Source of the DNA: Thermoplasmata archaeon
GTDB taxonomy: Archaea > Thermoplasmatota > Thermoplasmata > Lutacidiplasmatales > UBA184
NCBI GenBank assembly: GCA_021806135.1
Contig: JAJZYB010000005.1
Location: 1-64,000 of the forward strand
Direction of reading: 5' to 3'
DNA: 64,000 bases
Below are positions 1-64,000 of this stretch, piece after piece. How positions within the stretch are numbered: position 1 is the first letter of the stretch; each line of letters starts with the position of its first letter. Made by a program: the position numbers and the translations under genes. The notes beneath the pieces were generated by a model. It saw nothing but the letters and a program-made list of their open reading frames with translations. It was not told the origin of the DNA and did not search any database.

Positions 1-1
1 T

Positions 2-562
2 CACCACGCAGACATCGGGAACTGGACCTTGGGGGACTCCGCCACCTGGCGGATCGAGAACGGGCTCCAGGACCTCTTCGTGGCCTCGCCCCTGGGAAAG
101 TTCCGCTACCTCATGGGGATCGCGTTCTCCAACCTCATCGCGGCGGCGCCGGCCCTCCTGGTGTTGGCCGGCGTGCTGGCGTATGTGACCCCGGTGGCCC
201 CGGTGGACTGGCTGATCCTCACGGTGACGATCCTCGTCCTCTGGATCCTCTTCGCTTCCATCGGCATCGCCATCTCGAGCCGGCTTCGCACCCGCCGCGA
301 GGTCTGGCCCATCGGGCAGCTGACCTTCACCACCCTGGGGATGCTCTCCCCGCTCTACTACCCCCTGAGCGTCCTGCCCGCCATCTGGCGCTCGATGGCC
401 TTCTTTTTCCCGGGGACGTATGCCGCGCTCTGGGTCAAGGGAAGCCTTGGTCTCGAGGGGCCGGTGCTTCCACTCCCGGTCGACGCCGGGCTTCTCGGGG
501 TCTCGGCCGTGGTGGCCATCCTGATCGCCCAGTATTTCTACCGGTGGGGGACCGGGGATTGA
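2..562 (+). CDS. ABC-2 type transporter permease, C-terminal part (5' end cut by window edge)
   Basis: The reading frame is open from base 2, so the protein begins left of the window; 186 residues are visible. They show the typical C-terminal half of an ABC-2 integral membrane permease: a hydrophilic stretch (IENGLQDLFVASPL) that resembles the cytoplasmic coupling segment, then about five hydrophobic segments ending with an ILIAQYFYRW helix. The family exports drugs, polysaccharides or lipids with a separate ATPase subunit, which would be encoded left of the window. The substrate cannot be told. No in-frame start before the TTG at 29 is needed because the frame continues to the edge. Confidence 0.8.
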   Translation, partial: HHADIGNWTLGDSATWRIENGLQDLFVASPLGKFRYLMGIAFSNLIAAAPALLVLAGVLAYVTPVAPVDWLILTVTILVLWILFASIGIAISSRLRTRREVWPIGQLTFTTLGMLSPLYYPLSVLPAIWRSMAFFFPGTYAALWVKGSLGLEGPVLPLPVDAGLLGVSAVVAILIAQYFYRWGTGD

Positions 563-761
563 CCGTGGAGCCTCCGCCGGCAACGGCCGCCCGCTGGCGG
601 GGGACCTCGTCGCCGCGCTCCCCGGGTGGAGGTCGCGGGTCTCCTAAGGAGCGAGGCGGCCGTCCTTCGCGTGGCCCCGGGCGCTTGTCCCCGTCGGCCA
701 ATCCCTGGCGCGCAGGCGGGAAGCGACTCTGACCGTCCCGCCAGGACCGGGAGGTTCTCCG

Positions 762-1589
762 ATGACCACCGCCGCCTGGGACGCGCTCGCGAAGTGGCGG
801 GACCGACGGATGGGCGAGCGAGGGGACCTCTGGCACCGGGCCCTCATCGATCCCACGCTCCTTTCCGTGCTCGGATCGGTCCGGGGTCAGCGCGTCCTGG
901 ACGTCGGTTGTGGGAATGGCTACCTGACCCGGCGCCTCCGGCGTCAGGGAGCGACCCGTGCGGTGGGGGTCGACTCCTCCCTGGGGTCGATCCGGCTGGC
1001 CCGTCGGCGAGAAGCCGCGCACCCTTCGGGGACCGAGTTCATTCACGCGGACGCGGCCCGGCTCTCCCGTTTCGGGCCCGGGAGCTTCGATCGGGTCGTT
1101 GCCAACATGGCGCTCATGGACATCCAGGACGCGGCCGCCACGATCCGGGAGATCGGCCGTCTCCTCGGGCCCACGGGTCGTCTGGTCTTCTCGATCAGCC
1201 ACCCCTGCTTCGACATCGACGAGAGGTCCGCTTGGTCGATCGCGCGGCTTCCTCCCGGGCTCGAGACCGTCTCGCGGAAGGTGGAGAGGTACCGCAGCGA
1301 ACGGACCGTCCGGGTGGCCTGGAAGGTCTCTGACCGCGAGACGGCGTACACCCCCTCCTACCATCGCACGCTGGCGACGTACTCCCGTTACCTGCGCGGT
1401 GCCGGGTTGGTCATCGTCCGCCTGGAGGAGCCGGCACCGAAGACCGAGCTCCTACGGAGGAGCCCGCAGGGACGGTTCATCGCCGAGATCCCGCTCCACC
1501 TCGTCGTGGAGGCTGCCCCGTGGTGCGGTGGCCCTGGCCGTGGGCAACGACGCGCCGGGGAGGGGGTTCGCTCCTCCACCCCGGCGTGA
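762..1589 (+). CDS. Class I SAM-dependent methyltransferase
   Basis: A 275-residue soluble protein with a Rossmann-type methyltransferase core. Motif I is VLDVGCGNG (about residues 48-56), which binds S-adenosylmethionine, followed by an acidic motif II (GVDSS) and motif IV FDRVVANMALMDI. This is the Methyltransf_11/UbiE-like layout. The acceptor is unknown; small-molecule (quinone, lipid) and macromolecular acceptors are all possible. The last 25 residues are Gly/Arg-rich and may be disordered. It stands alone between an ABC permease and the convergent thermosome gene. Function beyond methyl transfer cannot be inferred. Confidence 0.85.
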   Translation: MTTAAWDALAKWRDRRMGERGDLWHRALIDPTLLSVLGSVRGQRVLDVGCGNGYLTRRLRRQGATRAVGVDSSLGSIRLARRREAAHPSGTEFIHADAARLSRFGPGSFDRVVANMALMDIQDAAATIREIGRLLGPTGRLVFSISHPCFDIDERSAWSIARLPPGLETVSRKVERYRSERTVRVAWKVSDRETAYTPSYHRTLATYSRYLRGAGLVIVRLEEPAPKTELLRRSPQGRFIAEIPLHLVVEAAPWCGGPGRGQRRAGEGVRSSTPA

Positions 1590-1728
1590 TCGGGCCGGCG
1601 ACGGATACCGATCGGAGACCCGGTCCCGGTCACGTCCGGCCTAAGAACGCCGGCCGCTACCACCAACGGCCATCCCCAGAGGGGGCTCATCTCCGGGCGG
1701 TAGGGCCCCTACCGCCCGGTGAAGGGGT

Positions 1729-3360
1729 TCAGTGGCTGTGGCCGCCGGGCGGCATTCCGCCGCCGCCGCCCGAGGACTTCCTGCTGGCGATGACATCGTC
1801 GATCCGCAGGACCATGGAAGCGACCTCCGAGGCGGAGGAGAGCGCCTGGCTCTTCACCCGGAGCGGTTCCACCACCTTCTGGTGGATCATGTCCGCCGGC
1901 TTCCCCCCGTCCAGGAAGTTGATCCCCACGTTCTTGCTGCCGACGGACCCCTCGTGGGCCTGGCGGAGCTGGATCAGGGTGTTGATGGCGTCGTACCCGC
2001 CGTTCTCGGCCAGGGCCCAAGGGATGACCTCCAGCGCCTGGGCGAAGGCCTCCACGGCCAATTGCTCGCGGCCTCCCACGGTGGGGGCGAACTTCCTCAG
2101 GCGTACGGCCAGCTCCATCTCGGTGGCGCCGCCCCCGGCACAGATGACCCCGTCCTCCAGGACGGAGGAGACGACCTTGAGCGCGTCGTTGAGCGAGCGC
2201 TCCACTTCCTGGGTGACATGCTCCGTGCCGCCCCGGATGAGCACGGAGACGCTCTTCGCCCCGGTGCATCCGGTGATGAAGGTCATGTCGGAGTCTCCCA
2301 CCTTGCGCTGGGCGACCTTCCCGGCGTGTCCCAGGTCCTTGCCGGAGAGTTCCTTGACGCCGGTGACGATCTTCCCGCCGGTGGCCCGGGAGAGCTTCTG
2401 CAGGTCGGACTCCTTCACCTGTTTGACCGCGTAGATGCCGGCCCTGGCCAGGTAGTGGAGCACCACGTCGTCGATGCCCTTCTGGCAGATGACCACGTTG
2501 GCCCCCGCGTTCTTCACGGCGTCGGCCATGTCCCGGAAGGAACGGTCCTCCTGGTCCAGGAAGTTCTGGATCTGCCCGGGAGACTTGATGTTGATCTTGC
2601 TCTCGAACTCGGTCTTCTTGATCTCGAGGGCGCTGTTGAGCAAGGCGATCTTCGCGTCCTTCACCTCGGAAGGCATCCGGGGATGCCCGCGCTCCTTGTC
2701 CAGGATGATCCCCTCGATGAGCTCGGTGTCGGCGATCCCGCCGCCCTGCTTCTTCTCCACCTGGATGAGGGAGATGTCGGCCACGGTGTGGCCCCCGCGT
2801 TCCTCGGCGATGGTCTTCACGGCCTTGACCACGAGCCGGGCGAGCTCGCCCCGGGCCCCGTAGACCCCCTTCGATCCCATGGCCGTGTGGGCCACCTGGG
2901 AGAGGACCTCGTCGTCGGTGGCCTTCACCGGGGTCCCGATCTCCTTCTTGAGGAGCCGCTCGGCCTCTTCCCGGGCGAGGGAGAAGCCCCGGGTGATCAC
3001 GGTGGGGTGGATGTTCTGTTCGATCAGGCTCTCGGCGCGCTTGAGCAGTTCGCCGGCGAGGACCACGGCGGTGGTGGTCCCATCGCCACACTGCTGGTCC
3101 TGGGTCTTGGCGACCTCCACGAGCATCTTGGCGGCCGGGTGCTCGACGTCGATCTCCTTGAGGATCGTGACCCCGTCGTTGGTGATGGTGATGTCCCCCA
3201 TGGAGTCCACGAGCATCTTGTCCATGCCCCGGGGACCCAGGGTGCTCTTCACCGCATCGGCGATGGCCCGGGCCGCGGCGATGTTGTTGTTCACCGCGCT
3301 CCGGCCGGTCTCTCGCTCAGAACCCTCGCGCAGCACCAAGATGGGCGTACCTGACATCAT
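1729..3360 (-). CDS. ths: Thermosome subunit (group II chaperonin)
   Basis: A 543-residue group II chaperonin subunit that folds proteins in the cytoplasm inside a double-ring ATP-driven cage. Seen: N-terminal [14 protein letters not shown], the nucleotide-binding [10 protein letters not shown] and [15 protein letters not shown] motifs, and the glycine-rich C-terminal tail ending [13 protein letters not shown] that projects into the cavity. Length matches the family (about 540-550). Two ATGs (3360 and 3357) compete as start. A strong TATA box lies on the minus strand at 3394-3401, about 35 nt upstream of the start, so the leader is short. It is the only chaperonin gene in the window; other subunits may lie elsewhere. 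Confidence 0.98.
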
Positions 3361-3393
3361 GGGAATCCTCAGGGAACAGTGAGTTAGTGCTTC

Positions 3394-3401
3394 TATATAA
3401 A
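3394..3401 (-). promoter_or_regulatory. TATA box of the thermosome gene
   Basis: The minus strand reads TTTATATA here, in otherwise GC-rich DNA, 34-41 nt upstream of the thermosome ATG at 3360. With initiation about 25 nt downstream this gives a leader of about 10-12 nt. It is one of the clearest archaeal promoters in the window. Confidence 0.8.
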
Positions 3402-3750
3402 GGGAAGCTATGCCCCTCGGAATTTTCGCACCTGGGCGTCCCTCCGGCCAAGCCCGGGGGAGCCGCCCCTTTCCTCCCTCCCGGTGTCCCCCCCATCCGC
3501 TCGGACTCGCCGGCGGTGACCCTTCGTCGCCGTCGCCGGGCCAGCCGAGCCCGGTTGCTGGACGAGGCCCCGCTTATCTTTTCGAGAGCCCGAGGATCGC
3601 TTCCGCGGGACGGGCGAAGCCCCTCCAGTATTTGGGCCGGCCTTCTGGCCGGGGAGGGGGCCCCGCCGGGAACCCCGGAGGGGCAGGGGCGGGAAAGGGT
3701 TGGACCCCCGGGACGGGGGTCGGCTGGTCCGTGATGGAACCGTGTCCACC
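3402..3750. other. Intergenic region between thermosome promoter and ABM-like gene
   Basis: About 350 bases of GC-rich DNA with no reading frame that has protein-like composition or a supported start. The thermosome on the minus strand is transcribed away from it and the ABM-like gene ends into it. An A/T-richer patch near 3570-3595 (CGCTTATCTTTTCGAGAG) could be a promoter element or the end of an upstream transcript, but no gene follows convincingly. I see nothing else in it. Confidence 0.5.
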
Positions 3751-4092
3751 TCAGGCGCGGTAATCCAGGAGAAGCTCATTGACGGGGGTCCCCGGTCCTA
3801 CCAGGTCCACCCCGTTGATGTCCTTCATCCTCTGGAAGTACCAGTCCTGGAAAGGGTCCTTCATGGCCCGAAGGGCCTCCAGAGCGCTTCCCTCTGTGTC
3901 GGCATCCTGGACGATGACGGCCATCTCTCCCCGGGGGGTCTGCTGCAGGAAGATCGCTTCCTGGTGGAAACCCGCCTCCTTACGGGAAGCTTCGTACTCG
4001 GTCTTGCGCGATCCCTTCAGGTCAGAGACGAACTGACGGAATTCGGCGGTCTTGTTCGGCTGTATCGGCGCGACAAACACAAACAGCGGCAT
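3751..4092 (-). CDS. Small dimeric alpha/beta-barrel protein (ABM/DUF6176-like)
   Basis: A 113-residue protein beginning MPLFVFVAPIQPNKT, with a conserved EYEASRKEAGFHQEAIFLQQTP stretch and a C-terminal PFQDWYFQRMKDINGVDL. This pattern resembles DUF6176-type proteins of the antibiotic-biosynthesis-monooxygenase (dimeric ferredoxin-like barrel) superfamily; the family is small and of unknown substrate, and some members are heme- or quinone-related. The assignment is from memory of the motif order, so the exact family is uncertain. An AT-rich CCATATGG at 4109-4116 lies about 20 nt upstream and is the likely TATA element, giving a leaderless mRNA. Confidence 0.7.
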   Translation of the reverse strand: MPLFVFVAPIQPNKTAEFRQFVSDLKGSRKTEYEASRKEAGFHQEAIFLQQTPRGEMAVIVQDADTEGSALEALRAMKDPFQDWYFQRMKDINGVDLVGPGTPVNELLLDYRA

Positions 4093-4443
4093 TTGTTTTC
4101 CTCGATCCCATATGGGCAGGCATGAGGGATAACGTGGGACTCAACCGGAATCCAGCGTTCCCCGTCCTTCGGATCCGTCGATCCTCCTCGAAGATCGGGG
4201 GCACGGGTCCTCCCCCCAGAGTCCCGGGGTTCGCGCGCCCCCCTGCTCGTCCTCCGGGTCCGATCCCGTCAGGCGCCTCCTCCCGGACCCTCTCGGATGC
4301 GAGAGGTCCACGGTTGCGCCTTTCCCGTTCCGCCACGCACCGACCGAACGGGGAACCGTCGGGTGCCTCCCCGCTCCCGGGAGATCCCCACCTTCCCGAA
4401 AAGGCCTTTCCCCTCGCCTCTCCTCCGCTGCCCCGGGTGCGCG

Positions 4444-5541
4444 GTGCCCGGAGAGGAAGGGAAGAGGCTCAGGCTCCGGGTCCTCGTCGCCGATGCGGAC
4501 CCGGAGACCCGGGGGGACCTCGCCGAGATCCTCGTCCGGGAAGGCCACCGCGTCACCGGGGTCCCGTCGTCCTCGGAGGCCCGGGAGGCCCTGGAACACG
4601 ACGAGTTCGACCTGTTGTTCGTCCAGATCAAACCGGGACGGGTGAACGCCATGGGCCTCCTCGCCGAGGCCCAGCGCCGGTGGCCCCGGCTCCTGGTGGT
4701 GGTGCTGGTGGATGGCGGCTCGGGCGGGTCGATCGAACAGGCGGTCCAGGCCCTGCACCGCGGCGCCCTCGACTACCTGCGCAAACCCGTCCTCCGCGGA
4801 GTGGTCGTTCGGCTGCTGGACCTGGCGGAGGAGCAGCTCTCCCTGACCCGGGTGGAGCGGGATCCCATCGACCCACAGCGCCATGCCGGCGCGCTCGCCT
4901 CCCGCCTCGGCTGCGATGTGCTGCTCGCGGTCCCGGGCTCCCCTACCCCTTCCTCCAACCCCCGGGTATCGGTCATCCCGCTCCGCCCGGAGGAGCCCCT
5001 TCGTCTCGTTCAGGCGGTGGAGGACTTCCTTCGGACCCGGGAGAAGGGCGCCGTGGTCCTGGGATCCGTGGAGGAACTGCTCTCCCACCACCGGGAGGAG
5101 GAAGTGGCCCGGATCCTGGAAGGGCTCCGGGCCGTACTGGAAGGGAAGGGCCCCCTGGTGGTGGGGTACGACCCGGGGAGGATCACGGCCACAGGTGCCC
5201 TGGCGGTGCGGGCCTCCATCGTCTCGGCCGATGCCCACACCACCCTGGGGTCCCTCTCGAGCCCGATCCGCCGGAGGGTGCTGAACCGATTGGCGGAAGG
5301 GCCCGCGACCTTCTCCCAGGCCCTGGAGGCCGCCGGGATCGAGGACACCTCCAAGATCGCTTTCCACCTGCGAAAGCTCCGGGAGAGCGGGCTGATCGCC
5401 CACCTTCCCGGCAAACGCTACCGGTTGACCCAAAGAGGGCAGGGAGCGGTCCAGGTGCTGAACCTCATCAACGAACTCGACCCCGGGGAAGGCAGCGGGA
5501 ACCGGACCTTCCCTTCGACCCGTGGGGCCTACGCTCCCTGA
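4444..5541 (+). CDS. Pseudo-receiver / DUF835 / winged-helix regulator
   Basis: A predicted cytoplasmic regulator of 365 residues from the GTG at 4444; the frame is open further up to an ATG at 4297 but that part is Pro/Arg-rich and not protein-like. Residues about 9-120 form a response-regulator receiver fold (VLVADADPETR acidic pair; RKP near the end), but the phosphoacceptor position reads DLLFVQIKPG, with Gln where Asp is expected. The middle (about 140-245) matches DUF835: VVLGSVEELL and PLVVGYDPGRI. The C-terminus (about 265-345) is an ArsR-like winged helix (LSSPIRRRVLNRLAEGP, IAFHLRKLRESGLI). Receiver and DUF835 signalling followed by DNA binding is inferred. No histidine kinase is adjacent. 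Confidence 0.8.
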   Translation: MPGEEGKRLRLRVLVADADPETRGDLAEILVREGHRVTGVPSSSEAREALEHDEFDLLFVQIKPGRVNAMGLLAEAQRRWPRLLVVVLVDGGSGGSIEQAVQALHRGALDYLRKPVLRGVVVRLLDLAEEQLSLTRVERDPIDPQRHAGALASRLGCDVLLAVPGSPTPSSNPRVSVIPLRPEEPLRLVQAVEDFLRTREKGAVVLGSVEELLSHHREEEVARILEGLRAVLEGKGPLVVGYDPGRITATGALAVRASIVSADAHTTLGSLSSPIRRRVLNRLAEGPATFSQALEAAGIEDTSKIAFHLRKLRESGLIAHLPGKRYRLTQRGQGAVQVLNLINELDPGEGSGNRTFPSTRGAYAP

Positions 5542-5597
5542 CCGGGTATCCCGTCCGCCCCCTTCCCCCGAAGGGAACGGGGATGCGGAAGGGCTCC

Positions 5598-5765
5598 TTA
5601 GGCGGAGATGGACGCGTGGCGGGCACCGGGCCCGAACGCGTACCACAGGAAGACCGCCGCCAAGACCAGGACGAGCAGTCCCAGCGGGCCGATCACGAAG
5701 AGGAGGACCACCGCGATCAGGAGCAGGATGAGCGCCCCCGTCAGGCTCAACGTATGGTAAGTCAT
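5598..5765 (-). CDS. Small membrane protein, 55 aa, two TM segments
   Basis: A 55-codon minus-strand frame starting ATG at 5765 and ending TAA. After MTYHTLSLTG comes an almost uninterrupted hydrophobic run (LILLLIAVVLLFVIGPLGLL then VLVLAAVFLWYAFGPG), best read as a two-helix hairpin around the IGP turn, with a short polar tail RHASISA. Hydrophobic periodicity, a clean ATG and an AT-richer AGAATCAT about 28 nt upstream support it as a real gene. I do not recognise a family. It sits between the regulator and ilvE and could be co-transcribed with ilvE upstream of it on the same strand. Confidence 0.7.
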   Translation of the reverse strand: MTYHTLSLTGALILLLIAVVLLFVIGPLGLLVLVLAAVFLWYAFGPGARHASISA

Positions 5766-6015
5766 GAACCCCCCGACGGTTCGCCAGGGGATGATTCTTC
5801 CGTGGATTTCCGTTCATCTACCGACAGCGCCCCGGTCGGGCCCGGCGGACCCTGGAGCCCCCCGGGAGAGGACCCGCGCGGTCCCCGTAGAGCCCACGGA
5901 CGGTCTCCGCCCGTCCCGAAGGTCGAAGACGGAGAATGGCGGCCCCGGGGGGAGCGCCCATCGCGGCAGGAGGGGTGGGCACACCCCCCTGCTCGCCAGC
6001 GTCCCCAGGCGACGC

Positions 6016-6942
6016 TCAGGCCACGGTGACCGAGGCCTGTGGAACGGACAGGTCCACCGGTTCGGTGGGGATCGGCGTTCCTGTGCTCCGGACGAGCTCG
6101 AAGTAGCGGCGGCTCAGCTCCCGGGTGACCGGCCCGGGGGTCCCGGACCCGATCCGCTGCCCCTCCACCTCGATGACGGGAGCCACCTCCCCCCCGGTCC
6201 CGCAGATGAGGCACTCATCGGACTGAAGCAGGAAGTCCAGCTTGAAGTCCTGCTCCCGGACGGGGTAATGGCCCTCGGCCAACTCCATCAGGGTCTCCCG
6301 GGTGATCCCCACCAGGCAGTTCCGGGTAGGGGGGGTGAAAAGGGTCCCCTTCCGGACCACGAAGAGGTTGTCGGCCGAGGCCTCCGCCACGTTCGCGTCC
6401 AGGTCCAGGAGGATGGCCTCGTCCGCCCCCCGCGCGGTGGCCTCCGCCTTGGCGAGGATGTTGTTCAGGTAGTTCAGGCTCTTCGCGTTGGGGTTGAGGC
6501 AGGCCGCCGGGGTCCGGCGCAGCGAGGCCACCACCGCCGTGAGGCCGGTCTCGTGCTTCTTGCCGTAGAGGCTGATGGTGGAGCAGATCACCACCACGCT
6601 GGCCACCGGGGCCTTGCGGGGGTCCAGTCCGAGGTCCCCTTTGCCCCGGGTGATGAGCGGTCGGAGATACCCATCGGTCAGTCCGCTCCGCCGGCAGGAC
6701 TCCAGGATCACGGAACGGAGACGGTCCCGGCTCAGCGGGGGTTTGAGGCCGAGCATCCGCGCCGACTCGTACATCCGCGCCAGGTGGCGGTCCAGTTTGA
6801 AGACCCGGCCCTGGTAGAAACGGATCCCCTCGAAGACCCCATCCCCGTAGAGCAGCCCGTGGTCGAAGACCGAGATCTTGGCGTCCTCCGGCGAGTAGAA
6901 CTGGCCGTCGACATAGACGATCCCCTCCGGCACGGTGACCAC
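6016..6942 (-). CDS. ilvE: Branched-chain amino acid aminotransferase
   Basis: A 308-residue fold-type IV PLP aminotransferase that interconverts Leu, Ile and Val with their 2-oxoacids using 2-oxoglutarate. Seen: N-terminal VYVDGQFYSPEDAKISVFDHGLLYGDGVFEG, the PLP lysine in NAKSLNYLNNILAK, and the phosphate/cofactor motif LVGITRETLMELA. Length equals the family's usual ~305. A TATA box (minus strand GATATACC, about 6966-6973) lies about 25 nt before the ATG, so the transcript is probably leaderless. 4-amino-4-deoxychorismate lyase and D-amino acid aminotransferase share the fold, but the N-terminal motif is IlvE-like. In context it may feed the 2-oxoacid:ferredoxin oxidoreductase at 41-44 kb. 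Confidence 0.95.
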   Translation of the reverse strand: MVTVPEGIVYVDGQFYSPEDAKISVFDHGLLYGDGVFEGIRFYQGRVFKLDRHLARMYESARMLGLKPPLSRDRLRSVILESCRRSGLTDGYLRPLITRGKGDLGLDPRKAPVASVVVICSTISLYGKKHETGLTAVVASLRRTPAACLNPNAKSLNYLNNILAKAEATARGADEAILLDLDANVAEASADNLFVVRKGTLFTPPTRNCLVGITRETLMELAEGHYPVREQDFKLDFLLQSDECLICGTGGEVAPVIEVEGQRIGSGTPGPVTRELSRRYFELVRSTGTPIPTEPVDLSVPQASVTVA

Positions 6943-6993
6943 CGGGAGTGAGCAACGGGGGACGGTATATCCGTCTTTTCGCAGGGCGGTGGG

Positions 6994-7821
6994 TCAGCCC
7001 GACGGCCCCGGTGCCTCCGCCAGCCTTTCCGCCAGGGAGCGGTACGCCTCCGGCGGGATCTCCTCGGCCCGGCGGCGGGGCCAGTCCTCCGGCCAGTTCG
7101 CCTGGGCGAGGAGCCGCTCCGGTCGTTCCCGCGGGTACCCTCCCCAGGCGCGGAGCACGCCGGGGAGCGTTCCTCCCAACATCTTACGGCGGTGCGCGAA
7201 GGCCCCGGCGAGGAGCTTCTCCAGGCATCCTTCCAGCGGCCGCGGGAGTGTCGGGTGCTCCCGTTCCCAGACCAGGACCCGTCCGCGGACCCTCGGCGGA
7301 GGGTAGAACGCGCTGGACGGGACCTGCCGCCCCGGGGAGAACCGGCCCTCCAGCGCGAAGCGGACCGTCAGCCGCCCGTACTCCCGCGACCCCGCTGAGG
7401 CCGCCAGGCGGTCCGCCACCTCCTCCTGGACCAGGAAGACCCCGGCCTCCATCCCCGACCCGAGCAGCCGGAGCAGGATCTCGGTGGCCCCCCGGAAGGG
7501 CAGGTTCCCGGCGAAGTGTCGGGCGGCCGGGAGCCGCACCGTCAGCGCGTCCGCGGTGAGGACCCGGACCCGGGACGGGAGGTTCGTGACGAGGAAGGCG
7601 GAGAGACGGGGGTCCCGCTCGATCACGGTCAGGGGCTCGCGCCCGGCTTCCACCAGGGCGAGGCTCAAGGCCCCGAGGCCGCCGCCGATCTCCACCACCG
7701 GGGCCCCCCGGGGAGCGGGGAGGAGCGAGGCGACGTCCCGGGCCACGGCGGGATCGAGCAGGAAGTTCTGCCCCTGGCTTCGCCGGGGGAAGAGCCCGAG
7801 GGCCTCCAGGAGCTCCTCCAT
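6994..7821 (-). CDS. ksgA: 16S rRNA (adenine dimethyl) transferase KsgA/Dim1
   Basis: The enzyme dimethylates two adjacent adenines in the 3' hairpin of 16S rRNA late in small-subunit assembly. Start chosen at the ATG at 7821 (MEELLEALGLFPRRSQGQNFLLD), which matches the family N-terminus and avoids overlap with the upstream gene; the frame is open to 7905. Motif I is VVEIGGGLGALS and the catalytic NLPF (usual NLPY/F) follows as AGNLPFRGATEILL. The C-terminal domain has the typical AFAHRRKMLGGTLP. Length 275 is normal. It is the last gene of the pus10-rpl21e-rpoF-DUF655-ksgA operon, an arrangement partly conserved across euryarchaea. Confidence 0.95.
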   Translation of the reverse strand: MEELLEALGLFPRRSQGQNFLLDPAVARDVASLLPAPRGAPVVEIGGGLGALSLALVEAGREPLTVIERDPRLSAFLVTNLPSRVRVLTADALTVRLPAARHFAGNLPFRGATEILLRLLGSGMEAGVFLVQEEVADRLAASAGSREYGRLTVRFALEGRFSPGRQVPSSAFYPPPRVRGRVLVWEREHPTLPRPLEGCLEKLLAGAFAHRRKMLGGTLPGVLRAWGGYPRERPERLLAQANWPEDWPRRRAEEIPPEAYRSLAERLAEAPGPSG

Positions 7822-7867
7822 CCCCCGGGAGTCCCGGGGGAGGCGCTCCGGGCCTTCGGGGCGCGTT

Positions 7868-8419
7868 CTACCGGGGAACGAAGAGCCGGTACTTCTCCTC
7901 GTCATGGGAGAGCTCCTGCTCGATCCGCCCCACCACGCTTTCCACGGGATCCTTGAGCCGGGTCCGGTCCATGAGGTCCGCGAAGCTCTCGAACGGTCGC
8001 CTCTTGCGCTCCTCCACGATCGCCCACATGGTCTTCTTCCCGATGCCCGGCAGGAGCTCCAAGAGGTGGAACCGGCGGGAGACCGCCGGGGCCTCGTTGA
8101 AGAACCGGAGGAACCGGGCCGGGTTCCCCTCCACGATCCGCTTCAGGGCCGGGAGGAGCTCGGTGCGCGCCGAGGTGGTCAATTCCTCGAACCCGACACG
8201 CTTCCGGACATGGTCCACCGGGGCCGGAGGCGGTCCGTCCCCCTCTCCCACCAGGGCGAGACGGGTCCCGGTCTCGGCCCGCCCTCCGGGACGGAGGACG
8301 ATCTCCAGAAGCTTCAGCTCATCCTCGCCCACGGCCAGGGCCAACGGTTCACGGTGCGGGGTACGGTCCCCGAGCCGGCCGGCCGGCAACATGTCGAGGA
8401 CCCACGCGTAGCGTTCCAA
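7868..8419 (-). CDS. DUF655 family protein (HhH, putative RNA-binding)
   Basis: A 183-residue archaeal DUF655 protein. It begins MERYAWVLDMLP, has a small-beta N-terminal region (KLLEIVLRPG), and carries a helix-hairpin-helix-like LLELLPGIGKKTMWAIVEERKRRPF near residues 120-145. The family is universally linked in archaea with L21e, RpoF and KsgA, as here, so a role in ribosome or rRNA maturation is likely but unproven. It starts 15 nt after rpoF ends and finishes 46 nt before the chosen ksgA start. Confidence 0.92.
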   Translation of the reverse strand: MERYAWVLDMLPAGRLGDRTPHREPLALAVGEDELKLLEIVLRPGGRAETGTRLALVGEGDGPPPAPVDHVRKRVGFEELTTSARTELLPALKRIVEGNPARFLRFFNEAPAVSRRFHLLELLPGIGKKTMWAIVEERKRRPFESFADLMDRTRLKDPVESVVGRIEQELSHDEEKYRLFVPR

Positions 8420-8434
8420 TGCCTCTGCCCCCGA

Positions 8435-8749
8435 TCATCGGTACTTGGCCGTGAGCTCCAGCAGGCTCTTGATCTGCTCTTCGTCGAGGACGGTCCGGTC
8501 CTTGGAGGCGAGCAGCCGGACCTCCTCGGGGAACTGGGGAAGCAGGTCGGCGACCTTCAGGGCGAAGAGCGGGTCGACCCACGGGAGCTCCTTGAGCTCC
8601 CCGAGGAGCTTCTCGGTGTCCTCCCGGGTGAGCTTCACGCTGGCCTCCGCGTGCTGGAGCGCCAACTGGGCCTCCCGGGAGAGCGTGCGTTTCTGCGCTG
8701 CCTCCGTGAGGAGGTCCTTCACCGCGGTGAGAGAGATGGCCTCTGTCAT
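8435..8749 (-). CDS. rpoF: DNA-directed RNA polymerase subunit F (Rpb4 homologue)
   Basis: A 104-residue Rpb4-family protein; with RpoE (Rpb7) it forms the stalk of archaeal RNA polymerase that contacts TFE and nascent RNA. Seen: an N-terminal strand/helix (AISLTAVKDLLTEAA) and the HRDC-like C-terminal helical bundle (LPQFPEEVRLLASKDR). The start overlaps the stop of rpl21e by 4 nt, indicating translational coupling. Size and position between L21e and DUF655 are diagnostic. Confidence 0.93.
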   Translation of the reverse strand: MTEAISLTAVKDLLTEAAQKRTLSREAQLALQHAEASVKLTREDTEKLLGELKELPWVDPLFALKVADLLPQFPEEVRLLASKDRTVLDEEQIKSLLELTAKYR

Positions 8750-9045
8750 GGGCCCCCCGCCGGGAGCAGATGGACCGGGTTGGCCAGGAGGACCTTGCGC
8801 TTCCCTCCGTCGTAGAACTCGATCTCGAAGGAACGGCCGCGCCGGGAGAGCACCGTGCAGACCTTGCCCTGGTAGCGCGGATGGGGCATGCCGTGCGGAT
8901 CGGAGGCCTCCAGGCGCACGATGACCTTCTCCCCGGGGGAAAAGACGCGCAGGTAGCGCGCGGGAGGGGGGAGACCCCGGTCCCGGTGCTCCTTGGTCAG
9001 TACCCCCCGGGTCCGGGAACGGAACCCTTTGGAACTCTTCACCAT
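8746..9045 (-). CDS. rpl21e: 50S ribosomal protein L21e
   Basis: A 99-residue large-subunit ribosomal protein. It starts MVKSSKGFRSRTRGVLTKEHR and continues with the SH3-like barrel (GEKVIVRLEASDPHGMPHPRYQGK, then VLSRRGRSFEIEFYDGGKRK). N-terminal KSSKGFRSRTR is diagnostic of the family. It begins 4 nt after pus10 ends and overlaps rpoF by 4 nt, so the genes are likely co-transcribed. Confidence 0.96.
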   Translation of the reverse strand: MVKSSKGFRSRTRGVLTKEHRDRGLPPPARYLRVFSPGEKVIVRLEASDPHGMPHPRYQGKVCTVLSRRGRSFEIEFYDGGKRKVLLANPVHLLPAGGP

Positions 9046-9049
9046 GACC

Positions 9050-10336
9050 TTACGGGCCTCCCCCGGAATCGTGGATCTCGAGAACGTCCAGCGCGCTCAC
9101 GGTCAGCGGGGTGCCCAGCAGCCCGGCGAGGTTGGGCTGGGTCCTTCCCCCGTCCCCTTGGATGAGCTCCTTCACGTAGGTCCCCGCCTCGGTCCGGAGC
9201 TCCAGCGTGAAGCTCTCCTCGTCGGAACCCACCCATCTCATCTCCCGGACCGACCGGAGCCTGACCTTGTCTGCCCGACGGTGTTGGACACGCGTCGGGG
9301 TCCTCTGCTCCAGCGGGCGGAGCGTGACCAACGGTAGGACCTCTTTAACCTTTGCCTCCGGCACCGAGGGCCGGACCACCACCCGGTACGTTTTCTCCGG
9401 CCGGGACGACTTCAGCTGCTCCACCCGGGAACCCACGCACCGTCCCCACTGGACCAGTTCCACCCGGCCCGCGGCCTCCTGCCCGATCTCCCGGGCCACC
9501 GCGTCAAGATCCACCGATCGTCGGCGGGGGCGGGAGATCTCCAGCACGAAGGGGCGTCCGCGGCCCAGCATCCGGGCATCGATGTCCTCCCGGCCCATCC
9601 CATGGAAGGCGTGGGCGCTGCCTCCCGTCGCCCGCAGGAGCGGTCCCCCGAGGATCTCCTCCACGCTGGTCGGATACTGCTTGCCGGTCATCCCACAACG
9701 GACGCATCCTTCCCCCTGACACGCCCGGCAGGGCCACCGGGTCTGGGGGAGCGTCCGGTCCAGCTTCCGGTACCGGCCCTCCACGAAGAGCGGTGCCACG
9801 GTGACCTCCACCGTCCCCGCCAGGAGGTCCGAGACGAAGACCATCTCCGCCGGTTCCTGGTCCCCCGGCAGGCCGAGGCGACGGCCGAGCACCTTCCCCA
9901 GTTCCCGGTTGAACGCGGTCCGAGCACTCTCCCCCCAGGGAGTGGCCAGGGAGAGCCAGAGGGTCTCTTCCCGGGCCAGCCGCTCCGGGTCCCAGCGCGA
10001 GCCGCAGCGGAACGAGGAGAACTCCCAACCCTCTCCGGCCCTCCCGCAGCGGTCGGCCCACCGCTCCAGGGATTGAAAAGCGCCTCCGCAGAGCAGGCAG
10101 TCCTCTCCGGAAGGGAGGGGAGGGGCCGTCCGTCCGAGGGCTTCGGCCACCTTGGCGAGGCGGCCGGGATTGTCCAGACCGTGGCCCAGGCGCCCGAGCA
10201 CCCGGCCGCGGCACTCCGGGCACAGGGGACCCGGCTCGTCGAGGAGCCGGGAGGCCAGGGAGGCCACCTCGGGGTTCCAGGGGAAGGGCGCGGGGGGCGG
10301 ATCGGGCACGGCCGGTCCCGACAGCCCGAACGGCAT
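9050..10336 (-). CDS. pus10: tRNA pseudouridine(54/55) synthase Pus10
   Basis: The archaeal enzyme makes pseudouridine 54 and 55 in the tRNA T-loop. The start is taken at the ATG at 10336 (428 aa); the frame is open to 10525 but the extra residues are not family-like. The N-terminal THUMP-related half has zinc-type cysteine pairs (CPEC, CLLC) and a second cluster CRACQGEGCVRCG. The catalytic aspartate is in GREDIDARMLGRGRPFVLEI, and the late GTYVKELIQGDGGRTQPNLAGLL motif is typical. It heads the L21e operon. A divergent DUF6015 gene starts 143 nt away. Confidence 0.95.
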   Translation of the reverse strand: MPFGLSGPAVPDPPPAPFPWNPEVASLASRLLDEPGPLCPECRGRVLGRLGHGLDNPGRLAKVAEALGRTAPPLPSGEDCLLCGGAFQSLERWADRCGRAGEGWEFSSFRCGSRWDPERLAREETLWLSLATPWGESARTAFNRELGKVLGRRLGLPGDQEPAEMVFVSDLLAGTVEVTVAPLFVEGRYRKLDRTLPQTRWPCRACQGEGCVRCGMTGKQYPTSVEEILGGPLLRATGGSAHAFHGMGREDIDARMLGRGRPFVLEISRPRRRSVDLDAVAREIGQEAAGRVELVQWGRCVGSRVEQLKSSRPEKTYRVVVRPSVPEAKVKEVLPLVTLRPLEQRTPTRVQHRRADKVRLRSVREMRWVGSDEESFTLELRTEAGTYVKELIQGDGGRTQPNLAGLLGTPLTVSALDVLEIHDSGGGP

Positions 10337-10478
10337 GAAGGTTCGGGACCCAACGGGGCCGGGAGGAGCCCGCGCCCAGTCCCGGAGAAACGCCCCGGGC
10401 GCTGGGCACGTTTCCCGTTGGCGTCCTGGGGGACCCTCTGTGCGAACACTTTTTAGTCGAGCGCCTTTCGCCTCCCCC

Positions 10479-10901
10479 GTGGCCGTGGTCACCGTGGAAC
10501 TGCTGACCGAGGCCATCCGCAACACCCTGGTGACCCACGGGAAGATCCCGCCGGAGCGGGCCGAGCCCTTGGCCCGGCTCGTGCTGAACTACTTCGGCAC
10601 GGAGGAGACCCTCCTCGACAACGTGATCAGCGGCGATGACCGGGACGCCTTCTACCTCCTCGAGGAGCAGGGACTCCTCGCCAGCGAGGAGGAGGATGCG
10701 CTGGTCGCGAAGGGACGCACCTGGAGGATCCACTACTGGTTACTGCGGAAGTCCACCATCGAGGCGGCGGCCCGTCCTCCCCCCGTGGTCGCGCCGGACG
10801 AGGCCCGGGAGGTCTACGCGAAGATGCCGGCCGATGGCTGGAGTCACGGGGCCGGCAGTCCGGGGGGGAACCCTTCCCGGACCGTGGCCCCCCGTCCCTG
10901 A
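10479..10901 (+). CDS. DUF6015-like small helical protein
   Basis: A 140-residue protein from the GTG at 10479 (a second GTG lies at 10485). Core: VELLTEAIRNTLVTHGKIPPERAE, then LNYFGTEETLLDNVISGDDRDAFYLLEEQGLL and the aromatic KGRTWRIHYWLLRK. I recognise this as the DUF6015 pattern seen in Thermoplasmata; its function is unknown. The last ~35 residues are Pro/Gly-rich. A TATA-like CTTTTTA at 10449-10455 lies 24-30 nt upstream of the GTG, fitting a leaderless mRNA. It is convergent with the PrsW-like gene, ending 7 nt before that gene's stop. Confidence 0.8.
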   Translation: MAVVTVELLTEAIRNTLVTHGKIPPERAEPLARLVLNYFGTEETLLDNVISGDDRDAFYLLEEQGLLASEEEDALVAKGRTWRIHYWLLRKSTIEAAARPPPVVAPDEAREVYAKMPADGWSHGAGSPGGNPSRTVAPRP

Positions 10902-10908
10902 GGAGAGC

Positions 10909-11748
10909 CTACCGGGTCCCGGGAGGCCGGGTCCCGACGGCCGGCCGAGGGGAGGGCAACGGCATGGCGGTCTGGAACTGGGCCTCCGCGATCCGCCGGT
11001 TGATGTACCCGAAGGCGGCCAGCCCGTAGACCACCGCGAGGAAGAGCGAGGCGAGGGCGAGGGCCTCGAAGCCATAGCCGGGCAGGATGAGGCCCACCAG
11101 CGGGAGGATGAGGGGCAGGGAGACCAGGGCGTTGTACGAGCCGTGAATCCCCACCGCCGTGAGGTAGGCGCCGGCGAGCGCATGTCCTTGCCCCTTCCGT
11201 TCGAGGTTCACTCCCACCCCGTAGCCGGTGATGGAGGTGGCGCTCGCGTGGATGAGCATGCTGGAAAGCGAGCGGATGGCGATGGTGGTCACCGCCACGA
11301 CAAGGCCCGCCGCAAGGGCGGAGAGCCCGTAGAGCAGGTTCTCCATGAAACCGAATCCCAGGCCCACCGCGGCCCCCAGGACCATCCCATCGGCCACGTA
11401 CTGGATCCGCCTCCGCATGCCCAGCACCCCCAGGCCCTTGATCCCCTCCTCCACGAACGGGGCGATCAGGAGCGCGAGGATGAGGAACTCGGCGGTGGAC
11501 CCGCTGGGAAGCGTCCCGCCCAGGTCCGGCTGGAGGACCTGGGCGTAGACGGCGAAGAGGATGGCCTCCAGGATGGCGGCCACGAAGGTACCGACGAGCG
11601 CCCCGTACAGGAAGGCCCGGCCCATCCCTCCCCAGGACTCGGTGTGGTAGCGCTCGGTCTTCCGGACCCAGATGAGGAAACCGAGCGCCGGGAGGAGGGA
11701 GAAGAGCAGGAGGACCAGGAGGATGAGGAGGTCGGGGAAGGCACTCAT
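10909..11748 (-). CDS. PrsW-like intramembrane metalloprotease
   Basis: A 279-residue polytopic membrane protein with about eight hydrophobic segments. The M82/PrsW signature residues are visible: APFVEEGIKGLGV (EExxK), GFGFMENLLYG (E) and the two later histidines in SMLIHASATSITGYG and GIHGSYNALVS, which in the family are proposed to bind zinc within the membrane. PrsW cleaves an anti-sigma factor in Bacillus; in archaea the target is unknown. Start ATG at 11748 overlaps the stop of the 3-hydroxyacyl-CoA dehydrogenase by 4 nt, so the pair is co-transcribed. The tail is Pro/Arg-rich. Confidence 0.88.
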   Translation of the reverse strand: MSAFPDLLILLVLLLFSLLPALGFLIWVRKTERYHTESWGGMGRAFLYGALVGTFVAAILEAILFAVYAQVLQPDLGGTLPSGSTAEFLILALLIAPFVEEGIKGLGVLGMRRRIQYVADGMVLGAAVGLGFGFMENLLYGLSALAAGLVVAVTTIAIRSLSSMLIHASATSITGYGVGVNLERKGQGHALAGAYLTAVGIHGSYNALVSLPLILPLVGLILPGYGFEALALASLFLAVVYGLAAFGYINRRIAEAQFQTAMPLPSPRPAVGTRPPGTR

Positions 11749-12656
11749 GGGGGAGGGCTCCCGACCACCCGGGCCCGGGGGCGCGGAGCCCCGTAGGGGT
11801 AGAACCCTTGCCCTGTCTTGCGGCCCAGCCGTCCGGCCTCCACCATGTTCACGAGCAGGGGACAGGCGCGGTACTTGGGGTCCCGGAAGCCTGTGTAGAG
11901 CCGCTCGAGCACGGAGAGCAACGTGTCCAATCCCACCAGGTCCGCCAGTTCCAGGGGGCCCATGGGGTGATGGAAGCCGAGCCGGTGGGCCTGGTCGATG
12001 TCCTCCCGGGTGGCCACCCCGTCCTGGAGCATCCAGATGGCCTCGTTGACCAAGACGGCCATGGCCCGGCTCGTCACGAAGCCGGGGACGTCCTGGCTCA
12101 CGGTGACGGTCTTGCCCAGACCTTCGGCGAAGGCGCGAGCCCGGGCCAGCGCTCCCGGCTCGGTGAGAAGCCCCGGGATGAGCTCCACCAGCTTCATCCG
12201 GAGCACCGGATTGAAGAAGTGGATGCCCACCACCCGCTCCGGTCGGGAGGTCGCCGAGGCCAGGGCCGTGATCGACAGGGAGGAGGTGTTCGAAGCGAGG
12301 AGGGTCTCCGGGCCGGCGCGCCGGTCCAGTTCTTCGAAGATCCCCCGCTTCAGGCCCAGTTGTTCCGGTGCGGCCTCCAGGACCACCTGGGCGTCCCGGG
12401 CGCACTCCAGGGAGAGCGTGGGGCGGATCCGGCTCTCCGCCCTCTCCCGTTCCTCCGGGGAGAGCGTCCCCCGTTCCCGGAGGGCCTCCAGATCGTGGTG
12501 GAGGCTGGCCATCCCCCGGTCCAGGAACCCCTGGTTCACGTCGTAGAGGTCCACGCTCCAGCCGACGAGCGCGGCCTGGGCAGCGACTCCCGCACCCATG
12601 ATCCCGGCCCCCACGACCAGGAGTCGGCGGACGGGCGTCGGGGCCTCCGGGTTCAC
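11745..12656 (-). CDS. 3-hydroxyacyl-CoA dehydrogenase (3-hydroxybutyryl-CoA dehydrogenase type)
   Basis: A 303-residue NAD-dependent enzyme oxidising 3-hydroxyacyl-CoA to 3-ketoacyl-CoA. The N-terminal Rossmann fingerprint is LLVVGAGIMGAGVAAQAA; the catalytic region has SNTSSLSITALA and VGIHFFNPVLRMKLVELIPG (His of the His-Glu dyad); the C-terminal domain has DVPGFVTSRAMAVLVNEAIWML and HHPMGPLELADLVGLD. The start is the GTG at 12656, which places the dinucleotide motif at the usual distance from the N-terminus. Stand-alone (not fused to a hydratase). No thiolase or hydratase is nearby, so the pathway (beta-oxidation or butyrate-type) is open. Confidence 0.93.
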   Translation of the reverse strand: MNPEAPTPVRRLLVVGAGIMGAGVAAQAALVGWSVDLYDVNQGFLDRGMASLHHDLEALRERGTLSPEERERAESRIRPTLSLECARDAQVVLEAAPEQLGLKRGIFEELDRRAGPETLLASNTSSLSITALASATSRPERVVGIHFFNPVLRMKLVELIPGLLTEPGALARARAFAEGLGKTVTVSQDVPGFVTSRAMAVLVNEAIWMLQDGVATREDIDQAHRLGFHHPMGPLELADLVGLDTLLSVLERLYTGFRDPKYRACPLLVNMVEAGRLGRKTGQGFYPYGAPRPRARVVGSPPP

Positions 12657-12876
12657 GGCCCAGGGAGCGAGGGAGGGACTATGACCCTTACCGGAGGGGA
12701 TCCCCAACCCCCGAGGCCGCTCGCCCGTATGGCCCGGCCACGTGGTCGGGCTCCGAGCGGTGGGCTTCCTCCCGTCCGCCTTCCCGTCCATCTCCCGGCC
12801 CCCGTCCGAAGGGGGTACAGGGGGAACGGGCAAGGAGACGACCGGGAGGCTTCCGCACGGGCCCCGGGAGATCCGG
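12657..12876. other. Short non-coding gap upstream of the dehydrogenase
   Basis: About 220 bases with no supported gene. The minus-strand sequence near 12683-12690 (GGTAAGGGTCATAG) is a candidate TATA element for the GTG at 12656. Nothing else is seen. Confidence 0.4.
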
Positions 12877-13800
12877 TCAGGCCGGTCCGGGGATCCGGTC
12901 CGGCAGGAAGGCACAGGCCCGGCATAGACCCTCGGCGGAGGCCTCACCGCAGCGGGGGCACTTCCCGGGTCCCTCCCCTTCCTGATCAGCCAAGAGCAGG
13001 GGGAGGAGCTTCTCCCGGGTCCGAAGCAGGGCGTGGCGGCTGCCGGGCTGCGCCTCCTCCAGGCGCCAGACGAGCTCACGGTAGAGGTTCCGGACCGCCC
13101 GACCCGCGTGCGGGCAGGTCCCGTGGTCGAAGGGGAGACCCTCCAGCCGGGCGTAGAGGTAGACCTCCCGCTCCGGCACGGTGGCCAGGGGGGCGATGCG
13201 CGGCACGAGGTCGGTCTGGGCCTGGAGGTGCGGGGCCATCTGCGCGAGCCGGAAGGGTTCGCCCCGGGTGAGGTTCATGAGGATGGTCTGGGCCAGGTCA
13301 TCCAGGTTGAACCCGAGGACGAGCCGGAGCGCGCCCATCTCCCGCGCCATCCGGTTGAGGGCCTGGCGTCGCCAGACCCCGCAGAAGGAGCAGGGAGACT
13401 CCGGCCGGTCCATCGCGGTCCGATCCGTGGTCACCCCGAAGAGTTCCTGGAAGGGGACCACCCGGTGAGGCACCCCCAGGTCTTCGGTGAGCTTCCGGGC
13501 GGCCGCCACCGTGGCCGGTCGGTACCCCTCGATCCCCTCGTCGATCGTCAACGCCGTCACCGAGAGGTCGGGCCTCCCCCGGGCGAAGCGGGCCAGAAGG
13601 CTCAGCACCACCGAGGAGTCCTTCCCCCCGCTCAGCGCCACCGCGAGCCCCCCGCCGGAGAGTCCGGGAGCTTGGCGATGCATCTGTCGCCGGAACCGTT
13701 CCCAGACCGAGGAGCGGAAGTGCTCCCGGCAGAGATGGGCTCCCGCGTATGGTTGGTCCAGGATGGCGATCCGGCCGCAGGAGGGGCGAGAGCACTCCAT
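12877..13800 (-). CDS. ncsA: tRNA 2-thiolation protein, NcsA/TtuA (Ctu1) family
   Basis: A 307-residue PP-loop ATPase that adenylates a tRNA uridine for 2-thiolation (TtuA type at U54, Ncs6 type at U34). Start is the ATG at 13800. Seen: N-terminal zinc ribbon (C3, C8, C24, H27), PP-loop SGGKDSS (57-63), iron-sulfur cysteines C136 and C139 (SPCSFCGVWRR) plus C228 (GTCPHAG), LGFNLDDLAQT, and C-terminal zinc finger CPRCG...LCRAC. The three central cysteines are those that hold the [4Fe-4S] cluster in TtuA. Which uridine is modified cannot be decided from sequence. Divergent from xerA. Confidence 0.93.
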   Translation of the reverse strand: MECSRPSCGRIAILDQPYAGAHLCREHFRSSVWERFRRQMHRQAPGLSGGGLAVALSGGKDSSVVLSLLARFARGRPDLSVTALTIDEGIEGYRPATVAAARKLTEDLGVPHRVVPFQELFGVTTDRTAMDRPESPCSFCGVWRRQALNRMAREMGALRLVLGFNLDDLAQTILMNLTRGEPFRLAQMAPHLQAQTDLVPRIAPLATVPEREVYLYARLEGLPFDHGTCPHAGRAVRNLYRELVWRLEEAQPGSRHALLRTREKLLPLLLADQEGEGPGKCPRCGEASAEGLCRACAFLPDRIPGPA

Positions 13801-13890
13801 CTTCCCAAGGGCCGGCGGGAACCACCGGGCACCGTCCCCTCCACTGAAACGGCGCCTTAAATCCCCCCGGAACGCCCTTCCTGCCGGGTC

Positions 13891-14889
13891 GTGGCGACGG
13901 TCTCGCGCCTCCCCGCTCCCCCCGTCGAGCCTACCGGCCCCGCCACGCCCGGGGAGGTGGTGGAACGTTTCACCCGTCTCCTCAAGGGGGAAGGACGGAG
14001 CCCGTGGACCGTGAAGCAGTACGCGTTCACGGCCCGCCACTTCCTCGCCTGGGTGGACAAGCCGCTGGGCACCGTCACCGCCGAGGACCTGGAGCGCTGG
14101 CGGGAATACCTGGTGCTCCACCGTCACTACTCGAAGAGCTCGGTCTACGCATCGCTGCGGGCTCTGGAGGCGCTCTTCCGGGCCTTCCGTCAGCACACGG
14201 CCGACGGCGTGGAGGTTCCCCGACGGCCGGAGCGGCTACCCACCTACCTCTCCGAGGAGGAGACGAACCGCCTCCTGGTCCAGGGTACGGGAAGTCTCGA
14301 GGACGAGGCCTTGCTCCGGGTCCTCGCCTACGGGGGGCTCCGGGTGGGCGAGATCTGCCGGCTGAGCTGGGAGGATGTGGACCCGGGCGAGGGGCTCCTC
14401 AAGGTCCGGGGAGGGAAAGGGGACAAGGACCGGTTGGTGGTGGTGGAGGAGACGACCATGGCCGCACTCGCCGCCCTCCGCCGGGAGCGGGAGACCCATC
14501 CCACGGGGGACCTCCGGGTCTTCCCGGTCTCCCGGGAGACCGTGGAACGCCGGGTGCGATCCCTGGCGGAGGCCGCGGGTCTATCGAAGCATGTGACGCC
14601 CCACACGTTGAGGCACACTTTGGCCACCGCGCTCTTGCGCCGGGGGCTCGACCTCCGCTTCATCCAGAAGCAGCTCGGCCATGCCAGCGTGGCCACCACC
14701 CAGATCTACACGCACGTGGACACCGGAGCCCTCCGGGAGGCGTACCGGGCGGCGAAACCGTCCTACGGGCCGCGGGTCCCCTCGGCACGGGCCGACGGCG
14801 CGGCGGTCGAGGAGGCCTTCCCCGAGGACCCGGGACCGGAGCGGGGATGGGCCCCTCCGGGGCGGGCTCCGGAACCCCGTGCCGAATAG
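13891..14889 (+). CDS. xerA: Tyrosine recombinase XerA
   Basis: A 332-residue site-specific recombinase that resolves chromosome dimers at dif in archaea. The SAM-like N-terminal domain (residues 20-105) precedes the catalytic domain with the full set of residues: R151 (GGLRVGEICRL), K176 (GGKGDKDR), H238 and R241 (HTLRHTLAT), H264 (LGHASVATT) and the nucleophile Y273 (QIYTHVD). The start is GTG 13891, about 34 nt after a TTAAAT patch at 13857-13862. The last ~45 residues are a Pro/Gly/Arg-rich extension. No phage or island genes flank it, so it is the housekeeping recombinase rather than an integrase. I did not find a dif site nearby. Confidence 0.93.
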   Translation: MATVSRLPAPPVEPTGPATPGEVVERFTRLLKGEGRSPWTVKQYAFTARHFLAWVDKPLGTVTAEDLERWREYLVLHRHYSKSSVYASLRALEALFRAFRQHTADGVEVPRRPERLPTYLSEEETNRLLVQGTGSLEDEALLRVLAYGGLRVGEICRLSWEDVDPGEGLLKVRGGKGDKDRLVVVEETTMAALAALRRERETHPTGDLRVFPVSRETVERRVRSLAEAAGLSKHVTPHTLRHTLATALLRRGLDLRFIQKQLGHASVATTQIYTHVDTGALREAYRAAKPSYGPRVPSARADGAAVEEAFPEDPGPERGWAPPGRAPEPRAE

Positions 14890-15151
14890 CCCGGGGCCTT
14901 CCCGGCCGACCCGGGTCCACCCTCGGGAGGGTGGGGCTCCACGGCACCGGAATGCTCCGCCCGATGCCGGGTCATCTCCACCGGCTCGGAGGGATGGTCC
15001 ACCGGCTCCACGGCAACCGGCCGTCCACAGATCGAGCAGAGGGCCCACGCGGTGGTCACAGCCGATGGAGCGGAACCCCGATAAAGAGGATTCGTGCGCG
15101 TGGGCTCCACGGAGGAAAAAGGCCTTACTTCCCCGAGCCCCCCTCCCCCCC

Positions 15152-16345
15152 GTGCCGCCCCCCCGCAGCTTCTCCACCATCGTCCTGGGCGCGGGGCTCG
15201 CGGGCAGTGCCCTGGCCTACCACCTGTCCCGGCTCGGGGGCCGGGAGATCCTCCTTTATGACGAGGCCTACCCCAGCGCAGGCGCGTCCGGGAAAGGGGC
15301 GGGGATCCTCTGCGCCCAGTGTTGGGACCCCTGGGATGCCCAGGTGGTGGAGGAGACCCGGAAGGAGTACCGGGACCTGTCCGAGCGCCACCACCTCGGG
15401 GGGTACCTCACCACGGGTGGGATCCGCAGCGTGAGCACCGTCTCCCTTCTCCCGCTGCTCGAAGAGCGACGGCGCATGCTGGAACAACTAAGGGTCCCGG
15501 TGCGTTGGATGGAGCCCGCAGAGATCGGCGGAGCGGTCCCCGGGATCCGGGTCACCGACCTGAAGGGAGGCCTCCTCACCCCCGGGGACGCCGTGGTGGA
15601 GCCTCCGGAGATGAATTTCCTCTACGCCGAACTCGCCCAGCGTGCCGGGGTCGAACTGACGTGGGGCTGGGGGTTCCGGGGCCTCCGGCGGGAAGGCGCG
15701 GGGTGGTGCCTCTCCACGCTGGGAGGGGACTTCCATGCCGCCGAGGTGATCCTCACCGCGGGGGCCCACACCAAACGGATCGCAGGAGCCCTCGGGCTCT
15801 CCCTCCCGCTCGCCCCCTACCGGACCCAGGCCTGCCGGCTCGCCCCGGAGAGGGATGCCCCTCTCTTCCCCTCCTATCATGATACCGAGCTGGACGTCTA
15901 TGTCCGTCCCGCGCCAGGCGGGGCCCTCGTGGCCGGGGACGGGACGGAGTCCGTGGAATCGGACCCGATGCGCTACAACCCCGGAGCCGACTTCCCGTTC
16001 CTCGCGCACGTGGCGGAGGTCTTCTCCCATCGGCTGCCCCTCTGGGCCGGGGCCTCGGTCCGGCGGGCCTGGGCTGGCCTCTGCGTCTCCACCCCCGACC
16101 GGCATCCGTTGGTGGGTCCGCTGGGGCCCCCCGAGGGGCTCTACGTGGCCTGCGGCTTCAACGGGTTCGGGGTCATGCGCGCCGGGGGGCTCGCGGCGCG
16201 GATGGCGAATGCCCTGAGGACGGGGAACTGGGACGCGCTGGCTCCCTGCGCTCCTTCCCGGTTCCCCCGCGGCGGTGTCGCGTTCTCCCCCCGACCGGGG
16301 TTCACCTTGGGCGGAGAGGACGGCCCCCCGGGCCCGGTCCGGTAG
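15152..16345 (+). CDS. FAD-dependent oxidoreductase, DAO (glycine/D-amino acid oxidase) family
   Basis: A 397-residue flavoprotein from the GTG at 15152. N-terminal FAD fingerprint: STIVLGAGLAGSALAYHLSRLG; then GASGKGAGILCAQCWDPWD and, near the C-terminus, DRHPLVGPLGPPEGLYVACGFNGFGVMRAGGLA, the DAO-family FAD-anchoring motif. The enzymes oxidise the C-N bond of amino acids or N-methyl amines (sarcosine, glycine, proline). Substrate not determinable. An in-frame ATG at 15065 would add 29 residues; GTG was preferred because it puts the FAD motif near the N-terminus, and an AAAAAGGCCTTACTT patch (15116-15130) about 25 nt upstream suits a leaderless start. The C-terminal 45 residues are Pro/Gly-rich. 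Confidence 0.88.
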   Translation: MPPPRSFSTIVLGAGLAGSALAYHLSRLGGREILLYDEAYPSAGASGKGAGILCAQCWDPWDAQVVEETRKEYRDLSERHHLGGYLTTGGIRSVSTVSLLPLLEERRRMLEQLRVPVRWMEPAEIGGAVPGIRVTDLKGGLLTPGDAVVEPPEMNFLYAELAQRAGVELTWGWGFRGLRREGAGWCLSTLGGDFHAAEVILTAGAHTKRIAGALGLSLPLAPYRTQACRLAPERDAPLFPSYHDTELDVYVRPAPGGALVAGDGTESVESDPMRYNPGADFPFLAHVAEVFSHRLPLWAGASVRRAWAGLCVSTPDRHPLVGPLGPPEGLYVACGFNGFGVMRAGGLAARMANALRTGNWDALAPCAPSRFPRGGVAFSPRPGFTLGGEDGPPGPVR

Positions 16346-16369
16346 GCCGGCCCCGCAGGAGAGGGCCTC

Positions 16370-16981
16370 TCAGTTGGGGCCCCAGGTCCGGCCGGGAACG
16401 TCGGAGGAGAGCGTGGCCATTCCCCGGGGACGACGAGCGGAGTGCCAAGCCCCCAGCACATGCCTCAGCAGCTGGTAGGCCGCCGCCGGCCCCTCCTTCC
16501 CGGGCGGGTCCTCGAAGACCTCCAGGACATCCCCCCGTATCCGCAGCCAGAGGCGGGAGCCGTCGTTCCGGTGCGTCCAGAGCAGTGTGGTATTCCCGGA
16601 CCCCTCGTAGAATCCCACCCACCGGAAGTCCCCGAACCAGCGGCCCGAGAGCCGTCCCAAGACCTCCTGAGGGCTGTCCTGGGGAGGGAGCTTGAGTTCC
16701 GCCACGGGGGCCCCTGTGGGGAGGTCCGAGGGGAGGGAGGCCCGACGTTGGGCCGAACCGTCGGTGACCAGCCGATACCCTTGGGCGGTCCGCTTGACGG
16801 TGCCCTCGCGGGCAAGGCGTCGGAGGGAGCGGGAGAGGGACTCCGGGTGGACGCGGAGGGCCCGGCGCAGCCCATTGAAGGCCACGGGGCCGGAGATCTC
16901 GGAGAGGAGCTCCCGGACCCGGTCGTCGAGCCGGGGGAGTTCGTCGAGGTCGGAGGGAGCCGGGGGAGGGAGTTCCGTCAT
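16370..16981 (-). CDS. Winged-helix DNA-binding protein, probably autoregulated
   Basis: A 203-residue protein whose residues about 17-75 look like a winged helix (LDDRVRELLSEISGPVAFNGLRRAL, SLSRSLRRLAREGTVKRTAQGYRLV). The C-terminal part (95-190) is a novel, tryptophan-rich region (RWFGDFRWVGFYEGSGNTTLLWTH, LWLRIRGDVLEVFED) that may sense a ligand; I do not recognise it. The promoter has a TATA box at 17015-17022 (minus strand) and a palindrome CTTTGGTGACCAAAG at 17001-17015 between TATA and start, which is a good candidate operator for autorepression. Confidence 0.8.
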   Translation of the reverse strand: MTELPPPAPSDLDELPRLDDRVRELLSEISGPVAFNGLRRALRVHPESLSRSLRRLAREGTVKRTAQGYRLVTDGSAQRRASLPSDLPTGAPVAELKLPPQDSPQEVLGRLSGRWFGDFRWVGFYEGSGNTTLLWTHRNDGSRLWLRIRGDVLEVFEDPPGKEGPAAAYQLLRHVLGAWHSARRPRGMATLSSDVPGRTWGPN

Positions 16982-17000
16982 GGACCCATCAGGCTGAATG

Positions 17001-17015
17001 CTTTGGTGACCAAAG
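17001..17015. promoter_or_regulatory. Palindromic operator overlapping the winged-helix gene promoter
   Basis: CTTTGGTGACCAAAG is an exact inverted repeat with 7-nt arms around one central base. It abuts the minus-strand TATA box (CTAAATAC, 17015-17022) and ends 20 nt before the ATG at 16981, so a bound dimer would block initiation. It is the sort of site a dimeric winged-helix protein binds, and the downstream gene encodes one. Confidence 0.65.
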
Positions 17016-17022
17016 TATTTAG
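17015..17022 (-). promoter_or_regulatory. TATA box of the winged-helix gene
   Basis: Minus-strand CTAAATAC is the only AT-rich 8-mer here, 34-41 nt upstream of the ATG at 16981, leaving a short leader of about 10 nt. Confidence 0.65.
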
Positions 17023-17032
17023 CCCTGGCGGG

Positions 17033-17374
17033 TCAGCCCTGGGAAGGGCGCAGCGGATCCTCCTGGGGGCCCAGAGGACTGGGGGGCTCGGGGCCCGGGC
17101 CTGGGGAGGGGTACGGCACCGGGGCACCCACGGGCTCTCCTGGAGGGAGCCGCCGCGCCGGAGGGTGCGCTCCCGTTCCCGCCTCGATCCCTGGCGTCCG
17201 CGCACCCAGCGGGCCTCCCCGGGGCCGGCGAGCGGGTCCACCCAGGACCCTTCCTTCCCCGGGAACCGTTGTTGGGTCCTTCTGTCGGAGCAATTCGTAG
17301 CCGGCCCCGTACGCCGTCCAGGACCATGGACCGCCGGTCCCGGGTCCCTCCTCTGTCGTCTCTCCCTCGTGCAT
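17033..17374 (-). CDS. Possible Pro/Gly-rich protein of 113 aa (weak)
   Basis: An ATG-started frame (17374) encodes MHEGETTEEGPGTGG then a more protein-like stretch WSWTAYGAGYELLRQKDP, followed by about 70 residues rich in Pro, Gly and Arg. The Trp/Tyr-containing part argues for a gene, the tail against it. No TATA box is visible upstream, and I recognise no family. It may simply be a long GC-rich open frame. Confidence 0.25.
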   Translation of the reverse strand: MHEGETTEEGPGTGGPWSWTAYGAGYELLRQKDPTTVPGEGRVLGGPARRPRGGPLGARTPGIEAGTGAHPPARRLPPGEPVGAPVPYPSPGPGPEPPSPLGPQEDPLRPSQG

Positions 17375-17492
17375 GATCGTCTTCCTCCTCGAGGAGGGAC
17401 GCGCCGGGACCCATGATGAGCGGACCTGCGTTGCCCCGGTCACAGCAGCGCGCCCGCACGCGAGAACGCGCCGACCAGCGTAGACCGAGGAG

Positions 17493-17499
17493 TATTTAT
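17493..17499 (+). promoter_or_regulatory. TATA box of the lysine-rich micro-gene
   Basis: TATTTAT in a GC-rich setting. The expected start site is near 17520, giving a leader of about 30-35 nt before the ATG at 17555, long enough for the purine-rich GTGGAG just upstream of it to act as a ribosome binding site. Confidence 0.6.
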
Positions 17500-17554
17500 C
17501 CGGGGACGCCCTACCCTTTCCCGAGACCGGGCCCAACACCCGGACGTGGAGAAC

Positions 17555-17608
17555 ATGCCGAAGAAGACGAAGGCGAAGAAGGGCTCGAAGAAGAAGAAGG
17601 GGAAGTAG
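17555..17608 (+). CDS. 17-residue lysine-rich micro-protein
   Basis: The frame encodes MPKKTKAKKGSKKKKGK then TAG; 10 of 17 residues are lysine. It is preceded by a TATA box at 17493-17499 and GTGGAG at 17546-17551, and followed by two hairpins and a T-run terminator (17657-17692), so it forms an isolated transcription unit of about 170 nt. A GTG at 17546 would add three residues (MEN). Such a peptide would bind nucleic acid or the ribosome non-specifically; that is inference from charge. The alternative is that the transcript is a non-coding RNA and the frame is incidental. I know no named family. Confidence 0.55.
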   Translation: MPKKTKAKKGSKKKKGK

Positions 17609-17656
17609 ATCTCCCCGCGGCGCGACTCTGCGGGGAGGCCCGCGACCTCGAACCCT

Positions 17657-17692
17657 GACGGAGGATCCTCCGTCCGGGTCTCCCCTTTTTTT
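17657..17692 (+). terminator. Hairpin plus T-run terminator
   Basis: GACGGAGGATCCTCCGTC (17657-17674) is a perfect inverted repeat, followed after CGGGTCTCCCC by seven T (17686-17692). A second hairpin, CTCCCCGC...GCGGGGAG, lies upstream at about 17611-17637. A seven-T run is rare in this GC-rich window, which supports real termination just after the lysine-rich micro-gene. Confidence 0.65.
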
Positions 17693-18127
17693 GCCTTTTC
17701 CTGAAGGGTGTTTCCTGTGCGACAGGACACGACGGGAACGTCCGCACCCACCGGTGGTGGCCTTGCGCGGTTCCTCCCTTCCTCGCTCGTGGGGAAGGGC
17801 CATTCCTGCCGGATTCACGGCGGCCCGGTGGACCCGGCCCCTCGCGGGGAGGACCGGGGAACCGTTCTCCCGGCCCGCCGTCGGAGCGCCGGTCTCGCCG
17901 TGCCCCGGGAGGCCCGCCTCCCCCGCACCTCCCCGCTCTCGACCGAGGCGAGGAGGTTCGTCGGGCCGGGCCGTGGTTCGCCCCGGCGCGAGGGGGCTTT
18001 GGCGATGGGGGCCCTGCTGGACCTCCAGCCGGCCTCCCCGGGCACCGGCGGTGCCGGGGGACCGAGAGGGGAGCCATCGGTCAAGCGAGGGGCGCCGGGG
18101 GAAGTTCTCCCCCGGTGCCGTGAGGAG
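17693..18127. other. Non-coding region upstream of metG with several hairpins
   Basis: About 435 bases without a convincing gene. Inverted repeats are visible: GTTTCCTGTGCGACAGGACAC near 17709-17730, GGCACC-GGC-GGTGCC near 18044-18058, and GGCGCCGGGGGAA-GTT-CTCCCCCGGTGCC near 18091-18119. The last one ends just before the metG TATA box, so it is upstream of the mRNA. I looked for signatures of RNase P RNA (GAGGAAAGTCC-like) and SRP RNA (domain IV GGAAGGGAGCAG-like) on both strands and did not find them. Confidence 0.45.
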
Positions 18128-18137
18128 CTATATCTAT
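18128..18137 (+). promoter_or_regulatory. TATA box of the metG-PHP operon
   Basis: CTATATCTAT lies 26-35 nt before the metG ATG at 18163, the spacing seen for leaderless archaeal transcripts. Confidence 0.75.
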
Positions 18138-18162
18138 CCTGAAGCCCCGTCCGTCCCCGACC

Positions 18163-20457
18163 ATGCGCCGGATCTACGTGGGGGTGGCCTGGCCGTATGC
18201 CAACGCCCCTCAGCACATCGGCCACCTGGCGGGGAACGCGCTCCCCGCGGACATCTTCGCCCGGTTTCACCGGCTCCGGGGGAACGAGGTGCTCATGGTC
18301 TCCGGTTCCGACATGCACGGCACACCCGTCACCGTTCGGGCAGAGACCGAGGGGGTCGCCCCGGGCGTGGTGGCGGCCCGGGTCCATGAGATCCATGCGG
18401 AGGACTTCCGGCGGCTGGGGATCAGCTTCGACCTGTACACGCACACCGAGACGGAAGGGCACCAGAGGACGGCCCAGGAGATCTTCCTCCGGCTGCTGAA
18501 GAAGGGTCTCCTGGTGAAGCAGGTGGCCAAGGTGGCGTACTGCCCCCACCACGCACGGTTCCTGCCGGACCGGTACCTCACCGGGACCTGCCCGTTCTGC
18601 GGGAACCCGGGGGCGCGGGGGGATGAATGCGATGTGTGCTCCCGCATCCTGGAGCCCGAACAGCTCGGAGACCCCCGGTGCCGTCTCTGCGGCACCCCGG
18701 CCGAGTTCCGGCCGACCGAGCACTTCTACCTGGACCTGCCGTCGCTCGCCCCCGACCTTGCGCGTTACCACGAGAGGGTGCAGAAGGGTTGGCGGCCGTC
18801 GGTCCGACGGTTCACCGAGAACTACGTCGCCGAGGGCCTGCGCCGGCGACCGATCACCCGGGACATCCAGTGGGGGATCCCCGTCCCCCTCGACGGGTAC
18901 GAGGGGAAACGGTTGTACGTCTGGTTCGAGGCCGTCATGGGCTACCTCTCGGCGAGCCAGGAATGGGCCCGGCGATCCGGGGACCCCAGCGCCTGGAAGC
19001 GGTACTGGGAGGAGGGCTCTCCCGTGGAGATGTACAATTTCATGGGGAAGGACAACATCGCCTTCCACACGGTGTTCTGGCCCGCGATCCTGCTGGGCCT
19101 CGGAGGTCTCCACCTGCCCGACCACGTGGAGGCCAACGAGCATATGCAGACCCACGGGCGGAAGCTCTCCAAGTCCCGGGCCCCGGAGACCGTCAAGGTC
19201 GCGCTCCCCGACCTGCTGGGGGAGCTTCCCCCCGACGTCATCCGGTTCTACGCGGCCTACCACGCTCCCCAGAACCACGACACCGAGTTCGACCCCGATG
19301 AGCTCCGGCAGGAGAGCGCCCAGATCCTGGCGGACCAATGGGGGAACCTCGTGCAACGGACGCTCACGCTGGTGGAACGGACCTATGCCGGGAGGGTCCC
19401 GGCCCCGCCACCGGGCTGGGAGCCCGGGGAGAGCCAGGCCGGCAGGCTCCTTCGCCGGGCCCACGACCAGATCACCGACGACCTGGAGGGCGTCCGCCTG
19501 AAGGAGGCCCTGGACCGGGCCCTGGAGCTGGTCCGGGAGACCAATCGGACCTTCCACGAGGCCCACCCGTGGTCCGCCCCCGAACCGGAACGCGGCCGTA
19601 TCCTCTTCGAGACGCTCTGGACGATCAAAGCCCTCTCCCGGTACCTCTCCCCGTTCCTCCCTTTCTCCTCCGACCGGCTGGCACGGATGCTGGGCGAGCG
19701 CGACGGGGTTCCGCCCGGCTCTTGGGAGCAGGCCCTCCTGCCCCCCGTCCCCGGGACCCCTCTCGGCGAAGTGAGCCCGCTCTTCCCGAAGGAAGGGCCG
19801 GAGGAGGGGACGGGGACGACACGACCACCTACCGGCGGGTCCGTCCCCTCGTCGGCGACCCCCCGCTCCGCATCCGCTCCCTTGGACATCCGGGCGGCGA
19901 AGGTCCTCCGGGTGGAGGCTCACCCCCGGGCGGACCGTCTCTACGTCCTCACCCTCGACCTGGGCGAGCCTGTCCCGCGGACGGTGGTGGCCGGGCTCAA
20001 GGCCCACTACACGGTCGCGGAGCTCTCCGGAAGGACCGTTGCGGTGCTCGCCAACCTGGCCCCCCGGCCGCTTCGGGGCATCCTCTCCCAGGGCATGGTG
20101 CTCGCCGCGGAGGCGGGAGAGGTGGTCGGCGTGCTCGTCGCTCCGGAGGGGACCCCCGCGGGCACAGGCCTGGAGGGGTCGGGCGGGCAGGAGCTCCCGG
20201 TCCTCACCCATGAGGCCTTCTCCCAGGCCATCCTCGAGGTGGCGATCTGGAGCCCCTCACCGGAGGGAGGACCGGGGGGCACCCTCGAAACGGGCCAGGG
20301 CCCGGTCCGCTGGACGGGGCCGGACCTGGGCGAACACGGCCCGGTGATCGTCCAGCGTCGGGACGCTCCGACCGGCCCGGTCGAGCCTTTGCGCTGGGGA
20401 ACGGGGACTCCGGTCCGCCCGGCCCGGGACCTTCCCGCGGGGGCCCGGGTCCGCTGA
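18163..20457 (+). CDS. metG: Methionyl-tRNA synthetase with C-terminal tRNA-binding domain
   Basis: A 764-residue class Ia synthetase charging tRNA-Met. Seen: HIGH signature in APQHIGHLAGN (about 20-30); zinc knuckle cysteines CPHH, CPFCG, CDVC and CRLCG (about 127-175); KMSKS as GRKLSKSRAP (about 330); anticodon-binding helical domain; and a C-terminal EMAP/Trbp111-type OB fold (DIRAAKVLRVEAHPRADRLYVL to LSQGMVLAAE) separated by a low-complexity Pro/Thr linker. The fused OB domain is common but not universal in archaea (some carry it as a separate gene). About 80 residues follow the OB fold and are not recognised. The stop overlaps the start of the PHP gene by 1 nt (TGATG). Confidence 0.97.
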   Translation: MRRIYVGVAWPYANAPQHIGHLAGNALPADIFARFHRLRGNEVLMVSGSDMHGTPVTVRAETEGVAPGVVAARVHEIHAEDFRRLGISFDLYTHTETEGHQRTAQEIFLRLLKKGLLVKQVAKVAYCPHHARFLPDRYLTGTCPFCGNPGARGDECDVCSRILEPEQLGDPRCRLCGTPAEFRPTEHFYLDLPSLAPDLARYHERVQKGWRPSVRRFTENYVAEGLRRRPITRDIQWGIPVPLDGYEGKRLYVWFEAVMGYLSASQEWARRSGDPSAWKRYWEEGSPVEMYNFMGKDNIAFHTVFWPAILLGLGGLHLPDHVEANEHMQTHGRKLSKSRAPETVKVALPDLLGELPPDVIRFYAAYHAPQNHDTEFDPDELRQESAQILADQWGNLVQRTLTLVERTYAGRVPAPPPGWEPGESQAGRLLRRAHDQITDDLEGVRLKEALDRALELVRETNRTFHEAHPWSAPEPERGRILFETLWTIKALSRYLSPFLPFSSDRLARMLGERDGVPPGSWEQALLPPVPGTPLGEVSPLFPKEGPEEGTGTTRPPTGGSVPSSATPRSASAPLDIRAAKVLRVEAHPRADRLYVLTLDLGEPVPRTVVAGLKAHYTVAELSGRTVAVLANLAPRPLRGILSQGMVLAAEAGEVVGVLVAPEGTPAGTGLEGSGGQELPVLTHEAFSQAILEVAIWSPSPEGGPGGTLETGQGPVRWTGPDLGEHGPVIVQRRDAPTGPVEPLRWGTGTPVRPARDLPAGARVR

Positions 20458-21161
20458 TGGAGGGCCGGTCCGACCGGGACCATCCTCCCCCTCTACGGTT
20501 GGACCTGCACGTCCACACCGTGGCCAGCCGGGATTCCGTCCTCGAGCTCTCCGAGGCCGTCCGTCGGGCGAGGGAGAGGAGCTTGGATGGCCTCGCCGTC
20601 ACGGACCACAATGCCCTCTTGCAAAGCGGCCCCCTCCAGGCGGCAGCCCGGGGCGCTCCCGGTTTCCTACTGGTGCCGGCGGCGGAGATCTCCACCCGGG
20701 ATGGCCACCTGCTCGCCTACGGGATCACGGAGCTCCCGCCCGTTGGACGATCGTATCCGGAGACGGTGGACGCGATCCTGCGGCAGGGGGGCGTTCCGGT
20801 GGCCCCCCATCCGTTCCGGTGGGTGCATGGAGCGGGGAGCCGGGGGATCCACAGCCGGGGTCTTGCCGCCATCGAGACGAACAACGGCAGGAATGGGCGA
20901 GGCCCGAACCATCGGGCGGAGCGGGCGAGGGAGGCCCTTCGGACCGGCGGGACCGGTGGCAGCGATGCCCACAGCCCGGGGGAAGTGGGGCAGGCCTTCA
21001 CGATCCTCTGGCCCGAGGCCCCGGGGCTCGAAGGGGTGTTGGGCGCCCTCCGCCGGGGTGCTTGCCGGGGTGAGGGGCCGGGGCAGGACTGGTCCGGCCG
21101 GGTCCGGGTGAGCTTACAGAACGCCGCCAAGCGGCTGCGCAGGGGGTTGACGCCCGTCTGA
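20457..21161 (+). CDS. PHP-domain metal-dependent phosphoesterase
   Basis: A 234-residue PHP protein. All metal-ligand motifs are visible: DLHVHTVASRDS (near 16-27), AVTDHNAL, VAPHPFRW and GGSDAHSPGE. These bind two or three metal ions and hydrolyse phosphoesters (as in nucleoside 3',5'-bisphosphate or oligonucleotide phosphatases); the substrate is not determinable. ATG at 20457 overlaps the metG stop, so it is translated from the same mRNA. Confidence 0.88.
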   Translation: MEGRSDRDHPPPLRLDLHVHTVASRDSVLELSEAVRRARERSLDGLAVTDHNALLQSGPLQAAARGAPGFLLVPAAEISTRDGHLLAYGITELPPVGRSYPETVDAILRQGGVPVAPHPFRWVHGAGSRGIHSRGLAAIETNNGRNGRGPNHRAERAREALRTGGTGGSDAHSPGEVGQAFTILWPEAPGLEGVLGALRRGACRGEGPGQDWSGRVRVSLQNAAKRLRRGLTPV

Positions 21162-21214
21162 CCCGGCGCAGGGGCGCAACCCCTTATCTGCCGCCGGATT
21201 GCGGTATCGGCCAG

Positions 21215-21287
21215 GCCGAGGTGGCAGAATGGTTAATGCGACGGACTGCAGATCCGTTTCCTGGGGGTTCGATTCCCTCCCTCGGCT
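21215..21287 (+). tRNA. tRNA-Cys (anticodon GCA)
   Basis: A 73-nt cloverleaf without encoded CCA. Acceptor arm GCCGAGG pairs with CCTCGGC; anticodon stem ACGGA/TCCGT encloses the loop CTGCAGA, giving anticodon GCA; T-loop TTCGATT is canonical. Discriminator base is T (U73), typical of tRNA-Cys. A TATA-like CCCTTATC at about 21180-21187 lies 28 nt upstream. No intron. Confidence 0.96.
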
Positions 21288-21321
21288 CTCGCTCCGGGCC
21301 TCTCTTACGGCGGGTCCACCC

Positions 21322-21510
21322 TCAGGGCCCGGCTTCGGTCCTCCGGATCTTCCGGTCGGCGGAATCCAACGCCCGGTCGTCCCGTGCCGCTTCGGCAGCA
21401 TCGGAGGCGAGACCGCTCTCCTGGGCCCGGTGGTCGGACTCCTCCCATCGGACCGCGGCCTCGGCCCGCTCTTGGTTCGCTTCTTCCAGGCGCTTCGCCT
21501 TCTCGGTCAT
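21322..21510 (-). CDS. Small charged helical protein (62 aa)
   Basis: From the ATG at 21510 the frame encodes MTEKAKRLEEANQERAEAAVRW and a further 40 residues rich in Glu, Arg, Ala and Asp, ending IRRTEAGP. The composition and heptad-like spacing suggest a soluble alpha-helix or coiled coil. The frame is open upstream to 21867, but those residues are Pro/Arg-rich and not protein-like. No family is recognised. The pattern of charged residues is unlike the GC-rich noise frames around it, which is the main support. Confidence 0.45.
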   Translation of the reverse strand: MTEKAKRLEEANQERAEAAVRWEESDHRAQESGLASDAAEAARDDRALDSADRKIRRTEAGP

Positions 21511-22057
21511 GCGAACCCCTGACGGGGGCCGTTCGCCCCGCCCGGCAACTGGCGGGTCCCTCTCGCGGTCGCGCCCTCCTCCGTCGGGGGGGTCCCCCTC
21601 GAGACCGGGCCTCCGGGCCGGGAAGGCCACGCACGCGGGGGGATCCCGCTCCTGTCGATGCGGGAGGGGGCAGCACGTGGCGTCGCTGGCCGGGACCGGG
21701 GCGCGCGGAGAAAGGCGCTGACTGGGTCCCTGGAATCCGGCATGCTGGTCCCTCGCCCGGCCCGGTGGGCCTAGCTTCGTACCACGGTGGAACGGATAGG
21801 CTGCCCCTGGAACCGGTTTGAGCGGACGAGAGCCGCTGACCCGCTGGCTTCGGCTCCTGGCCGGCACGTGAGCGCGCGGGGGAGAGCGCTCAGGCTCCCG
21901 GGTGAGTTGCTCTCGGGCCCGCGCATTTGGGGAGCCGGAGCGGTACGGGTGCGTGGATCCAAACGCGGGTGCTCCCCCGGGACGCCTCCCCTTGCGCTGA
22001 ACACGGCTTGAGGGTTGGGTTATCCCTTATCGGTCCCTGGCAGGACCCGGTAAGCCC
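21511..22057. other. Intergenic region, nothing recognised
   Basis: About 550 bases between the small charged protein and the 25-aa membrane peptide. Only Pro/Arg/Gly-rich open frames are present. A TATA-like element GGGTTATCCCTTATCGG (22016-22032) near its right end belongs to the peptide gene. Confidence 0.45.
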
Positions 22058-22135
22058 ATGTTCGGTTGGATAGTCCTCGGGGTGCTCGTCGTCATCGTGC
22101 TGATCCTCTTCGGCGTCTTGGTGATCCACATCTGA
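22058..22135 (+). CDS. 25-aa single-span membrane micro-protein
   Basis: ATG at 22058, TGA at 22133-22135. The peptide is MFGWIVLG then an almost pure Val/Leu/Ile run ending GVLVIHI: a single transmembrane helix with no charged residue other than the terminal histidine. TATA-like CCCTTATC (22024-22031) lies about 27-34 nt upstream, exactly the leaderless spacing. Its function is unknown. It may be the membrane anchor or regulator of a partner protein, a role known for other single-span micro-proteins, but no partner is adjacent. Confidence 0.6.
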   Translation: MFGWIVLGVLVVIVLILFGVLVIHI

Positions 22136-22270
22136 GCACTCCTCGTTCACCGCCACCGGGTTGGGGCGTCCCGCCTCCCATCGAGGGAGGAAGGGGCGTC
22201 CTCTCGATCCCTCCGCCAGAGGAAGGTGTAGGACCGGCAACGTCCCGCCCGGCGGATGCAGGGCCCCGGA

Positions 22271-22987
22271 TCATCCCACCGGAGGTCGCCTGAGCCGGGT
22301 GCCCGGGTCGTCGGTCCTGGAAAAGGTCGACCGGGGCGAAAGCGGGAAGTCGGGATGCCGGAAGCAGCCGACCACGTGGTCGTTGACCATCCCCGTGGCC
22401 TGGGCCAGGGCGTAACAGATCGTGGATCCCACAAAGGAGAACCCGGCGCCGCGGAGCTCCCGGCTCAGCTTGTCGGATTCCTCGGTCCGGCTGGGGACGT
22501 CCTTCCACTCCCTCCAATGATTGACCCTGGGACGGCCCCCGAACCGGTCCCAGAGGAGCCGGTCCAGGCTCGTCCCCCCCTCCTGGAGCCTCAGCACGCA
22601 GCGGGCGTTCTCGATCGCCGATAGGACCTTGCGCCGGTTCCGCACGATCCCCGGGTCCTGCATCAACGCCTGGACCTTCCCGGGGCCGTAGGCGGCCACC
22701 TTCGCAGGATCGAAGCCTCCGAAAGCGCGCCGGTACCCTTCCCGCCGGTGGAGGATGGTCCGCCAACTGAGACCAGCCTGGGCGCCCTCCAGGACCAGGA
22801 ACTCGAAGAGCCGGGACTCCCCATGGAGCGGGGTCCCCCACTCCTGGTCGTGGTAGCGCTCGTAAAGGGGATCCGCCAGGCCGGGCCATCCGCAGCGAGG
22901 GAGGGAGGGCGGGTAGGGACCGGCCCGTCCCTCCCGGTCCGGCCCGGAACGGTCCCGGCCGGAAAGAAGATCCGCTCCCCGGGACAT
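22271..22987 (-). CDS. tag: DNA-3-methyladenine glycosylase I
   Basis: A 238-residue base-excision repair enzyme removing 3-methyladenine from DNA. Family signatures: RCGWPGLADPLYERYHDQEWGTP (the zinc Cys and a catalytic region), LFEFLVLEGAQAGLSWRTIL, and the C-terminal zinc ligands in TICYALAQATGMVNDHVVGCFRH. The first ~30 residues before RCGW are not conserved, so the true start may be nearer the motif; no better ATG exists. It begins 12 nt after coxG ends and is probably co-transcribed with it, though unrelated in function. Confidence 0.93.
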   Translation of the reverse strand: MSRGADLLSGRDRSGPDREGRAGPYPPSLPRCGWPGLADPLYERYHDQEWGTPLHGESRLFEFLVLEGAQAGLSWRTILHRREGYRRAFGGFDPAKVAAYGPGKVQALMQDPGIVRNRRKVLSAIENARCVLRLQEGGTSLDRLLWDRFGGRPRVNHWREWKDVPSRTEESDKLSRELRGAGFSFVGSTICYALAQATGMVNDHVVGCFRHPDFPLSPRSTFSRTDDPGTRLRRPPVG

Positions 22988-22999
22988 CCGCCGCGCCCC

Positions 23000-23443
23000 T
23001 CAGCCGTTCGCCTCTAGCCGCTTCCGGGCGTTCTCGAACAGCCCGGCCACCTTCTGGTCCACCGTCCGGCGGACGATCCCCTCTCCGAGGGTGGCCACCG
23101 GCCCGAAGAAGGTCACGTCTGCGCTCCACTGGACCGCCGTGCTCTCCCCCTCCTCCACGAGCTCGACCGAGAGCAGGGCCCGCAGCCCGCTGCCCAGTCC
23201 GGAGCCATTCACGGTGGCCTTCAGACGTACCCCGGGGGTGACGTCCCCGTACTCTCCCCGGAACCGGAAGGTCCCCCGAAGGAAGGAGATCCCCGTGGTG
23301 AGGGTCCCCTCGAAATGGCCCGGGTCCAGGACCTCCAGGGTGTGGGGGTCGTCGAGGCAATCCGCCCATCGTCGGGCGTCCATGAGGAAAGAGAAGACCT
23401 CGCCTTTTCCCCGATGCACGGAGAACGTCCCTCCCAGGTGCAT
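23000..23443 (-). CDS. coxG: CoxG-like SRPBCC protein
   Basis: A 147-residue START/SRPBCC-fold protein of the carbon monoxide dehydrogenase subunit G family: MHLGGTFSVHRGKGEVFSFLMDARRWADCLDD..., then the VLDPGHFEGTLTTGISFLRGTFRFRGEY and the C-terminal WSADVTFFGPVATLGEGIVRRTVDQKV. CoxG is implicated in recruiting or maturing the Cox-type molybdo-enzyme at the membrane. The ATG at 23443 is the natural start. It lies between moaA and tag, divergent from coxM-coxS, so a connection with that enzyme is likely. The C-terminal membrane-binding tail of true CoxG appears short here. Confidence 0.85.
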   Translation of the reverse strand: MHLGGTFSVHRGKGEVFSFLMDARRWADCLDDPHTLEVLDPGHFEGTLTTGISFLRGTFRFRGEYGDVTPGVRLKATVNGSGLGSGLRALLSVELVEEGESTAVQWSADVTFFGPVATLGEGIVRRTVDQKVAGLFENARKRLEANG

Positions 23444-23532
23444 GCCGCTTCCCCCTCCCCGCGCTGGCGGGAGGGCGGGGGAGGAATAATCCTTCCGGGA
23501 GCGCTCTCCCGAGCCGGCCGGTCCGCCTGCGG

Positions 23533-24492
23533 TCAGCCCTGGCCGAGCATCGGGAGGCGGATCCCTTCCGGCGTCGTGGAACCGGTGTGGTAGACCCCGT
23601 AGTACGGGACCCGTTGGGTGATGACGTGCCGGAACGCGGCCCGGAGCTCCCGGTCGTCGAGCCCCCGGGTGGGCACCAGGTCGTCGTTCCGGTTCAGGCA
23701 TCCCTTGAGCTCCCCCCGGTGCGTGATCCGGACCCGGTGGCAGTTCAGGCAGAACTCCGGGTTGTCCACCGGATCCACCACCTCCACCTCCGCCCCGTCG
23801 AAGAGATAGATGCGCCGGTGGTGCATCTCCCGGACGAGCACCTCGCTGGCGTGGGAGTCCAGCCAAGAGCGGACCGAGGCGATGTCCGCCATCCACTCGG
23901 GGTGGGGGTTGTATTCCGGCATGAATTGGATCAGCTGCAGGCGGAGGCCCTCGCGGCCCCGGACATGCGCGATCATGGGGGCGATGCTCCCCAGCGTCAT
24001 GCGCAGGACCACGAGGTTGAGCTTGACCGGCTTCAGTCCCAGTTCCAGCGCCGCCTCGATCCCCCGGAGCACCGGGGCCAGTTGGCCATGACGGATCGTC
24101 CGGAACTCCTCGGGGTCCAGCGAGTCCATCGAGACGTTCACTCGCTTGAGGCCGGCCGCCCGCAGGGAGGCCGCCCGGGACTCCAAAAGGGAGCCATTGG
24201 TGGTCAGGGAAACGTCGGGGACCTGACGCACCGTCCGGTCCACGATCTCCTCCAGATCAGCCCGCACCAGCGGTTCACCCCCGGTGAACTTCACCGAGCG
24301 GATGCCGAACTCCCGGCCCATCCGGACCAGCCGCTCGACCTCCAGGGGCGTCATCTCCTCCCCGTGGGGGGCCGAGGGCCGGGCCACGGGTCCCAACCCC
24401 TCGTCGTGGCAGTAGACGCAGGAGAAGTTGCAGCGCTTGGTGACACTGATCCGCAGATCGGTCACCCCGCGTCCGAAGGCGTCGGTCAGCAT
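23533..24492 (-). CDS. moaA: GTP 3',8-cyclase MoaA
   Basis: A 319-residue radical SAM enzyme catalysing the first step of molybdopterin synthesis. N-terminal cluster motif CNFSCVYC (CxxxCxxC), GGEPLVRADLEEI for SAM binding, and the second cluster cysteines CLNCHRVRITHRGELKGCL near the C-terminus. The C-terminal GG pair usually needed for catalysis is GQG here (LPMLGQG*). The start ATG at 24492 has an AT-rich TTTCTAAT about 25-28 nt upstream. It sits head-to-head with coxM-coxS, supplying cofactor to a molybdo-hydroxylase. Confidence 0.93.
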   Translation of the reverse strand: MLTDAFGRGVTDLRISVTKRCNFSCVYCHDEGLGPVARPSAPHGEEMTPLEVERLVRMGREFGIRSVKFTGGEPLVRADLEEIVDRTVRQVPDVSLTTNGSLLESRAASLRAAGLKRVNVSMDSLDPEEFRTIRHGQLAPVLRGIEAALELGLKPVKLNLVVLRMTLGSIAPMIAHVRGREGLRLQLIQFMPEYNPHPEWMADIASVRSWLDSHASEVLVREMHHRRIYLFDGAEVEVVDPVDNPEFCLNCHRVRITHRGELKGCLNRNDDLVPTRGLDDRELRAAFRHVITQRVPYYGVYHTGSTTPEGIRLPMLGQG

Positions 24493-24619
24493 CCCAGACG
24501 GCTCAAGCCCCCGCCCCCATTAGAAAGCTCCGGCCGGCCCCTCCCCGGTGCTTTTCCGGGGAGGGAAGACCGAGCGGGACACAACCGTTATTCCTGCCCC
24601 CCCGCTCCCCTGCCCGACC

Positions 24620-25495
24620 ATGATCCCCGCCTCCTTCGGGTACCGGGCGCCCAAGAGCCTGGAGGAGACCCTCGACCTGCTGCACCAGCACCCGGGGGAG
24701 GCCCGGGTCCTGGCCGGGGGGCAGAGCCTGATCCCGCTCATGAAGCTCCGCCTCGCCCAGCCGAAGGTGCTCGTGGACCTCCAGCACGTGCCCGGCCTCT
24801 CCTACCTCCGCGAAGAGGAGGGTTTCCTCAAGGTGGGAGCGTTCACCCGGGTGGGCACCCTCCTGGAGGACCCGCTGGTCCAGGCGAGGTATCCCATGCT
24901 GGCGGAGGCCGGGAAGGTGATCGCCGACCCCTTGGTCCGCAACCTGGGGACCGTGGGCGGCAACCTCTGTCATGGGGATCCGGGCAACGACCTCCCCGCC
25001 TGCTGGATCGCCGCAGGCGGGGAGATGGTCATCACCAGCGCCCGGGGCCCCCGGACCGTGGCGGCCTCCGAGTTCTACCGGGACACCTTCGTCACCGCCG
25101 TGGGGCCGGAGGAGGTCCTGACGGAGGCCCGGCTTCCCATGGCGAGGGCCGGTCACGGGGCAGCCTACCTCAAGCTCCAGAGACCCGGCGGGGACTACTC
25201 GGTGGCCGGGGTCGCCGCCAGCCTGACCCTGGACCCGAAGGGTCGGGTGGCGCGTTCTGGGATCGGGCTTACCGCGGTGGGGCCCACTGCCCTCCCGGCC
25301 CCGAGGGCCGCCGCTTCCCTCGTGGGACACCCTCCGGATGCGGTCCACCTGGCCGAGGCCGGGAAGCTCGCCTCGCAGGAGGCCGTCCCGGTCCCGGACC
25401 TGCGCGGAGAGGTGGAATACAAGCGGGCCGTGGTGGAGGTCCTCACCGAGCAGGTGCTGGAGAGGGCGGCCGATCGGGCTGGGGGGAGGGCATGA
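24620..25495 (+). CDS. coxM: Cox-type molybdo-hydroxylase FAD-binding (medium) subunit
   Basis: A 291-residue subunit that carries FAD and passes electrons from the [2Fe-2S] clusters of the small subunit. Seen: FAD motif LAGGQSLIPLMKLRL, the second GTVGGNLCHGDPGNDLP (TVGG-type), and the C-terminal CO_deh_flav_C region. A TATA-like CGTTATTC lies about 27-34 nt before the ATG at 24620. The stop overlaps coxS by 4 nt. The family includes CO dehydrogenase and other aldehyde/hydroxylases, so CO as substrate is not implied. Confidence 0.92.
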   Translation: MIPASFGYRAPKSLEETLDLLHQHPGEARVLAGGQSLIPLMKLRLAQPKVLVDLQHVPGLSYLREEEGFLKVGAFTRVGTLLEDPLVQARYPMLAEAGKVIADPLVRNLGTVGGNLCHGDPGNDLPACWIAAGGEMVITSARGPRTVAASEFYRDTFVTAVGPEEVLTEARLPMARAGHGAAYLKLQRPGGDYSVAGVAASLTLDPKGRVARSGIGLTAVGPTALPAPRAAASLVGHPPDAVHLAEAGKLASQEAVPVPDLRGEVEYKRAVVEVLTEQVLERAADRAGGRA

Positions 25496-26040
25496 CCGGC
25501 GACGACGGGGTCGTCGGGGGCCACGGTCCGACCCGGCGGATCCAGGTCACGGTGAATGGGACCCCCCGGGACGCCGAGGTGGAGCCCCGGACGCTCCTGG
25601 TCTACTTTTTGAGGGAGCAACTGGGACTGACCGGGACCCACATCGGTTGCGACACCTCGAACTGCGGTGCCTGCACCGTCCAGCTGGACGGCAGACCCGT
25701 GAAATCCTGCACCGTCTTCGCGGTGCAGGCCGACGGTCGGAGGATCCGCACCGTAGAAGGGTTGGAGCAGGAAGGCGTTCTCTCGCCGCTCCAGGCGGCC
25801 TTTGCCGAGGCCCACGGGCTTCAGTGCGGTTTCTGCACCCCGGGGATGCTGATGACCGCCACGGCGTTGGTGGAGGGTGAACGGGCCCCCGGCACGGATG
25901 CGATCCGGGAGGCTCTGCGAGGGAATCTCTGCCGCTGCACGGGGTATGCCAACATCGTGCAGGCGGTGGAAGCCGCCCTCCGGGGCCACCGCCCCGCGAG
26001 CGAACCGAAGCAGAGCCCCGCGAGCCTCCCTGGCCGGTGA
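25492..26040 (+). CDS. coxS: Cox-type molybdo-hydroxylase iron-sulfur (small) subunit
   Basis: A 182-residue protein with two [2Fe-2S] clusters: the plant-ferredoxin type (GCDTSNCGACTVQLDG plus KSCTVFA) and the C-terminal helical domain (CGFCTPGMLM and NLCRCTGYANIVQAV). It overlaps coxM by 4 nt. The partner catalytic subunit CoxL (Mo-pterin, about 780 aa) should normally be next; instead the gene is followed by tRNA-Pro. The N-terminal 15 residues are a Gly/Arg-rich addition. Confidence 0.93.
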   Translation: MTGDDGVVGGHGPTRRIQVTVNGTPRDAEVEPRTLLVYFLREQLGLTGTHIGCDTSNCGACTVQLDGRPVKSCTVFAVQADGRRIRTVEGLEQEGVLSPLQAAFAEAHGLQCGFCTPGMLMTATALVEGERAPGTDAIREALRGNLCRCTGYANIVQAVEAALRGHRPASEPKQSPASLPGR

Positions 26041-26128
26041 GGGAAGCGCTGGGGGGAGCGGTGGCCGGGCCCGCTCACGCCGTTAGCCTTATCACCCTCT
26101 CCCGGGTGCCCGCGCGCGCGGGTATCAC

Positions 26129-26202
26129 GGGGCCGTGGGGTAGCTTGGCCATCCTTCTAGCTTGGGGTGCTAGAGACTCCGATTCAAATTCGGACGGCCC
26201 CA
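26129..26202 (+). tRNA. tRNA-Pro (anticodon GGG)
   Basis: A 74-nt cloverleaf without encoded CCA. Acceptor GGGGCCG pairs with CGGCCCC, discriminator A; anticodon stem CTAGC/GCTAG closes the loop TTGGGGT, giving anticodon GGG; T-arm TCCGA-TTCAAAT-TCGGA. No intron. It starts 89 nt after coxS, with a TATA-like CCTTATC about 40 nt upstream. Confidence 0.96.
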
Positions 26203-26432
26203 TGCCCGGTCCCGCCGCCCCCTTCGCCTCGTGGAGCGTCCCCCCTCTGACCGGCCTTCCAGACTGGGAACCTCCCACCGCCGTTCCTGCTCCTTAAGTC
26301 GAAACGTCACCTCTCCGTCGTGGCTTGCCCTGATGGGGGGCGTGACGGCGACGGGCGAAGGTCTCGAGAACGAGGAACGCGACGGACCCGCCGCAGGACG
26401 GCAGAGGAGGGGCGCCGCCGGTCGACCCATCG
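26203..26432. other. Gap between tRNA-Pro and transposase remnant
   Basis: About 230 bases with no supported gene. It may hold a decayed 5' part of the transposase: a frame near 26427-26445 reads RWPDETG, resembling the DE-x-G motif of IS630-type transposases, but only in a third frame. No terminal inverted repeats were recognised. Confidence 0.35.
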
Positions 26433-26750
26433 TTGGCCCGACGAGACTGGGTGAAACGAGGTTCCAGCCCGCTGCTGTGGGTCAAGGGGCACTGGGGAAA
26501 GGTCTCGGTGAGCAACGGGGTGACCCTGGACGGCGAGGTGTCCTTCAGCGCCCATCGGTCCGATATCAGTGGGACCAAGGGGATCTGGCTCCTGGAACAG
26601 CCCTCGAGGAGACCCCGGGGAAGGTCATCGTGCTCTGGGACAACGCGAAAATCCACCGCTGCCCCAAGGCCCAGGCGAGGAGCGTGGAGCGCCTGACGGC
26701 GGAGGGGAAGGGGGAAGTCCCCCCGCGACCGGCGAGCCGGAACGTACGGG
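26433..26750 (+). pseudogene. Decayed IS630-like (DDE) transposase
   Basis: One frame (from 26433) reads RRDWVKRGSSPLLWVKGHWGKVSVSNGVTLDGEVSF, resembling the IS630 core WxxkGqxPxxxx...vSxxgaxxxdG. After about 26595 similarity continues only in another frame as LEETPGKVIVLWDNAKIHR, the catalytic WDNxxxH motif. The two halves are joined by a frameshift near 26597-26610. The expected N-terminal third, the C-terminal PPYSPxLNPIE block and inverted repeats are not seen. It is therefore an inactive remnant next to a tRNA gene. Codon use is as GC-rich as the neighbours, suggesting old decay. Confidence 0.65.
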
Positions 26751-26867
26751 GGGCATGGTGGGAACCGTCGAAGCTGTCCCTCTCCTCTCCGATCCGGTGA
26801 ACCTCCCGGGCTCCCAGCCCTCCCTTCCCGCCAGGGTTATCGGGCGGGGGAGGATGGGGCCGCCCTC

Positions 26868-27563
26868 ATGGCCCGCCGGTGGAGCGAACAGCGGCGGCGG
26901 GACCCGTTCTACCGGGCCGCCCAGCGGGAGGGCCTGCGCTCCCGTGCCGCCTTCAAGCTCCTGGAGCTCAACGAACGATACCGCTTCCTCCGGCCCGGGG
27001 ACCGGGTCCTCGACCTGGGGGCCTCCCCGGGCGGATGGAGCCTCGTCGCCCTGGAGGCCGTGGGGCCGGCAGGCAGCGTGGTCTCCGTGGACGTCCGGGC
27101 CTTTGCGCCGCTCGAAGGCGGGCGCTTCGTACGGGGCCGCGTGGGCGACCCCACGCTTCGGGCCCGGCTGGGAGACGCCCCGTTCCAGGTGGTCCTCTCC
27201 GACATGTCGCCCACGATCAGCGGCGCGTACTCCACCGACCACGCCCGGAGCGTGGAACTCGTGCGGCAGGCCTTCCTCCTCGCGCGCGAGGTGCTGCGAC
27301 CCCGGGGTACCTTCGTGGCCAAAGTCTTCCAGGGCGACCTGCTCGAGGGCCTCCGCCAGGAACTGGCGCCTGACTTCCACCAGCTCGTGGTCACCAAGCC
27401 GAAGGCCTCCCGGGAGACCTCGTCCGAGATGTACCTCATCGGCCGCGGTCTAAGGCGACGGACCGGCCCCGCCGTGGGGGCCCCCTCCCCCGAGCAGGGG
27501 CCCGCCGTCGCGGGAACCGCGACCGATATCCCCCCTGCGGGCCGACCGGGGAACCCTCGGTGA
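26868..27563 (+). CDS. rlmE: 23S rRNA/tRNA 2'-O-methyltransferase RlmE (FtsJ) family
   Basis: A 231-residue FtsJ-type methyltransferase modifying a ribose 2'-OH (23S rRNA U2552 in RlmE). The catalytic tetrad is complete: K30 (AAFKLLEL), D112 (VLSDMSP), K152 (VAKVFQGD) and E187 (SSEMYL). SAM motif DLGASPGGWS. The last ~40 residues are a Pro/Gly-rich tail. A TATA-like GGGTTATCGG lies about 30 nt upstream of ATG. It overlaps pcm by 4 nt. Archaeal members also act on tRNA, so the exact RNA target is uncertain. Confidence 0.93.
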   Translation: MARRWSEQRRRDPFYRAAQREGLRSRAAFKLLELNERYRFLRPGDRVLDLGASPGGWSLVALEAVGPAGSVVSVDVRAFAPLEGGRFVRGRVGDPTLRARLGDAPFQVVLSDMSPTISGAYSTDHARSVELVRQAFLLAREVLRPRGTFVAKVFQGDLLEGLRQELAPDFHQLVVTKPKASRETSSEMYLIGRGLRRRTGPAVGAPSPEQGPAVAGTATDIPPAGRPGNPR

Positions 27564-28240
27564 ACGCCTCCTCCGGTGGACCGGCCCACGCGGACCCGTT
27601 CGCCCGCGCCCGGAGCCAGATGGTCCGGGACCTCGGCCCGCTCCCGTCGGACATCGCCTCCGCTCTGGAGGCGGTCCCGCGGGAGCGGTTCGTCCCCCCC
27701 CGGCTCCTGGCCCGGGCCTACGAGGACGATCCGCTCCCCATCGGGCCGGAGGCCACGATCTCCGCCCCGGGCATGGTGGCCGTCCAGTTGCAGAGCGCGA
27801 AGGTCTTCCCGGGAGCGCGGGTGCTGGAGCTCGGGAGCGGCTCCGGTTACGTCCTTGCGCTCCTCGCTCACCTGGCCGGCCCCGGAGGCACGGTGTTGGG
27901 AGTGGAGATCGAGCCCACGCTCGTCGAGAGCTCCCGGGAGGTCCTCCGATCCCTGTCGCTTCCCACCACCCCCCGGGTCCTTCCGGGCGAGGGGGACGAG
28001 CCCACCGCCGGCCCCGGGCGCTTCGATCGCCTCCTCGTCTCCTATGCCCAGCGCCCGCCGCTCCCTCCGGCGTGGGCGGCGGCGGTCGTCGCTGGAGGAC
28101 GCTTGGTGCTGCCCCTCACCGAGGGGAGGGAGACGTTCTTGACCACGTTCACCCGGGGCACCGCAGGATGGGAGGACCGCCGCCGGGGGGTCCCATGCCT
28201 CTTCGTGGCACGGAAGGGCCCCCCTCCGCGACGTATATAG
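27560..28240 (+). CDS. pcm: Protein-L-isoaspartate O-methyltransferase
   Basis: A 226-residue enzyme that methylates damaged L-isoaspartyl residues so they can re-form Asp. N-terminal IASALEAVPRERFVPPRLLARAYEDDPLPIGPEATISAPGMVAVQLQSA is typical, followed by the SAM motif VLELGSGSGYVLALLA. GTG at 27560 overlaps the rlmE stop by 4 nt. It ends at a TATATAG box (28234-28240) belonging to the next gene. Confidence 0.93.
   Translation: MNASSGGPAHADPFARARSQMVRDLGPLPSDIASALEAVPRERFVPPRLLARAYEDDPLPIGPEATISAPGMVAVQLQSAKVFPGARVLELGSGSGYVLALLAHLAGPGGTVLGVEIEPTLVESSREVLRSLSLPTTPRVLPGEGDEPTAGPGRFDRLLVSYAQRPPLPPAWAAAVVAGGRLVLPLTEGRETFLTTFTRGTAGWEDRRRGVPCLFVARKGPPPRRI
28234..28240 (+). promoter_or_regulatory. 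TATA box upstream of the TIM-barrel gene
   Basis: TATATAG overlaps the last codons and stop of pcm and lies 54-60 nt before the ATG at 28294, giving a leader of roughly 30 nt with no clear Shine-Dalgarno sequence. Confidence 0.6.
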
Positions 28241-28293
28241 ATGGTGGCGGCTTCGCCCTCGCCCGCACCCGGTGGTCCCGGGGGTCGCTTCTA

Positions 28294-29538
28294 ATGATTC
28301 GGTTCGGCCCGGCGGGCATCCCCCTCTCTTGCAAGGGGAGGACCCTCCGGGACGGGATCTCCGACATCCACAACGTGGGACTCTCGGCCATGGAACTCCA
28401 GTTCATCAAGGTGAACCCCCTCGTCCGGGAGCCGCTCGAAGAGGAGCTCGGCCGACGCCCCCGGGAGATCCCCGGCAGCCTCATCGTGGAAGTGGGGCCC
28501 CCTCCGAAGGGTTCCGAGCTGAGCGACCCGAGGCTGCTCAGCGAGCCGTTGACCCGCCGCTCTCGGGAGACATTGCTCACCTGGTTCCTCGCCAAGGAAC
28601 ACAGCGACCTGGCCCAGGGACGCCTCCTGGCCCAGTCCCTGGATGTCCGGCTCACCCTGCATGCCCCGTACTACGTGGATCTGGTCTCCTCCCCCGCGGC
28701 CCGGGAACGGACGCTCCACCAGTACCAGTGGGCCGCCACCCTGGCGGCCGGATTGGGGAGCCGGGCCGTGGTCGGGCACCTGGGCTTCTATGGGCCCGGG
28801 ACCCGGGAGGAGGCGTACCAACGGCTCGCCGGGGATGTCCGGCTCCTCCGGCGGTGGATGGAGGGCCTCGGCCGGGAGGACCTGCTCTTCGCGGTGGAGC
28901 CGAGCGGACATCCGGAGATCTTCGGGACCCGGGAGGAGATCCTCCGCCTCTGCCGGGAGATCAAGGGGGTGCGGCCGGTCCTCCACCTGGCGCACCTGGC
29001 GGCCCGGGAGCGCAAGCGCTTCGAGGACCGGGCCGAGCTCCAGGCGCTCTTCGAGGAGTTCGTGGAGGCGAGCCACGGCGAGCTCTACCTGAACTTCTCC
29101 GGGGTGGAGTTCCATAACCCCGGGGACTTCCGGCTCACCCCCATCAAGCGGGGGATGGTCCACTTCGACGCGGTGGCGGAATTGCTCGCGGACCGGGACT
29201 ACGATGCCACCGTGATCAGCTCGTCCCCGCTGCTCGAGCACGACGCCATGTACATGAAGCTCCTCTACGAGCGCGCGCTGGCCAAGCGCTTCGCCAAGCG
29301 TCATCCCGCCGCTCCCGCTCCCACCGCGGCCCGCGCGGCGGGCCCCCCGGCGGGGTCCGCCTCGAAGGCCAAGGCTCCATCCCCCAAACGGGTCTCTCCC
29401 CGAACGTCGGCGAAGAAGCCGGGCGCTCCGGCCCGGGCCCGCCCCCTTCTCTCCCGGAAGGGAACGGCGAGCCCCTCCCGGCTCCACGCGAAGCGGAAGC
29501 CGAGACCCAAGACGAAGGACCATGGGCGATCGCGCTGA
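28294..29538 (+). CDS. Xylose-isomerase-like TIM barrel (endonuclease IV family) with basic C-terminal tail
   Basis: A 414-residue protein. Residues 1-330 resemble the AP endonuclease IV / sugar-isomerase TIM barrel: LTLHAPYYVDL (metal His), VVGHLGFYGPG, FAVEPSGHPEIFG (Glu) and VLHLAHLAAR. These would bind up to three zinc ions and act on abasic DNA if it is an Nfo type, but the spacing differs enough that another activity (sugar isomerase-like) is possible. The last ~85 residues are almost only Lys, Arg, Ala, Pro and Ser, like a histone H1 tail, and probably bind nucleic acid. No in-frame ATG, GTG or TTG exists between the upstream TATA and the ATG used. The stop overlaps hxlB by 17 nt. Confidence 0.78.
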   Translation: MIRFGPAGIPLSCKGRTLRDGISDIHNVGLSAMELQFIKVNPLVREPLEEELGRRPREIPGSLIVEVGPPPKGSELSDPRLLSEPLTRRSRETLLTWFLAKEHSDLAQGRLLAQSLDVRLTLHAPYYVDLVSSPAARERTLHQYQWAATLAAGLGSRAVVGHLGFYGPGTREEAYQRLAGDVRLLRRWMEGLGREDLLFAVEPSGHPEIFGTREEILRLCREIKGVRPVLHLAHLAARERKRFEDRAELQALFEEFVEASHGELYLNFSGVEFHNPGDFRLTPIKRGMVHFDAVAELLADRDYDATVISSSPLLEHDAMYMKLLYERALAKRFAKRHPAAPAPTAARAAGPPAGSASKAKAPSPKRVSPRTSAKKPGAPARARPLLSRKGTASPSRLHAKRKPRPKTKDHGRSR

Positions 29539-30097
29539 GACCCCCGAGCCTTCCCCGTTCCTCTCGGCGGTGGGGTACATCGGGGACCGGGTCACCCAGG
29601 CGCTGAGCACGCTCGACCCGGAGACCGTGTCCCAGGCGGTGGGTCTGCTGGACTCGGCGCCGAAGATTTTCACCTACGGGGCCGGGCGCTCCGGGATCAT
29701 CGCCCGGGCGTTCGCCATGCGGCTGGTCCAGACCGGGCTCACGGCGTTCGTCATCGGGGAGTCGGTCACCCCCATCGTCCACCGGGGGGACGTGGTGGTG
29801 ATCTTCTCCAACCGCGGGGAGAGCCAGAGCTCGGTCCAGACCGCGAACATCGTCCGCCGCGAGGGGGCCGAGCTCGTGGTGATCACGGCCCGGGGGAACA
29901 GCAAGCTGGCGCACGCCGCCAGCCTGCTGGTCCACCTCCCTCTCCCGGAGGAGCCGCAACGGCCGCGCTTGGCCCCCCTGGGGACGCTCTTCGAGTCCGC
30001 CAGCCTTCGCCTCTCCGACGGCCTGGTGGCCGCCCTCATGGCCCGTCGCGGGGAGACCGAGGAGTCCCTGCGGCGCCGGCACGCCATCATCGTCTGA
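29522..30097 (+). CDS. hxlB: 6-phospho-3-hexuloisomerase
   Basis: A 191-residue SIS-domain isomerase interconverting hexulose-6-phosphate and fructose-6-phosphate; in archaea lacking the oxidative pentose-phosphate pathway it works with hexulose-phosphate synthase to make ribose-5-phosphate. Seen: FTYGAGRSGIIARAFAMRL, VIFSNRGESQSSV (phosphate-binding Ser) and the C-terminal SLRLSDGLVAALM. HPS itself (hxlA) is not in the window. Start ATG is inside the preceding gene, so the two are translationally coupled. Confidence 0.92.
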   Translation: MGDRAETPEPSPFLSAVGYIGDRVTQALSTLDPETVSQAVGLLDSAPKIFTYGAGRSGIIARAFAMRLVQTGLTAFVIGESVTPIVHRGDVVVIFSNRGESQSSVQTANIVRREGAELVVITARGNSKLAHAASLLVHLPLPEEPQRPRLAPLGTLFESASLRLSDGLVAALMARRGETEESLRRRHAIIV

Positions 30098-30155
30098 CCC
30101 GGGTTTCGCGCGCGCCCCGGGAACGCTTTTAAGGAAAGGGGAGGGTGGGCCCCCC

Positions 30156-30656
30156 GTGGCCCGGCCGACGCACAAGGGGGAGGAGCCGCTCGTCCCCATC
30201 CCCACGCGGTTCTTCGTCACCAGCGGACGGGCGATCAACAAGACCAGCGAGCTGAACGCCTTCGACCTGGCCCTCCTCAAGGCGGGGATCGGTGAGCAGA
30301 ACCTGGTCTCCGTCTCCTCGGTCCTCCCCGATGGGATCCGGCAGGTGGACCGGCGGCCCCTCCCCATGGGGGCCATCACCCACTGCGTGCTCGCCCGCCA
30401 TCAGGGCGGGGAAGGCGAGGTCATCAGCGCCGGGATCGCCTATGGGTTCAGGACCGACGGGCACGGGGGGTACGTGGCGGAGGGGCACATCCACGGCACC
30501 CAGAAGGCGCTCAAGGAATTCCTGCGCTGGCGGATGGAGGAGATCGCCCACTTCCGCGGTGTGGAGCTCCGGAAGATCAACTACCGGACCGAGGAGCTCT
30601 CCATCCCCATGGACCACTACGGGGTCTGCGTGGCGGCGTGCGTCTTCCTGCGCTGA
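30156..30656 (+). CDS. pdaD: Pyruvoyl-dependent arginine decarboxylase
   Basis: A 166-residue proenzyme making agmatine from arginine, the first step to polyamines and agmatidine-modified tRNA-Ile2. Self-cleavage at Ser-Ser (S54-S55 in NLVSVSSVLPDG) creates the pyruvoyl group. Other signatures: AYGFRTDGHGGYVAEGH and the C-terminal HYGVCVAACVFL. GTG start at 30156 follows a TATA-like CTTTTAAGG about 25-30 nt upstream, so the message is leaderless. Confidence 0.95.
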   Translation: MARPTHKGEEPLVPIPTRFFVTSGRAINKTSELNAFDLALLKAGIGEQNLVSVSSVLPDGIRQVDRRPLPMGAITHCVLARHQGGEGEVISAGIAYGFRTDGHGGYVAEGHIHGTQKALKEFLRWRMEEIAHFRGVELRKINYRTEELSIPMDHYGVCVAACVFLR

Positions 30657-30666
30657 CGGGCCCGGC

Positions 30667-30999
30667 TCAGAAGAGCTTGCGCAGGAGCAGCTTGTCCTCG
30701 AAAGAGGCGTCGATCCTCAACCGGCCGCTGTAGAGCGCCTTGATGGGCCCGATCTCCCGGCTCAACAGGTCACGGAAGGTCTTCTCGTCCACCACCACCT
30801 TGACGTCCGCCGGGCCCCCGTTCCCCGTCCGGGGGGGCGAGAGGTGTCCCCCCTTCAGTTCCAGGGTGAAGGACTCCCCCTCCACGAAGGTGAGGTGGAT
30901 CACCCGGTCCTTCCCTTGGAGGTCCTCCTGGACGCCGGGGTTCTCCTTCACCCTCCGGTTGAACCGGTCCACCAGCGAGATCAGCGTCTCCTCCATCAT
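30667..30999 (-). CDS. SCP-2 sterol-carrier-like domain protein
   Basis: A 110-residue protein. It resembles a compact SCP-2 lipid-binding fold: QGKDRVIHLTFVEGESFTLELKGG, DVKVVVDEKTFRDLLSREIGPIKALYSGRLRIDASFEDKLLLRKLF. The family binds hydrophobic ligands; the role in archaea is unknown. ATG at 30999 overlaps the rnhB stop by 4 nt, so it is expressed with rnhB. Confidence 0.82.
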   Translation of the reverse strand: MMEETLISLVDRFNRRVKENPGVQEDLQGKDRVIHLTFVEGESFTLELKGGHLSPPRTGNGGPADVKVVVDEKTFRDLLSREIGPIKALYSGRLRIDASFEDKLLLRKLF

Positions 31000-31697
31000 G
31001 GGAAGCTCTCCAGCGTTGGGACCCGGGGACCCTTCTTAATCCTGTCGAGGGTGGCCCAGGACCCGCGGACCCACGGGGGGAGGGGCCCTCCCCGGTCGAC
31101 GCATCCGGTCAAATAGGCCCGGGTGACCGGGTCCGACGGATAACCGCTGCCCAAGGGCTCCGGGACCCGGCGCTGGATCTCCGCCAGGGCCCGGTCCCGG
31201 GTGACCTTCGCCACGATGGAGGCGGCGCTCACCACCGGAAGGTGCTCGTCGGCCCGATGGGCGGAGACCATCCTTCCCCTCCAGCCGGAAGCCCCGGCGA
31301 GGTCCCTCAGGCGCCTCCCGAACCGCCCGGCGTCCACATCGCAGGCGTCGACACAGACGCGTCGGGGACGCAGCTCCACGATGAGCCGGGCCATGAGGGA
31401 GAGCTCCAGCCGGTTCAGCCCCCCCTGCTCCACGTGGCGGTCCACGAGCACGGGTTCCGCCCGGGCGGTGACGCACCTTCCCACGGGGGTGAGCGAGGAG
31501 AAGACCGCTTCCCTCCGTTGCGGGCTGAGGCGCTTGGAATCCCGGACCCCCAGGGCCCGGAGCCGGTCCTCTCCCTCCCGGGCGCTGCCCGGGAGCAGGA
31601 ACGCCCCCACCACGAGGGGCCCGAGCACGCTCCCCCGGCCGGCTTCGTCCAGACCGAGGGTCCCGGAGACCGCCGGAGGGGCCGGCGTCTCGAACAC
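30996..31697 (-). CDS. rnhB: Ribonuclease HII
   Basis: A 233-residue enzyme that cleaves RNA strands in RNA-DNA hybrids and removes misincorporated ribonucleotides. Catalytic D17 and E18 (LGLDEAGRGSVLGP), D117 (VCVDACD) and the C-terminal aspartate in GYPSDPVTRAYL are present; DSKRLSPQRRE is the family motif. Length is normal. Co-transcribed with the SCP-2-like gene. Confidence 0.95.
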   Translation of the reverse strand: MFETPAPPAVSGTLGLDEAGRGSVLGPLVVGAFLLPGSAREGEDRLRALGVRDSKRLSPQRREAVFSSLTPVGRCVTARAEPVLVDRHVEQGGLNRLELSLMARLIVELRPRRVCVDACDVDAGRFGRRLRDLAGASGWRGRMVSAHRADEHLPVVSAASIVAKVTRDRALAEIQRRVPEPLGSGYPSDPVTRAYLTGCVDRGGPLPPWVRGSWATLDRIKKGPRVPTLESFP

Positions 31698-31765
31698 CGT
31701 CCTTCGCCCTCCTGGACGCCCGCACCCACGCGAGGCGTGAAATACGTTACGTCGATGGGTCCTCC

Positions 31766-32662
31766 GTGGCGCTGGAGGGCCTCGTGGTCCCCGCCGTGAC
31801 CCTCTTCGACGAGCAGGGTGGGCTCGACCTGCCGAAGAACTCCCGGTACGGGCGGAGCCTCCTCGACGAAGGGGTCCTGCACCTGTTCACCCTCGCCCCG
31901 GCGGGGGAGCCCTTCCTGCTCACCCCGGCGGAACGGGTGGCGCTCGCCGAGAAGATGGCGGAGAGCAGCAATTTCTACAGCGACCTCTGGGCCGGTATCC
32001 CGCCCGGATCGCCGGACGAGGCCGGCGCGTTCGCCGACGAGATGGAAGCGGCGGGCGCCTCGGTCCAGGTGATCTACCCCCCCCGGTCCCCCCAGCCTCC
32101 CGAGCCGGCATCCCTGGAGCAGTACCTTCAGTCGTTCCGGGACCGCACCCGCTTCCCGCTGGTGCTGCTGAACCATCCGTTGGTCAACGGGTACGCGCTC
32201 CCTCCCCCGGTGGTGGCGGACCTGGCTTCCCGGGGGATCATCAACGGCCTCCTGGACGCCGACGAGGCCGCCTCGAGCCTCTCCTCCTTCCTTGCCGTGG
32301 CACCGGAGGGCTTCTCCGTCCTCACCGGCCGGGACCGCTACGCCTTCGTCGACCTTCAGGGCGGGGCCCGGGGAGCGGTCCTCGAGACCGCGAACCTCCT
32401 GCCCAAGCTCTCCCTCGCTCTCGTGGAGGCCGCCCGGAAGGGGGACGAGGAGCGGGGCCGGGCCCTCCAGGCGGAGGTGGACATCCTCCGCGAGCTCTGC
32501 GCCCGGGTGCCGGGCCCGGCAGGACTGAAGTTCCTCGCCCGAGCCCTCCGGGAGACCGACGAGGGATACCGGGCGCCGAACGGCCCGCCCGCGCCGGAGG
32601 CCCGGCAGGCGCTCGAGGCCGCGCTCGCCCCCCACCGGGAGGCGCTCTCCCAGCACCTCTGA
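31766..32662 (+). CDS. DapA/KDPG-aldolase superfamily protein with degenerate active site
   Basis: A 298-residue TIM-barrel protein aligning with the dihydrodipicolinate synthase/KD(P)G aldolase superfamily: LVVPAVTLFDEQGGLDL at the N-terminus, TLAPAGEPFLLTPAERVALAE in place of the GTTGE motif, then VQVIYPPRSPQPP, PLVLLNHPLVNGYAL and GIINGLLDADEA. In typical members the Schiff-base lysine sits in GIKD and a tyrosine in YN; here these positions read GLLD and LN. So Lys and Tyr appear lost, and aldol chemistry by this mechanism is doubtful. GTG start follows a TATA-like AAATACG about 22-28 nt upstream. Function unknown. Confidence 0.8.
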   Translation: MALEGLVVPAVTLFDEQGGLDLPKNSRYGRSLLDEGVLHLFTLAPAGEPFLLTPAERVALAEKMAESSNFYSDLWAGIPPGSPDEAGAFADEMEAAGASVQVIYPPRSPQPPEPASLEQYLQSFRDRTRFPLVLLNHPLVNGYALPPPVVADLASRGIINGLLDADEAASSLSSFLAVAPEGFSVLTGRDRYAFVDLQGGARGAVLETANLLPKLSLALVEAARKGDEERGRALQAEVDILRELCARVPGPAGLKFLARALRETDEGYRAPNGPPAPEARQALEAALAPHREALSQHL

Positions 32663-32728
32663 GATCCGGCGGGGGCACCGGAGGAGGTAAATACCCCTCC
32701 TTGGTCCCGGCCCGTCCACGCGGGGACC

Positions 32729-33124
32729 ATGGGGATCTGGCAGGGCCGTTCGCGGCGTAAGCGCACCGGGGGAAGGCTCCGGCCCGTCCGCAAGAAGCGC
32801 CGGTTCGAGATCTCCCGGGAGCTCCAGTTCCCCACCCTCGGGGAGCCCAAGGTGAAGCTCTACCGGGTCCGGGGGGGGAACCGGAAGGTACGGGTGCTCG
32901 TGGCGGACAAGATCCAGGTCTTCGACCCGGCGACCGGTAAGCACCAGGTGGCCAAGGCGCTGACCGTCCGGCAGAACGAGAGCAACCCCAACTACGTGCA
33001 GCGGAACATCCTGAACAAGGGCGCCGTGGTGGAGACCGACCTCGGCCGGGTGAGGATCCGTTCCCGGCCCGGACAGGACGGGGTCCTCAACGGGGTCCTC
33101 CTGCCCGCCTCCGGTCCGGCCTGA
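32729..33124 (+). CDS. rps8e: 30S ribosomal protein S8e
   Basis: A 131-residue small-subunit ribosomal protein: MGIWQGRSRRKRTGGRLR at the N-terminus is diagnostic, followed by KKRRFEI, TRVRGGNRK-like YRVRGGNRKVRVLVAD and the C-terminal PGQDGVLNGVLL. A TATA-like GTAAATACC lies about 36 nt upstream (32687-32695). First gene of the rps8e-srp19-GPN GTPase operon. Confidence 0.97.
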   Translation: MGIWQGRSRRKRTGGRLRPVRKKRRFEISRELQFPTLGEPKVKLYRVRGGNRKVRVLVADKIQVFDPATGKHQVAKALTVRQNESNPNYVQRNILNKGAVVETDLGRVRIRSRPGQDGVLNGVLLPASGPA

Positions 33125-33131
33125 TGGGCCG

Positions 33132-33437
33132 ATGCCGTCGCACTTCTACGTCTATCCCACCTACTTGAAGAAAGGGCACTCCCGGGCCGAGGGCCGGCGG
33201 GTCGCCCGCGAGGAGGGCGTTCCGGGGGAGCTCTCCGCCGGGGATCTGGCCGCGGCCTGCCGGGCCCTGGGGGTGGAGGCCACGGTGGAGGCCCGCCAGT
33301 ACCCCCGGGAACCCTGGCGCCAGGAGGGCCGGGTGAAGGTGACCAAGAAGGAAGGGATCCGGAAGGAGGCCTTCCTGAAGGACCTCTCCCGGGAGCTCCT
33401 CCTCCATCCTCCCTCGACCCGGATCCGGAGGGACTGA
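33132..33437 (+). CDS. srp19: Signal recognition particle 19 kDa protein
   Basis: A 101-residue SRP19 that binds SRP RNA helices 6 and 8 and prepares SRP54 binding. Seen: FYVYPTYLKKGHSRAEGRRV at the N-terminus, DLAAACRALG and WRQEGRVKVTKKEG. It follows rps8e by 7 nt and precedes the GPN gene by 3 nt. Confidence 0.94.
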   Translation: MPSHFYVYPTYLKKGHSRAEGRRVAREEGVPGELSAGDLAAACRALGVEATVEARQYPREPWRQEGRVKVTKKEGIRKEAFLKDLSRELLLHPPSTRIRRD

Positions 33438-33440
33438 ACG

Positions 33441-34250
33441 ATGGACCCGGTGGCGATCTACTTCACCGGCACCGCCGGCGTGGGGAAGACCACCCTCACC
33501 CGGTCCTTCTACCGCTGGTTGAACGAGGCCGGCTACGACGCCGTGACGGTGAACCTGGACCCCGGCATGGAGAACCCCTCCTACGACCCGGACGTGGACA
33601 TCCGGGACTGGGTCAAGCTCTCCGAGGTCCAGGCGGAGCTCGGCCTCGGCCCCAACGGGGCCCAGGTGGCCGCGAGCGACCTCATGGCCGTGAAGATCTT
33701 CGAGGTGCGCTCCGCCCTGGAGAAGCAGGGGGGGGACTACCTCCTGGTGGACACCCCGGGCCAGGTGGAGCTCTTCGCCTTCCGGGAGTCCTCCCGGCAC
33801 ATCGTGGAGGCGCTCACCGGCGAGCGGAGCCTCCTCGCCTTCCTGTTCGACCCGCTGCTCTCCCGGCGCCCCGGAGGATACCTCTCGCTCCTGCTGCTCT
33901 CGGCCACCGTGCAGTTCCGCTTCGGCCTGCCCCTGGTGAACGTGGTGGCGAAGGAGGACCTCCTCTCACCGGAGGAGCGGGAGCGACTGGCCCAATGGGG
34001 GGAGGAGCCCTTCACCCTCTACGAGGCCGCCCGGGACGAACCGGGGGAAGGGGGGACCGCCCTCTCCCTGGAGCTCTTCCGCGCCCTGGAGGGGGTGAGC
34101 CCCCTCTGGTCCCCCGTCTTCTCCAGCTCCGAGACCGGCAGCGGGTTGGAGGACCTCTACGCCGCCTGCCAGCGCTCCTTCTCCGGGGGCGAGGACGTGG
34201 AGCGGACCGGCGGACCGACGAGCGGGGCCGACGAACCGCCGCCTCCGTGA
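33441..34250 (+). CDS. GPN-loop GTPase
   Basis: A 269-residue dimeric P-loop GTPase. P-loop GTAGVGKTT, switch DPG in NLDPGMENPSYDPDVDIRDW, the GPN loop GLGPNGAQ, and Walker B DTPGQVELFAF are all present. Eukaryotic homologues assist RNA polymerase II assembly; the archaeal role is not established. It ends 10 nt before the converging 102-aa gene. C-terminal ~20 residues are Pro/Gly/Glu-rich. Confidence 0.93.
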   Translation: MDPVAIYFTGTAGVGKTTLTRSFYRWLNEAGYDAVTVNLDPGMENPSYDPDVDIRDWVKLSEVQAELGLGPNGAQVAASDLMAVKIFEVRSALEKQGGDYLLVDTPGQVELFAFRESSRHIVEALTGERSLLAFLFDPLLSRRPGGYLSLLLLSATVQFRFGLPLVNVVAKEDLLSPEERERLAQWGEEPFTLYEAARDEPGEGGTALSLELFRALEGVSPLWSPVFSSSETGSGLEDLYAACQRSFSGGEDVERTGGPTSGADEPPPP

Positions 34251-34260
34251 GGGCCGTTCC

Positions 34261-34569
34261 CTACGGTTCGTCGGAGAACATCAGGCCCATGCCCTGGGCC
34301 GACAATTCCTCTTCTTCCTTGAACCGGTCGTGGAGCCTCTCGGCGAGGGCGCCCTCGGCCCTGTTCCCGAGCGGAGGGATCGCCCCATCCGCGTGGGTCA
34401 TGGCCGTCTCGGACCCTTCCATGTACAGGTAGGTCTCCCCGGAGGCTCCCCCGAGGGGCTCGGCGTCCCTGAGGATCCGGGTCTGTCGCCAGAGCAGATC
34501 GTCCCGGGTGAGGAGCTCCTCCACCGCCGCCCGCTTCTCGGCGGGGACCACGTAGATGCGCCAGGCCAT
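34261..34569 (-). CDS. Conserved-looking hypothetical protein, 102 aa
   Basis: A soluble 102-residue protein from the ATG at 34569: MAWRIYVVPAEKRAAVEELLTRDDLLWRQTRI..., an ETYLYMEGSETA strand, and a helical C-terminus RLHDRFKEEEELSAQGMGLMFSDEP. Composition and a TATA-like CGAAATACC about 20-27 nt upstream support it. I do not recognise the family. The frame continues upstream to 35160 but is Pro/Arg-rich noise. Confidence 0.7.
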   Translation of the reverse strand: MAWRIYVVPAEKRAAVEELLTRDDLLWRQTRILRDAEPLGGASGETYLYMEGSETAMTHADGAIPPLGNRAEGALAERLHDRFKEEEELSAQGMGLMFSDEP

Positions 34570-35074
34570 GCGCCGACCACCGGCGGGAGGTATTTCGACC
34601 TTTGCTCCCGTCCGGCTCCGGGATCTGGACGAGGCCCCCTCCAGCGCCCGAGGGAGCTCCTCCCTCCGGGTCCGGGAACCCGCTTCAGGCCCCGGGGACC
34701 CGTCAAGCGAAGGGGGAGGGAGGGGCGGGCTTCCCCCGGCACCACCGGAGCCCCGGCGGGGACGGCCTGGGCAGGACCGGGGGGCCGGTTCGGTCCCGGG
34801 CGAAGTCCGCTCCATCGAGATGGATCCAGTGGGGACGTCGGGACGACGGTGAGCGGACCGGGGGGAGGCCCGGGGCAAGGGCGGAGCGGGCCACGGAGGG
34901 CCAGGCGGGAAGGGCGGACCTAAGGAGGGGTCGCCCTCCGCTGACGGATCAAGAGAACTCCCCGACGAAATCGGAAGCAAGCGGAAGGGCCGCCCCTGGG
35001 AGGGCCGCGCGCACTGAGCAACGGCGACGGGCATGGACAGACGCCTCGTTCCGGCCCGGCGGCGGTCGGCCGGG
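34570..35074. other. Intergenic region, nothing recognised
   Basis: About 500 bases separating the 102-aa gene from the CDF transporter's 3' end. Open frames on both strands are Pro/Arg/Gly-rich with no support. No repeats or tRNA-like structure seen. Confidence 0.45.
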
Positions 35075-36028
35075 TCACGTGGGTCCCACGGCGGCCGGGG
35101 AAATGCTCGGCCGCGTGCTGGACGATCCGAAAGGTTCCGCCTCGAGCTCAAAGACCGCATGGACGATGCCGAACTCCTCCTCGACCAGCCGACGCAGTCC
35201 TTCCGTCACCCGGGCCCCCTCGCTGACCGACATCTCGTCCACCCGGACGTGGGCCGTCATGCAGACCAAGGTCGGGCAGAGCGACCAGACATGCAGGTCA
35301 TGCACCTCCCGGACATGGGGGGCGCTGCCCAGGGCCTTCGATACGGTGGAAACGGAGATGCCGGAGGGCACTCGCTCCGTGAGCACCTCCCACCCTCCCC
35401 GGAACAGGGGGATGGATTCGTAGACGAGGATCCCGGCGATCACGAGAGCGGCTGCCGAATCGATCCACTCGCTCGAGGGCGAGAGAAGGAGCCACGCTGC
35501 GTCCACCAGGAGCGTGGCCGCGATCACCACGTCGGTCGCCAGGTGCAAGAGGACGCTGCGGACGTTCAGGTCCCGGGCGCGGCGGGGGATACGGCCGAGG
35601 TAGATGGCGGCCCCGCCCCGCAGGAACAACGTTGGGATCGCCGCGGCCAGGATCCACACGGGGTCCACCGGGCCGGCGAGCGTCGTGCCGTGCAGCAGTC
35701 CGAGCACGGCCGGGTAGGCAAAGACCGCACCGGTCGTGAGGATGACGAAGGCGTTCAACAGGGCCGCGAAGACCTCGAGACGGTGGGAACCGAAGGTCTG
35801 CTCGTCGGTCCGGCCCCGGGCGGTGGCGGCGAGCGCGATGTACGAGGCGACGAAGGCGAACAGATCGGGTACGTTGTGGACGGCGTCCACCGTGACCGAT
35901 AGGCTCCGGCTGAGGACCGCGCCGATCGCCTCGACCAGGAGGGCCACGACGGTGATCACGATGGCCACCACGAGGCCCCGGAGGATCCTCCCGGCAGCCT
36001 CGGACTCCCCGTGGGAATGCTCCGGCAT
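35075..36028 (-). CDS. Cation diffusion facilitator (zinc-type efflux)
   Basis: A 317-residue CDF transporter with six predicted TM segments. Metal-site motifs: SVTVDAVHNVPDLFA (usual DxxHxxxD; here an Asn after the His), and VLLHLATDVV (HxxxD) in TM5. The C-terminal cytoplasmic domain (VREVHDLHVWSLCP) is of the CzcD type. The start is the ATG at 36028; a TTG at 36043 would add five residues, but a TATA-like ATTAAG patch at 36050-36056 lies about 25 nt before the ATG. Expected role: zinc or other divalent export using the proton gradient. Confidence 0.9.
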   Translation of the reverse strand: MPEHSHGESEAAGRILRGLVVAIVITVVALLVEAIGAVLSRSLSVTVDAVHNVPDLFAFVASYIALAATARGRTDEQTFGSHRLEVFAALLNAFVILTTGAVFAYPAVLGLLHGTTLAGPVDPVWILAAAIPTLFLRGGAAIYLGRIPRRARDLNVRSVLLHLATDVVIAATLLVDAAWLLLSPSSEWIDSAAALVIAGILVYESIPLFRGGWEVLTERVPSGISVSTVSKALGSAPHVREVHDLHVWSLCPTLVCMTAHVRVDEMSVSEGARVTEGLRRLVEEEFGIVHAVFELEAEPFGSSSTRPSISPAAVGPT

Positions 36029-36387
36029 GCTACGCCGAACCAATGTCGGGGGGACTTAATCTTCGCGGGTATCCGGCGGCGGGCTCCCCTGCCTCGGGCC
36101 CCGGTCCCCGGGGCAGAGCTCCCCGCCGAGGGAACGGGGCCCTGTGAGGGAGGCAGAGCGGCACGTCAGAGGCCATGGCGCCACCTCCCCGACGCCCAGT
36201 GACAACCCCTACCAACCCCGGGAGGGCGGGGGGCGATCTTCTCCTCCTCCACCCGGGGAGAGGACGGGGGGCGGCCGGACGCGCCCACCCCGGTCGGCTT
36301 GGAACCCCTCTGGCGAGCCCCTTTCCCGTTCCCCGGGCGACGGCCATCCCCGGCAACGCTCTTGAGCGGAGGGCTCGGTCCCGGAGC
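36029..36387. other. Divergent intergenic region between CDF and TraB genes
   Basis: About 360 bases. It holds the CDF promoter element near 36050 and no clear one for the TraB gene. No gene, repeat or RNA signature recognised. Confidence 0.4.
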
Positions 36388-37215
36388 ATGGCGGTCTCCA
36401 CCAGCTGGACCTTCTCCTCGCCGGGAGGGGGTCTTCCCCCCGGGGCCATCCTGCTGGTCGGTGTGGCCCACGTGCTCGACGTCCAGGCGGGGCTGGACCG
36501 GGTCCTCTCCTCCTTCGCTCCCACCGCGGTGGCCGTGGAGCTCGACCCCGAACGCGCCGCCCTCCTACGGGAACGGGCCCGGGAACAGTCGCTCCCGCCC
36601 GGACAACGGCCGGCGACGCGGTCGGGCGGCCCGCTGCTCTTCCGCCTCTGGGGCCGGCTCCAGGAGCGCCTTGCCCGGGACATGGGGGTCCTCGCGGGGG
36701 GGGAGATGCTCCAGGTGGCCGAGTTCGCCTCCCGGTCCGGTCTTCCCACCTACCTCGTCGACGACCCGTTGCGGGAGACCGCCCCCCGGCTCCTCGCCTC
36801 GCTCTCGGGGCGGGAGCGCGTCCGGCTGCTCCTCTCCACGCTGGCCGCCTTTCTGATCCCCACCGGCCTCATGAAGGGAAGCCTGGAGGATTACGCCGAG
36901 GGGCGCGACGAGCTTCTCGTGGCCCTCCGCAAGAGCTATCCGGGCCTCACCCGGGTGCTCGTCGACGAACGGAACGAGCACATGGCCGCCCGCCTTGCCT
37001 CCCTGGCCCGGCAGACCCCCCGGGTGGCGGCGGCCCTGGGGGACGCCCACCTTCCGGGCGTCTCGGAGATCCTCAGGGGCGCCGGGCTCACGGTCTCGGT
37101 GGTCCACTTGGAGGAGCTCGCGCGGTCGGGGCTTCCCCCGCCGGCCGGAGCACCGTCAGGGTACGAGAGCGGGCCTCCTCCAGGCTCCGGAGGAGCTGGT
37201 CGGTCACCCCGGTGA
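36388..37215 (+). CDS. TraB/PrgY family protein
   Basis: A 275-residue TraB-family protein: GAILLVGVAHVLDVQ (GxxH), AVAVELDPERAALL, LVDERNEHMAARLASL and VAAALGDAHLPGV. Bacterial PrgY inhibits a peptide pheromone and the fold relates to erythromycin esterase/TIKI proteases; the archaeal role is unknown. ATG at 36388. The last 43 codons overlap the 3' end of the Mrp-like gene on the opposite strand by 128 nt. Confidence 0.85.
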   Translation: MAVSTSWTFSSPGGGLPPGAILLVGVAHVLDVQAGLDRVLSSFAPTAVAVELDPERAALLRERAREQSLPPGQRPATRSGGPLLFRLWGRLQERLARDMGVLAGGEMLQVAEFASRSGLPTYLVDDPLRETAPRLLASLSGRERVRLLLSTLAAFLIPTGLMKGSLEDYAEGRDELLVALRKSYPGLTRVLVDERNEHMAARLASLARQTPRVAAALGDAHLPGVSEILRGAGLTVSVVHLEELARSGLPPPAGAPSGYESGPPPGSGGAGRSPR

Positions 37216-37978
37216 GCTCCGGGGAGCGGTAGGTGTCGATCCGGCCCTGGTCGGCGAGCTCCGATAGGTTCGGGTCCACCGGGAGCTCCCCCAGGAACGG
37301 GGTATCGAACTCCTGGGCGAGCGCGGGACCCCGGCTGGGCCCGTAGAGCCGGAAGGTCTCCCCGCAGTGGGGGCAACGGGCGGTCCCCATGTTCTCCACC
37401 AGCCCCAGGAGCGGGATGCGGAGCTCCCGGGCCATGTTCATGGCCTTCTTCACGATGAGACCGGAGAGCTCCTGGGGGGTGGTCACGAAGACCATCCCAT
37501 CGAGCGGGACCGTCTGGAAGACGGTGAGGGGAACGTCCGAGGTCCCCGGGGGCATGTCCAGCAGCAGATAGTCCAGGGTCCCCCAGTTCACCCCCCCGAA
37601 GAACTGCATGATGAGCCGGGTGACCAGCGGCCCTCGCCAGATCACCGGGGTGGTGCTCTCCTCCACGAGGAACTGGCTGGAGACCACCTTCATGCCCCCC
37701 TCGGTCCGGGCCGGCTCGATCCCCTCGCCATGGTCCGACAACGGCCCGTGGAGCCCGAGGAGCTTCGGCAGCGAGGGGCCCGTGATATCGGCGTCGAGCA
37801 GGCCCACCGAACTCCCCCGGCGGGCGAGCTCGCCCGCCAGCAAAGCGGTGATCGAGGATTTCCCCACGCCTCCCTTCCCGCTCCCCACCGCCAACACGGT
37901 GGTGACATCACCCTTGGGGAGCCGTTGGAGCGCGCCTCCCGGCATCCCGGGACGTCGAGGAGGGGGGGTCGCCGCCAT
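37088..37978 (-). CDS. Mrp/NBP35 family iron-sulfur cluster carrier ATPase
   Basis: A 296-residue P-loop ATPase that carries and delivers Fe-S clusters. Deviant Walker A AVGSGKGGVGKSS, DADITGPSLPKLLGL, DMPPGTSDVPLTVFQ and ENMGTARCPHCG (the CxxC that binds the bridging cluster). The start ATG at 37978 is 23-28 nt from the TATATA at 38001-38006. The frame is open to 38161 but only this start fits the promoter. Ends 128 nt inside the converging TraB gene. Confidence 0.93.
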   Translation of the reverse strand: MAATPPPRRPGMPGGALQRLPKGDVTTVLAVGSGKGGVGKSSITALLAGELARRGSSVGLLDADITGPSLPKLLGLHGPLSDHGEGIEPARTEGGMKVVSSQFLVEESTTPVIWRGPLVTRLIMQFFGGVNWGTLDYLLLDMPPGTSDVPLTVFQTVPLDGMVFVTTPQELSGLIVKKAMNMARELRIPLLGLVENMGTARCPHCGETFRLYGPSRGPALAQEFDTPFLGELPVDPNLSELADQGRIDTYRSPELTGVTDQLLRSLEEARSRTLTVLRPAGEAPTARAPPSGPPRP

Positions 37979-38000
37979 GTCAACAGGGACGAACGGGCGG

Positions 38001-38006
38001 TATATA
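38001..38006. promoter_or_regulatory. Shared divergent TATA box for mrp and acd
   Basis: TATATA is its own reverse complement, so it can serve both strands. It is 23-28 nt upstream of the mrp ATG (37978, minus) and 37-42 nt upstream of the acyl-CoA synthetase ATG (38043, plus). No second TATA box is visible between the genes. Confidence 0.7.
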
Positions 38007-38042
38007 GCGCGAGGCTTCCCGAGAGGCGAGCGGGGACGGGGC

Positions 38043-40187
38043 ATGCCGGGATCCTTCCGAGAACTCTTCGCTCCCCGATCGGTGGCCGTGGTCGGCGCCT
38101 CCCGCCGGCCGGAGAGCGTGGGGGCCACCCTGTTCGCCAACATCCTCAAGGAGGACTTCACCGGGGTGGTCTACCCGGTCAACCCCTCGTGGCAGAGCGT
38201 GGGGGGGGTCCGCTGCTATCCGAGCGTCCGGGCCCTTCCCGAGCCCCCCGAGCTCGCCGTCATCATCGTCCCCGCGCCCGGGGTCGCCGAGACCCTCGAG
38301 GCCCTCGGTCGGGGAGGTACCCGACAGGCGGTGATCATCTCCTCGGGGTTCAAGGAAGTGGGGGGGGAGGGGATCGAACGGGAGTCCGCCCTCCGGGCCA
38401 TCGCCGCACGCTACCGGATGAACCTGGTCGGCCCGAACTGCTTCGGCGTCTTCAACACCGATCCCGCGGTCCGCCTCAACGCCACCTTCTCGAACACCCT
38501 CCCCACCCGGGGGTCGGTGGCGTTCATCTCCCAGAGCGGCGCCCTGGGGGCCGGGATCCTCAACTATGCCCGTGCCCAGGGCATCGGGTTCACCCAGTTC
38601 GTCTCGGTGGGGAACCGGGCGGGACTGGACGAGAACGACCTCCTCCCGGCGCTCGCCGAGGACCCGGCCACCCGGGTCATCCTGCTCTACGTGGAGGCCC
38701 TGGCGCAGGGGAGACGGTTCCTGGAGGTGGCCCGGAAGGTCACCGGACGCGTCCCGGTGCTCGTGATCAAGTCCGGGCGCACCCCCCAGGGGGCCCAGGC
38801 CGCGTTGAGCCACACCGGCTCGCTCGCCCAGGCCCAATCGGACCGCCTCTTTGACGGGCTCTTCGAGCAGGCCGGGGTGCTGAGGGCGCAGAGCCTGGCG
38901 GAGCTCTTCCAGATGGCCAAGGTCTTCTCCCAGGGGGCCCGGCGTTCGGGGATGCGCCTGGCGGTGCTCACCAACTCCGGAGGGCCTGGGATCGTGGCCG
39001 CCGATGCTGCCGTGCGCTCGGGCCTCACCCTCCCGGCCCTGCCTGAGGGGACCCAACAGAAGCTCCGCTCCTTCCTCTCCGTCAACGGCGCCTTCCGCAA
39101 TCCGGTGGACATGACGGCCGACGTGCCCCCCCGCGGATACGAGCGCGCCCTCCGCCTGCTCCTTCGGTCCGGCCAGGTGGACAACGTGCTGGTCATCGCC
39201 ACCCCCACGGGCAACACCGGCGGAGCGGAGGTGGTGGAGGCCATCCTGAGGGCCCGGGACCGGAGCCCGAAACCCGTGGTCTCCTGCCTTTTCGGGGTGG
39301 CCGACCTCACCCGGGAGGTGTCGCGTCTGGAATCCTCCGGTGTTCCGAACTTCGTCTTCCCCGAGGAGGCGGTCCTGGCCGTGAGCAAGCTCGCCCGCTG
39401 GGCCCAGTGGCGGTCCCTAGGGGAGCGGAGCCCTCCCCGCTTCCGGGTGGACCGCTCGGCGGCCCGGCGGCGGCTGCGGCGGGCCCGGGCGCTCGGTCGT
39501 ACCTCTCTCGCGGAATTCGAGGCCCGGGAGGTCCTGGAGGACTACGGCATCGCGTTCCCGGCGTTCCGCCGGGCCCGGAAGGACGAGGAGGTCCTCGCCG
39601 CGGCGGAGAAGGTCGGCTACCCCGTTGTCCTCAAGGCGATCTCCCCCCAGATCCTCCACAAGACCGAGGTCGGCGGCGTCGCCGCCAACCTCAGGGATGC
39701 CGGCGCGCTGAAGGAGGCGCTCGCCGCCATGCGGAGCAGCCTGAGGGCCCGCGCCCCCACCGCGGTCCTGGAGGGGTTCGAGGTGGAGAAGTTCGTGGAG
39801 GGAGGCCGCGAGGTCATCCTGGGGATCCATCGGGACGCCCAGTTCGGGCCGGTGCTGGTCTTCGGACTGGGGGGCATCTACGTGGAGGCCACCCAGGACG
39901 TGACGTTCCGCCTGGCCCCCCTCCGCCCCCCCGAGGCGGAGAACATGGTCAGAGCGATCCAGGGGTTCCCGCTGCTCGGCGCCTTCCGGGGGGAGCCCGC
40001 CGGGGACCTTCCCGCCCTCCACGAGGCGCTGTACCGGATCTCCCAGCTGGCCCTGGACCTCCCCGAGGTCGACGAGCTCGACGTGAACCCGCTGCTCGTC
40101 CTTCCCGAGGGGAAGGGCGTCGTCGCCGTGGACGCCCGGATCGGGCTGTCCCGGGCTCCATCTTCCAGATCGGCAACGCGGCCTTGA
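38043..40187 (+). CDS. acd: Acyl-CoA synthetase (ADP-forming), alpha-beta fusion
   Basis: A 714-residue fusion of the two subunits of ADP-forming acetyl/acyl-CoA synthetase, which makes ATP from acyl-CoA + ADP + Pi. Alpha part: CoA-binding VAVVGASRRPESVG, MNLVGPNCFGVFN, ISQSGALGAGIL, and the phosphohistidine region LSHTGSLAQ. Beta part from about residue 480: ATP-grasp (VVLKAISPQILHKTEVGGVAANL, FVEGGREVILGIH). In archaea it conserves energy from peptide and sugar fermentation, fitting the ferredoxin oxidoreductase at 41 kb. Substrate range unknown. Its 3' 239 nt lie antisense to the moaE frame. Confidence 0.93.
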   Translation: MPGSFRELFAPRSVAVVGASRRPESVGATLFANILKEDFTGVVYPVNPSWQSVGGVRCYPSVRALPEPPELAVIIVPAPGVAETLEALGRGGTRQAVIISSGFKEVGGEGIERESALRAIAARYRMNLVGPNCFGVFNTDPAVRLNATFSNTLPTRGSVAFISQSGALGAGILNYARAQGIGFTQFVSVGNRAGLDENDLLPALAEDPATRVILLYVEALAQGRRFLEVARKVTGRVPVLVIKSGRTPQGAQAALSHTGSLAQAQSDRLFDGLFEQAGVLRAQSLAELFQMAKVFSQGARRSGMRLAVLTNSGGPGIVAADAAVRSGLTLPALPEGTQQKLRSFLSVNGAFRNPVDMTADVPPRGYERALRLLLRSGQVDNVLVIATPTGNTGGAEVVEAILRARDRSPKPVVSCLFGVADLTREVSRLESSGVPNFVFPEEAVLAVSKLARWAQWRSLGERSPPRFRVDRSAARRRLRRARALGRTSLAEFEAREVLEDYGIAFPAFRRARKDEEVLAAAEKVGYPVVLKAISPQILHKTEVGGVAANLRDAGALKEALAAMRSSLRARAPTAVLEGFEVEKFVEGGREVILGIHRDAQFGPVLVFGLGGIYVEATQDVTFRLAPLRPPEAENMVRAIQGFPLLGAFRGEPAGDLPALHEALYRISQLALDLPEVDELDVNPLLVLPEGKGVVAVDARIGLSRAPSSRSATRP

Positions 40188-40530
40188 GCCCTTCCACCAG
40201 GTAGGCGAGCCCGTCGCGGGCGGGGCCCCGGTGGGCGGCGGAGACCGCCAGGGCCACGGCATCCTCCCCAGCCGGCACCCTTCCGAGGCGGTGGGCTCCC
40301 GCCACCGCGAGGAGCCCGAAGCGGCGGCGGGCCTCGGCCTCCAGCCGGGACATCTCCTTACGGACCAACGGGGCGTAGGCCTCGTAGGTGAGCGCCTTCA
40401 CGGTCCCCCGGGCCGTGCGGTCGGCACGGACCACGCCGACGAAGAGCTCGAGCCCTCCCGCCCCGGGGCGCCGGACCTGAGATAGGAGCCGCTCCGGCCG
40501 CAGGGGGGTCCGCGTCAGCCGTAGCGGCAT
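39949..40530 (-). CDS. moaE: Molybdopterin synthase catalytic subunit MoaE, with odd C-terminal extension
   Basis: MoaE adds the dithiolene sulfurs to precursor Z together with MoaD. From the ATG at 40530, residues to about 128 match the family: GGLELFVGVVRADRTARG, LTYEAYAPLVRKEMSRLEAEA and SAAHRGPARDGLAYLVEGLKAALPIWKMEPG. No stop codon follows; the frame runs another ~65 residues of Arg/Pro/Gly-rich sequence to TGA at 39949, antisense to acd. Normal MoaE ends soon after WKxE, so the tail is probably an artefact of missing stops or a readthrough extension. It follows moaD by 8 nt. Confidence 0.88.
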   Translation of the reverse strand: MPLRLTRTPLRPERLLSQVRRPGAGGLELFVGVVRADRTARGTVKALTYEAYAPLVRKEMSRLEAEARRRFGLLAVAGAHRLGRVPAGEDAVALAVSAAHRGPARDGLAYLVEGLKAALPIWKMEPGTARSGRPRRRRPSPREGRAAGSRRARRPRGGPGPAGRSGTAPRGGREGPRRAPPGRRRAAGTPGSL

Positions 40531-40538
40531 CCGCCTCC

Positions 40539-40793
40539 TCACCCTCCCGAGTACGGCGGAAGGATGGCGATCTCGTCCGTGGGGGACAACGCGCACCGGG
40601 CGGCCGCACCCTCGAGGTAGGTCCCGTTCACGGCGAACCGACAACGGGGGAGGAGGGGTCTCAGGGCCGGGAACTCCTCCTCGAGCTCCCGGAGGAGGCC
40701 GGCCAGGCTCGGGTCCCCGGGGGGTGGATCGCGGCGGAGGACCGCCCTTCCGCCGGTGGCCTCCCGGGTCTGGGCGAAGAGGAGCACCTTCAT
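40539..40793 (-). CDS. moaD: Molybdopterin synthase small subunit MoaD
   Basis: An 84-residue ubiquitin-fold sulfur carrier. The C-terminal PPYSGG ends in the Gly-Gly that is adenylated and thiocarboxylated. MKVLLFAQTREATGG start is typical. The ATG at 40793 overlaps the MarR stop by 4 nt, so marR-moaD-moaE form one operon. Together with moaA at 24 kb they would supply the Mo cofactor. Confidence 0.92.
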   Translation of the reverse strand: MKVLLFAQTREATGGRAVLRRDPPPGDPSLAGLLRELEEEFPALRPLLPRCRFAVNGTYLEGAAARCALSPTDEIAILPPYSGG

Positions 40794-41302
40794 CGGCGTG
40801 CCTCCCGGGTCGTCCGACGGGAGGAGGGGGCGCCCCGGTGTCCCCCCAATCCCATGGAGAGTCCTGCGAGCCCGAGGCGGAGCCCGGTCAACGCGGTGGG
40901 GGAGATCCGACGTTCCACCCGGCGCAGGGACCGGCGGTACATGGCCTTGGCCTTCCGTTGGGTCGAGAGCCCCCGTCCGGTCAGCCGCACCACCGTCGAC
41001 CGGGCGTCCCGGGGGTTCGGCTCCCGGGTGAGCAGGGCCCGGCGACGGAGCCTCCGGGTGAGGTCGGTGATGGCGGCCGGGGTCAGCCCGAGCGCCCGAC
41101 CCAGCTCGCCCAGGGTGAGAGCTCCCCGGGACAGGATGGAGAGCGCTTGGTATTCTGAGAGGAGAAGGTGAAAGGGCCGGAGCTTCCCGGCCAGCATACG
41201 GCGCAGGTCCTCGTGCACCCGGGCGAAGAGGTCCCACGGGTCTCCCTCCGGGTCCGGCCGGAGGCCCCTAGGGATCCGGGTGATGGCGGAAGGCCTGGCC
41301 AT
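40790..41302 (-). CDS. MarR-family transcriptional regulator
   Basis: A 170-residue winged-helix protein: YQALSILSRGALTLGELGRALGLTPAAITDLTRRLRRRALLTREPNPRDARSTVVRLTGRG, the MarR recognition helix and wing. Dimerisation helices flank it. The TATA-like GGATAAGG at 41325-41332 (minus) lies about 23-30 nt upstream. It precedes moaD with a 4-nt overlap, so it probably controls molybdopterin synthase expression, its ligand being unknown. Confidence 0.88.
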   Translation of the reverse strand: MARPSAITRIPRGLRPDPEGDPWDLFARVHEDLRRMLAGKLRPFHLLLSEYQALSILSRGALTLGELGRALGLTPAAITDLTRRLRRRALLTREPNPRDARSTVVRLTGRGLSTQRKAKAMYRRSLRRVERRISPTALTGLRLGLAGLSMGLGGHRGAPSSRRTTREARR

Positions 41303-41492
41303 GGCCCGCGGTAACCACCGCCCCTTATCCCGATAGAGGCGCGGCCCGGCGCGTCGCCAAGAGGGGAGGGCGGGCTCCGGTCCGGTGCCGGATCGCCTCC
41401 CGCGGAGGTGGCCTGGTTCGTGTCATGACGTCTCGTGGCCGTTCCCTTAATACGGGACCGGCGCTCGGCAGAAGCTCGAAAAGGAACCACCC

Positions 41493-43256
41493 ATGCAAGA
41501 GCTGGCCCTACGGGTTGGGGGGGCTGCCGGGGATGGGATCGCCACGGTGGGCGAGACCTTCTGCCGGCTGCTCACCCGTCAAGGATTCTACGCGTTCGGA
41601 CACACCGGCTACCAATCCGTGATCCGCGGAGGTCACGTCTGGTTCCAGGCCCGGGGAAGCCCGGAACGGATCTGGTCGCAGGGGGACGGCTGCGACGTGC
41701 TCTACGCGCTCGATCGTCAGACCGTCGAGGTCCACGCGCCGACGCTCCGTCCCGGTGGCGTGCTCGTCTTCGACCCGGAGAAGTTCAGCGTCCTGCCCGA
41801 TCAGGTCCCGCCGAAGGTCAAGATCCTCCCGGTGCCCACCCTGCAGCTGGCCCGGAAGTTCGCCTCCGAGCCGATCCTGCAGAACGGGGTCGGCATGGGA
41901 GTCGTCTCGGCGCTGGCGGGCCAACCTCTCTCCGTGCTCCACGGGATCCTCACGGAAAGCCTGGGACGCAAGGGGGCCGTGCTCGCCCAGAACCTCTCCG
42001 CCAGCGAGGCCGGCTTCCGCTACGCGAAGGAACACTTCGGGGCCCTCGACCGGGCCCTCCCGGAAAAGGGAGGGAGCCCGAAGCTCCTCATGAGCGGGAA
42101 CCAGGCCATCGCCCTGGGGGCCGTGGCGGCGGGCCTGAAGTTCCTCTCCCAGTACCCCATGACCCCGGCGACCTCCATCATGCATTGGCTCGCTGCGCAC
42201 GCGGAGAGTTTCCACGTGGTGGTCAAGCAGGCCGAGGACGAGCTCGCGGCGATCAACATGGCCATCGGGGCCTCCCACGCGGGGGTCCGGGCCATGACGG
42301 CCACCAGCGGTGGGGGATTCGCCCTGATGGTGGAGGCCTTCGGGATGGCCGCCATGACGGAGACCCCGCTGGTGGTGGTGGAGTCGCAGCGCTCGGGGCC
42401 TTCCACGGGCCTGCCCACCAAGACGGAACAGGGAGACCTGCAGATGATCCTCGGCGCCTCCCAGGGGGAGTTCCCCCGGGTGGTGCTCGGCCCCGGGAGC
42501 GTGGCGGAGGCCTACCGGGAAACGGCCCGCGCCTTCCAGCTCGCCGAGGATTGGCAGACCCCGGTGGTGGTGGCGAGCGACCTCTACCTCTCCGAGGACG
42601 TCCAGGGGCTGGACCGGGAGGATCTCCCCACGCTGCCCACCCCCGCCTCGCTCTTCACCGTGCCCGAACCCCCGGAGGGGGGAAATGGATACCTCCGGTA
42701 CCGGGACACGCCGAGCGGGGTCTCCCCCCGGGCGATCCCGGGGCAGCGGGGACTCATGTTCGATGCCGGTTCCGACGAGCACGACGAGTCTGGCCGGCTG
42801 GTCTCGGACGTCCTGTCCGGCATCCCGGCCTACGTGGAGGTCCGCCGGAAGATGATGGACAAGCGCATGCGGAAGCTCTCGGGCATCCGGTCCGCGACGA
42901 ACCCTCCCACGCTGGAGGGGTCGGATCCGGCGGAGATCACCTTGGTGGGATGGGGGTCCACGGCCATGCCGGTCCGGGACGCCCTGGCCCTGCTGAAGGG
43001 GCAGGGGGTCGCCGCGAACTACCTGCACGTGGCCCAGCCCTGGCCGCTCCACGGTGAGGCGATCGTCCAGGTCCTCCGGTCCGCGAAACGGACCCTCCTC
43101 ATCGAGCAGAACTTCTCCGGCCAGCTGGGCCGGGTGATCACCGCCGAGACGGGGCTCCGCTTCCCGGACACGTTGCTCAAATACGATGGGGAACCCTTCT
43201 ATCCCTGGGAGATCGTCACCAAGGTCATGGAGGTGACCGGCCGTGTCCATCGCTGA
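41493..43256 (+). CDS. korA: 2-oxoacid:ferredoxin oxidoreductase subunit alpha (gamma-alpha fusion)
   Basis: A 587-residue subunit. Residues 1-185 are the gamma domain (LALRVGGAAGDGIATVGETF, YQSVIRGGHVWFQ) and 195 onwards the alpha domain with YPMTPATSIMHW (equivalent of YPITPSS) and GLPTKTEQGDLQM. With the beta subunit it oxidises 2-oxoglutarate, pyruvate or branched 2-oxoacids to acyl-CoA, reducing ferredoxin. Domain fusion is of the Sulfolobus/Halobacterium type. TATA-like TTAATAC is about 42-46 nt upstream. GTG start of korB lies inside its last codons (14-nt overlap). Confidence 0.95.
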   Translation: MQELALRVGGAAGDGIATVGETFCRLLTRQGFYAFGHTGYQSVIRGGHVWFQARGSPERIWSQGDGCDVLYALDRQTVEVHAPTLRPGGVLVFDPEKFSVLPDQVPPKVKILPVPTLQLARKFASEPILQNGVGMGVVSALAGQPLSVLHGILTESLGRKGAVLAQNLSASEAGFRYAKEHFGALDRALPEKGGSPKLLMSGNQAIALGAVAAGLKFLSQYPMTPATSIMHWLAAHAESFHVVVKQAEDELAAINMAIGASHAGVRAMTATSGGGFALMVEAFGMAAMTETPLVVVESQRSGPSTGLPTKTEQGDLQMILGASQGEFPRVVLGPGSVAEAYRETARAFQLAEDWQTPVVVASDLYLSEDVQGLDREDLPTLPTPASLFTVPEPPEGGNGYLRYRDTPSGVSPRAIPGQRGLMFDAGSDEHDESGRLVSDVLSGIPAYVEVRRKMMDKRMRKLSGIRSATNPPTLEGSDPAEITLVGWGSTAMPVRDALALLKGQGVAANYLHVAQPWPLHGEAIVQVLRSAKRTLLIEQNFSGQLGRVITAETGLRFPDTLLKYDGEPFYPWEIVTKVMEVTGRVHR

Positions 43257-44139
43257 GAGCCCGGTACGCCCGGAGGGGCCACCGTTGAAGGTGGTCTACA
43301 AGTCCCAGACGAAGGCGACCTGGTGCCCCGGCTGCGGGGACTACGGGGTGATGGCCGCGCTGGAGATGGCCTTCAAGGCCCTGAAGCTCCCCCCGCACGA
43401 GATCGTGCTGGTCAGCGGGATCGGCTGTTCCTCGAACCTGCCGCACTTCTTCAAGACCTACGGGTTCCACGGGCTGCACGGCCGGGCGGTCCCGGTCGCC
43501 ACGGGGATCAAGCTCGCGAACCCGTCGTTGACCGTGGTCGTGGCCGGCGGGGACGGGGATGGCTACGGGATCGGCCTGGGGCACAGCCTCCACGCCATGC
43601 GGAGGAACCTGGACCTGACCTACGTGGTCATGGACAACGAGATCTACGGGCTGACCACCGGCCAGGCCTCCCCCACGTCGACCCTCGGGGCGAAGACCAA
43701 GAGCACCCCGCTCACCGGGGTCATCGAGGCCCCCGTGAACCCGCTGGCGCTCGCCCTGAGTGCCGGGGCCACCTTCGTGGCCCGGGCCTTCTCCGGGGAT
43801 CCGAAACAGATGGCCGACCTCCTTGTCCAGGGGATCCGCCACAAGGGCTTCGCCCTGGTGGACGTCTTCTCCCCCTGCGTCACCTACAACCACCTGAACA
43901 CGTTCGACTACTTCCGGTCCCGGGTGTACAAGCTCGAGTCCGTCGGGCACGACCCCACCGATCCCGTGGCGGCCTTCCGCCGGACGCTGGAGTGGGGGGA
44001 GCGGATCCCCACCGGGCTTTTCTACCGGGCGGAGCGCCCCACCTACGAGGATCTCGAGCCGGCGCTCAAGGATGGACCGCTCCCCCACCAACGGGCCGGG
44101 TTCCCCCCCGACGTGGACCCCCTGAAGGAGTTCTACTGA
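43243..44139 (+). CDS. korB: 2-oxoacid:ferredoxin oxidoreductase subunit beta
   Basis: A 298-residue TPP-binding subunit. Seen: cluster cysteines WCPGCGDYGV and the later CSSN and SPCVTYN, and the TPP motif GGDGDGYGIGLGH with MDNEIYGLTTGQASPTS. The beta subunit holds TPP and a [4Fe-4S] cluster; no separate ferredoxin-like delta subunit is present. Start GTG 43243 overlaps korA. Confidence 0.95.
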   Translation: MSIAESPVRPEGPPLKVVYKSQTKATWCPGCGDYGVMAALEMAFKALKLPPHEIVLVSGIGCSSNLPHFFKTYGFHGLHGRAVPVATGIKLANPSLTVVVAGGDGDGYGIGLGHSLHAMRRNLDLTYVVMDNEIYGLTTGQASPTSTLGAKTKSTPLTGVIEAPVNPLALALSAGATFVARAFSGDPKQMADLLVQGIRHKGFALVDVFSPCVTYNHLNTFDYFRSRVYKLESVGHDPTDPVAAFRRTLEWGERIPTGLFYRAERPTYEDLEPALKDGPLPHQRAGFPPDVDPLKEFY

Positions 44140-44420
44140 GCCTTCGGTTCCGGCCTCGCCGGACCGTCCGCACCGCCTTCCTGCTCGGGATGGCGGACGT
44201 GGTCCACCAGAAGGAGCACGACCCCGGCCGCCAGCAGGAAGAACAGGTAGGTGGCCACGGTGTTCGCCGGCCCGGTCTCCCCCCCGGCGTCCAGTACGGC
44301 CGCCACCACCAGGAGGACGAGGGCAGCGGCGATGGGGTAGCGCGAGTCCAGCCCGGCCCACTGGGAGTAGACCATGTAGATTCCCAGGAGGAGCAGGAAG
44401 GGGTACAACGGGTCCAGCAT
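44133..44420 (-). CDS. Small membrane protein, 95 aa
   Basis: From ATG 44420: MLDPLYPFLLLLGIYMVYSQWAGLD, then IAAALVLLVVAAVLDAG and a third hydrophobic segment FFLLAAGVVLLLVDHV, ending in an acidic/basic tail. Three TM helices. Unrecognised; overlaps korB's end by 7 nt on the opposite strand. Likely real because hydrophobic segments are evenly spaced and the ATG is clean. Confidence 0.65.
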   Translation of the reverse strand: MLDPLYPFLLLLGIYMVYSQWAGLDSRYPIAAALVLLVVAAVLDAGGETGPANTVATYLFFLLAAGVVLLLVDHVRHPEQEGGADGPARPEPKAQ

Positions 44421-44813
44421 CGGGGGGCCCCCCCGGCCATCGGACCGCCCCTCTTTCCCTTTGCGGGGGGGCGGGCATGGGACCGGTGCCCGGGGCGCCG
44501 GTCTTCGACCCCCCGGGTCTGGCGCCGGTAGCGCCGGCGCAGCGTCCCGGGGCGGGAAGCCCAGCCTCGGAGAGTGACGAGACCGCCGCCAGGGGGGAGG
44601 CGCGGGGAGCGGTAGGAGGACCGCTCCCGCGGGGAAAAAGACGGCTGGCCGGCCCCTGCTCAAGGTCGGCGGTCTTGGGGATCTTCCCCTTCCCCGGACG
44701 GGCCCCCAAGACGGCCCGGCCCGGGCGGGCTCCTTCCCTCCGGTGGTCCGCTCCTCCAAGGAGGGGGGCTTTCCCAGCCAACCTCCCCACGGCCGGCACC
44801 GCGGCAGTCCCTC
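44421..44813. other. Intergenic region, nothing recognised
   Basis: About 390 GC-rich bases between the small membrane protein and the damaged VOC gene. Only Pro/Arg-rich open frames are found. Confidence 0.4.
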
Positions 44814-45319
44814 TTGCGGGAGCAGTGGATACCGCCTCGGACGCTGGCGCTGGCAGACGTCGCGGTGGTGGTCCGGGACGCGAACGCGTCGGCCGAATGG
44901 TGGCGGGAGAAGCTGGGCTTCGCCATCCACCGGATCGGGGACCAGGCCATCCGGGTCGCTCCCCCTGGTGACCGCTTCGTCCTCCACCGGTGCGAAGGGT
45001 TCGCCTCGGTGAGCCGGGGGAGACCGGGATCACGCTCCTCTCGGACGAGCTCTCCGCTCTATCGGCCCGGCTGAGGGCGGCGGGAGTGCGATCCCCGGAG
45101 CCCTACCGGGAAGGTTCCGGAGCCGGTAGCGCGAAGTTCGCGGACCCGGACGGCAACAACTTCCGGCTGCTCTCCGTTCCTTCCCCGTTCGTGCGGAGCA
45201 CCTTCGCGCTCCGTGCCCCGCCGGAGCGCCGGCCCGTCGCGCGGGAACGATCCTCCCCAAGGACCGCCGCGCGAAAGTCTTCCCGGCGTGGGCGGGGGAA
45301 GGAACGCCACCGGAGTTGA
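44814..45319 (+). pseudogene. Frameshifted VOC (glyoxalase-fold) gene
   Basis: Two frames carry the halves of one vicinal-oxygen-chelate domain. The first (from TTG 44814) has LALADVAVVVRDANASAEWWREKLGF to FVLHRCEG; the second (45020 on) has GEPGETGITLLSDELSALSARLRAAGV and FADPDGNNFRLLSV, the VOC C-terminal half. The shift lies between about 44995 and 45020, where a GGGGG run occurs. Either the gene is broken or one base of that run is miscalled; one added G restores a continuous frame. The last ~40 codons are Arg/Ser-rich and not part of the domain. Confidence 0.7.
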
Positions 45320-45558
45320 CCGGCCAGGGTCGGCAGGGTGCCGAGGTCCCCTGGGAGATCAGTGGGGATCCTCCCCGCCGGACCCCCGTCCTCCGGGCCG
45401 AGGACCCCGCCGGAATGCGCTGATAACATAGAAATACGCGGGACCCTCTCGAGACCCGGCAGGGACTTCGACGTTGGGGGCTCTCCGATGCACTTTCCGT
45501 TGGGCTGGGCGATGAATACTTCCGGGGGAGTACCCTCCGTCCCCCGGAGAGGCGACCG

Positions 45559-46134
45559 TTGACGGATCTCCACAAGAGCCCCTGGATCCACCGGGGCATC
45601 CCCGCCGGCCTCGGCCTGGGGATGGCCGCCCTCGTGGTCTTTGCCGTCTTGGTCTCCGCTGGTTCCCCGCCGGCGACCATCCCCGCGCCGGCGCAGTACG
45701 TCACCCCCCAGGGTCCCCCCATTTACCAGAGCGGGTACTTCTGGCTGGCCCTTGCTTTGGTCGTGCTCGCGGTGCTCCTGCTCCTCCTCTTGGTCTACCG
45801 CCGCCGGAAGAAGGAGCCCACCCCCGAGGCGTGGAGCCCCGGCGCCGGACCATCTCCTGGGGATGCGGACGTCGCCCCCCTCGCCGGAGCGGGCGCCACC
45901 CTTCTGCCCCCGGAGGAACCCATGGTCAGTGAGGACACGTTGGCGACCCCCATCGCCCCCCGGCCACCCCCCAGTCCGCCGTCCAGCACGGAGACCCCCA
46001 CTCCCACCCCGGAGCCAAAACCGACCACCCCCGAGGAGCCCAGCATCGACGATGTGATGAAGGAGCTCGACCAGCTGGAGAACAAGATGTCGGGCCCCGG
46101 GGGAAAGGCCGCCCTCAAGAGGCCGAAACCGTGA
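45559..46134 (+). CDS. Two-TM protein with Pro-rich cytoplasmic tail
   Basis: A 191-residue protein from TTG 45559. Helix 1 (LGLGMAALVVFAVLVSAG, about 17-36), a short loop (PAQYVTPQGPPIYQ), helix 2 (YFWLALALVVLAVLLLLLLVYRRRKKE, about 60-83), then about 110 residues of Pro/Thr/Glu-rich tail ending with a helix (SIDDVMKELDQLENKMSG). The positive RRRKK places the tail in the cytoplasm. Unrecognised. A TATA-like GAATACTT lies about 45 nt before the start. Confidence 0.7.
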   Translation: MTDLHKSPWIHRGIPAGLGLGMAALVVFAVLVSAGSPPATIPAPAQYVTPQGPPIYQSGYFWLALALVVLAVLLLLLLVYRRRKKEPTPEAWSPGAGPSPGDADVAPLAGAGATLLPPEEPMVSEDTLATPIAPRPPPSPPSSTETPTPTPEPKPTTPEEPSIDDVMKELDQLENKMSGPGGKAALKRPKP

Positions 46135-46199
46135 GCTCGGGGACGTTCACGGATTGAGACTCGAGAAAGGTTTACCTGCCTCTGGGAGGTGGCAGGGCC

Positions 46200-46445
46200 A
46201 TGGTTGGAGTGGAAGCAGAGGATCCCTTGCTGGAGGAGCTCCGGCGAGCGGTCCGCTCGGCACCGGGACCCGTGGATCTCATCGAAGTGGGTCCAGCCCT
46301 TTCCATCGCGCTGGGTCGCCTCCGCCCCGCGGTCAGCTGCGGGGGTTGCTCCGACCCGCTCACGTTCGAAGGAGTTCCCGCCCGGACGGTCCCCGGGCTG
46401 CACGGTCCCCACCCCTATCGGCTGGTGTTCGCCAATCCGGCCTGA
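46200..46445 (+). CDS. Hypothetical protein, 81 aa, CGGC motif
   Basis: An 81-residue soluble protein: an N-terminal acidic amphipathic helix (DPLLEELRRAVRSAPG), a VDLIEVGPALSIALGRLRP stretch and the motif VSCGGCSDPLTFEG, whose CxxC could bind metal or form a redox disulfide. A TATA-like GAAAGGTTTACC is about 28-35 nt upstream. No known family recognised. Followed 18 nt later by dedA. Confidence 0.6.
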   Translation: MVGVEAEDPLLEELRRAVRSAPGPVDLIEVGPALSIALGRLRPAVSCGGCSDPLTFEGVPARTVPGLHGPHPYRLVFANPA

Positions 46446-46463
46446 AGGAACGTAGGACCGCCT

Positions 46464-47138
46464 GTGATCACCCTCGTCGGTTCGCTCATCGCGGGGCTGC
46501 TCTGGGTCCTGACCATCCTGGGCCTCCCCGGGCTCTTCGCCCTGATGCTGGTGGAGAGTTTCGGGATCCCTCCCCTCCCCAGCGAGATCATCCTTCCCTT
46601 TGCCGGTTTCCTCATCGTGGAGGGCGCGGCGGGCTTCACCTGGCCCACGGTGGTCACGGTGGCCGTGCTCGGAGGCCTGGCCGGAGCGCTCCTGGCGGAG
46701 GAGGTGGGACGCTGGGGCGGCAAACCCCTCGTCCTCCGCCTGGGCCGGCGCTTCGGGGTGGGGGAACGGGAGCTCGACCGGATGCACCGGTACTTCGAGC
46801 ACTACGGGGAGATCACCGTGCTGCTCTGCCGGATGCTCCCCCTCGCCCGGGCGTACATCTCCTACCCGGCGGGGACCGCCGAGATGTCCCGGAGCCGGTT
46901 CTCGCTCTACACCGTCCTCGGCTCCATCCCCTTCACGATCCTGCTGGTCTACCTGGGCACCGTCTTGGGAGCGGACTACACGGTCCTCGTCCCCTACTTC
47001 AATGTCCTGGACATCGTCCTCGTGGTCGCCGCCGGGATCCTGGGCCTCTGGCTCTACCTGCGGTTCCGCCGGAGCCGGCAGGAAGGAACGGTGACGCCCT
47101 CCCCTCCCGCCCCGGCCGACGAACCGGAAAGGCCTTGA
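46464..47138 (+). CDS. DedA/SNARE-associated family membrane protein
   Basis: A 224-residue membrane protein of the DedA (PF09335) family, linked to phospholipid flipping and envelope integrity. Family motifs: ESFGIPPLPSEIILPFAGFL and the later GEITVLLCRMLPLARAYISYPAGTAEM. The start is GTG 46464, followed by an N-terminal TM helix; five hydrophobic segments in all. The tail is Pro/Glu-rich. It probably sits downstream of the 81-aa gene. Confidence 0.9.
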   Translation: MITLVGSLIAGLLWVLTILGLPGLFALMLVESFGIPPLPSEIILPFAGFLIVEGAAGFTWPTVVTVAVLGGLAGALLAEEVGRWGGKPLVLRLGRRFGVGERELDRMHRYFEHYGEITVLLCRMLPLARAYISYPAGTAEMSRSRFSLYTVLGSIPFTILLVYLGTVLGADYTVLVPYFNVLDIVLVVAAGILGLWLYLRFRRSRQEGTVTPSPPAPADEPERP

Positions 47139-47218
47139 TCCCGACCCCAGCCCGGTAGGGAAGGGAATAGCGGGTCCGGTGCCGGCCCCACCGGGAGGAC
47201 GCTTGAGCACCGTCCCCG

Positions 47219-48595
47219 TCAGGCCCGGTCCGGGGACCCCTCGGTGGGGAGCCCTGTCAAGGGTCGTACCGAGGGAGGCGGAGGAAGGTCCCCTGGCCGG
47301 AGGATCCGGCCTCCGGGGGAACCCACGTGCTCTCCACCGGAGAGCAGGGTCTCCCCGCGGAGGAGGTGGAGGACCGGAAAGATCCCGGGGAACCCTTCGA
47401 AGGGGGTCCAGCCGCAAGGGGCGTGGAGCTCCGCCGCCCGGATCCGGCGGACCGCCCGGAAATCCACGGCGACAAAGCTCGCCTCCTGTCCCGGGGCGAT
47501 GGCCCCCCGGGGGAGCCCCAGGAAGCGGGCGGGACGCTCGGAGATGGCCTGCAGCACCGTCGTGAGCGGTAGCTCTTGGTTCCGGACCCGCGCGAGGAGC
47601 AGGGGGAAGGAGGTCTCTACTCCTGGCATCCCCGCCGGCGCCAGAGGGAAGGGCCGCTCCTTGTCCGTCAGGGGGTGGGGCGCGTGGTCGCTCGCGAGCA
47701 TGGGCACCCGGCCCTGGGCGAACTCCCCGAAGAGGGCCGCGCGCTCCTCCTCTTTCCGCAAGGGGGGGTTCACTTTCCAACGGCCGTCGGTGGAGGCGGG
47801 AGAGGCGAGCAGCAGGTGGTGGGGCGTGACCTCAGCGCTCACGCCGTGGGCCCGCGCAAGCTCGATCGCCTTGCGGGTGGTCAGGTGGGCGAGGTGGAGC
47901 TTCAGCGATGGGGGGCCGGGGAGCAATCGGGAAAGCGCCTTCGCCTCGCTGAGGGCTGGACGCGCCGCGTCCCACGCCCGGGCATCGCCCGCCGACGCGA
48001 GGTCCCCGAACGCGCCGGGATCCTCCGCGTGGACGTGCAGGGGCAACCGGGTGGCCGCCACGCGATCGAGAAGGGCCGGCACCTCCTCCCAGGAGGGGAT
48101 GGGAAGCTCCCCCGTGGTGGGGGAGAGGTAGAGCTTGAAACCGGCGGCCCGCCGACCCAGCGCCTCCACCGGGGTCCGGGAAAGGAGGGCCGCGTAGAGC
48201 AGCACGTCGCAGTGGGCGCGCCCGCGGGCCCGGCCTTCCTTCTCCTCCAGATGGTCCAGGGAGTCGACCGGGGGGGCCGTGTTGGGCATGTCCACCACCG
48301 CCCCCACGCCACCATAGACCGCCTGAAGGGTACCCGTGTCGAAGCTCTCTTCGGCCCCCGGTGGTCCCGGGTCCCGGAAGTGCACGTGCAGGTCCAGGGC
48401 GGAGGGAAGGAGGACCTGCTCGCCCAGGTCGTGGCGCTTCCCGCCGGTAAGGTGCGCTTTGACGGCCACGATCCGTTCGCCGGCGATCCCCACGTCCACG
48501 GTGGTGAGGCGGCCGTTGCGCAGGATCCGGCCGGAGTAGACCTCCTCGGGAGCGGGCGCAACGGGGGCTCGCGACCGCTCTCGCCGGACCGGCAC
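47219..48595 (-). CDS. pyrC: Dihydroorotase
   Basis: A 458-residue amidohydrolase of pyrimidine synthesis. Metal site: DLHVHFRDPGPPG, the FKLYLSPTTGEL region that holds the (possibly carboxylated) lysine, LHVHAEDP, LHLAHLTTRKA and ASDHAPH. Start: GTG 48595, 25 nt from the TATA-like CTTAAGG at 48620-48626; the frame is open further upstream but this start fits a leaderless promoter. Length near the family's 430-450. Confidence 0.94.
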   Translation of the reverse strand: MPVRRERSRAPVAPAPEEVYSGRILRNGRLTTVDVGIAGERIVAVKAHLTGGKRHDLGEQVLLPSALDLHVHFRDPGPPGAEESFDTGTLQAVYGGVGAVVDMPNTAPPVDSLDHLEEKEGRARGRAHCDVLLYAALLSRTPVEALGRRAAGFKLYLSPTTGELPIPSWEEVPALLDRVAATRLPLHVHAEDPGAFGDLASAGDARAWDAARPALSEAKALSRLLPGPPSLKLHLAHLTTRKAIELARAHGVSAEVTPHHLLLASPASTDGRWKVNPPLRKEEERAALFGEFAQGRVPMLASDHAPHPLTDKERPFPLAPAGMPGVETSFPLLLARVRNQELPLTTVLQAISERPARFLGLPRGAIAPGQEASFVAVDFRAVRRIRAAELHAPCGWTPFEGFPGIFPVLHLLRGETLLSGGEHVGSPGGRILRPGDLPPPPSVRPLTGLPTEGSPDRA

Positions 48596-48619
48596 GAGCG
48601 GGCGAGGCTCCGCCCTCCC

Positions 48620-48626
48620 CTTAAGG
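48620..48626 (-). promoter_or_regulatory. TATA-like box of pyrC
   Basis: CTTAAGG on the minus strand, 25-31 nt upstream of the GTG at 48595. The palindromic TTAA core makes it weak but it is the only AT-rich element at the right distance. Confidence 0.5.
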
Positions 48627-48665
48627 AAGCGGGTGAGGGCTACCGGGGCGGGGACCCGGTCCTGG

Positions 48666-50192
48666 TCAAACGATGCGCAGCAGGTCGTAGGGCTTGACCG
48701 GATGGGAGTTCGGGCCCCCTTGGACGAGCGCGAAACCCGGGGTGTGCGGGCGTTGCCCGTAGAGGATGGGGCGGCCGGCGCGGTCGTGGATGCGGACGTG
48801 GAGCCCGGCCAGGGGTTTGAGGGCGGAGAGGAGCGGGTCTCCCGCCTGGCCGGAGAGGACGGCATGGATATTGCCCCCGCGCAGGAAGCTTTGCACCAGC
48901 GCCGGGAACTTGCCTGGGCTCACCTCCAGTTCGCGTCGGAGGGCGTAGTCGCGGACACTCTCCACCGAGGATTCCAGCAGCACCGGCGTGGTGGGGTGCT
49001 CCCCCCCCGCCCGCAGGAACTCCTGTGCGTCGGGGAAGGGCAGATCCGGGGCTCCCGGCCGCTCCCCCAGGGAAGCCCCGTTCAGGAACAGGGGCACCAG
49101 TTCCGGGGAGGGCTGCTCCGGGGTGGCGAACGACATCATCCGGAAACCGTTCGCAAGGACCGGAGGGCGGATCTCCTCGGCCAGCACGGCATGGAGGTCC
49201 TCCGGCAGGACCGAGGGCGGGAGCAGGACCAGGGCCCGACCCCCCTGGGCGAGGACCGAGAGGAGGATGGGGACCGCCAGGACGAGCTGGGTGAAGTCAG
49301 GGAGGGAATCGTCATACTCCAGGAGGGTGAGGCGACGCACCGGGAGACGCCCGAAAGCCTCCGCGAACGCCCGGCTGCCCGGCCAGAGGAAACCGGGCAC
49401 GGGGTCGGGTGCCGGGTCGTATCCCAATCTCCCGAGCCGGAACTGCGCGGGGGTGGGGGTGATGGCCGTGAACTGCGCCCCTTCCAAGGTGAAAGGGTAG
49501 CTGGCGTTGTCGACCCGGAGCCCTCTCAGCTTGGGGATCTGCAGCCAGCGTTCCAGCCGCTGCTCGAAGATCTCCCGGCGGGTGACCCCGATGCCGTCCA
49601 CCAGGTAGTCCAGGTGGCTCGCCTCCTCGTCCTCGATGACGAGGACGAGGTGCGTGGTGCACCGGGCCATCCGGGAGAGGAGCAGCCGTTCGATCTGGTC
49701 CCGGTCCGGCAGGTCGCCGGCGCCCCGGGTGGGCGCCGGGGCCGCCAGGTAGTGCTCCACCAGCGAGTTCCAGGAGTCGATCGCGACGATGGATGGCCTT
49801 TGCGGGTCCAGCCGGCTCCAGGCTTCCTGGATAGGGGAGGGCAGCCAGAGGAACTCCTCGAGGTCGCGGGTGGTCTCCGCGGTATCGACCAGCACTTCGC
49901 GGACCCGCCGGACGGCTTGGACGCTGCCGCGGATGGGGTGCTCGACCTGGCTTGCATCCACGAGTTCGATGCCCCGGCTCTTCGGGTCGCCCAGCCAGGG
50001 GAAACCGCGCACCACCCCATCCCGCCGTACCCGGCCGGAGACGTACACGCGCTGGCCGGGAAAAGTGTCCAGGAGCGCGAGCGACAGGGTGGTCTTCCCG
50101 GACCCCGGCGGGCCGCGGAGCAGGAGGCTCCGGGGTCCGGGCTGATTGAGGAAACGGGTCAGTTCTGGAGGGAGGCGGACGGCACTGCTCAA
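48666..50192 (-). CDS. RecA/KaiC-like P-loop ATPase (GvpD-type)
   Basis: A 500-plus-residue protein with one N-terminal RecA-fold ATPase: Walker A LLRGPPGSGKTTLSLALLD, Walker B SIVAIDSWNSLVEHY with HLVLVIEDEEASHLDYLVDG. The arrangement (C-terminal part HVRIHDRAGRPILYGQRP) resembles archaeal GvpD/KaiC-like regulators, which lack a second RecA domain. A start at TTG 50192 (GAGGAG six bases upstream) is chosen; a GTG-led frame opens at 50288. The role is unknown; it could be a regulator of gene expression like GvpD. No gas-vesicle genes are present. Confidence 0.75.
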   Translation of the reverse strand: MSSAVRLPPELTRFLNQPGPRSLLLRGPPGSGKTTLSLALLDTFPGQRVYVSGRVRRDGVVRGFPWLGDPKSRGIELVDASQVEHPIRGSVQAVRRVREVLVDTAETTRDLEEFLWLPSPIQEAWSRLDPQRPSIVAIDSWNSLVEHYLAAPAPTRGAGDLPDRDQIERLLLSRMARCTTHLVLVIEDEEASHLDYLVDGIGVTRREIFEQRLERWLQIPKLRGLRVDNASYPFTLEGAQFTAITPTPAQFRLGRLGYDPAPDPVPGFLWPGSRAFAEAFGRLPVRRLTLLEYDDSLPDFTQLVLAVPILLSVLAQGGRALVLLPPSVLPEDLHAVLAEEIRPPVLANGFRMMSFATPEQPSPELVPLFLNGASLGERPGAPDLPFPDAQEFLRAGGEHPTTPVLLESSVESVRDYALRRELEVSPGKFPALVQSFLRGGNIHAVLSGQAGDPLLSALKPLAGLHVRIHDRAGRPILYGQRPHTPGFALVQGGPNSHPVKPYDLLRIV

Positions 50193-50392
50193 GGGCAACT
50201 CCTCTGGGGGGCGTCCCCGCACCCTGCAGCGGGGTGAGGCCCTTGCCCGGAGGACGGGGGATAGGTTACGACCATGGGTCCTGGCCAAGCCGGGTGCCCC
50301 CCCTCAAGGGCACCTCGTATCGGTGAGTGGAGTCAGGGTTCAGGGAGACAAGAACCTATCTCTTCGTACCCGGGCCCTCCAGGTCCCCAGGG

Positions 50393-50397
50393 TTTAT
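50393..50397 (+). promoter_or_regulatory. TATA box of purM
   Basis: TTTAT within GGGTTTATGG, about 26-30 nt before the purM ATG at 50423, decides that start over the upstream frame at 50327. Confidence 0.55.
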
Positions 50398-50422
50398 GGC
50401 CCGAAGGCCGTGGTCCCCATCG

Positions 50423-51469
50423 ATGGTCCGTCGGGAAGCCTTGACGTACCGTTCGGTGGGCGTCGACCACCAGGCGATCTCCCGGTCCCTCCGGGGCTTC
50501 CTCCGCGCGGTCCGTCCCCCGAGGCCCAGCGGCCACGGGAGGCTCCGCCTCGGTCCGGGACACTTCAGCGGACTGGTCCGGGTGGGAAGAGAGACCCTGG
50601 CGCTGACCACCGACGGAGTGGGGACCAAGGTGCTCCTGGCCGAGCAGCTCGACCGGTGGGAGGAGGTGGGGGAGGACCTCGTGGCGGTGAACGTCAACGA
50701 CCTCTCTGCGGTGGGGGCGCGCCCGCTCGCCCTCCTCGACTACCTGGCGATTCCCCGACCGGAGGAACGGATCCTGCGGGCCATCGGTCGGGGAGTGGGT
50801 CGGGGGCTCCGCCGGGCCCGCTGCGGCCTGGTGGGGGGCGAGACCGCCGTGGTACCCGAGCTCCATCGTGCGCCGGACCTGTCGGGCACGGCGCTGGGGT
50901 ATTTTCCTCCAGGCCGGCCACCGGTGACCGGGGAGCGCATCCGCCCCGGGGATGTGGCCTTGGGCCTTCCCTCCTCCGGTTTCCACGCCAACGGATACAC
51001 CCTCGTCCGCCGGCTCGTCGAGCGGGAGGGCCTTCGCCTGGGATCTCCCCTTCCCGGAGGAGGGGCTCCCCTGGGCCGTCGGCTCTTGGCCCCCAGCCGG
51101 ATCTACACGCCGGCGGTGGAGGCCTTGCTCGCGGAGAAGATCCCGGTGGGCCTCGCCCACGTGACCGGAGGCGGGGTCCGGAACCTCGCCCGGCTGAGGT
51201 CCGGGGTCGGCTTCCTCCTCGAGGGCTGGCCGAAGCCCTCGGGGCTCTTCCGCTGGGTGGCCGACCTCTCCGGTCTCGGGCCGGAGGAACTCTATCAGAC
51301 CTTCAACATGGGGGTGGGATTCGTGGTGGTGGTCCGATCCTCCAGCGTGGACCGGGCCCTCGCGACCCTGGCGCGGGCCGGGGAACCGAAGGTCTGGGTG
51401 CTGGGCAGGGCCGTGGCCACCCCCGGGGTGCACCTCCCGGCCCTGGGCGTCCGGTACGAAGGGTATTGA
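50423..51469 (+). CDS. purM: Phosphoribosylformylglycinamidine cyclo-ligase
   Basis: A 348-residue PurM (AIR synthetase). Start ATG 50423 gives MVRREALTYRSVGVDHQAI, like the family TYxxxGVD. Other motifs: LTTDGVGTKVLLAEQ, VAVNVNDLSAVGARPLALLDYL, GLVGGETAVVPE, GLPSSGFHANGYTLVR, and THVTGGGVRNLARL-type AHVTGGGVRNL. It converts FGAM to AIR with ATP in purine synthesis. Followed 23 nt later by a transporter on the same strand. Confidence 0.95.
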   Translation: MVRREALTYRSVGVDHQAISRSLRGFLRAVRPPRPSGHGRLRLGPGHFSGLVRVGRETLALTTDGVGTKVLLAEQLDRWEEVGEDLVAVNVNDLSAVGARPLALLDYLAIPRPEERILRAIGRGVGRGLRRARCGLVGGETAVVPELHRAPDLSGTALGYFPPGRPPVTGERIRPGDVALGLPSSGFHANGYTLVRRLVEREGLRLGSPLPGGGAPLGRRLLAPSRIYTPAVEALLAEKIPVGLAHVTGGGVRNLARLRSGVGFLLEGWPKPSGLFRWVADLSGLGPEELYQTFNMGVGFVVVVRSSSVDRALATLARAGEPKVWVLGRAVATPGVHLPALGVRYEGY

Positions 51470-51492
51470 GCCGGCGGCCAGGGCCCGGGACG

Positions 51493-52464
51493 ATGGGCGA
51501 TCCTACCGGGGGCACGGGTGGGTCTCCGGTCGCCCGGGGCCGGCGATCCTTCCGTCCAGCGGCCGCCGGGGGGATCACGGCCTCGGTCGGGGCGGCCTTC
51601 CTCTGGGCCACCTACTACGTCTTCCTGCTCCTCCTCCCGGGGGTCAGCCCCCTCGTCCTCACGGTGGTCCCGTTCCTGGTGGGGGCCGTCGGCTTCTTCG
51701 CCCTCCTGGCGGTCCGGGGGCTCCCGCCCCGGGAGTGGCTCGTGGGCTGGGCGCGTCCTGGCACCCTCTTCCGGGGGGGGCTCCTCCTCGCCCTTCAGGT
51801 GGATGTGGTGCTGGCCACCCGACTGACGGGAGCGGTGGACACCTCGCTCGCCACGCTGTTGGGGGACGCCCTGGTCACCCCCCTGCTCGTTTCGGCGAGC
51901 TACGGGACCGGGGGGGAGCGGCTGCGCTGGCGGAGCTTCCAGGCGGGCATCGGGCTCAGCACCGCGGGGGCCGTGCTGGCCATCGTCGGAGGCGGCACGG
52001 TGGCGGGGCTCCGGCCGGAGGGCGCTCTCCTCCTGCTCCCCCTCCCGATCTTCGTGGGCGTCTATTTCGCCTCGGTGGCCCAGAGGGCCCAGGTGGAGCC
52101 GATGCCCCGCCTGGTGGCGCAGGCGAGCGCGACTGCGGCGTTCCTGGGGCTCCCCGTTGGGTTCCTCCTGGGCGGGACCTGGTTCAGCGCGGCCGGGCTG
52201 ACCGCGGGGTCCCTGGGGGTCCTGGGGGTCATGGGGATCACCAGCTTCTTCGTGGCCCCCTGGGCGTACTTCTACGCCGCTTCCCGGCTCTCCCTGGTGG
52301 TCCCGGCGGTGTTGCAGGCCCTCATCCCGGTCTTCACCCTGCTCCTCGTCGTCGCCTTCGCCCTGGGGTCGGTGGACCCGTACGCGTGGGTGGGGGTCCC
52401 CCTCGCCTTCGTGGGAGGGGTCCTGGCGGTCCAGGAGCCTCCCGGGCGGCCCAGGACGGGCTGA
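51493..52464 (+). CDS. EamA/DMT-superfamily transporter
   Basis: A 323-residue polytopic protein with ten hydrophobic segments and two EamA repeats: AAFLWATYYVFLLLLPGVSP, LATLLGDALVTPLLVSASYG at the end of the first repeat; the second has GVYFASVAQRAQVEPMPRLVA and FFVAPWAYFYAASRLSLVVPAVLQALIPVF. Exporters of amino acids or metabolites. Start ATG 51493 follows a cluttered N-terminus that is Gly/Arg-rich. Substrate unknown. Confidence 0.85.
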   Translation: MGDPTGGTGGSPVARGRRSFRPAAAGGITASVGAAFLWATYYVFLLLLPGVSPLVLTVVPFLVGAVGFFALLAVRGLPPREWLVGWARPGTLFRGGLLLALQVDVVLATRLTGAVDTSLATLLGDALVTPLLVSASYGTGGERLRWRSFQAGIGLSTAGAVLAIVGGGTVAGLRPEGALLLLPLPIFVGVYFASVAQRAQVEPMPRLVAQASATAAFLGLPVGFLLGGTWFSAAGLTAGSLGVLGVMGITSFFVAPWAYFYAASRLSLVVPAVLQALIPVFTLLLVVAFALGSVDPYAWVGVPLAFVGGVLAVQEPPGRPRTG

Positions 52465-52468
52465 AGGC

Positions 52469-54925
52469 TCACTCGAGGGTGGTCTGCCGGCCCCGGCGGC
52501 GGGGGCCGGGGGCGGCGTTCAAGAGCCCGGCGGCGGGCGTCTCCGGACCGGCCAGGGGGCGGTCCTCCGCCGCCGGGGCGTCCCGGTCGAGGTGGTCGGA
52601 GAGGGCGGATTGCCGGTTCCCCCCGAGGAGCCGGTCCTCGTTCCAGCCGAAGACCTCGGTGATCCGGGCGAGGGTCTGCGCCATCCGTTCGGCGTAGTAG
52701 GTGTGGTCCGGGTGGCGCTCGGGGGGGAGCGCCCGTCCCTCCACGTACGGTTCGATCTCCTGGGGGGTCTTCCGCGCGTTGGTGACCACCCAGGCCACTT
52801 TCATCCCCGGGAAGACCGGGTAGCCCTCCTTCTTCAATTGCCGGAAGACCCGGAGGAAGGGAAGCGCGTCCCGGGTGCTCTCGTTGTACTCGCTCTCCTC
52901 ACGGACGGTGCGGGCGATCACCAGCCTCTCCACGGGGACCTCCCCGCGCTGGACGGCCTGGACGAGCTCCCGGGCGTGGCGGACGGCTCGCTCCGTGTCG
53001 CCGTCGAGAAGGTCCTCGAAGACCGCGGAGAGCGCCTCGCTCTGGGCATCGAAGGAGTCCGTCCGCCGGGTCTCGTACCCCCGGACCACGGTCTCGCTCC
53101 GGGGCCAGACCTGCCGGGCCACGTAGCGCTTCTTCACTCCGTGGCTGAAGAACGAGGCGTAGACGGACTGGAACTCCAGGGTGACGCCGGCCTTGGAGAA
53201 GGTGCCTGCGATGCGCTCCCCGAAGGCCCGGGCCCCTTCCAGGGAGGGCTCCGGGGACCGGACGAAGATGCTGTCCGTGTCCGAGTACAGGACGTCGGCC
53301 CCTTCCCGGGTCAGGGCCCCGATGACGTCCTGGATCGTCTGGCGGGCGAAGGCGGTGATGGCCGACCCGATCTCCTTGTCCGTGAAACGGTAGAAGGAGC
53401 TCGCCATCACCCCGTAGAAGGAGTTCATCAGGATCTTGACGGCGTTCTGGAGACCATCGTAGTACTGGGATTCCTCCGGGTCCTTCGCCTCCCGCAGGCG
53501 GCGCTTGAGGAGGTCGCGCTCCCCCAGTAGATCCTTCAGGATCTTCGGGATGAGCCCGGGACGGATCGTGGGATCGAGGAACCGGGCCCCCGAGGGGGAG
53601 ACGATGGTCCCCTCCGGGGACAGGGTGCTGAAGCAGATGTTCTTCGAGATGATGAGCGACGGGTACATCGATTTGAAGTCCAGGACGACCACCCAGTGGG
53701 CGAGCTGGGCCTGGATGGCGTGCACGTACCCCCCCTCGATGGGGGTGTCCCGGCCGGCCCGGTGGGTGGGCGGGACCCCGATGTGCGCCTGGTCCGCCGC
53801 CGGGATCAACAACGCATCCACCAGGGTGCTGGTCCGGCCGTTCATCCCCTCCTCCAGGTAGAGGTGGGCCACGGTGGCGAGGTCGGCCGCGCGTTCCGTG
53901 GCCCGGAGCCGGCGGAGGATCTTCAGTGCCAGGAGGGCATCTCGCTCGCAGTACTCCAGTACCCGGTCCTGGTCCCGGGCCCACTCCTCATCCATGTTTC
54001 GGCGGTCCACGTCGGACTTCCCTTCCCCCAGCAGGAGGCGACTGACGAACTCTAAGGTCTCCTGTTTCGGATGCAGGGTCTGGCGCGCCGACCACCAGGC
54101 GTCGGCGATGACCCGGCCGTGGGCCCTCCAGACCCGCTCCCCCACGTCGCTCAGAGGGGCTCGGTCGCGGCCCAACGCGAGCGGAGGGAGCCCGAGGGCC
54201 TCGGCCCGTTCCCCGAGGAGCGGCAGGTCGTACCCGCCGATGTTGTAGCCGGTGATCACGTCCGGGTCCTCGGTGGTGACCCGGGCGACGAAGCCCTCCA
54301 GGATCTCCCGTTCGCTGCCGGCCAGCCGGAACCCCCGGGGTTCTTCGTCCCCCCGCTGGACCACTCCACAGAGGCAGAGGAGGTGGCGGTCCTTCAGCGA
54401 GTTCTCCACGTCGAAGCTGAGGTAGGTGAGCGGTGGCCGGAACGGCTCGACCGGGGCCGGGTCCCCCACCACCCGGATCACCTCCTCGGTGGCGTACCCC
54501 CGGGCCACCGGTCCCGGTTCCGGCTCCCCCTCCACGGCGAGGGTCAGGCTCCGGGCCCGGTCGTAGAGGTAACGATGCGCGAAGGGGATGTCGCAGGCGA
54601 GCACGCTCGCGGGGTCTCCCCGCCGTTCGTAGCGGTGCCGGTACTCCGGCACCCGGAAGGGGTAGCGGATCTCCACCCGGAGCACCTCCCGTTCCCGTCC
54701 GGCGACCAGGAGGCGCTCCGGGGTGAGGGAAAGGACCTCCGGGTCCCGGGAGAGCTCCTCCCGGGCCTGCTCGGTGGGCTCGGTGATCTGGAAGTAGGGG
54801 TGAAAGTCGTAGATCCGGGCGGTGACGGAACGGCCCGACGAGCTCCGGCCGTAGAGCTCCACGACCACGGTGTCCTCCTCACGACGGTACGAACCGCCCA
54901 GGAGGAAGAGCGAGTAGCGGCCCAC
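52469..54925 (-). CDS. polB: Family-B DNA polymerase (replicative)
   Basis: An 818-residue replicative/repair polymerase with 3'-5' exonuclease. Exo I LSFDVENS, Exo II TGYNIGGYDLPLL, Exo III EYCERDALLALK; polymerase motif A DFKSMYPSLI, motif B KILMNSFYGVM, and motif C YSDTDSIF. The uracil-sensing N-terminal region is present. The C-terminus ends QTTLE, a PIP-like sequence lacking the usual terminal aromatics, so PCNA contact may be weaker. A TTATAG (54948-54953, on the opposite sense CTATAA) is about 24-29 nt before ATG, inside udg. Confidence 0.96.
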   Translation of the reverse strand: MGRYSLFLLGGSYRREEDTVVVELYGRSSSGRSVTARIYDFHPYFQITEPTEQAREELSRDPEVLSLTPERLLVAGREREVLRVEIRYPFRVPEYRHRYERRGDPASVLACDIPFAHRYLYDRARSLTLAVEGEPEPGPVARGYATEEVIRVVGDPAPVEPFRPPLTYLSFDVENSLKDRHLLCLCGVVQRGDEEPRGFRLAGSEREILEGFVARVTTEDPDVITGYNIGGYDLPLLGERAEALGLPPLALGRDRAPLSDVGERVWRAHGRVIADAWWSARQTLHPKQETLEFVSRLLLGEGKSDVDRRNMDEEWARDQDRVLEYCERDALLALKILRRLRATERAADLATVAHLYLEEGMNGRTSTLVDALLIPAADQAHIGVPPTHRAGRDTPIEGGYVHAIQAQLAHWVVVLDFKSMYPSLIISKNICFSTLSPEGTIVSPSGARFLDPTIRPGLIPKILKDLLGERDLLKRRLREAKDPEESQYYDGLQNAVKILMNSFYGVMASSFYRFTDKEIGSAITAFARQTIQDVIGALTREGADVLYSDTDSIFVRSPEPSLEGARAFGERIAGTFSKAGVTLEFQSVYASFFSHGVKKRYVARQVWPRSETVVRGYETRRTDSFDAQSEALSAVFEDLLDGDTERAVRHARELVQAVQRGEVPVERLVIARTVREESEYNESTRDALPFLRVFRQLKKEGYPVFPGMKVAWVVTNARKTPQEIEPYVEGRALPPERHPDHTYYAERMAQTLARITEVFGWNEDRLLGGNRQSALSDHLDRDAPAAEDRPLAGPETPAAGLLNAAPGPRRRGRQTTLE

Positions 54926-54931
54926 GGCGCG

Positions 54932-55525
54932 TCAGCCGGCCGGGCGATTATAGGGTTTCTTCACCCGTAGCTTCCCGGAGGGAGTGGGGTCCCCCGGAGC
55001 AGGGACGCGGGGAGGCAGGGACGGGAGACCGGCCCGGAGGGCCTCCCAATCCCGGTCCCATCGGAGGGAGAAGCGGCGGGAGCGCAAGGTGGCCGCGGGG
55101 TGGAGCAGGGCGAAGACCGGTTTGTCCTCCCAGGCGAACCAGCGCCCGGCGGCCTCCCAGGGCCGGGGGGCGCCGGGGATCAGGGCCCTCAACGCAGTCC
55201 CTCCCAGCGTGGCCAGCAGGGGGGGGTCGAGGGTTCGGATCTTCTGCTCCAGCCAGTCGTGGCAGGCCTCGAGGGCCCACGGGGGAAGTCGGTTCCCGGG
55301 GGGATGGCACATCACGGCGTTCGTGATCCCCACCTGGTCCCGGGGCCAGGGGCTCTCCGCCAGCGCGGCCTCGAGGATCCGGCCGGACCGCCCCACGAAG
55401 GGTTCCCCCCGGGCATCCTCCTCCTTTCCCGGAGCCTCCCCGATGAGGAGGAGCCGGGGGTTCACGGGGCCCCTGTAGACCACCACCTGGGTCCGGCTCT
55501 GGGCGAGGCGACAGCGGGTACAGGT
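54932..55525 (-). CDS. udg: Family-4/5 uracil-DNA glycosylase (start codon unclear)
   Basis: A Fe-S uracil-DNA glycosylase removing uracil from DNA. Motifs: LLIGEAPGKEEDARGEPFVGRSG, NAVMCHPPGNRLP, the distal C in ALEACHDWL and LLHPAATLRS. The first two cluster cysteines (TCTRCRLAQSRTQ, 55511-55525) lie upstream of the first ATG/GTG/TTG in frame (GTG 55486). In this frame no such codon occurs upstream until a stop at 55730-55732, so the real start is not identified; the coordinates given begin at the codon before the first cysteine. It follows doxX and precedes polB by 6 nt. Confidence 0.85.
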   Translation of the reverse strand, partial: TCTRCRLAQSRTQVVVYRGPVNPRLLLIGEAPGKEEDARGEPFVGRSGRILEAALAESPWPRDQVGITNAVMCHPPGNRLPPWALEACHDWLEQKIRTLDPPLLATLGGTALRALIPGAPRPWEAAGRWFAWEDKPVFALLHPAATLRSRRFSLRWDRDWEALRAGLPSLPPRVPAPGDPTPSGKLRVKKPYNRPAG

Positions 55526-55598
55526 CCGGAGCGAACTCCAGAAGGCGAGGGGAGGGGGGAGCGCGCCGGGAGTTCCGGCCCGCGCGGCCCGTTCGGCC

Positions 55599-56180
55599 TT
55601 AGCCGACGTGGGGGGCCTCCGGCGGGGGGAGAGCCCGGGGCCTAATCTCCGCCACCCGGGCCCACCCCGGCCACCGTTGCTCCAGCCGGTGATCCAGCGT
55701 GTAGCGGCTGGGCCCGTAGGTGGCGTTGATCAACATGAGGGCCAGGAAGAAGAGGGCGTAGACGATGCCGGTCCCGATGTCGGTGGCCCCGGGCCCGTAG
55801 GGGCCGCCGAACCCCTCGGGGACCGCCCAGATGAACAGGCTCAGGAGGAAGCCGCCCCCGTAGGCCACCTTCCGCATGAACCCGAAGATCAGCGCGAAGG
55901 CGAGGGCAAGCTCCAGCGTCCCGGTCGTGTACACGAGGAGGGCGGCGTTGCTCTGAGCCTGCCCGGCCCAGAACGAGAACCAGGGGGCGAGCCAGGCCGG
56001 CTGCCCCCGGCCGGCGTCGGTGACCATCCCGGGAAAGAGGGAAACGAGTCCCGGCTGGAACTTGAGCGCCCCGTCGATGCCCCAGAAGACCCCGAACATC
56101 ACGGTGAGGAGGCGCTTCAGGACGTGGGCGTTCCGTACCAGCCAGCTGTCCAGATGTTCCTGGGCCCGCACGACGGTCAT
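55599..56180 (-). CDS. DoxX-family membrane protein
   Basis: A 193-residue membrane protein with four TM helices (FGVFWGIDGALKFQPGL, LLVYTTGTLELALAFALIFGF, YGGGFLLSLFIWAVPEGFGGPYG, IVYALFFLALMLINATYGPSRYTLD). The family includes thiosulfate:quinone oxidoreductase subunit DoxD but also uncharacterised redox-linked membrane proteins. TATA-like CTAAAG about 26-32 nt before the ATG (56206-56212). Confidence 0.85.
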   Translation of the reverse strand: MTVVRAQEHLDSWLVRNAHVLKRLLTVMFGVFWGIDGALKFQPGLVSLFPGMVTDAGRGQPAWLAPWFSFWAGQAQSNAALLVYTTGTLELALAFALIFGFMRKVAYGGGFLLSLFIWAVPEGFGGPYGPGATDIGTGIVYALFFLALMLINATYGPSRYTLDHRLEQRWPGWARVAEIRPRALPPPEAPHVG

Positions 56181-56262
56181 GGTCCACCGGGGATGTCCCC
56201 CCGGGCTTTAGGGAGTTGCCTTGGGTGGTTCGGGCGGCGCCTCCCGGGAGGAAAGCCCCCCC

Positions 56263-56550
56263 TCACCATCCATCCGATGAGCGGTCCGTCACGTCGACCG
56301 TGTCCGACAGGGTGTTGAGCTGCTCCCGGAAACGGAGTGCGTGGACGAGGACGAGGACCCCCACGGCAAAGATCCCGAGGCCCCAGAAGATGTCCAACGC
56401 CGAGAGGCCGGACCCGGTGGCGAGAAGACCGAGGATGCCACCGCCCGCCACGAAGAGCCCGTAGAGGAGCAAGGCGGCCGCCGCCAGGAGGCCCAGGTCC
56501 AGGATGATCCGGCCCTGGGCGGACCGGAACGCGTCATCCTCCCAGTCCAT
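56263..56550 (-). CDS. Small membrane protein, 95 aa
   Basis: From ATG 56550: an acidic start MDWEDDAFRSAQ, TM1 IILDLGLLAAAALLLYGLFVAGGGIL, then TM2 ALDIFWGLGIFAVGVLVLVHALRF, and a polar Asp/Ser-rich C-terminus. A TATA box GAAATATG (minus) is about 20-28 nt upstream. Unrecognised. It lies between doxX and the giant surface proteins. Confidence 0.75.
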   Translation of the reverse strand: MDWEDDAFRSAQGRIILDLGLLAAAALLLYGLFVAGGGILGLLATGSGLSALDIFWGLGIFAVGVLVLVHALRFREQLNTLSDTVDVTDRSSDGW

Positions 56551-56745
56551 GGGGTGAGGGCAAGGGAAGGGCCATATTTCAATCCCGGCGAGGCCCCGTG
56601 GATGGGCACGTGGACCCGGCCCGTGCCGTGGGCGACGCCCGGGGGACCCGGCGGGGCCGGAGCACCCTTGGTGACCACCTCCTGGGACGCTCTCCCCGAG
56701 CGGTCCAGGATCCAGGTCCGGTCGCAGGGAGCGAGGGGGCCGTGC

Positions 56746-59700
56746 TCAGGGCCTCGCGGGTCCGTCCGCTCCCGTTCCCTCGGTCGGGCGCCTCTTCCGG
56801 CGGCGGTGCCAGGCGAAGAGGACCAGGCCGACGATGGCCAGGGGCGGGAGGATCAGGTAGAGGGCCTCCAGCGCCGGGGGACCGAAGACCGGCGAAGTTC
56901 CCGGGCTCGGCGCGGGGGTCAGGGAGATCGCGACCGCCGTGCTCTTCCCGGCCAGGACGGTGACCAGCGTCTGGTAGGGGACGTAACCGGCCACGCTCGC
57001 GTTCAGCGGGTACCGACCCGGTGGGAGGGAGAGATTGAACGCCCCGTCGACGGAGACGTTCGCGACACGGCCCCCGACCACGATCAGCGCGTTGGGCGGG
57101 GTGACCGTTCCCACCACGTAGCCCGCCGGCGGTGGGGCGGGGGAGAAGGTGGCGGTCTCGTTCACCGGCTGGGAGAGCGTGAGGTTGGACGGATCGGCGG
57201 GCCCGGAATAGGAGCCGACTCCCGTTCCCAACCAACCGGAGAAGACGAAGGTGGGCAGGGGAGCGGCCTGGAGCTCCACCAGGGTTCCCGCGGTGAACCA
57301 CCCGCTGGGGGGGGAGGTCGTCCCTCTCGTGCCGTTCCCAGCACTCACGGTGAGATAGGCCTGGAGGTCGTAGGCCACGTTGACCGTGACCGGTTGGCCG
57401 GTGACCGTCACGGTCCCGGTGGGAGCCGCCGCTTGGTAGCGGAGCCCCGGAGCATTAGGATGGACCTCCTGGGCCGACGCGTAGGCATACGTGCCGTTCG
57501 TCAGGGAGAACGTCAGCGTGTAGGTGGTGGAGCTCAGGGTGGTCCCGGAGACGTTCACGGACCAGAGAGTCCCGGCGGGGATGCCCGTCTCCTGGAAGGT
57601 GAGGTCGTAGGTGAGCGCGGGGGCGAAGGTCGCCACCTCCTCCAGCGGTGCCCCCAAGGTCAAGGTCTCTGGATTGTTCGGGCCGCGGTAGCCCGTGGCG
57701 TTGGGGCTGGTCCACCCGGTGAACCGGTACCCTGAGGACGGGTAGGCTTGGAGGGTGACCGGGGTGCTGGACCCGTACCAGCCGTTCGAGGGAGTGGCGT
57801 GGCCGTCCGAGGTGGGAGCGCTGCTCACCATGAGCAGGTACTGAGCCGTGAAGGGCTCCGGGACCGAGACCGGCCGCGCGCCCACCGTGAGCGTTCCAGA
57901 GGCCTGGGGGGTCAGGTAGCGGACCCCCGGGCCCCCGCTCAGCGGGCTCGCCACGCGGTAGGAGTACGTTCCCGCGGTGACGTTGAACGTGATGTTCTGG
58001 CCCCGGGCAGTGCCCGCGGTCCCGTCAAAGACCACGGACCAGGGGGTCCCGAGGGGAAGCCCCTGCTCGAGGAAGGAGACGGGCTCCTTCGCAGGGACAA
58101 ACGTCGCCGTGGCCGATCCCGGGCCGGAGACGATGACCGTCATGGGGTCGGAGGAGGGGGAAGGGCAGAGGGAGGTGGGAGCGCAGACCCAACCGGCAAA
58201 GGCATCGCCCGGACCCGGTGTGGCCGTGAGCGTGACCGACTCGCTCGCGTTCTCCCAGAGGGTCCCGGCGGGGGATACCGTGCCCCCGGTGGCGGGGGAG
58301 CCCGAGACGTTGAGTTGGTACTGGGTCAAGTACGGGACCGGCTTCGAAAGGTGGGACGAGCCCACCCGCACGGTCCCTGAGGTCGGATAGGTGGCGTACC
58401 GGACGCCGCTCGAACCGGGAACCGGGCTTTCCAGCAGGTAAGGGTACGAACCGGTGGTGACGTTGAACGTGATGTTCCTCCCGCTGGCGGAGCCGGTGAT
58501 GCCGCTGAGGTCCACGGTCCACGAACTGCCGGTGGGGAGCCCATTCTCCAGGAAGCTCACGGGGACCGTGGGCAGGCCCGGGCAGGTGAGGACGATCCCC
58601 ACCGTCTCGTTCACCATGGTCCTGAGGTAGAGCCCACGGGAGGCGCTCTGGCAGCCCGGGGCGCTCGCGTTGATCCAGTAGTCTCCCTCCAGGTATTGTC
58701 CGGAATAGGTCCCGGTCGAGGACGAGGGAAGGGGGTTCACGGTGGCGAGGGGGTTCACCTCCACTTGGGCGTTGGACGGGGCCACCGTCACGTTCAACCA
58801 CGCCCACGGGGCCTTCACCAGATGGGCCACCGCGAGGCCGTTCGGTTGGGTGACCCCCGGGAACTCGTACTCGTTCCCGTAGTCGTGCGTGCTGTTGGCC
58901 ACATCGGTGGCACCGAAAGTCAGCGAATAGTTCCCCGCCCGGTACTGGTACCAGGGGTACAGGCAGTTCTTGGAGGTGGAGAAGGAGGGGGCGGGGCAGG
59001 TGCTTCCCACCGGGGAGGTGCTGGCGTTCACCTCGGCCTCCCCTTCCTGGGAGGAGCTGTAGTACATCTTCAGGGGGAATCCCGCGGTCGCGCCGGTACC
59101 CAGGACCGGAAGCCCGAGCTCCATCTGCCCCATCTTGCCCCAGCGCCCGGGCCAGTAGCTGTCGCAGGCCAGGTCCCCGGGGGTGCAGCCCCCGTCGCTG
59201 TTGTCCACCGGGATGCTCGGGTTCAGGGAGTGTCCGATCTCATAGGCAAAGGCGATGGCCCCCGGCCCGCTCGCCCCCCAGTCCAGGATGTTCCCGAGGG
59301 TGGCCCGCGCGTAGTAGGGGCCGAGCCCCACGTGGCGTGTGGAGTTCTCCAAGGCGATGCTCCCGTTCTGGCCCGAGGTGGTGTCCACGACGTTAAGGTG
59401 CCAGGGCGCCGTCGGCGCGACTCCCGTGTAGTTCACGAAGAGGTGGTCGCCGGAGTGCATGACCAGGATGGAATCGGTCAGCCCATAGACGTCCAACGGG
59501 GAGGGGTTGGCGGCGTTCTCCTCGGCTCCCGAGTAGATCCCCCAGACCACCGCGCAGGCGAACCAGTCGTTGGTTCCCGAGGTCCAGGCCTCGTTGAAGG
59601 CCCCGTTGGCCAGGCAGTCCTTCGAACCGCTATTGGTCCCGGTGTGGGCCGGTGGGGCCGGATAGAACTGGAATTCAAGGAACGCCTGTCCGTCCAGGCT

Positions 59701-60087
59701 GAGCGGATCGTTGACCGTTCCGCCGAACCAGATGGTGGCGTAGAAGTCTCCCTGGCTGTAGGCGGTGTTGCTGGATGGGAGGGTGATCTGGAAGCTGGCG
59801 TTCCGGCCCGAGCCCGGGGCGTTCGAAAGGTAGGAGATGGTCGGCTCGTCGTGCCCGTAGCAATACGAAGGTTCGTACCAGGCCGTGATGTTCTGGTCCC
59901 AGTACATCCCGTCGCACTGGAGGGTCCCGTTGCCGCCGGACTGAAGGGGGGCAGATCTCGCGGAAGGGGGAGCGGCTGGGGTCACTCCGACGGCGCTCGC
60001 GGGAAGCCCCAGGCCGGCCAAAAGGCCCGCGACCACGACCACGACCAAGAGATCCGAGGGGATGTGTCGGGGCGGCGAGCCGACCAT
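56746..60087 (-). CDS. Large secreted cell-surface protein with three InlB-like modules and PEGA domain
   Basis: A 1113-residue exported protein. N-terminal signal sequence (LLVVVVVAGLLAGLGLPASAVG), an N-terminal ~450-residue domain with disulfide-capable cysteines and many Asn-X-Ser/Thr sites that I do not recognise, then three tandem ~160-residue modules (starting near residues 504, 667 and 827): PVSFLENGLPTGSSWTV..., with VSFLEQGLPLGTPWSVVF and DLTFQETGIPAGTLWSV as the other copies, each ending in a divergent InlB-type GW repeat. A PEGA-like domain follows (about 989-1055; VVGTVTPPNALIVVGGRVANVSVDG) and a C-terminal TM with basic RRRKRR anchor. Likely surface adhesin or enzyme. TATA at 60116-60122, 29 nt upstream. 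Confidence 0.85.
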   Translation of the reverse strand: MVGSPPRHIPSDLLVVVVVAGLLAGLGLPASAVGVTPAAPPSARSAPLQSGGNGTLQCDGMYWDQNITAWYEPSYCYGHDEPTISYLSNAPGSGRNASFQITLPSSNTAYSQGDFYATIWFGGTVNDPLSLDGQAFLEFQFYPAPPAHTGTNSGSKDCLANGAFNEAWTSGTNDWFACAVVWGIYSGAEENAANPSPLDVYGLTDSILVMHSGDHLFVNYTGVAPTAPWHLNVVDTTSGQNGSIALENSTRHVGLGPYYARATLGNILDWGASGPGAIAFAYEIGHSLNPSIPVDNSDGGCTPGDLACDSYWPGRWGKMGQMELGLPVLGTGATAGFPLKMYYSSSQEGEAEVNASTSPVGSTCPAPSFSTSKNCLYPWYQYRAGNYSLTFGATDVANSTHDYGNEYEFPGVTQPNGLAVAHLVKAPWAWLNVTVAPSNAQVEVNPLATVNPLPSSSTGTYSGQYLEGDYWINASAPGCQSASRGLYLRTMVNETVGIVLTCPGLPTVPVSFLENGLPTGSSWTVDLSGITGSASGRNITFNVTTGSYPYLLESPVPGSSGVRYATYPTSGTVRVGSSHLSKPVPYLTQYQLNVSGSPATGGTVSPAGTLWENASESVTLTATPGPGDAFAGWVCAPTSLCPSPSSDPMTVIVSGPGSATATFVPAKEPVSFLEQGLPLGTPWSVVFDGTAGTARGQNITFNVTAGTYSYRVASPLSGGPGVRYLTPQASGTLTVGARPVSVPEPFTAQYLLMVSSAPTSDGHATPSNGWYGSSTPVTLQAYPSSGYRFTGWTSPNATGYRGPNNPETLTLGAPLEEVATFAPALTYDLTFQETGIPAGTLWSVNVSGTTLSSTTYTLTFSLTNGTYAYASAQEVHPNAPGLRYQAAAPTGTVTVTGQPVTVNVAYDLQAYLTVSAGNGTRGTTSPPSGWFTAGTLVELQAAPLPTFVFSGWLGTGVGSYSGPADPSNLTLSQPVNETATFSPAPPPAGYVVGTVTPPNALIVVGGRVANVSVDGAFNLSLPPGRYPLNASVAGYVPYQTLVTVLAGKSTAVAISLTPAPSPGTSPVFGPPALEALYLILPPLAIVGLVLFAWHRRRKRRPTEGTGADGPARP

Positions 60088-60115
60088 GAAGGAGGTCTCC
60101 CGACCTCCTCCCTGG

Positions 60116-60122
60116 GTATAAG
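60116..60122 (-). promoter_or_regulatory. TATA box of the InlB-like surface protein gene
   Basis: GTATAAG on the plus strand (CTTATAC on the coding strand), 29-35 nt upstream of the ATG at 60087; the gene is likely leaderless or nearly so. Confidence 0.65.
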
Positions 60123-60223
60123 CGTGGCGGACCGGACCGCCCTGGGCTCACGGGCCACTGTGCCGCCGGGGAGGGCTTCGCAGACGGCGTTGGCAAAGGA
60201 TCCTGAACGGCGGCGGGCAGACC

Positions 60224-63200
60224 CTACGGGGTCGGGCCCGGGGGCCGATGCCGCCGGCCGAGGAGCACCCCTCCGACCAGACCCACGGCCGCTCCCGCAA
60301 GAACGCCGAGAACGACCAGGAGTTCCGACGGGATCAACGCGGGAGGACCCGGGGAGGGCGATAGCGCCAGGACGAGGGACGAGACCGTCCGGTCTCCGAG
60401 GGAGTCCTCCACCGAGAGGGTGACCGTGTAGATGCCCGGTCGGTCGAACCGGTGGGTAGGGGTCGTGAGGGTGCTGCTGTTCCCGTCCCCGAAGGACCAG
60501 CGATAGGCCCGGGATCCGCTCCCACCGGTCACGGTGGCGTTGAACGCCACGGTGAGGGGGGCGGTGCCGGTGGCCGGCGTTGCCATCAGGACGGCGGTGA
60601 GCGGGACCGCCCCGGGCCGGAGGGTCAGCTGGTAGGCCCAGAGGATAGGGGTCTGGTTGGTCACGGTCTGGAGGAATCCCGACGAGGTGCTGACCGTGGT
60701 CTCCACGCTGTCCTGCCCGCTGGCCAGGAGGCTCACGTTCACCGGAGTGCCGGGGGGTCCGGGAAGGGCGAGATCCACGGCGAGGGTCCCCGAGGAGACG
60801 TTTCCCCGGGGGAAGCAGCCCGGGGTCCCGCAGGGAGAGGAAAAGGTCACATTGGCGAACTCCCCCTGGGCGTTCCCCAGGCTCACGTTGAGGTAGTCCA
60901 GGGTGTGCATCGAGGAGAAGGAGACGTTCCCCACCAGGCGCGTGCCGGCGGCATTCACCCCGAGGTTCGGGAGGAAGGACCCTCCCCAGGGCTCGGCGAA
61001 GAGGAGCACGGGCAGGGAGGATAGACCTGCGTCGAACGCCTGGAGCAGGACCATCTGGGTCGGGACCACGCCGGCGAGGGCGGTGGCGTAGGCGTCGGTC
61101 CACGCCACCGCCAACCCACCGGCGTCGGCGAGGAAGTGGCCGAGCACCGCCCCGGGGGCGTACGTTCCGGGGGCGAGCGTGGGGTCGACCCCGGCATAGG
61201 ATGAGACGTTCACCGCGGTCTCCACCACCCTGGCGCCGGGGGCGGGCAGGCCGTTGAGGGTCACCAAGGCGACCGCCCCCGCGGCGAGGGTCCCCGGCAA
61301 CGTGGGGCTCATCATGGTCACCTCGGCGCTCGCGGAGGCGCAAAGCCCCAGCGCGTCGAAGACGCAGAGCTTCAGGATACCGGTCCCGCCGGCGGGGGGG
61401 GCCACGGCGAAGGGCGCGAAGCCCCACGCCCCCGCCGTCCCGTTCACCGAGAGGAAGCCGTACTCGGAGTCGTTGACCAGGGCGGGGTTGCCGGCGTAGA
61501 CCGGGGTGTAGTTGAAGATCCCGGACGGGCCCGGGGAGACCGGGGTGCGGGTCCCCCCTCCGTAGGTCCCCTCGTTCGTTCCTCCGCTATAGGCCACCAC
61601 GCTGCCGGAGAAGGTCACCGGCTCTCCCTGGGGGCCGGTCACTCTGAGTTCGCTCGACGTGTTCCCGGTAAGCGTGGTGAGAGGTTCCCACGTCGAACCG
61701 GAGCGGACCGACACCGTGAAGCCGGAGTCCAGAAGGCCCGAGGCGTGGCCGAAGACACTGCCGAAGAGCACCCGGAGCAGGCCGGTGGCGTTGGGCAGAC
61801 CCAGCCCGCCGACGAAGGTCCACGCGTTCCCCGCGGGGTTCGCCAGGAGATTGTACCAGGCCGGGAGCACCGGGGAGGGAGGCACGTTCACGCTCATGTT
61901 CCTGAGGTACCCGGAAAGGAGGTTCCCGGGACCCCAGTCCGGTCCTGAGCCCTGGGGGAGCATGGGGGCGAATGGATCGGGGGGCGGGGGGCTCAAAGCC
62001 TCGACGACGTTGTGGACAGCGTAGACCAACGGGTTCACACCGCCGAACCCCGCCGCCCCGGTCCGGGACTGAAGCTGCTCCGCGAGGAGGGCCAGGATCC
62101 CGGTCACCACCGGGGTGGCAAAGGAGGTGCCTCCGTAGAAGGGATACCACGTCCCCCCTTCGTAGAGGGTCATGTTGAACCCGGCAGAGCCGCTGACCAC
62201 GGGGTCCAGGGCGGTGCCCGTGGAGTAGGTGTCGAGCCCGTTCTGCCACCAGGGCTGGGTCTGGGAGATGGAACTGCCGAACCCTCCCCCCTGGGCGCCC
62301 GGGACCGTCCCGGGCTCGCTCACGCTCCAGTAGGTGAAGCCCGCGATCCCCTCCACGGGGGCGACCGTCAGCGTCAACGGGGGGAGCGAGGGAGTGGTGA
62401 GGGTGGTGTTCACGCCCGTGGCGGGGAAGGGGACCCCCCCGGGGCCCGCCGCCGTGAGCTGCCCCCCGCCCACCGAGGTGGACCCCGGAGAGACGGCGGG
62501 GATCCCGGCCGAGGACGCGGTGCCCTGGGTCCCCGAATCTCCCGACGCGAAGACGTTCGTCACCCCCAGCACGTTCAGGTAGCTCAACAGCTGGTCCTCG
62601 GCGGTCAAGTACATGGGCGCTCCCTGGTAGGCCACCGACTGCTCCGAGCTCCCGTAGGAATTGCTGTCCAGGCTCACCCCGCACATGGCCGCCGAGGCGT
62701 TCAGCACCAGGTCCGTGCCCGGGACCGTGCACGTGGGGGAGACCAGGTAGTCCCCCAGGAAGGCATAGGCGGTGTCGAAGGAGGAGAACTGGGCGTTGGG
62801 GACCGCCAGGACGTCGATGTGGAGCCGAGGGGCCATCGCCGCAAGGTACTCCACGTCGAGGGCGGTCTCCGCCGTCCAGCCCACGGAATATCCATCGTTG
62901 AGGCAACTGTTCACGTCGGAGATCCCCACGCCGATCTGGGTGACCCGATCCGGTACCTGGGAGGGGTTGCCGAAGACCTGCTGGGAAAAGCCGGTGAGGT
63001 CGGGGAGTGGGGCGCATCCCACCTCGATGACCGCCGCGGTGATGCCCTGGCCCTCGTCCGGAAGGCCGTCCACGGTGCCGCTCCCCTTCCACAGGGCACG
63101 GGCCCCCATGAGGCCGGGCATGGAGGCCGGATAGAGCAGCTGCTGGTATCCGCAGATCCCGTAGTCCGTGCAGATGGAGGTGGCGCTGGCGTCGAACCAG

Positions 63201-64000
63201 GTGAAGTTCCCGCCGCTCTCGTTGAGGGCTTGGGCCAGCGAGACGGTGGACCCGGTCGGGGCAGCGGACGGGAGCCCGGACCCGGAGGGGGGAGCGGGGA
63301 GGCCCGGGTAGCGTGCCAGGTCCGGGAATGCCTGATTCCCCATCTGGCCGTCCAACCCCAGCACGCCGGTGAGGTCGGCCCGCAGCGCGGCAGGGATGCG
63401 CGGGGGAACCAGCGCTCCGTCCACGAGCCGAGGGGAGAAGGAGGGCGGCGTCGTGAGCGAAGTGATCTCGAAGGTGCTGAGCCGGGTGTGGAACGCGGCT
63501 CCCACCTGGGCACCGGTACCTTGGAGGGTGAGGACGAGCCCAGCGGCGTCGGGCAGGACCGTGAGCCCGAACGAACTGAAGTATCGCTCCAGCTGGGCCT
63601 GGGCGGCAGGGGCCAGGCCAAAGGTCTGGGCCACCCCGGGGGGGCTCAGGAAGTCCCGGTAGGTCGGTGAGGCGGGGTCCCCTAAGGTCCCCGCCAGCGC
63701 GGGGAGGCTCCCGTGGCTTGCCAGGACGAGGGTCACGGAGAGGGTGCTGCTGGGGTCGTAGGCGGCCGGGTCCGGGCGCTCGGCGATGGAAGGGGGCAAC
63801 GACACCGGGGTCCCGGGGGGGTTCCCGGCCACCGCTGGAGTGGGGGCGTCGACCAAGGAACGGTTCGAGATCGCCGGGCCGATGGGTAGGAGTCGTTCGG
63901 GACCCGGGGCGGCCAGGGAGGAGATGAGGGTCCCTGTGGACCCGAGGATGAGCGCCGCGGCAACCCCCACGCTCAGCACGAGCCCCGTCCATCCGGGTCG
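60224..64000 (-). CDS. S53 (sedolisin/kumamolisin) peptidase with PKD domain and TM anchor; start beyond right edge
   Basis: At least 1258 residues are visible; the frame stays open to base 64000 (RPGWTGL precedes the GTG at 63979), so the start is outside the window. Visible: end of a signal peptide, an N-terminal pro-kumamolisin activation domain, then the serine-carboxyl catalytic domain with the E371/D375 pair (TAETALDVEY), D481 (FASGDSGT) and S619 (GGTSFATP), numbered from that GTG. Downstream lie a long beta-rich region, a PKD domain (SFGDGNSSTLTTPTHRFDRPG), and a C-terminal TM with RRHRP. Acid-type secreted protease fixed at the cell surface, peptides taken up being inference. The stop lies 136 nt before the start of the 1113-aa gene. 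Confidence 0.92.
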   Translation of the reverse strand, partial: RPGWTGLVLSVGVAAALILGSTGTLISSLAAPGPERLLPIGPAISNRSLVDAPTPAVAGNPPGTPVSLPPSIAERPDPAAYDPSSTLSVTLVLASHGSLPALAGTLGDPASPTYRDFLSPPGVAQTFGLAPAAQAQLERYFSSFGLTVLPDAAGLVLTLQGTGAQVGAAFHTRLSTFEITSLTTPPSFSPRLVDGALVPPRIPAALRADLTGVLGLDGQMGNQAFPDLARYPGLPAPPSGSGLPSAAPTGSTVSLAQALNESGGNFTWFDASATSICTDYGICGYQQLLYPASMPGLMGARALWKGSGTVDGLPDEGQGITAAVIEVGCAPLPDLTGFSQQVFGNPSQVPDRVTQIGVGISDVNSCLNDGYSVGWTAETALDVEYLAAMAPRLHIDVLAVPNAQFSSFDTAYAFLGDYLVSPTCTVPGTDLVLNASAAMCGVSLDSNSYGSSEQSVAYQGAPMYLTAEDQLLSYLNVLGVTNVFASGDSGTQGTASSAGIPAVSPGSTSVGGGQLTAAGPGGVPFPATGVNTTLTTPSLPPLTLTVAPVEGIAGFTYWSVSEPGTVPGAQGGGFGSSISQTQPWWQNGLDTYSTGTALDPVVSGSAGFNMTLYEGGTWYPFYGGTSFATPVVTGILALLAEQLQSRTGAAGFGGVNPLVYAVHNVVEALSPPPPDPFAPMLPQGSGPDWGPGNLLSGYLRNMSVNVPPSPVLPAWYNLLANPAGNAWTFVGGLGLPNATGLLRVLFGSVFGHASGLLDSGFTVSVRSGSTWEPLTTLTGNTSSELRVTGPQGEPVTFSGSVVAYSGGTNEGTYGGGTRTPVSPGPSGIFNYTPVYAGNPALVNDSEYGFLSVNGTAGAWGFAPFAVAPPAGGTGILKLCVFDALGLCASASAEVTMMSPTLPGTLAAGAVALVTLNGLPAPGARVVETAVNVSSYAGVDPTLAPGTYAPGAVLGHFLADAGGLAVAWTDAYATALAGVVPTQMVLLQAFDAGLSSLPVLLFAEPWGGSFLPNLGVNAAGTRLVGNVSFSSMHTLDYLNVSLGNAQGEFANVTFSSPCGTPGCFPRGNVSSGTLAVDLALPGPPGTPVNVSLLASGQDSVETTVSTSSGFLQTVTNQTPILWAYQLTLRPGAVPLTAVLMATPATGTAPLTVAFNATVTGGSGSRAYRWSFGDGNSSTLTTPTHRFDRPGIYTVTLSVEDSLGDRTVSSLVLALSPSPGPPALIPSELLVVLGVLAGAAVGLVGGVLLGRRHRPPGPTP

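Follow-up and report, generated by a model that had tools for sequence, protein, structure and literature searches.

Lysine-rich micro-genes of 10–17 codons form a family in Lutacidiplasmatales archaea and, in sister genera, accompany a covarying RNA motif

A 64,000-nucleotide stretch of archaeal DNA (hereafter the window) carries a micro-ORF of 17 codons, ten of them for lysine, that belongs to a genuine micro-gene family and is not a chance frame. This is shown at the level of sequence, in which the layout of the unit can be seen directly; transcription and translation are inferred. Four lines of evidence carry the conclusion: a conserved position upstream of the methionyl-tRNA synthetase (MetRS) gene, the absence of comparable frames from chance backgrounds, divergence biased towards synonymous change, and a new 71-nt RNA motif that leads to the same small ORF in sister genera. 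The family is previously undescribed in the libraries and literature searched.

Layout of the window micro-gene

The original prediction held that a TATA box, GTGGAG, ATG, 17 codons with 10 Lys, a stop codon, two hairpins and a run of seven T (T7) make up a complete small transcription unit, and on sequence this reading stands: positions 17493–17692 contain TATTTAT, GTGGAG just before the ATG, the 17-codon ORF, two GC-rich 3′ hairpins and T7 (Table 1). From the position of the TATA box, transcription is predicted to start at ~17521–17526. GTGGAG is at best a weak Shine-Dalgarno, and its GGAG is not conserved across the aligned relatives that share the window's promoter type (type b, below). 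The 5′-UTR hairpin was absent from the original prediction and was found here; in the window genome it is individually weak (z −0.8). The region 17609–17690 folds with −39.5 kcal/mol (z −2.5), better than its shuffles, and termination at T-runs is established for archaeal RNA polymerase. The encoded peptide has no acidic, bulky hydrophobic, Arg, Trp or aromatic residues. When the transcript is folded in full, its AAG-rich Lys codons are predicted to pair with the terminal CCCCTTTTTTT (17592–17692), which makes the ORF and the terminator tract complementary in part.

Table 1. Features of the micro-gene and its downstream neighbour, in window coordinates
Feature	Position	Strand	Remarks
TATA box TATTTAT	17493..17499	+	Sole copy of this word in 64 kb; 62 nt 5′ of ATG
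5′-UTR hairpin CCGGG-cccaaca-CCCGG	17527..17543	+	From sequence and RNAfold; near predicted transcript 5′ end
GGAG, possible weak Shine-Dalgarno	17548..17551	+	3 nt between GGAG end and ATG
Micro-ORF MPKKTKAKKGSKKKKGK	17555..17608	+	17 codons + TAG (ATG 17555, TAG 17608); 10 Lys
3′ hairpin 1 (TCTCCCCGCGG...CTGCGGGGAGG)	17610..17638	+	Predicted RNA fold of 17609–17690
3′ hairpin 2, with GACGGAG-gatc-CTCCGTC	17650..17682	+	Predicted RNA fold; perfect palindrome also an inverted self-match
T7 run, archaeal-type transcription terminator	17686..17692	+	Sole T6+ or A6+ run in 64 kb
MetRS TATA-like box TATATCTAT	18129–18137	+	26–34 nt 5′ of MetRS ATG
MetRS (metG)	18163..20457	+	Downstream syntenic neighbour; Pfam tRNA-synt_1g, 7e-136

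Elsewhere in the window, a perfect palindrome, TTTGGTGACCAAA (16997–17021), lies upstream of an HTH gene on the minus strand (16370–16981), and a TATA-like ATACT/CTAAATAC on the minus strand adjoins it just before that gene. Judged from sequence alone, the palindrome is likely to be an autoregulatory operator of the HTH gene.

A syntenic slot upstream of MetRS

The relatives of the window's MetRS in the public collection are Thermoplasmata MAGs, including those named AcS and SubAcS, which have been described as Lutacidiplasmatales, a single family of archaea of acidic soils with 67–71% GC (PMC9287336). The window has a GC content of 70.6%, and its source is a Lutacidiplasmatales-type Thermoplasmata archaeon.

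In three genera (g1, g2 and g3), a Lys-rich micro-ORF occupies one syntenic slot, upstream of MetRS and on the same strand. For g1 the synteny rests on the window genome only, as G001 and G002 of the same genus have no assembled MetRS 5′ region; the syntenic micro-ORFs of g2 and g3 come from five genomes and read MAKKAKKKSSKKKK (G003), MAKKAKGKKGKR (G019), MAKTTKSKGKKGKKGKR (G004 and G009) and MPKKTKKSKAKKGKK (G014). Upstream DAO and recombinase genes are common to most of the MetRS-syntenic loci. The distance from micro-ORF to MetRS ranges from 103 to 1078 nt, and in the window the T7 terminator and ~470 nt lie in between. MetRS is itself likely a separate leaderless unit, an inference drawn only from its own TATA-like box. 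This box and the varying distance argue that the micro-gene is a separate unit and not a MetRS leader. In genera g4–g7, the search upstream of MetRS gave no Lys-rich ORF.

Extent of the family and chance background

Synteny, pattern and RNA-motif searches together gave at least 36 micro-ORF loci, spread over 33 of the 103 family genomes; with narrow search patterns and many incomplete MAGs, these figures are lower bounds. Pattern searches covered 61 to 103 family genomes, and further members were found in g5, g6 and g7; DNA-level BLAST of the unit against relatives returned mostly short AAG-tract matches, which were sorted by reading frame. Given members in only 33 of the genomes, the micro-gene may be accessory. 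The peptides are 10–17 aa long, and in 32 of them Lys makes up 56% of the composition, alongside Gly, Ala, Ser, Thr, Pro, Arg, Gln and a single Val; Asp and Glu are lacking. We call the micro-ORFs homologous or analogous, homology of such low-complexity sequences being unprovable beyond syntenic or RNA-linked copies.

For the chance test, a Lys-rich ORF was defined by an ATG start, at least 40% Lys and a length of 9–20 aa. None occurred in 40 Markov-1 sequences of 64 kb (2.56 Mb). Nor were unrelated Lys-rich micro-ORFs found in 697 kb of family sequence, composed of loci chosen for the ORF and 37 MetRS loci not chosen for it, where the only hits were members of the micro-gene family.

The genes flanking the g5–g7 copies are heterogeneous and often convergent (MFS transporter, glycosyltransferase, TBP, DEAD-box helicase, U32 peptidase, GNAT enzymes and others), and no common operon, functional neighbour or fixed regulatory target was found among them. 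A DEAD-box RNA helicase lies 0.2–6 kb from several g5 micro-genes in differing arrangements (G033, G078, G079 and G061; loci L248, L307, L255 and L250), the neighbour being assigned in G061 by BLAST cluster only and in G078 by the layout shared with G033.

Purifying selection on the peptide

At the level of sequence, the micro-peptide is shown to be under purifying selection. Five close pairs differ by nine synonymous changes and one non-synonymous change (binomial P ~2e-5, with the neutral synonymous fraction taken as 0.23), and the three differences between G004 and G009 are all synonymous. This is a small test, and its pairs had been selected for being similar. Between less closely related copies the exchanges are conservative and stay within the same set of residues.

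Two promoter layouts and a 5′ hairpin

Two layouts precede the micro-ORFs. In type b, the type of the window (g1, g2, g7 and some g5), a TATA-like box lies 59–64 nt 5′ of the ATG, as seen in relatives G003, G013, G008, G082, G076a, G035b, G065, G011 and G036; the counterparts in G013 and G008 were read directly from sequence. A hairpin of 5–7 bp ends 12–16 nt 5′ of the ATG and is found in the same place, with other sequence, in 13 relatives, the pairing being kept while the sequence changes freely (GTCCGG..CCGGAC, CTCCTCC..GGAGGAG, CCGGG..CCCGG). The g3 copies have the 5′ hairpin, and by eye no clear TATA box. In type a (g5 and g6), where the pattern matched, the ATG is preceded at 31–33 nt by a box such as TTGAAGTA or TTAATGTA, and from this spacing a leaderless mRNA is predicted. 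The mean z of the 5′ hairpin is −1.8 in type b versus +0.2 in type a; the hairpins were assessed singly, since the many gaps in a MAFFT alignment of the 5′ UTRs ruled out testing for covariation. The promoter spacing used is supported by the tRNA genes of the family, which have TTTAA/TTAT-type boxes ~30 nt upstream.

A covarying 71-nt RNA motif in sister genera

Within ~20–40 nt of the stop codon, the micro-ORFs of g5, g6 and g7 are followed by a new 71-nt RNA element that covaries across these genera. The element (R1/R2) forms a long hairpin whose 5′ bulge region, GG.UUGC.UG, is invariant. In an alignment of 23 sequences, 94% of the cells pair, and double-sided (compensatory) changes occur in 17 of 23 pairs; double-change cells number 60, compared with 15 in shuffles and no more than 15 in slid controls, and none of 500 shuffles scored as high. 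As the structure was derived from the same alignment, the percentage paired is favoured, and the double-change count is the stronger measure. The R1 region of six relatives matched no Rfam covariance model of any family, and an Rfam search of the window gave only a tRNA at the gathering threshold. C/D, ACA-box and bulge-helix-bulge classes were considered for the motif, and by eye none of those features is present.

The RNA and the ORF lead to one another. A covariance search that began from the RNA recovered four further loci (G008, G011, G036 and G022) missed by the first ORF patterns, and in all four a Lys-rich ORF lies just upstream (MKKAKKGKKR, MPAKKKGKKSSSKKGKK twice, and MPSKKAVTKKKKKR). 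In the other direction, G273 and the second G071 copy, both found by their ORF and not part of the model, carry the 71-nt RNA at E 1e-12 or better. Marginal RNA matches in G000 (the window genome) and g1–g4 have no accompanying Lys-rich ORF. The element is absent from the window's own genome, from the rest of g1–g4 as searched, and from three g5 copies (G033, G078 and G083); in the window genome there are only unconserved 3′ hairpins, which differ from it. Three genomes (G035, G071 and G076) have two micro-gene copies each; in G035 and G076 one copy is of the 5′-hairpin type and the other apparently leaderless, and the 71-nt RNA is found on both.

The original claim, that this is a real micro-gene which gene callers miss and which has a promoter and a terminator of its own, is thus supported by synteny, synonymous-biased divergence and reciprocal ORF/RNA discovery, at the sequence level only and without transcript data. 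Conservation of the RNA stems in relatives while the codons drift would have counted against it; this check was run and the opposite was seen, in that g1–g3 keep the Lys codons and the TATA or 5′-hairpin layout while the 3′ stems differ. In g5–g7 conservation extends to ORF and stems alike. The alternative offered with that claim, a structured small RNA with a chance frame, failed in its chance frame and held in its structured transcript. That the peptide binds nucleic acid or the ribosome, as had also been suggested, remains an inference.

Proposed explanation

The explanation that we prefer as a whole, with a confidence only modestly greater than our doubt, is that of an independently transcribed micro-gene encoding a Lys polycation that binds RNA; here transcription, translation and binding are all inferred. 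In this view, the TATA box at 17493 would recruit RNA polymerase, giving a transcript of ~170 nt with the small 5′ hairpin at its start, the 17-codon ORF, and the GC-rich hairpins and T7 at its end. The product would be a disordered, Lys-rich polycation, for which an enzyme role is therefore unlikely, and most likely it would bind RNA electrostatically, either rRNA or its own structured transcript (autoregulation). In the sister genera the 3′ part of the transcript would be the conserved 71-nt RNA, making a peptide-plus-RNA (dual-function) transcript. The two ends of the transcript, its translation, binding to RNA or to the ribosome, and autoregulation are putative, without transcript, ribosome-profiling or peptide data. 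RNA rather than DNA as the partner is weakly favoured by the association with conserved RNA structures; an RNA target is nevertheless a guess, because so short a polycation could bind almost anything.

Alternative explanations

The rival that survives best, and that remains possible, is that RNA is the main actor: a regulatory sRNA, dual-function in g5–g7, with the peptide secondary or a mere marker of translation. It is supported by the strong covariation of the 71-nt element and its invariant bulge (UUGC.UG), by the position of every strong match to the element just after the ORF, and by the precedent of Methanosarcina mazei sRNA154, which has a leaderless 20-aa sORF (PMC11456600). Against it, the Lys-rich ORF persists without the 71-nt RNA in g1–g3, G033, G078 and G083, and the close pairs show constraint at the peptide level.

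A second reading, which we regard as unlikely, is DNA compaction, the peptide serving as a protamine- or polyamine-like counter-ion of chromatin. The peptide has no acidic residues, and a composition of Lys, Gly, Ala, Ser, Thr and Pro resembles histone H1-type tails. However, there is no link to DNA-binding genes, the conserved mRNA structures suit RNA binding better, and peptides this short seem minor beside Alba- or HTa-type proteins.

Similarly improbable is a very small, lineage-specific ribosomal protein. The peptide is tiny, highly basic and lineage-restricted, like archaeal ribosomal proteins recognised only by cryo-EM; aS33/aS34 (PMC11698992) and aL45–aL47 (PMC10516650) are lineage-specific archaeal ribosomal proteins that had been overlooked. 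MetRS is the neighbour in g1–g3, and a DEAD-box helicase lies near several g5 copies. Against this, the patchy distribution in the family is unlike that of a core ribosomal protein, and no PDB chain matched at E<=10 when the peptide was padded to 21 aa, a weak test given its low complexity. With M. mazei sRNA154 and the overlooked ribosomal proteins as precedents, the sRNA and the ribosomal reading are both plausible in principle.

A leader peptide or attenuator of the downstream MetRS is very unlikely and largely refuted. The same-strand position upstream of MetRS in g1, g2 and g3 speaks for it; against it stand the intervening terminator and MetRS's own TATA-like box, the widely varying distance, a peptide that is Lys-rich without a run of Met, and the lack of a Lys-rich ORF before MetRS in g4–g7, with the g5–g7 copies adjoining unrelated, often convergent genes. 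Finally, a chance ORF in a structured non-coding RNA, suggested by the ease with which short ORFs arise by chance and by the structured transcript, is all but excluded, being refuted for the family by the zero background, the synteny, the synonymous-biased divergence and the recovery of the ORF at every strong match of the RNA-first searches.

Relation to known small genes

Compared with known systems, the micro-gene of our preferred reading is close in form to archaeal small-protein-encoding, dual-function sRNAs of the M. mazei sRNA154 kind (PMC11456600). It shares with them a short stand-alone transcript, a tiny ORF at or near the 5′ end and, in g5–g7, a structured RNA part; copies with the box ~31–33 nt before the ATG also look leaderless. 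It differs in that its peptide is a Lys polycation, that ORF and RNA are separate (the RNA following the stop codon), that it has no known RNA target and that the window copy lacks the conserved RNA. Bacterial Spot 42/SpfP, with a 15-aa protein (cited in PMC11456600), is alike in the scale of transcript and peptide and differs in domain, sequence, composition and RNA, with no evidence of base-pairing targets for the micro-gene. Of the marks of a dual-function sRNA, a short independent unit with promoter and terminator is met (at the sequence level only), as is a small ORF under selection; a conserved structured RNA part is present in g5–g7 and absent in the window genome.

Tiny ribosomal proteins (eL41, bTHX, aS33/aS34, aL45–aL47) are likewise very small or newly recognised, basic and easily missed by annotation. 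eL41 and bTHX are Arg-rich and ~25 aa long, eL41 being an Arg-rich helix with Trp. The window peptide, in contrast, is 17 aa long, lacks Arg and aromatic residues and is patchily distributed, and it does not fit the description of eL41. The 17-mer, padded to 21 aa, had no Pfam or NCBIfam HMM match up to E 10, again a weak test for a low-complexity sequence.

Lys-rich micro-ORFs also occur in other Thermoplasmata families: MPKKKVAKKKAAKKKK in f18, MPKKKKTKKAAKKKKRKR in f21 and, in f5, a two-gene unit next to a Ras-like GTPase, encoding M[SA]CxKCGKKTKKKA...KKKK and MAPKKK.SKKAGKAKKKKGYYRGKEVRA. The f5 tandem microproteins (L313, L320, L321, L322 and L323) are 29–33 aa long, highly conserved and divergent from the Ras-like GTPase; one of the pair has a CxKCG start, the other ends in YYxGKEVRA, and a GGAGG-like site precedes each. 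They resemble the window peptide in being tiny, Lys-rich, intergenic, of the same class and unannotated in Pfam/NCBIfam where tested; they differ in their CxxC start or YYxGKEV end, their strong GGAGG Shine-Dalgarno and their Ras-like GTPase neighbour. Homology of the f5, f18 and f21 microproteins to the window peptide cannot be shown because of low complexity. An identity of the f5 YYxGKEV protein as eS30 was considered and dropped, because it has no PDB match and reports of eS30 are confined to TACK and Asgard archaea (PMC11698992).

Significance

Genes of 10–17 codons fall below the size limit of annotation, and here selection on them can be demonstrated from the DNA itself. The published gene-family study of Lutacidiplasmatales removed sequences shorter than 30 aa before building families (PMC9287336), and such micro-genes could therefore not have been seen there. 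In the sister genera the covarying RNA finds the micro-gene independently, which makes the smallest archaeal genes searchable. A bolder reading, to which we give rather less than even credence, is that these are a new archaeal gene class of 10–17-codon poly-lysine micropeptides encoded on their own structured transcripts, in which peptide and 71-nt RNA would form a self-regulating or ribosome-associated ribonucleoprotein module, with further Lys-rich microproteins across Thermoplasmata. Should binding of the peptide to its own RNA or to the ribosome prove true, few known regulatory ribonucleoproteins would be simpler.
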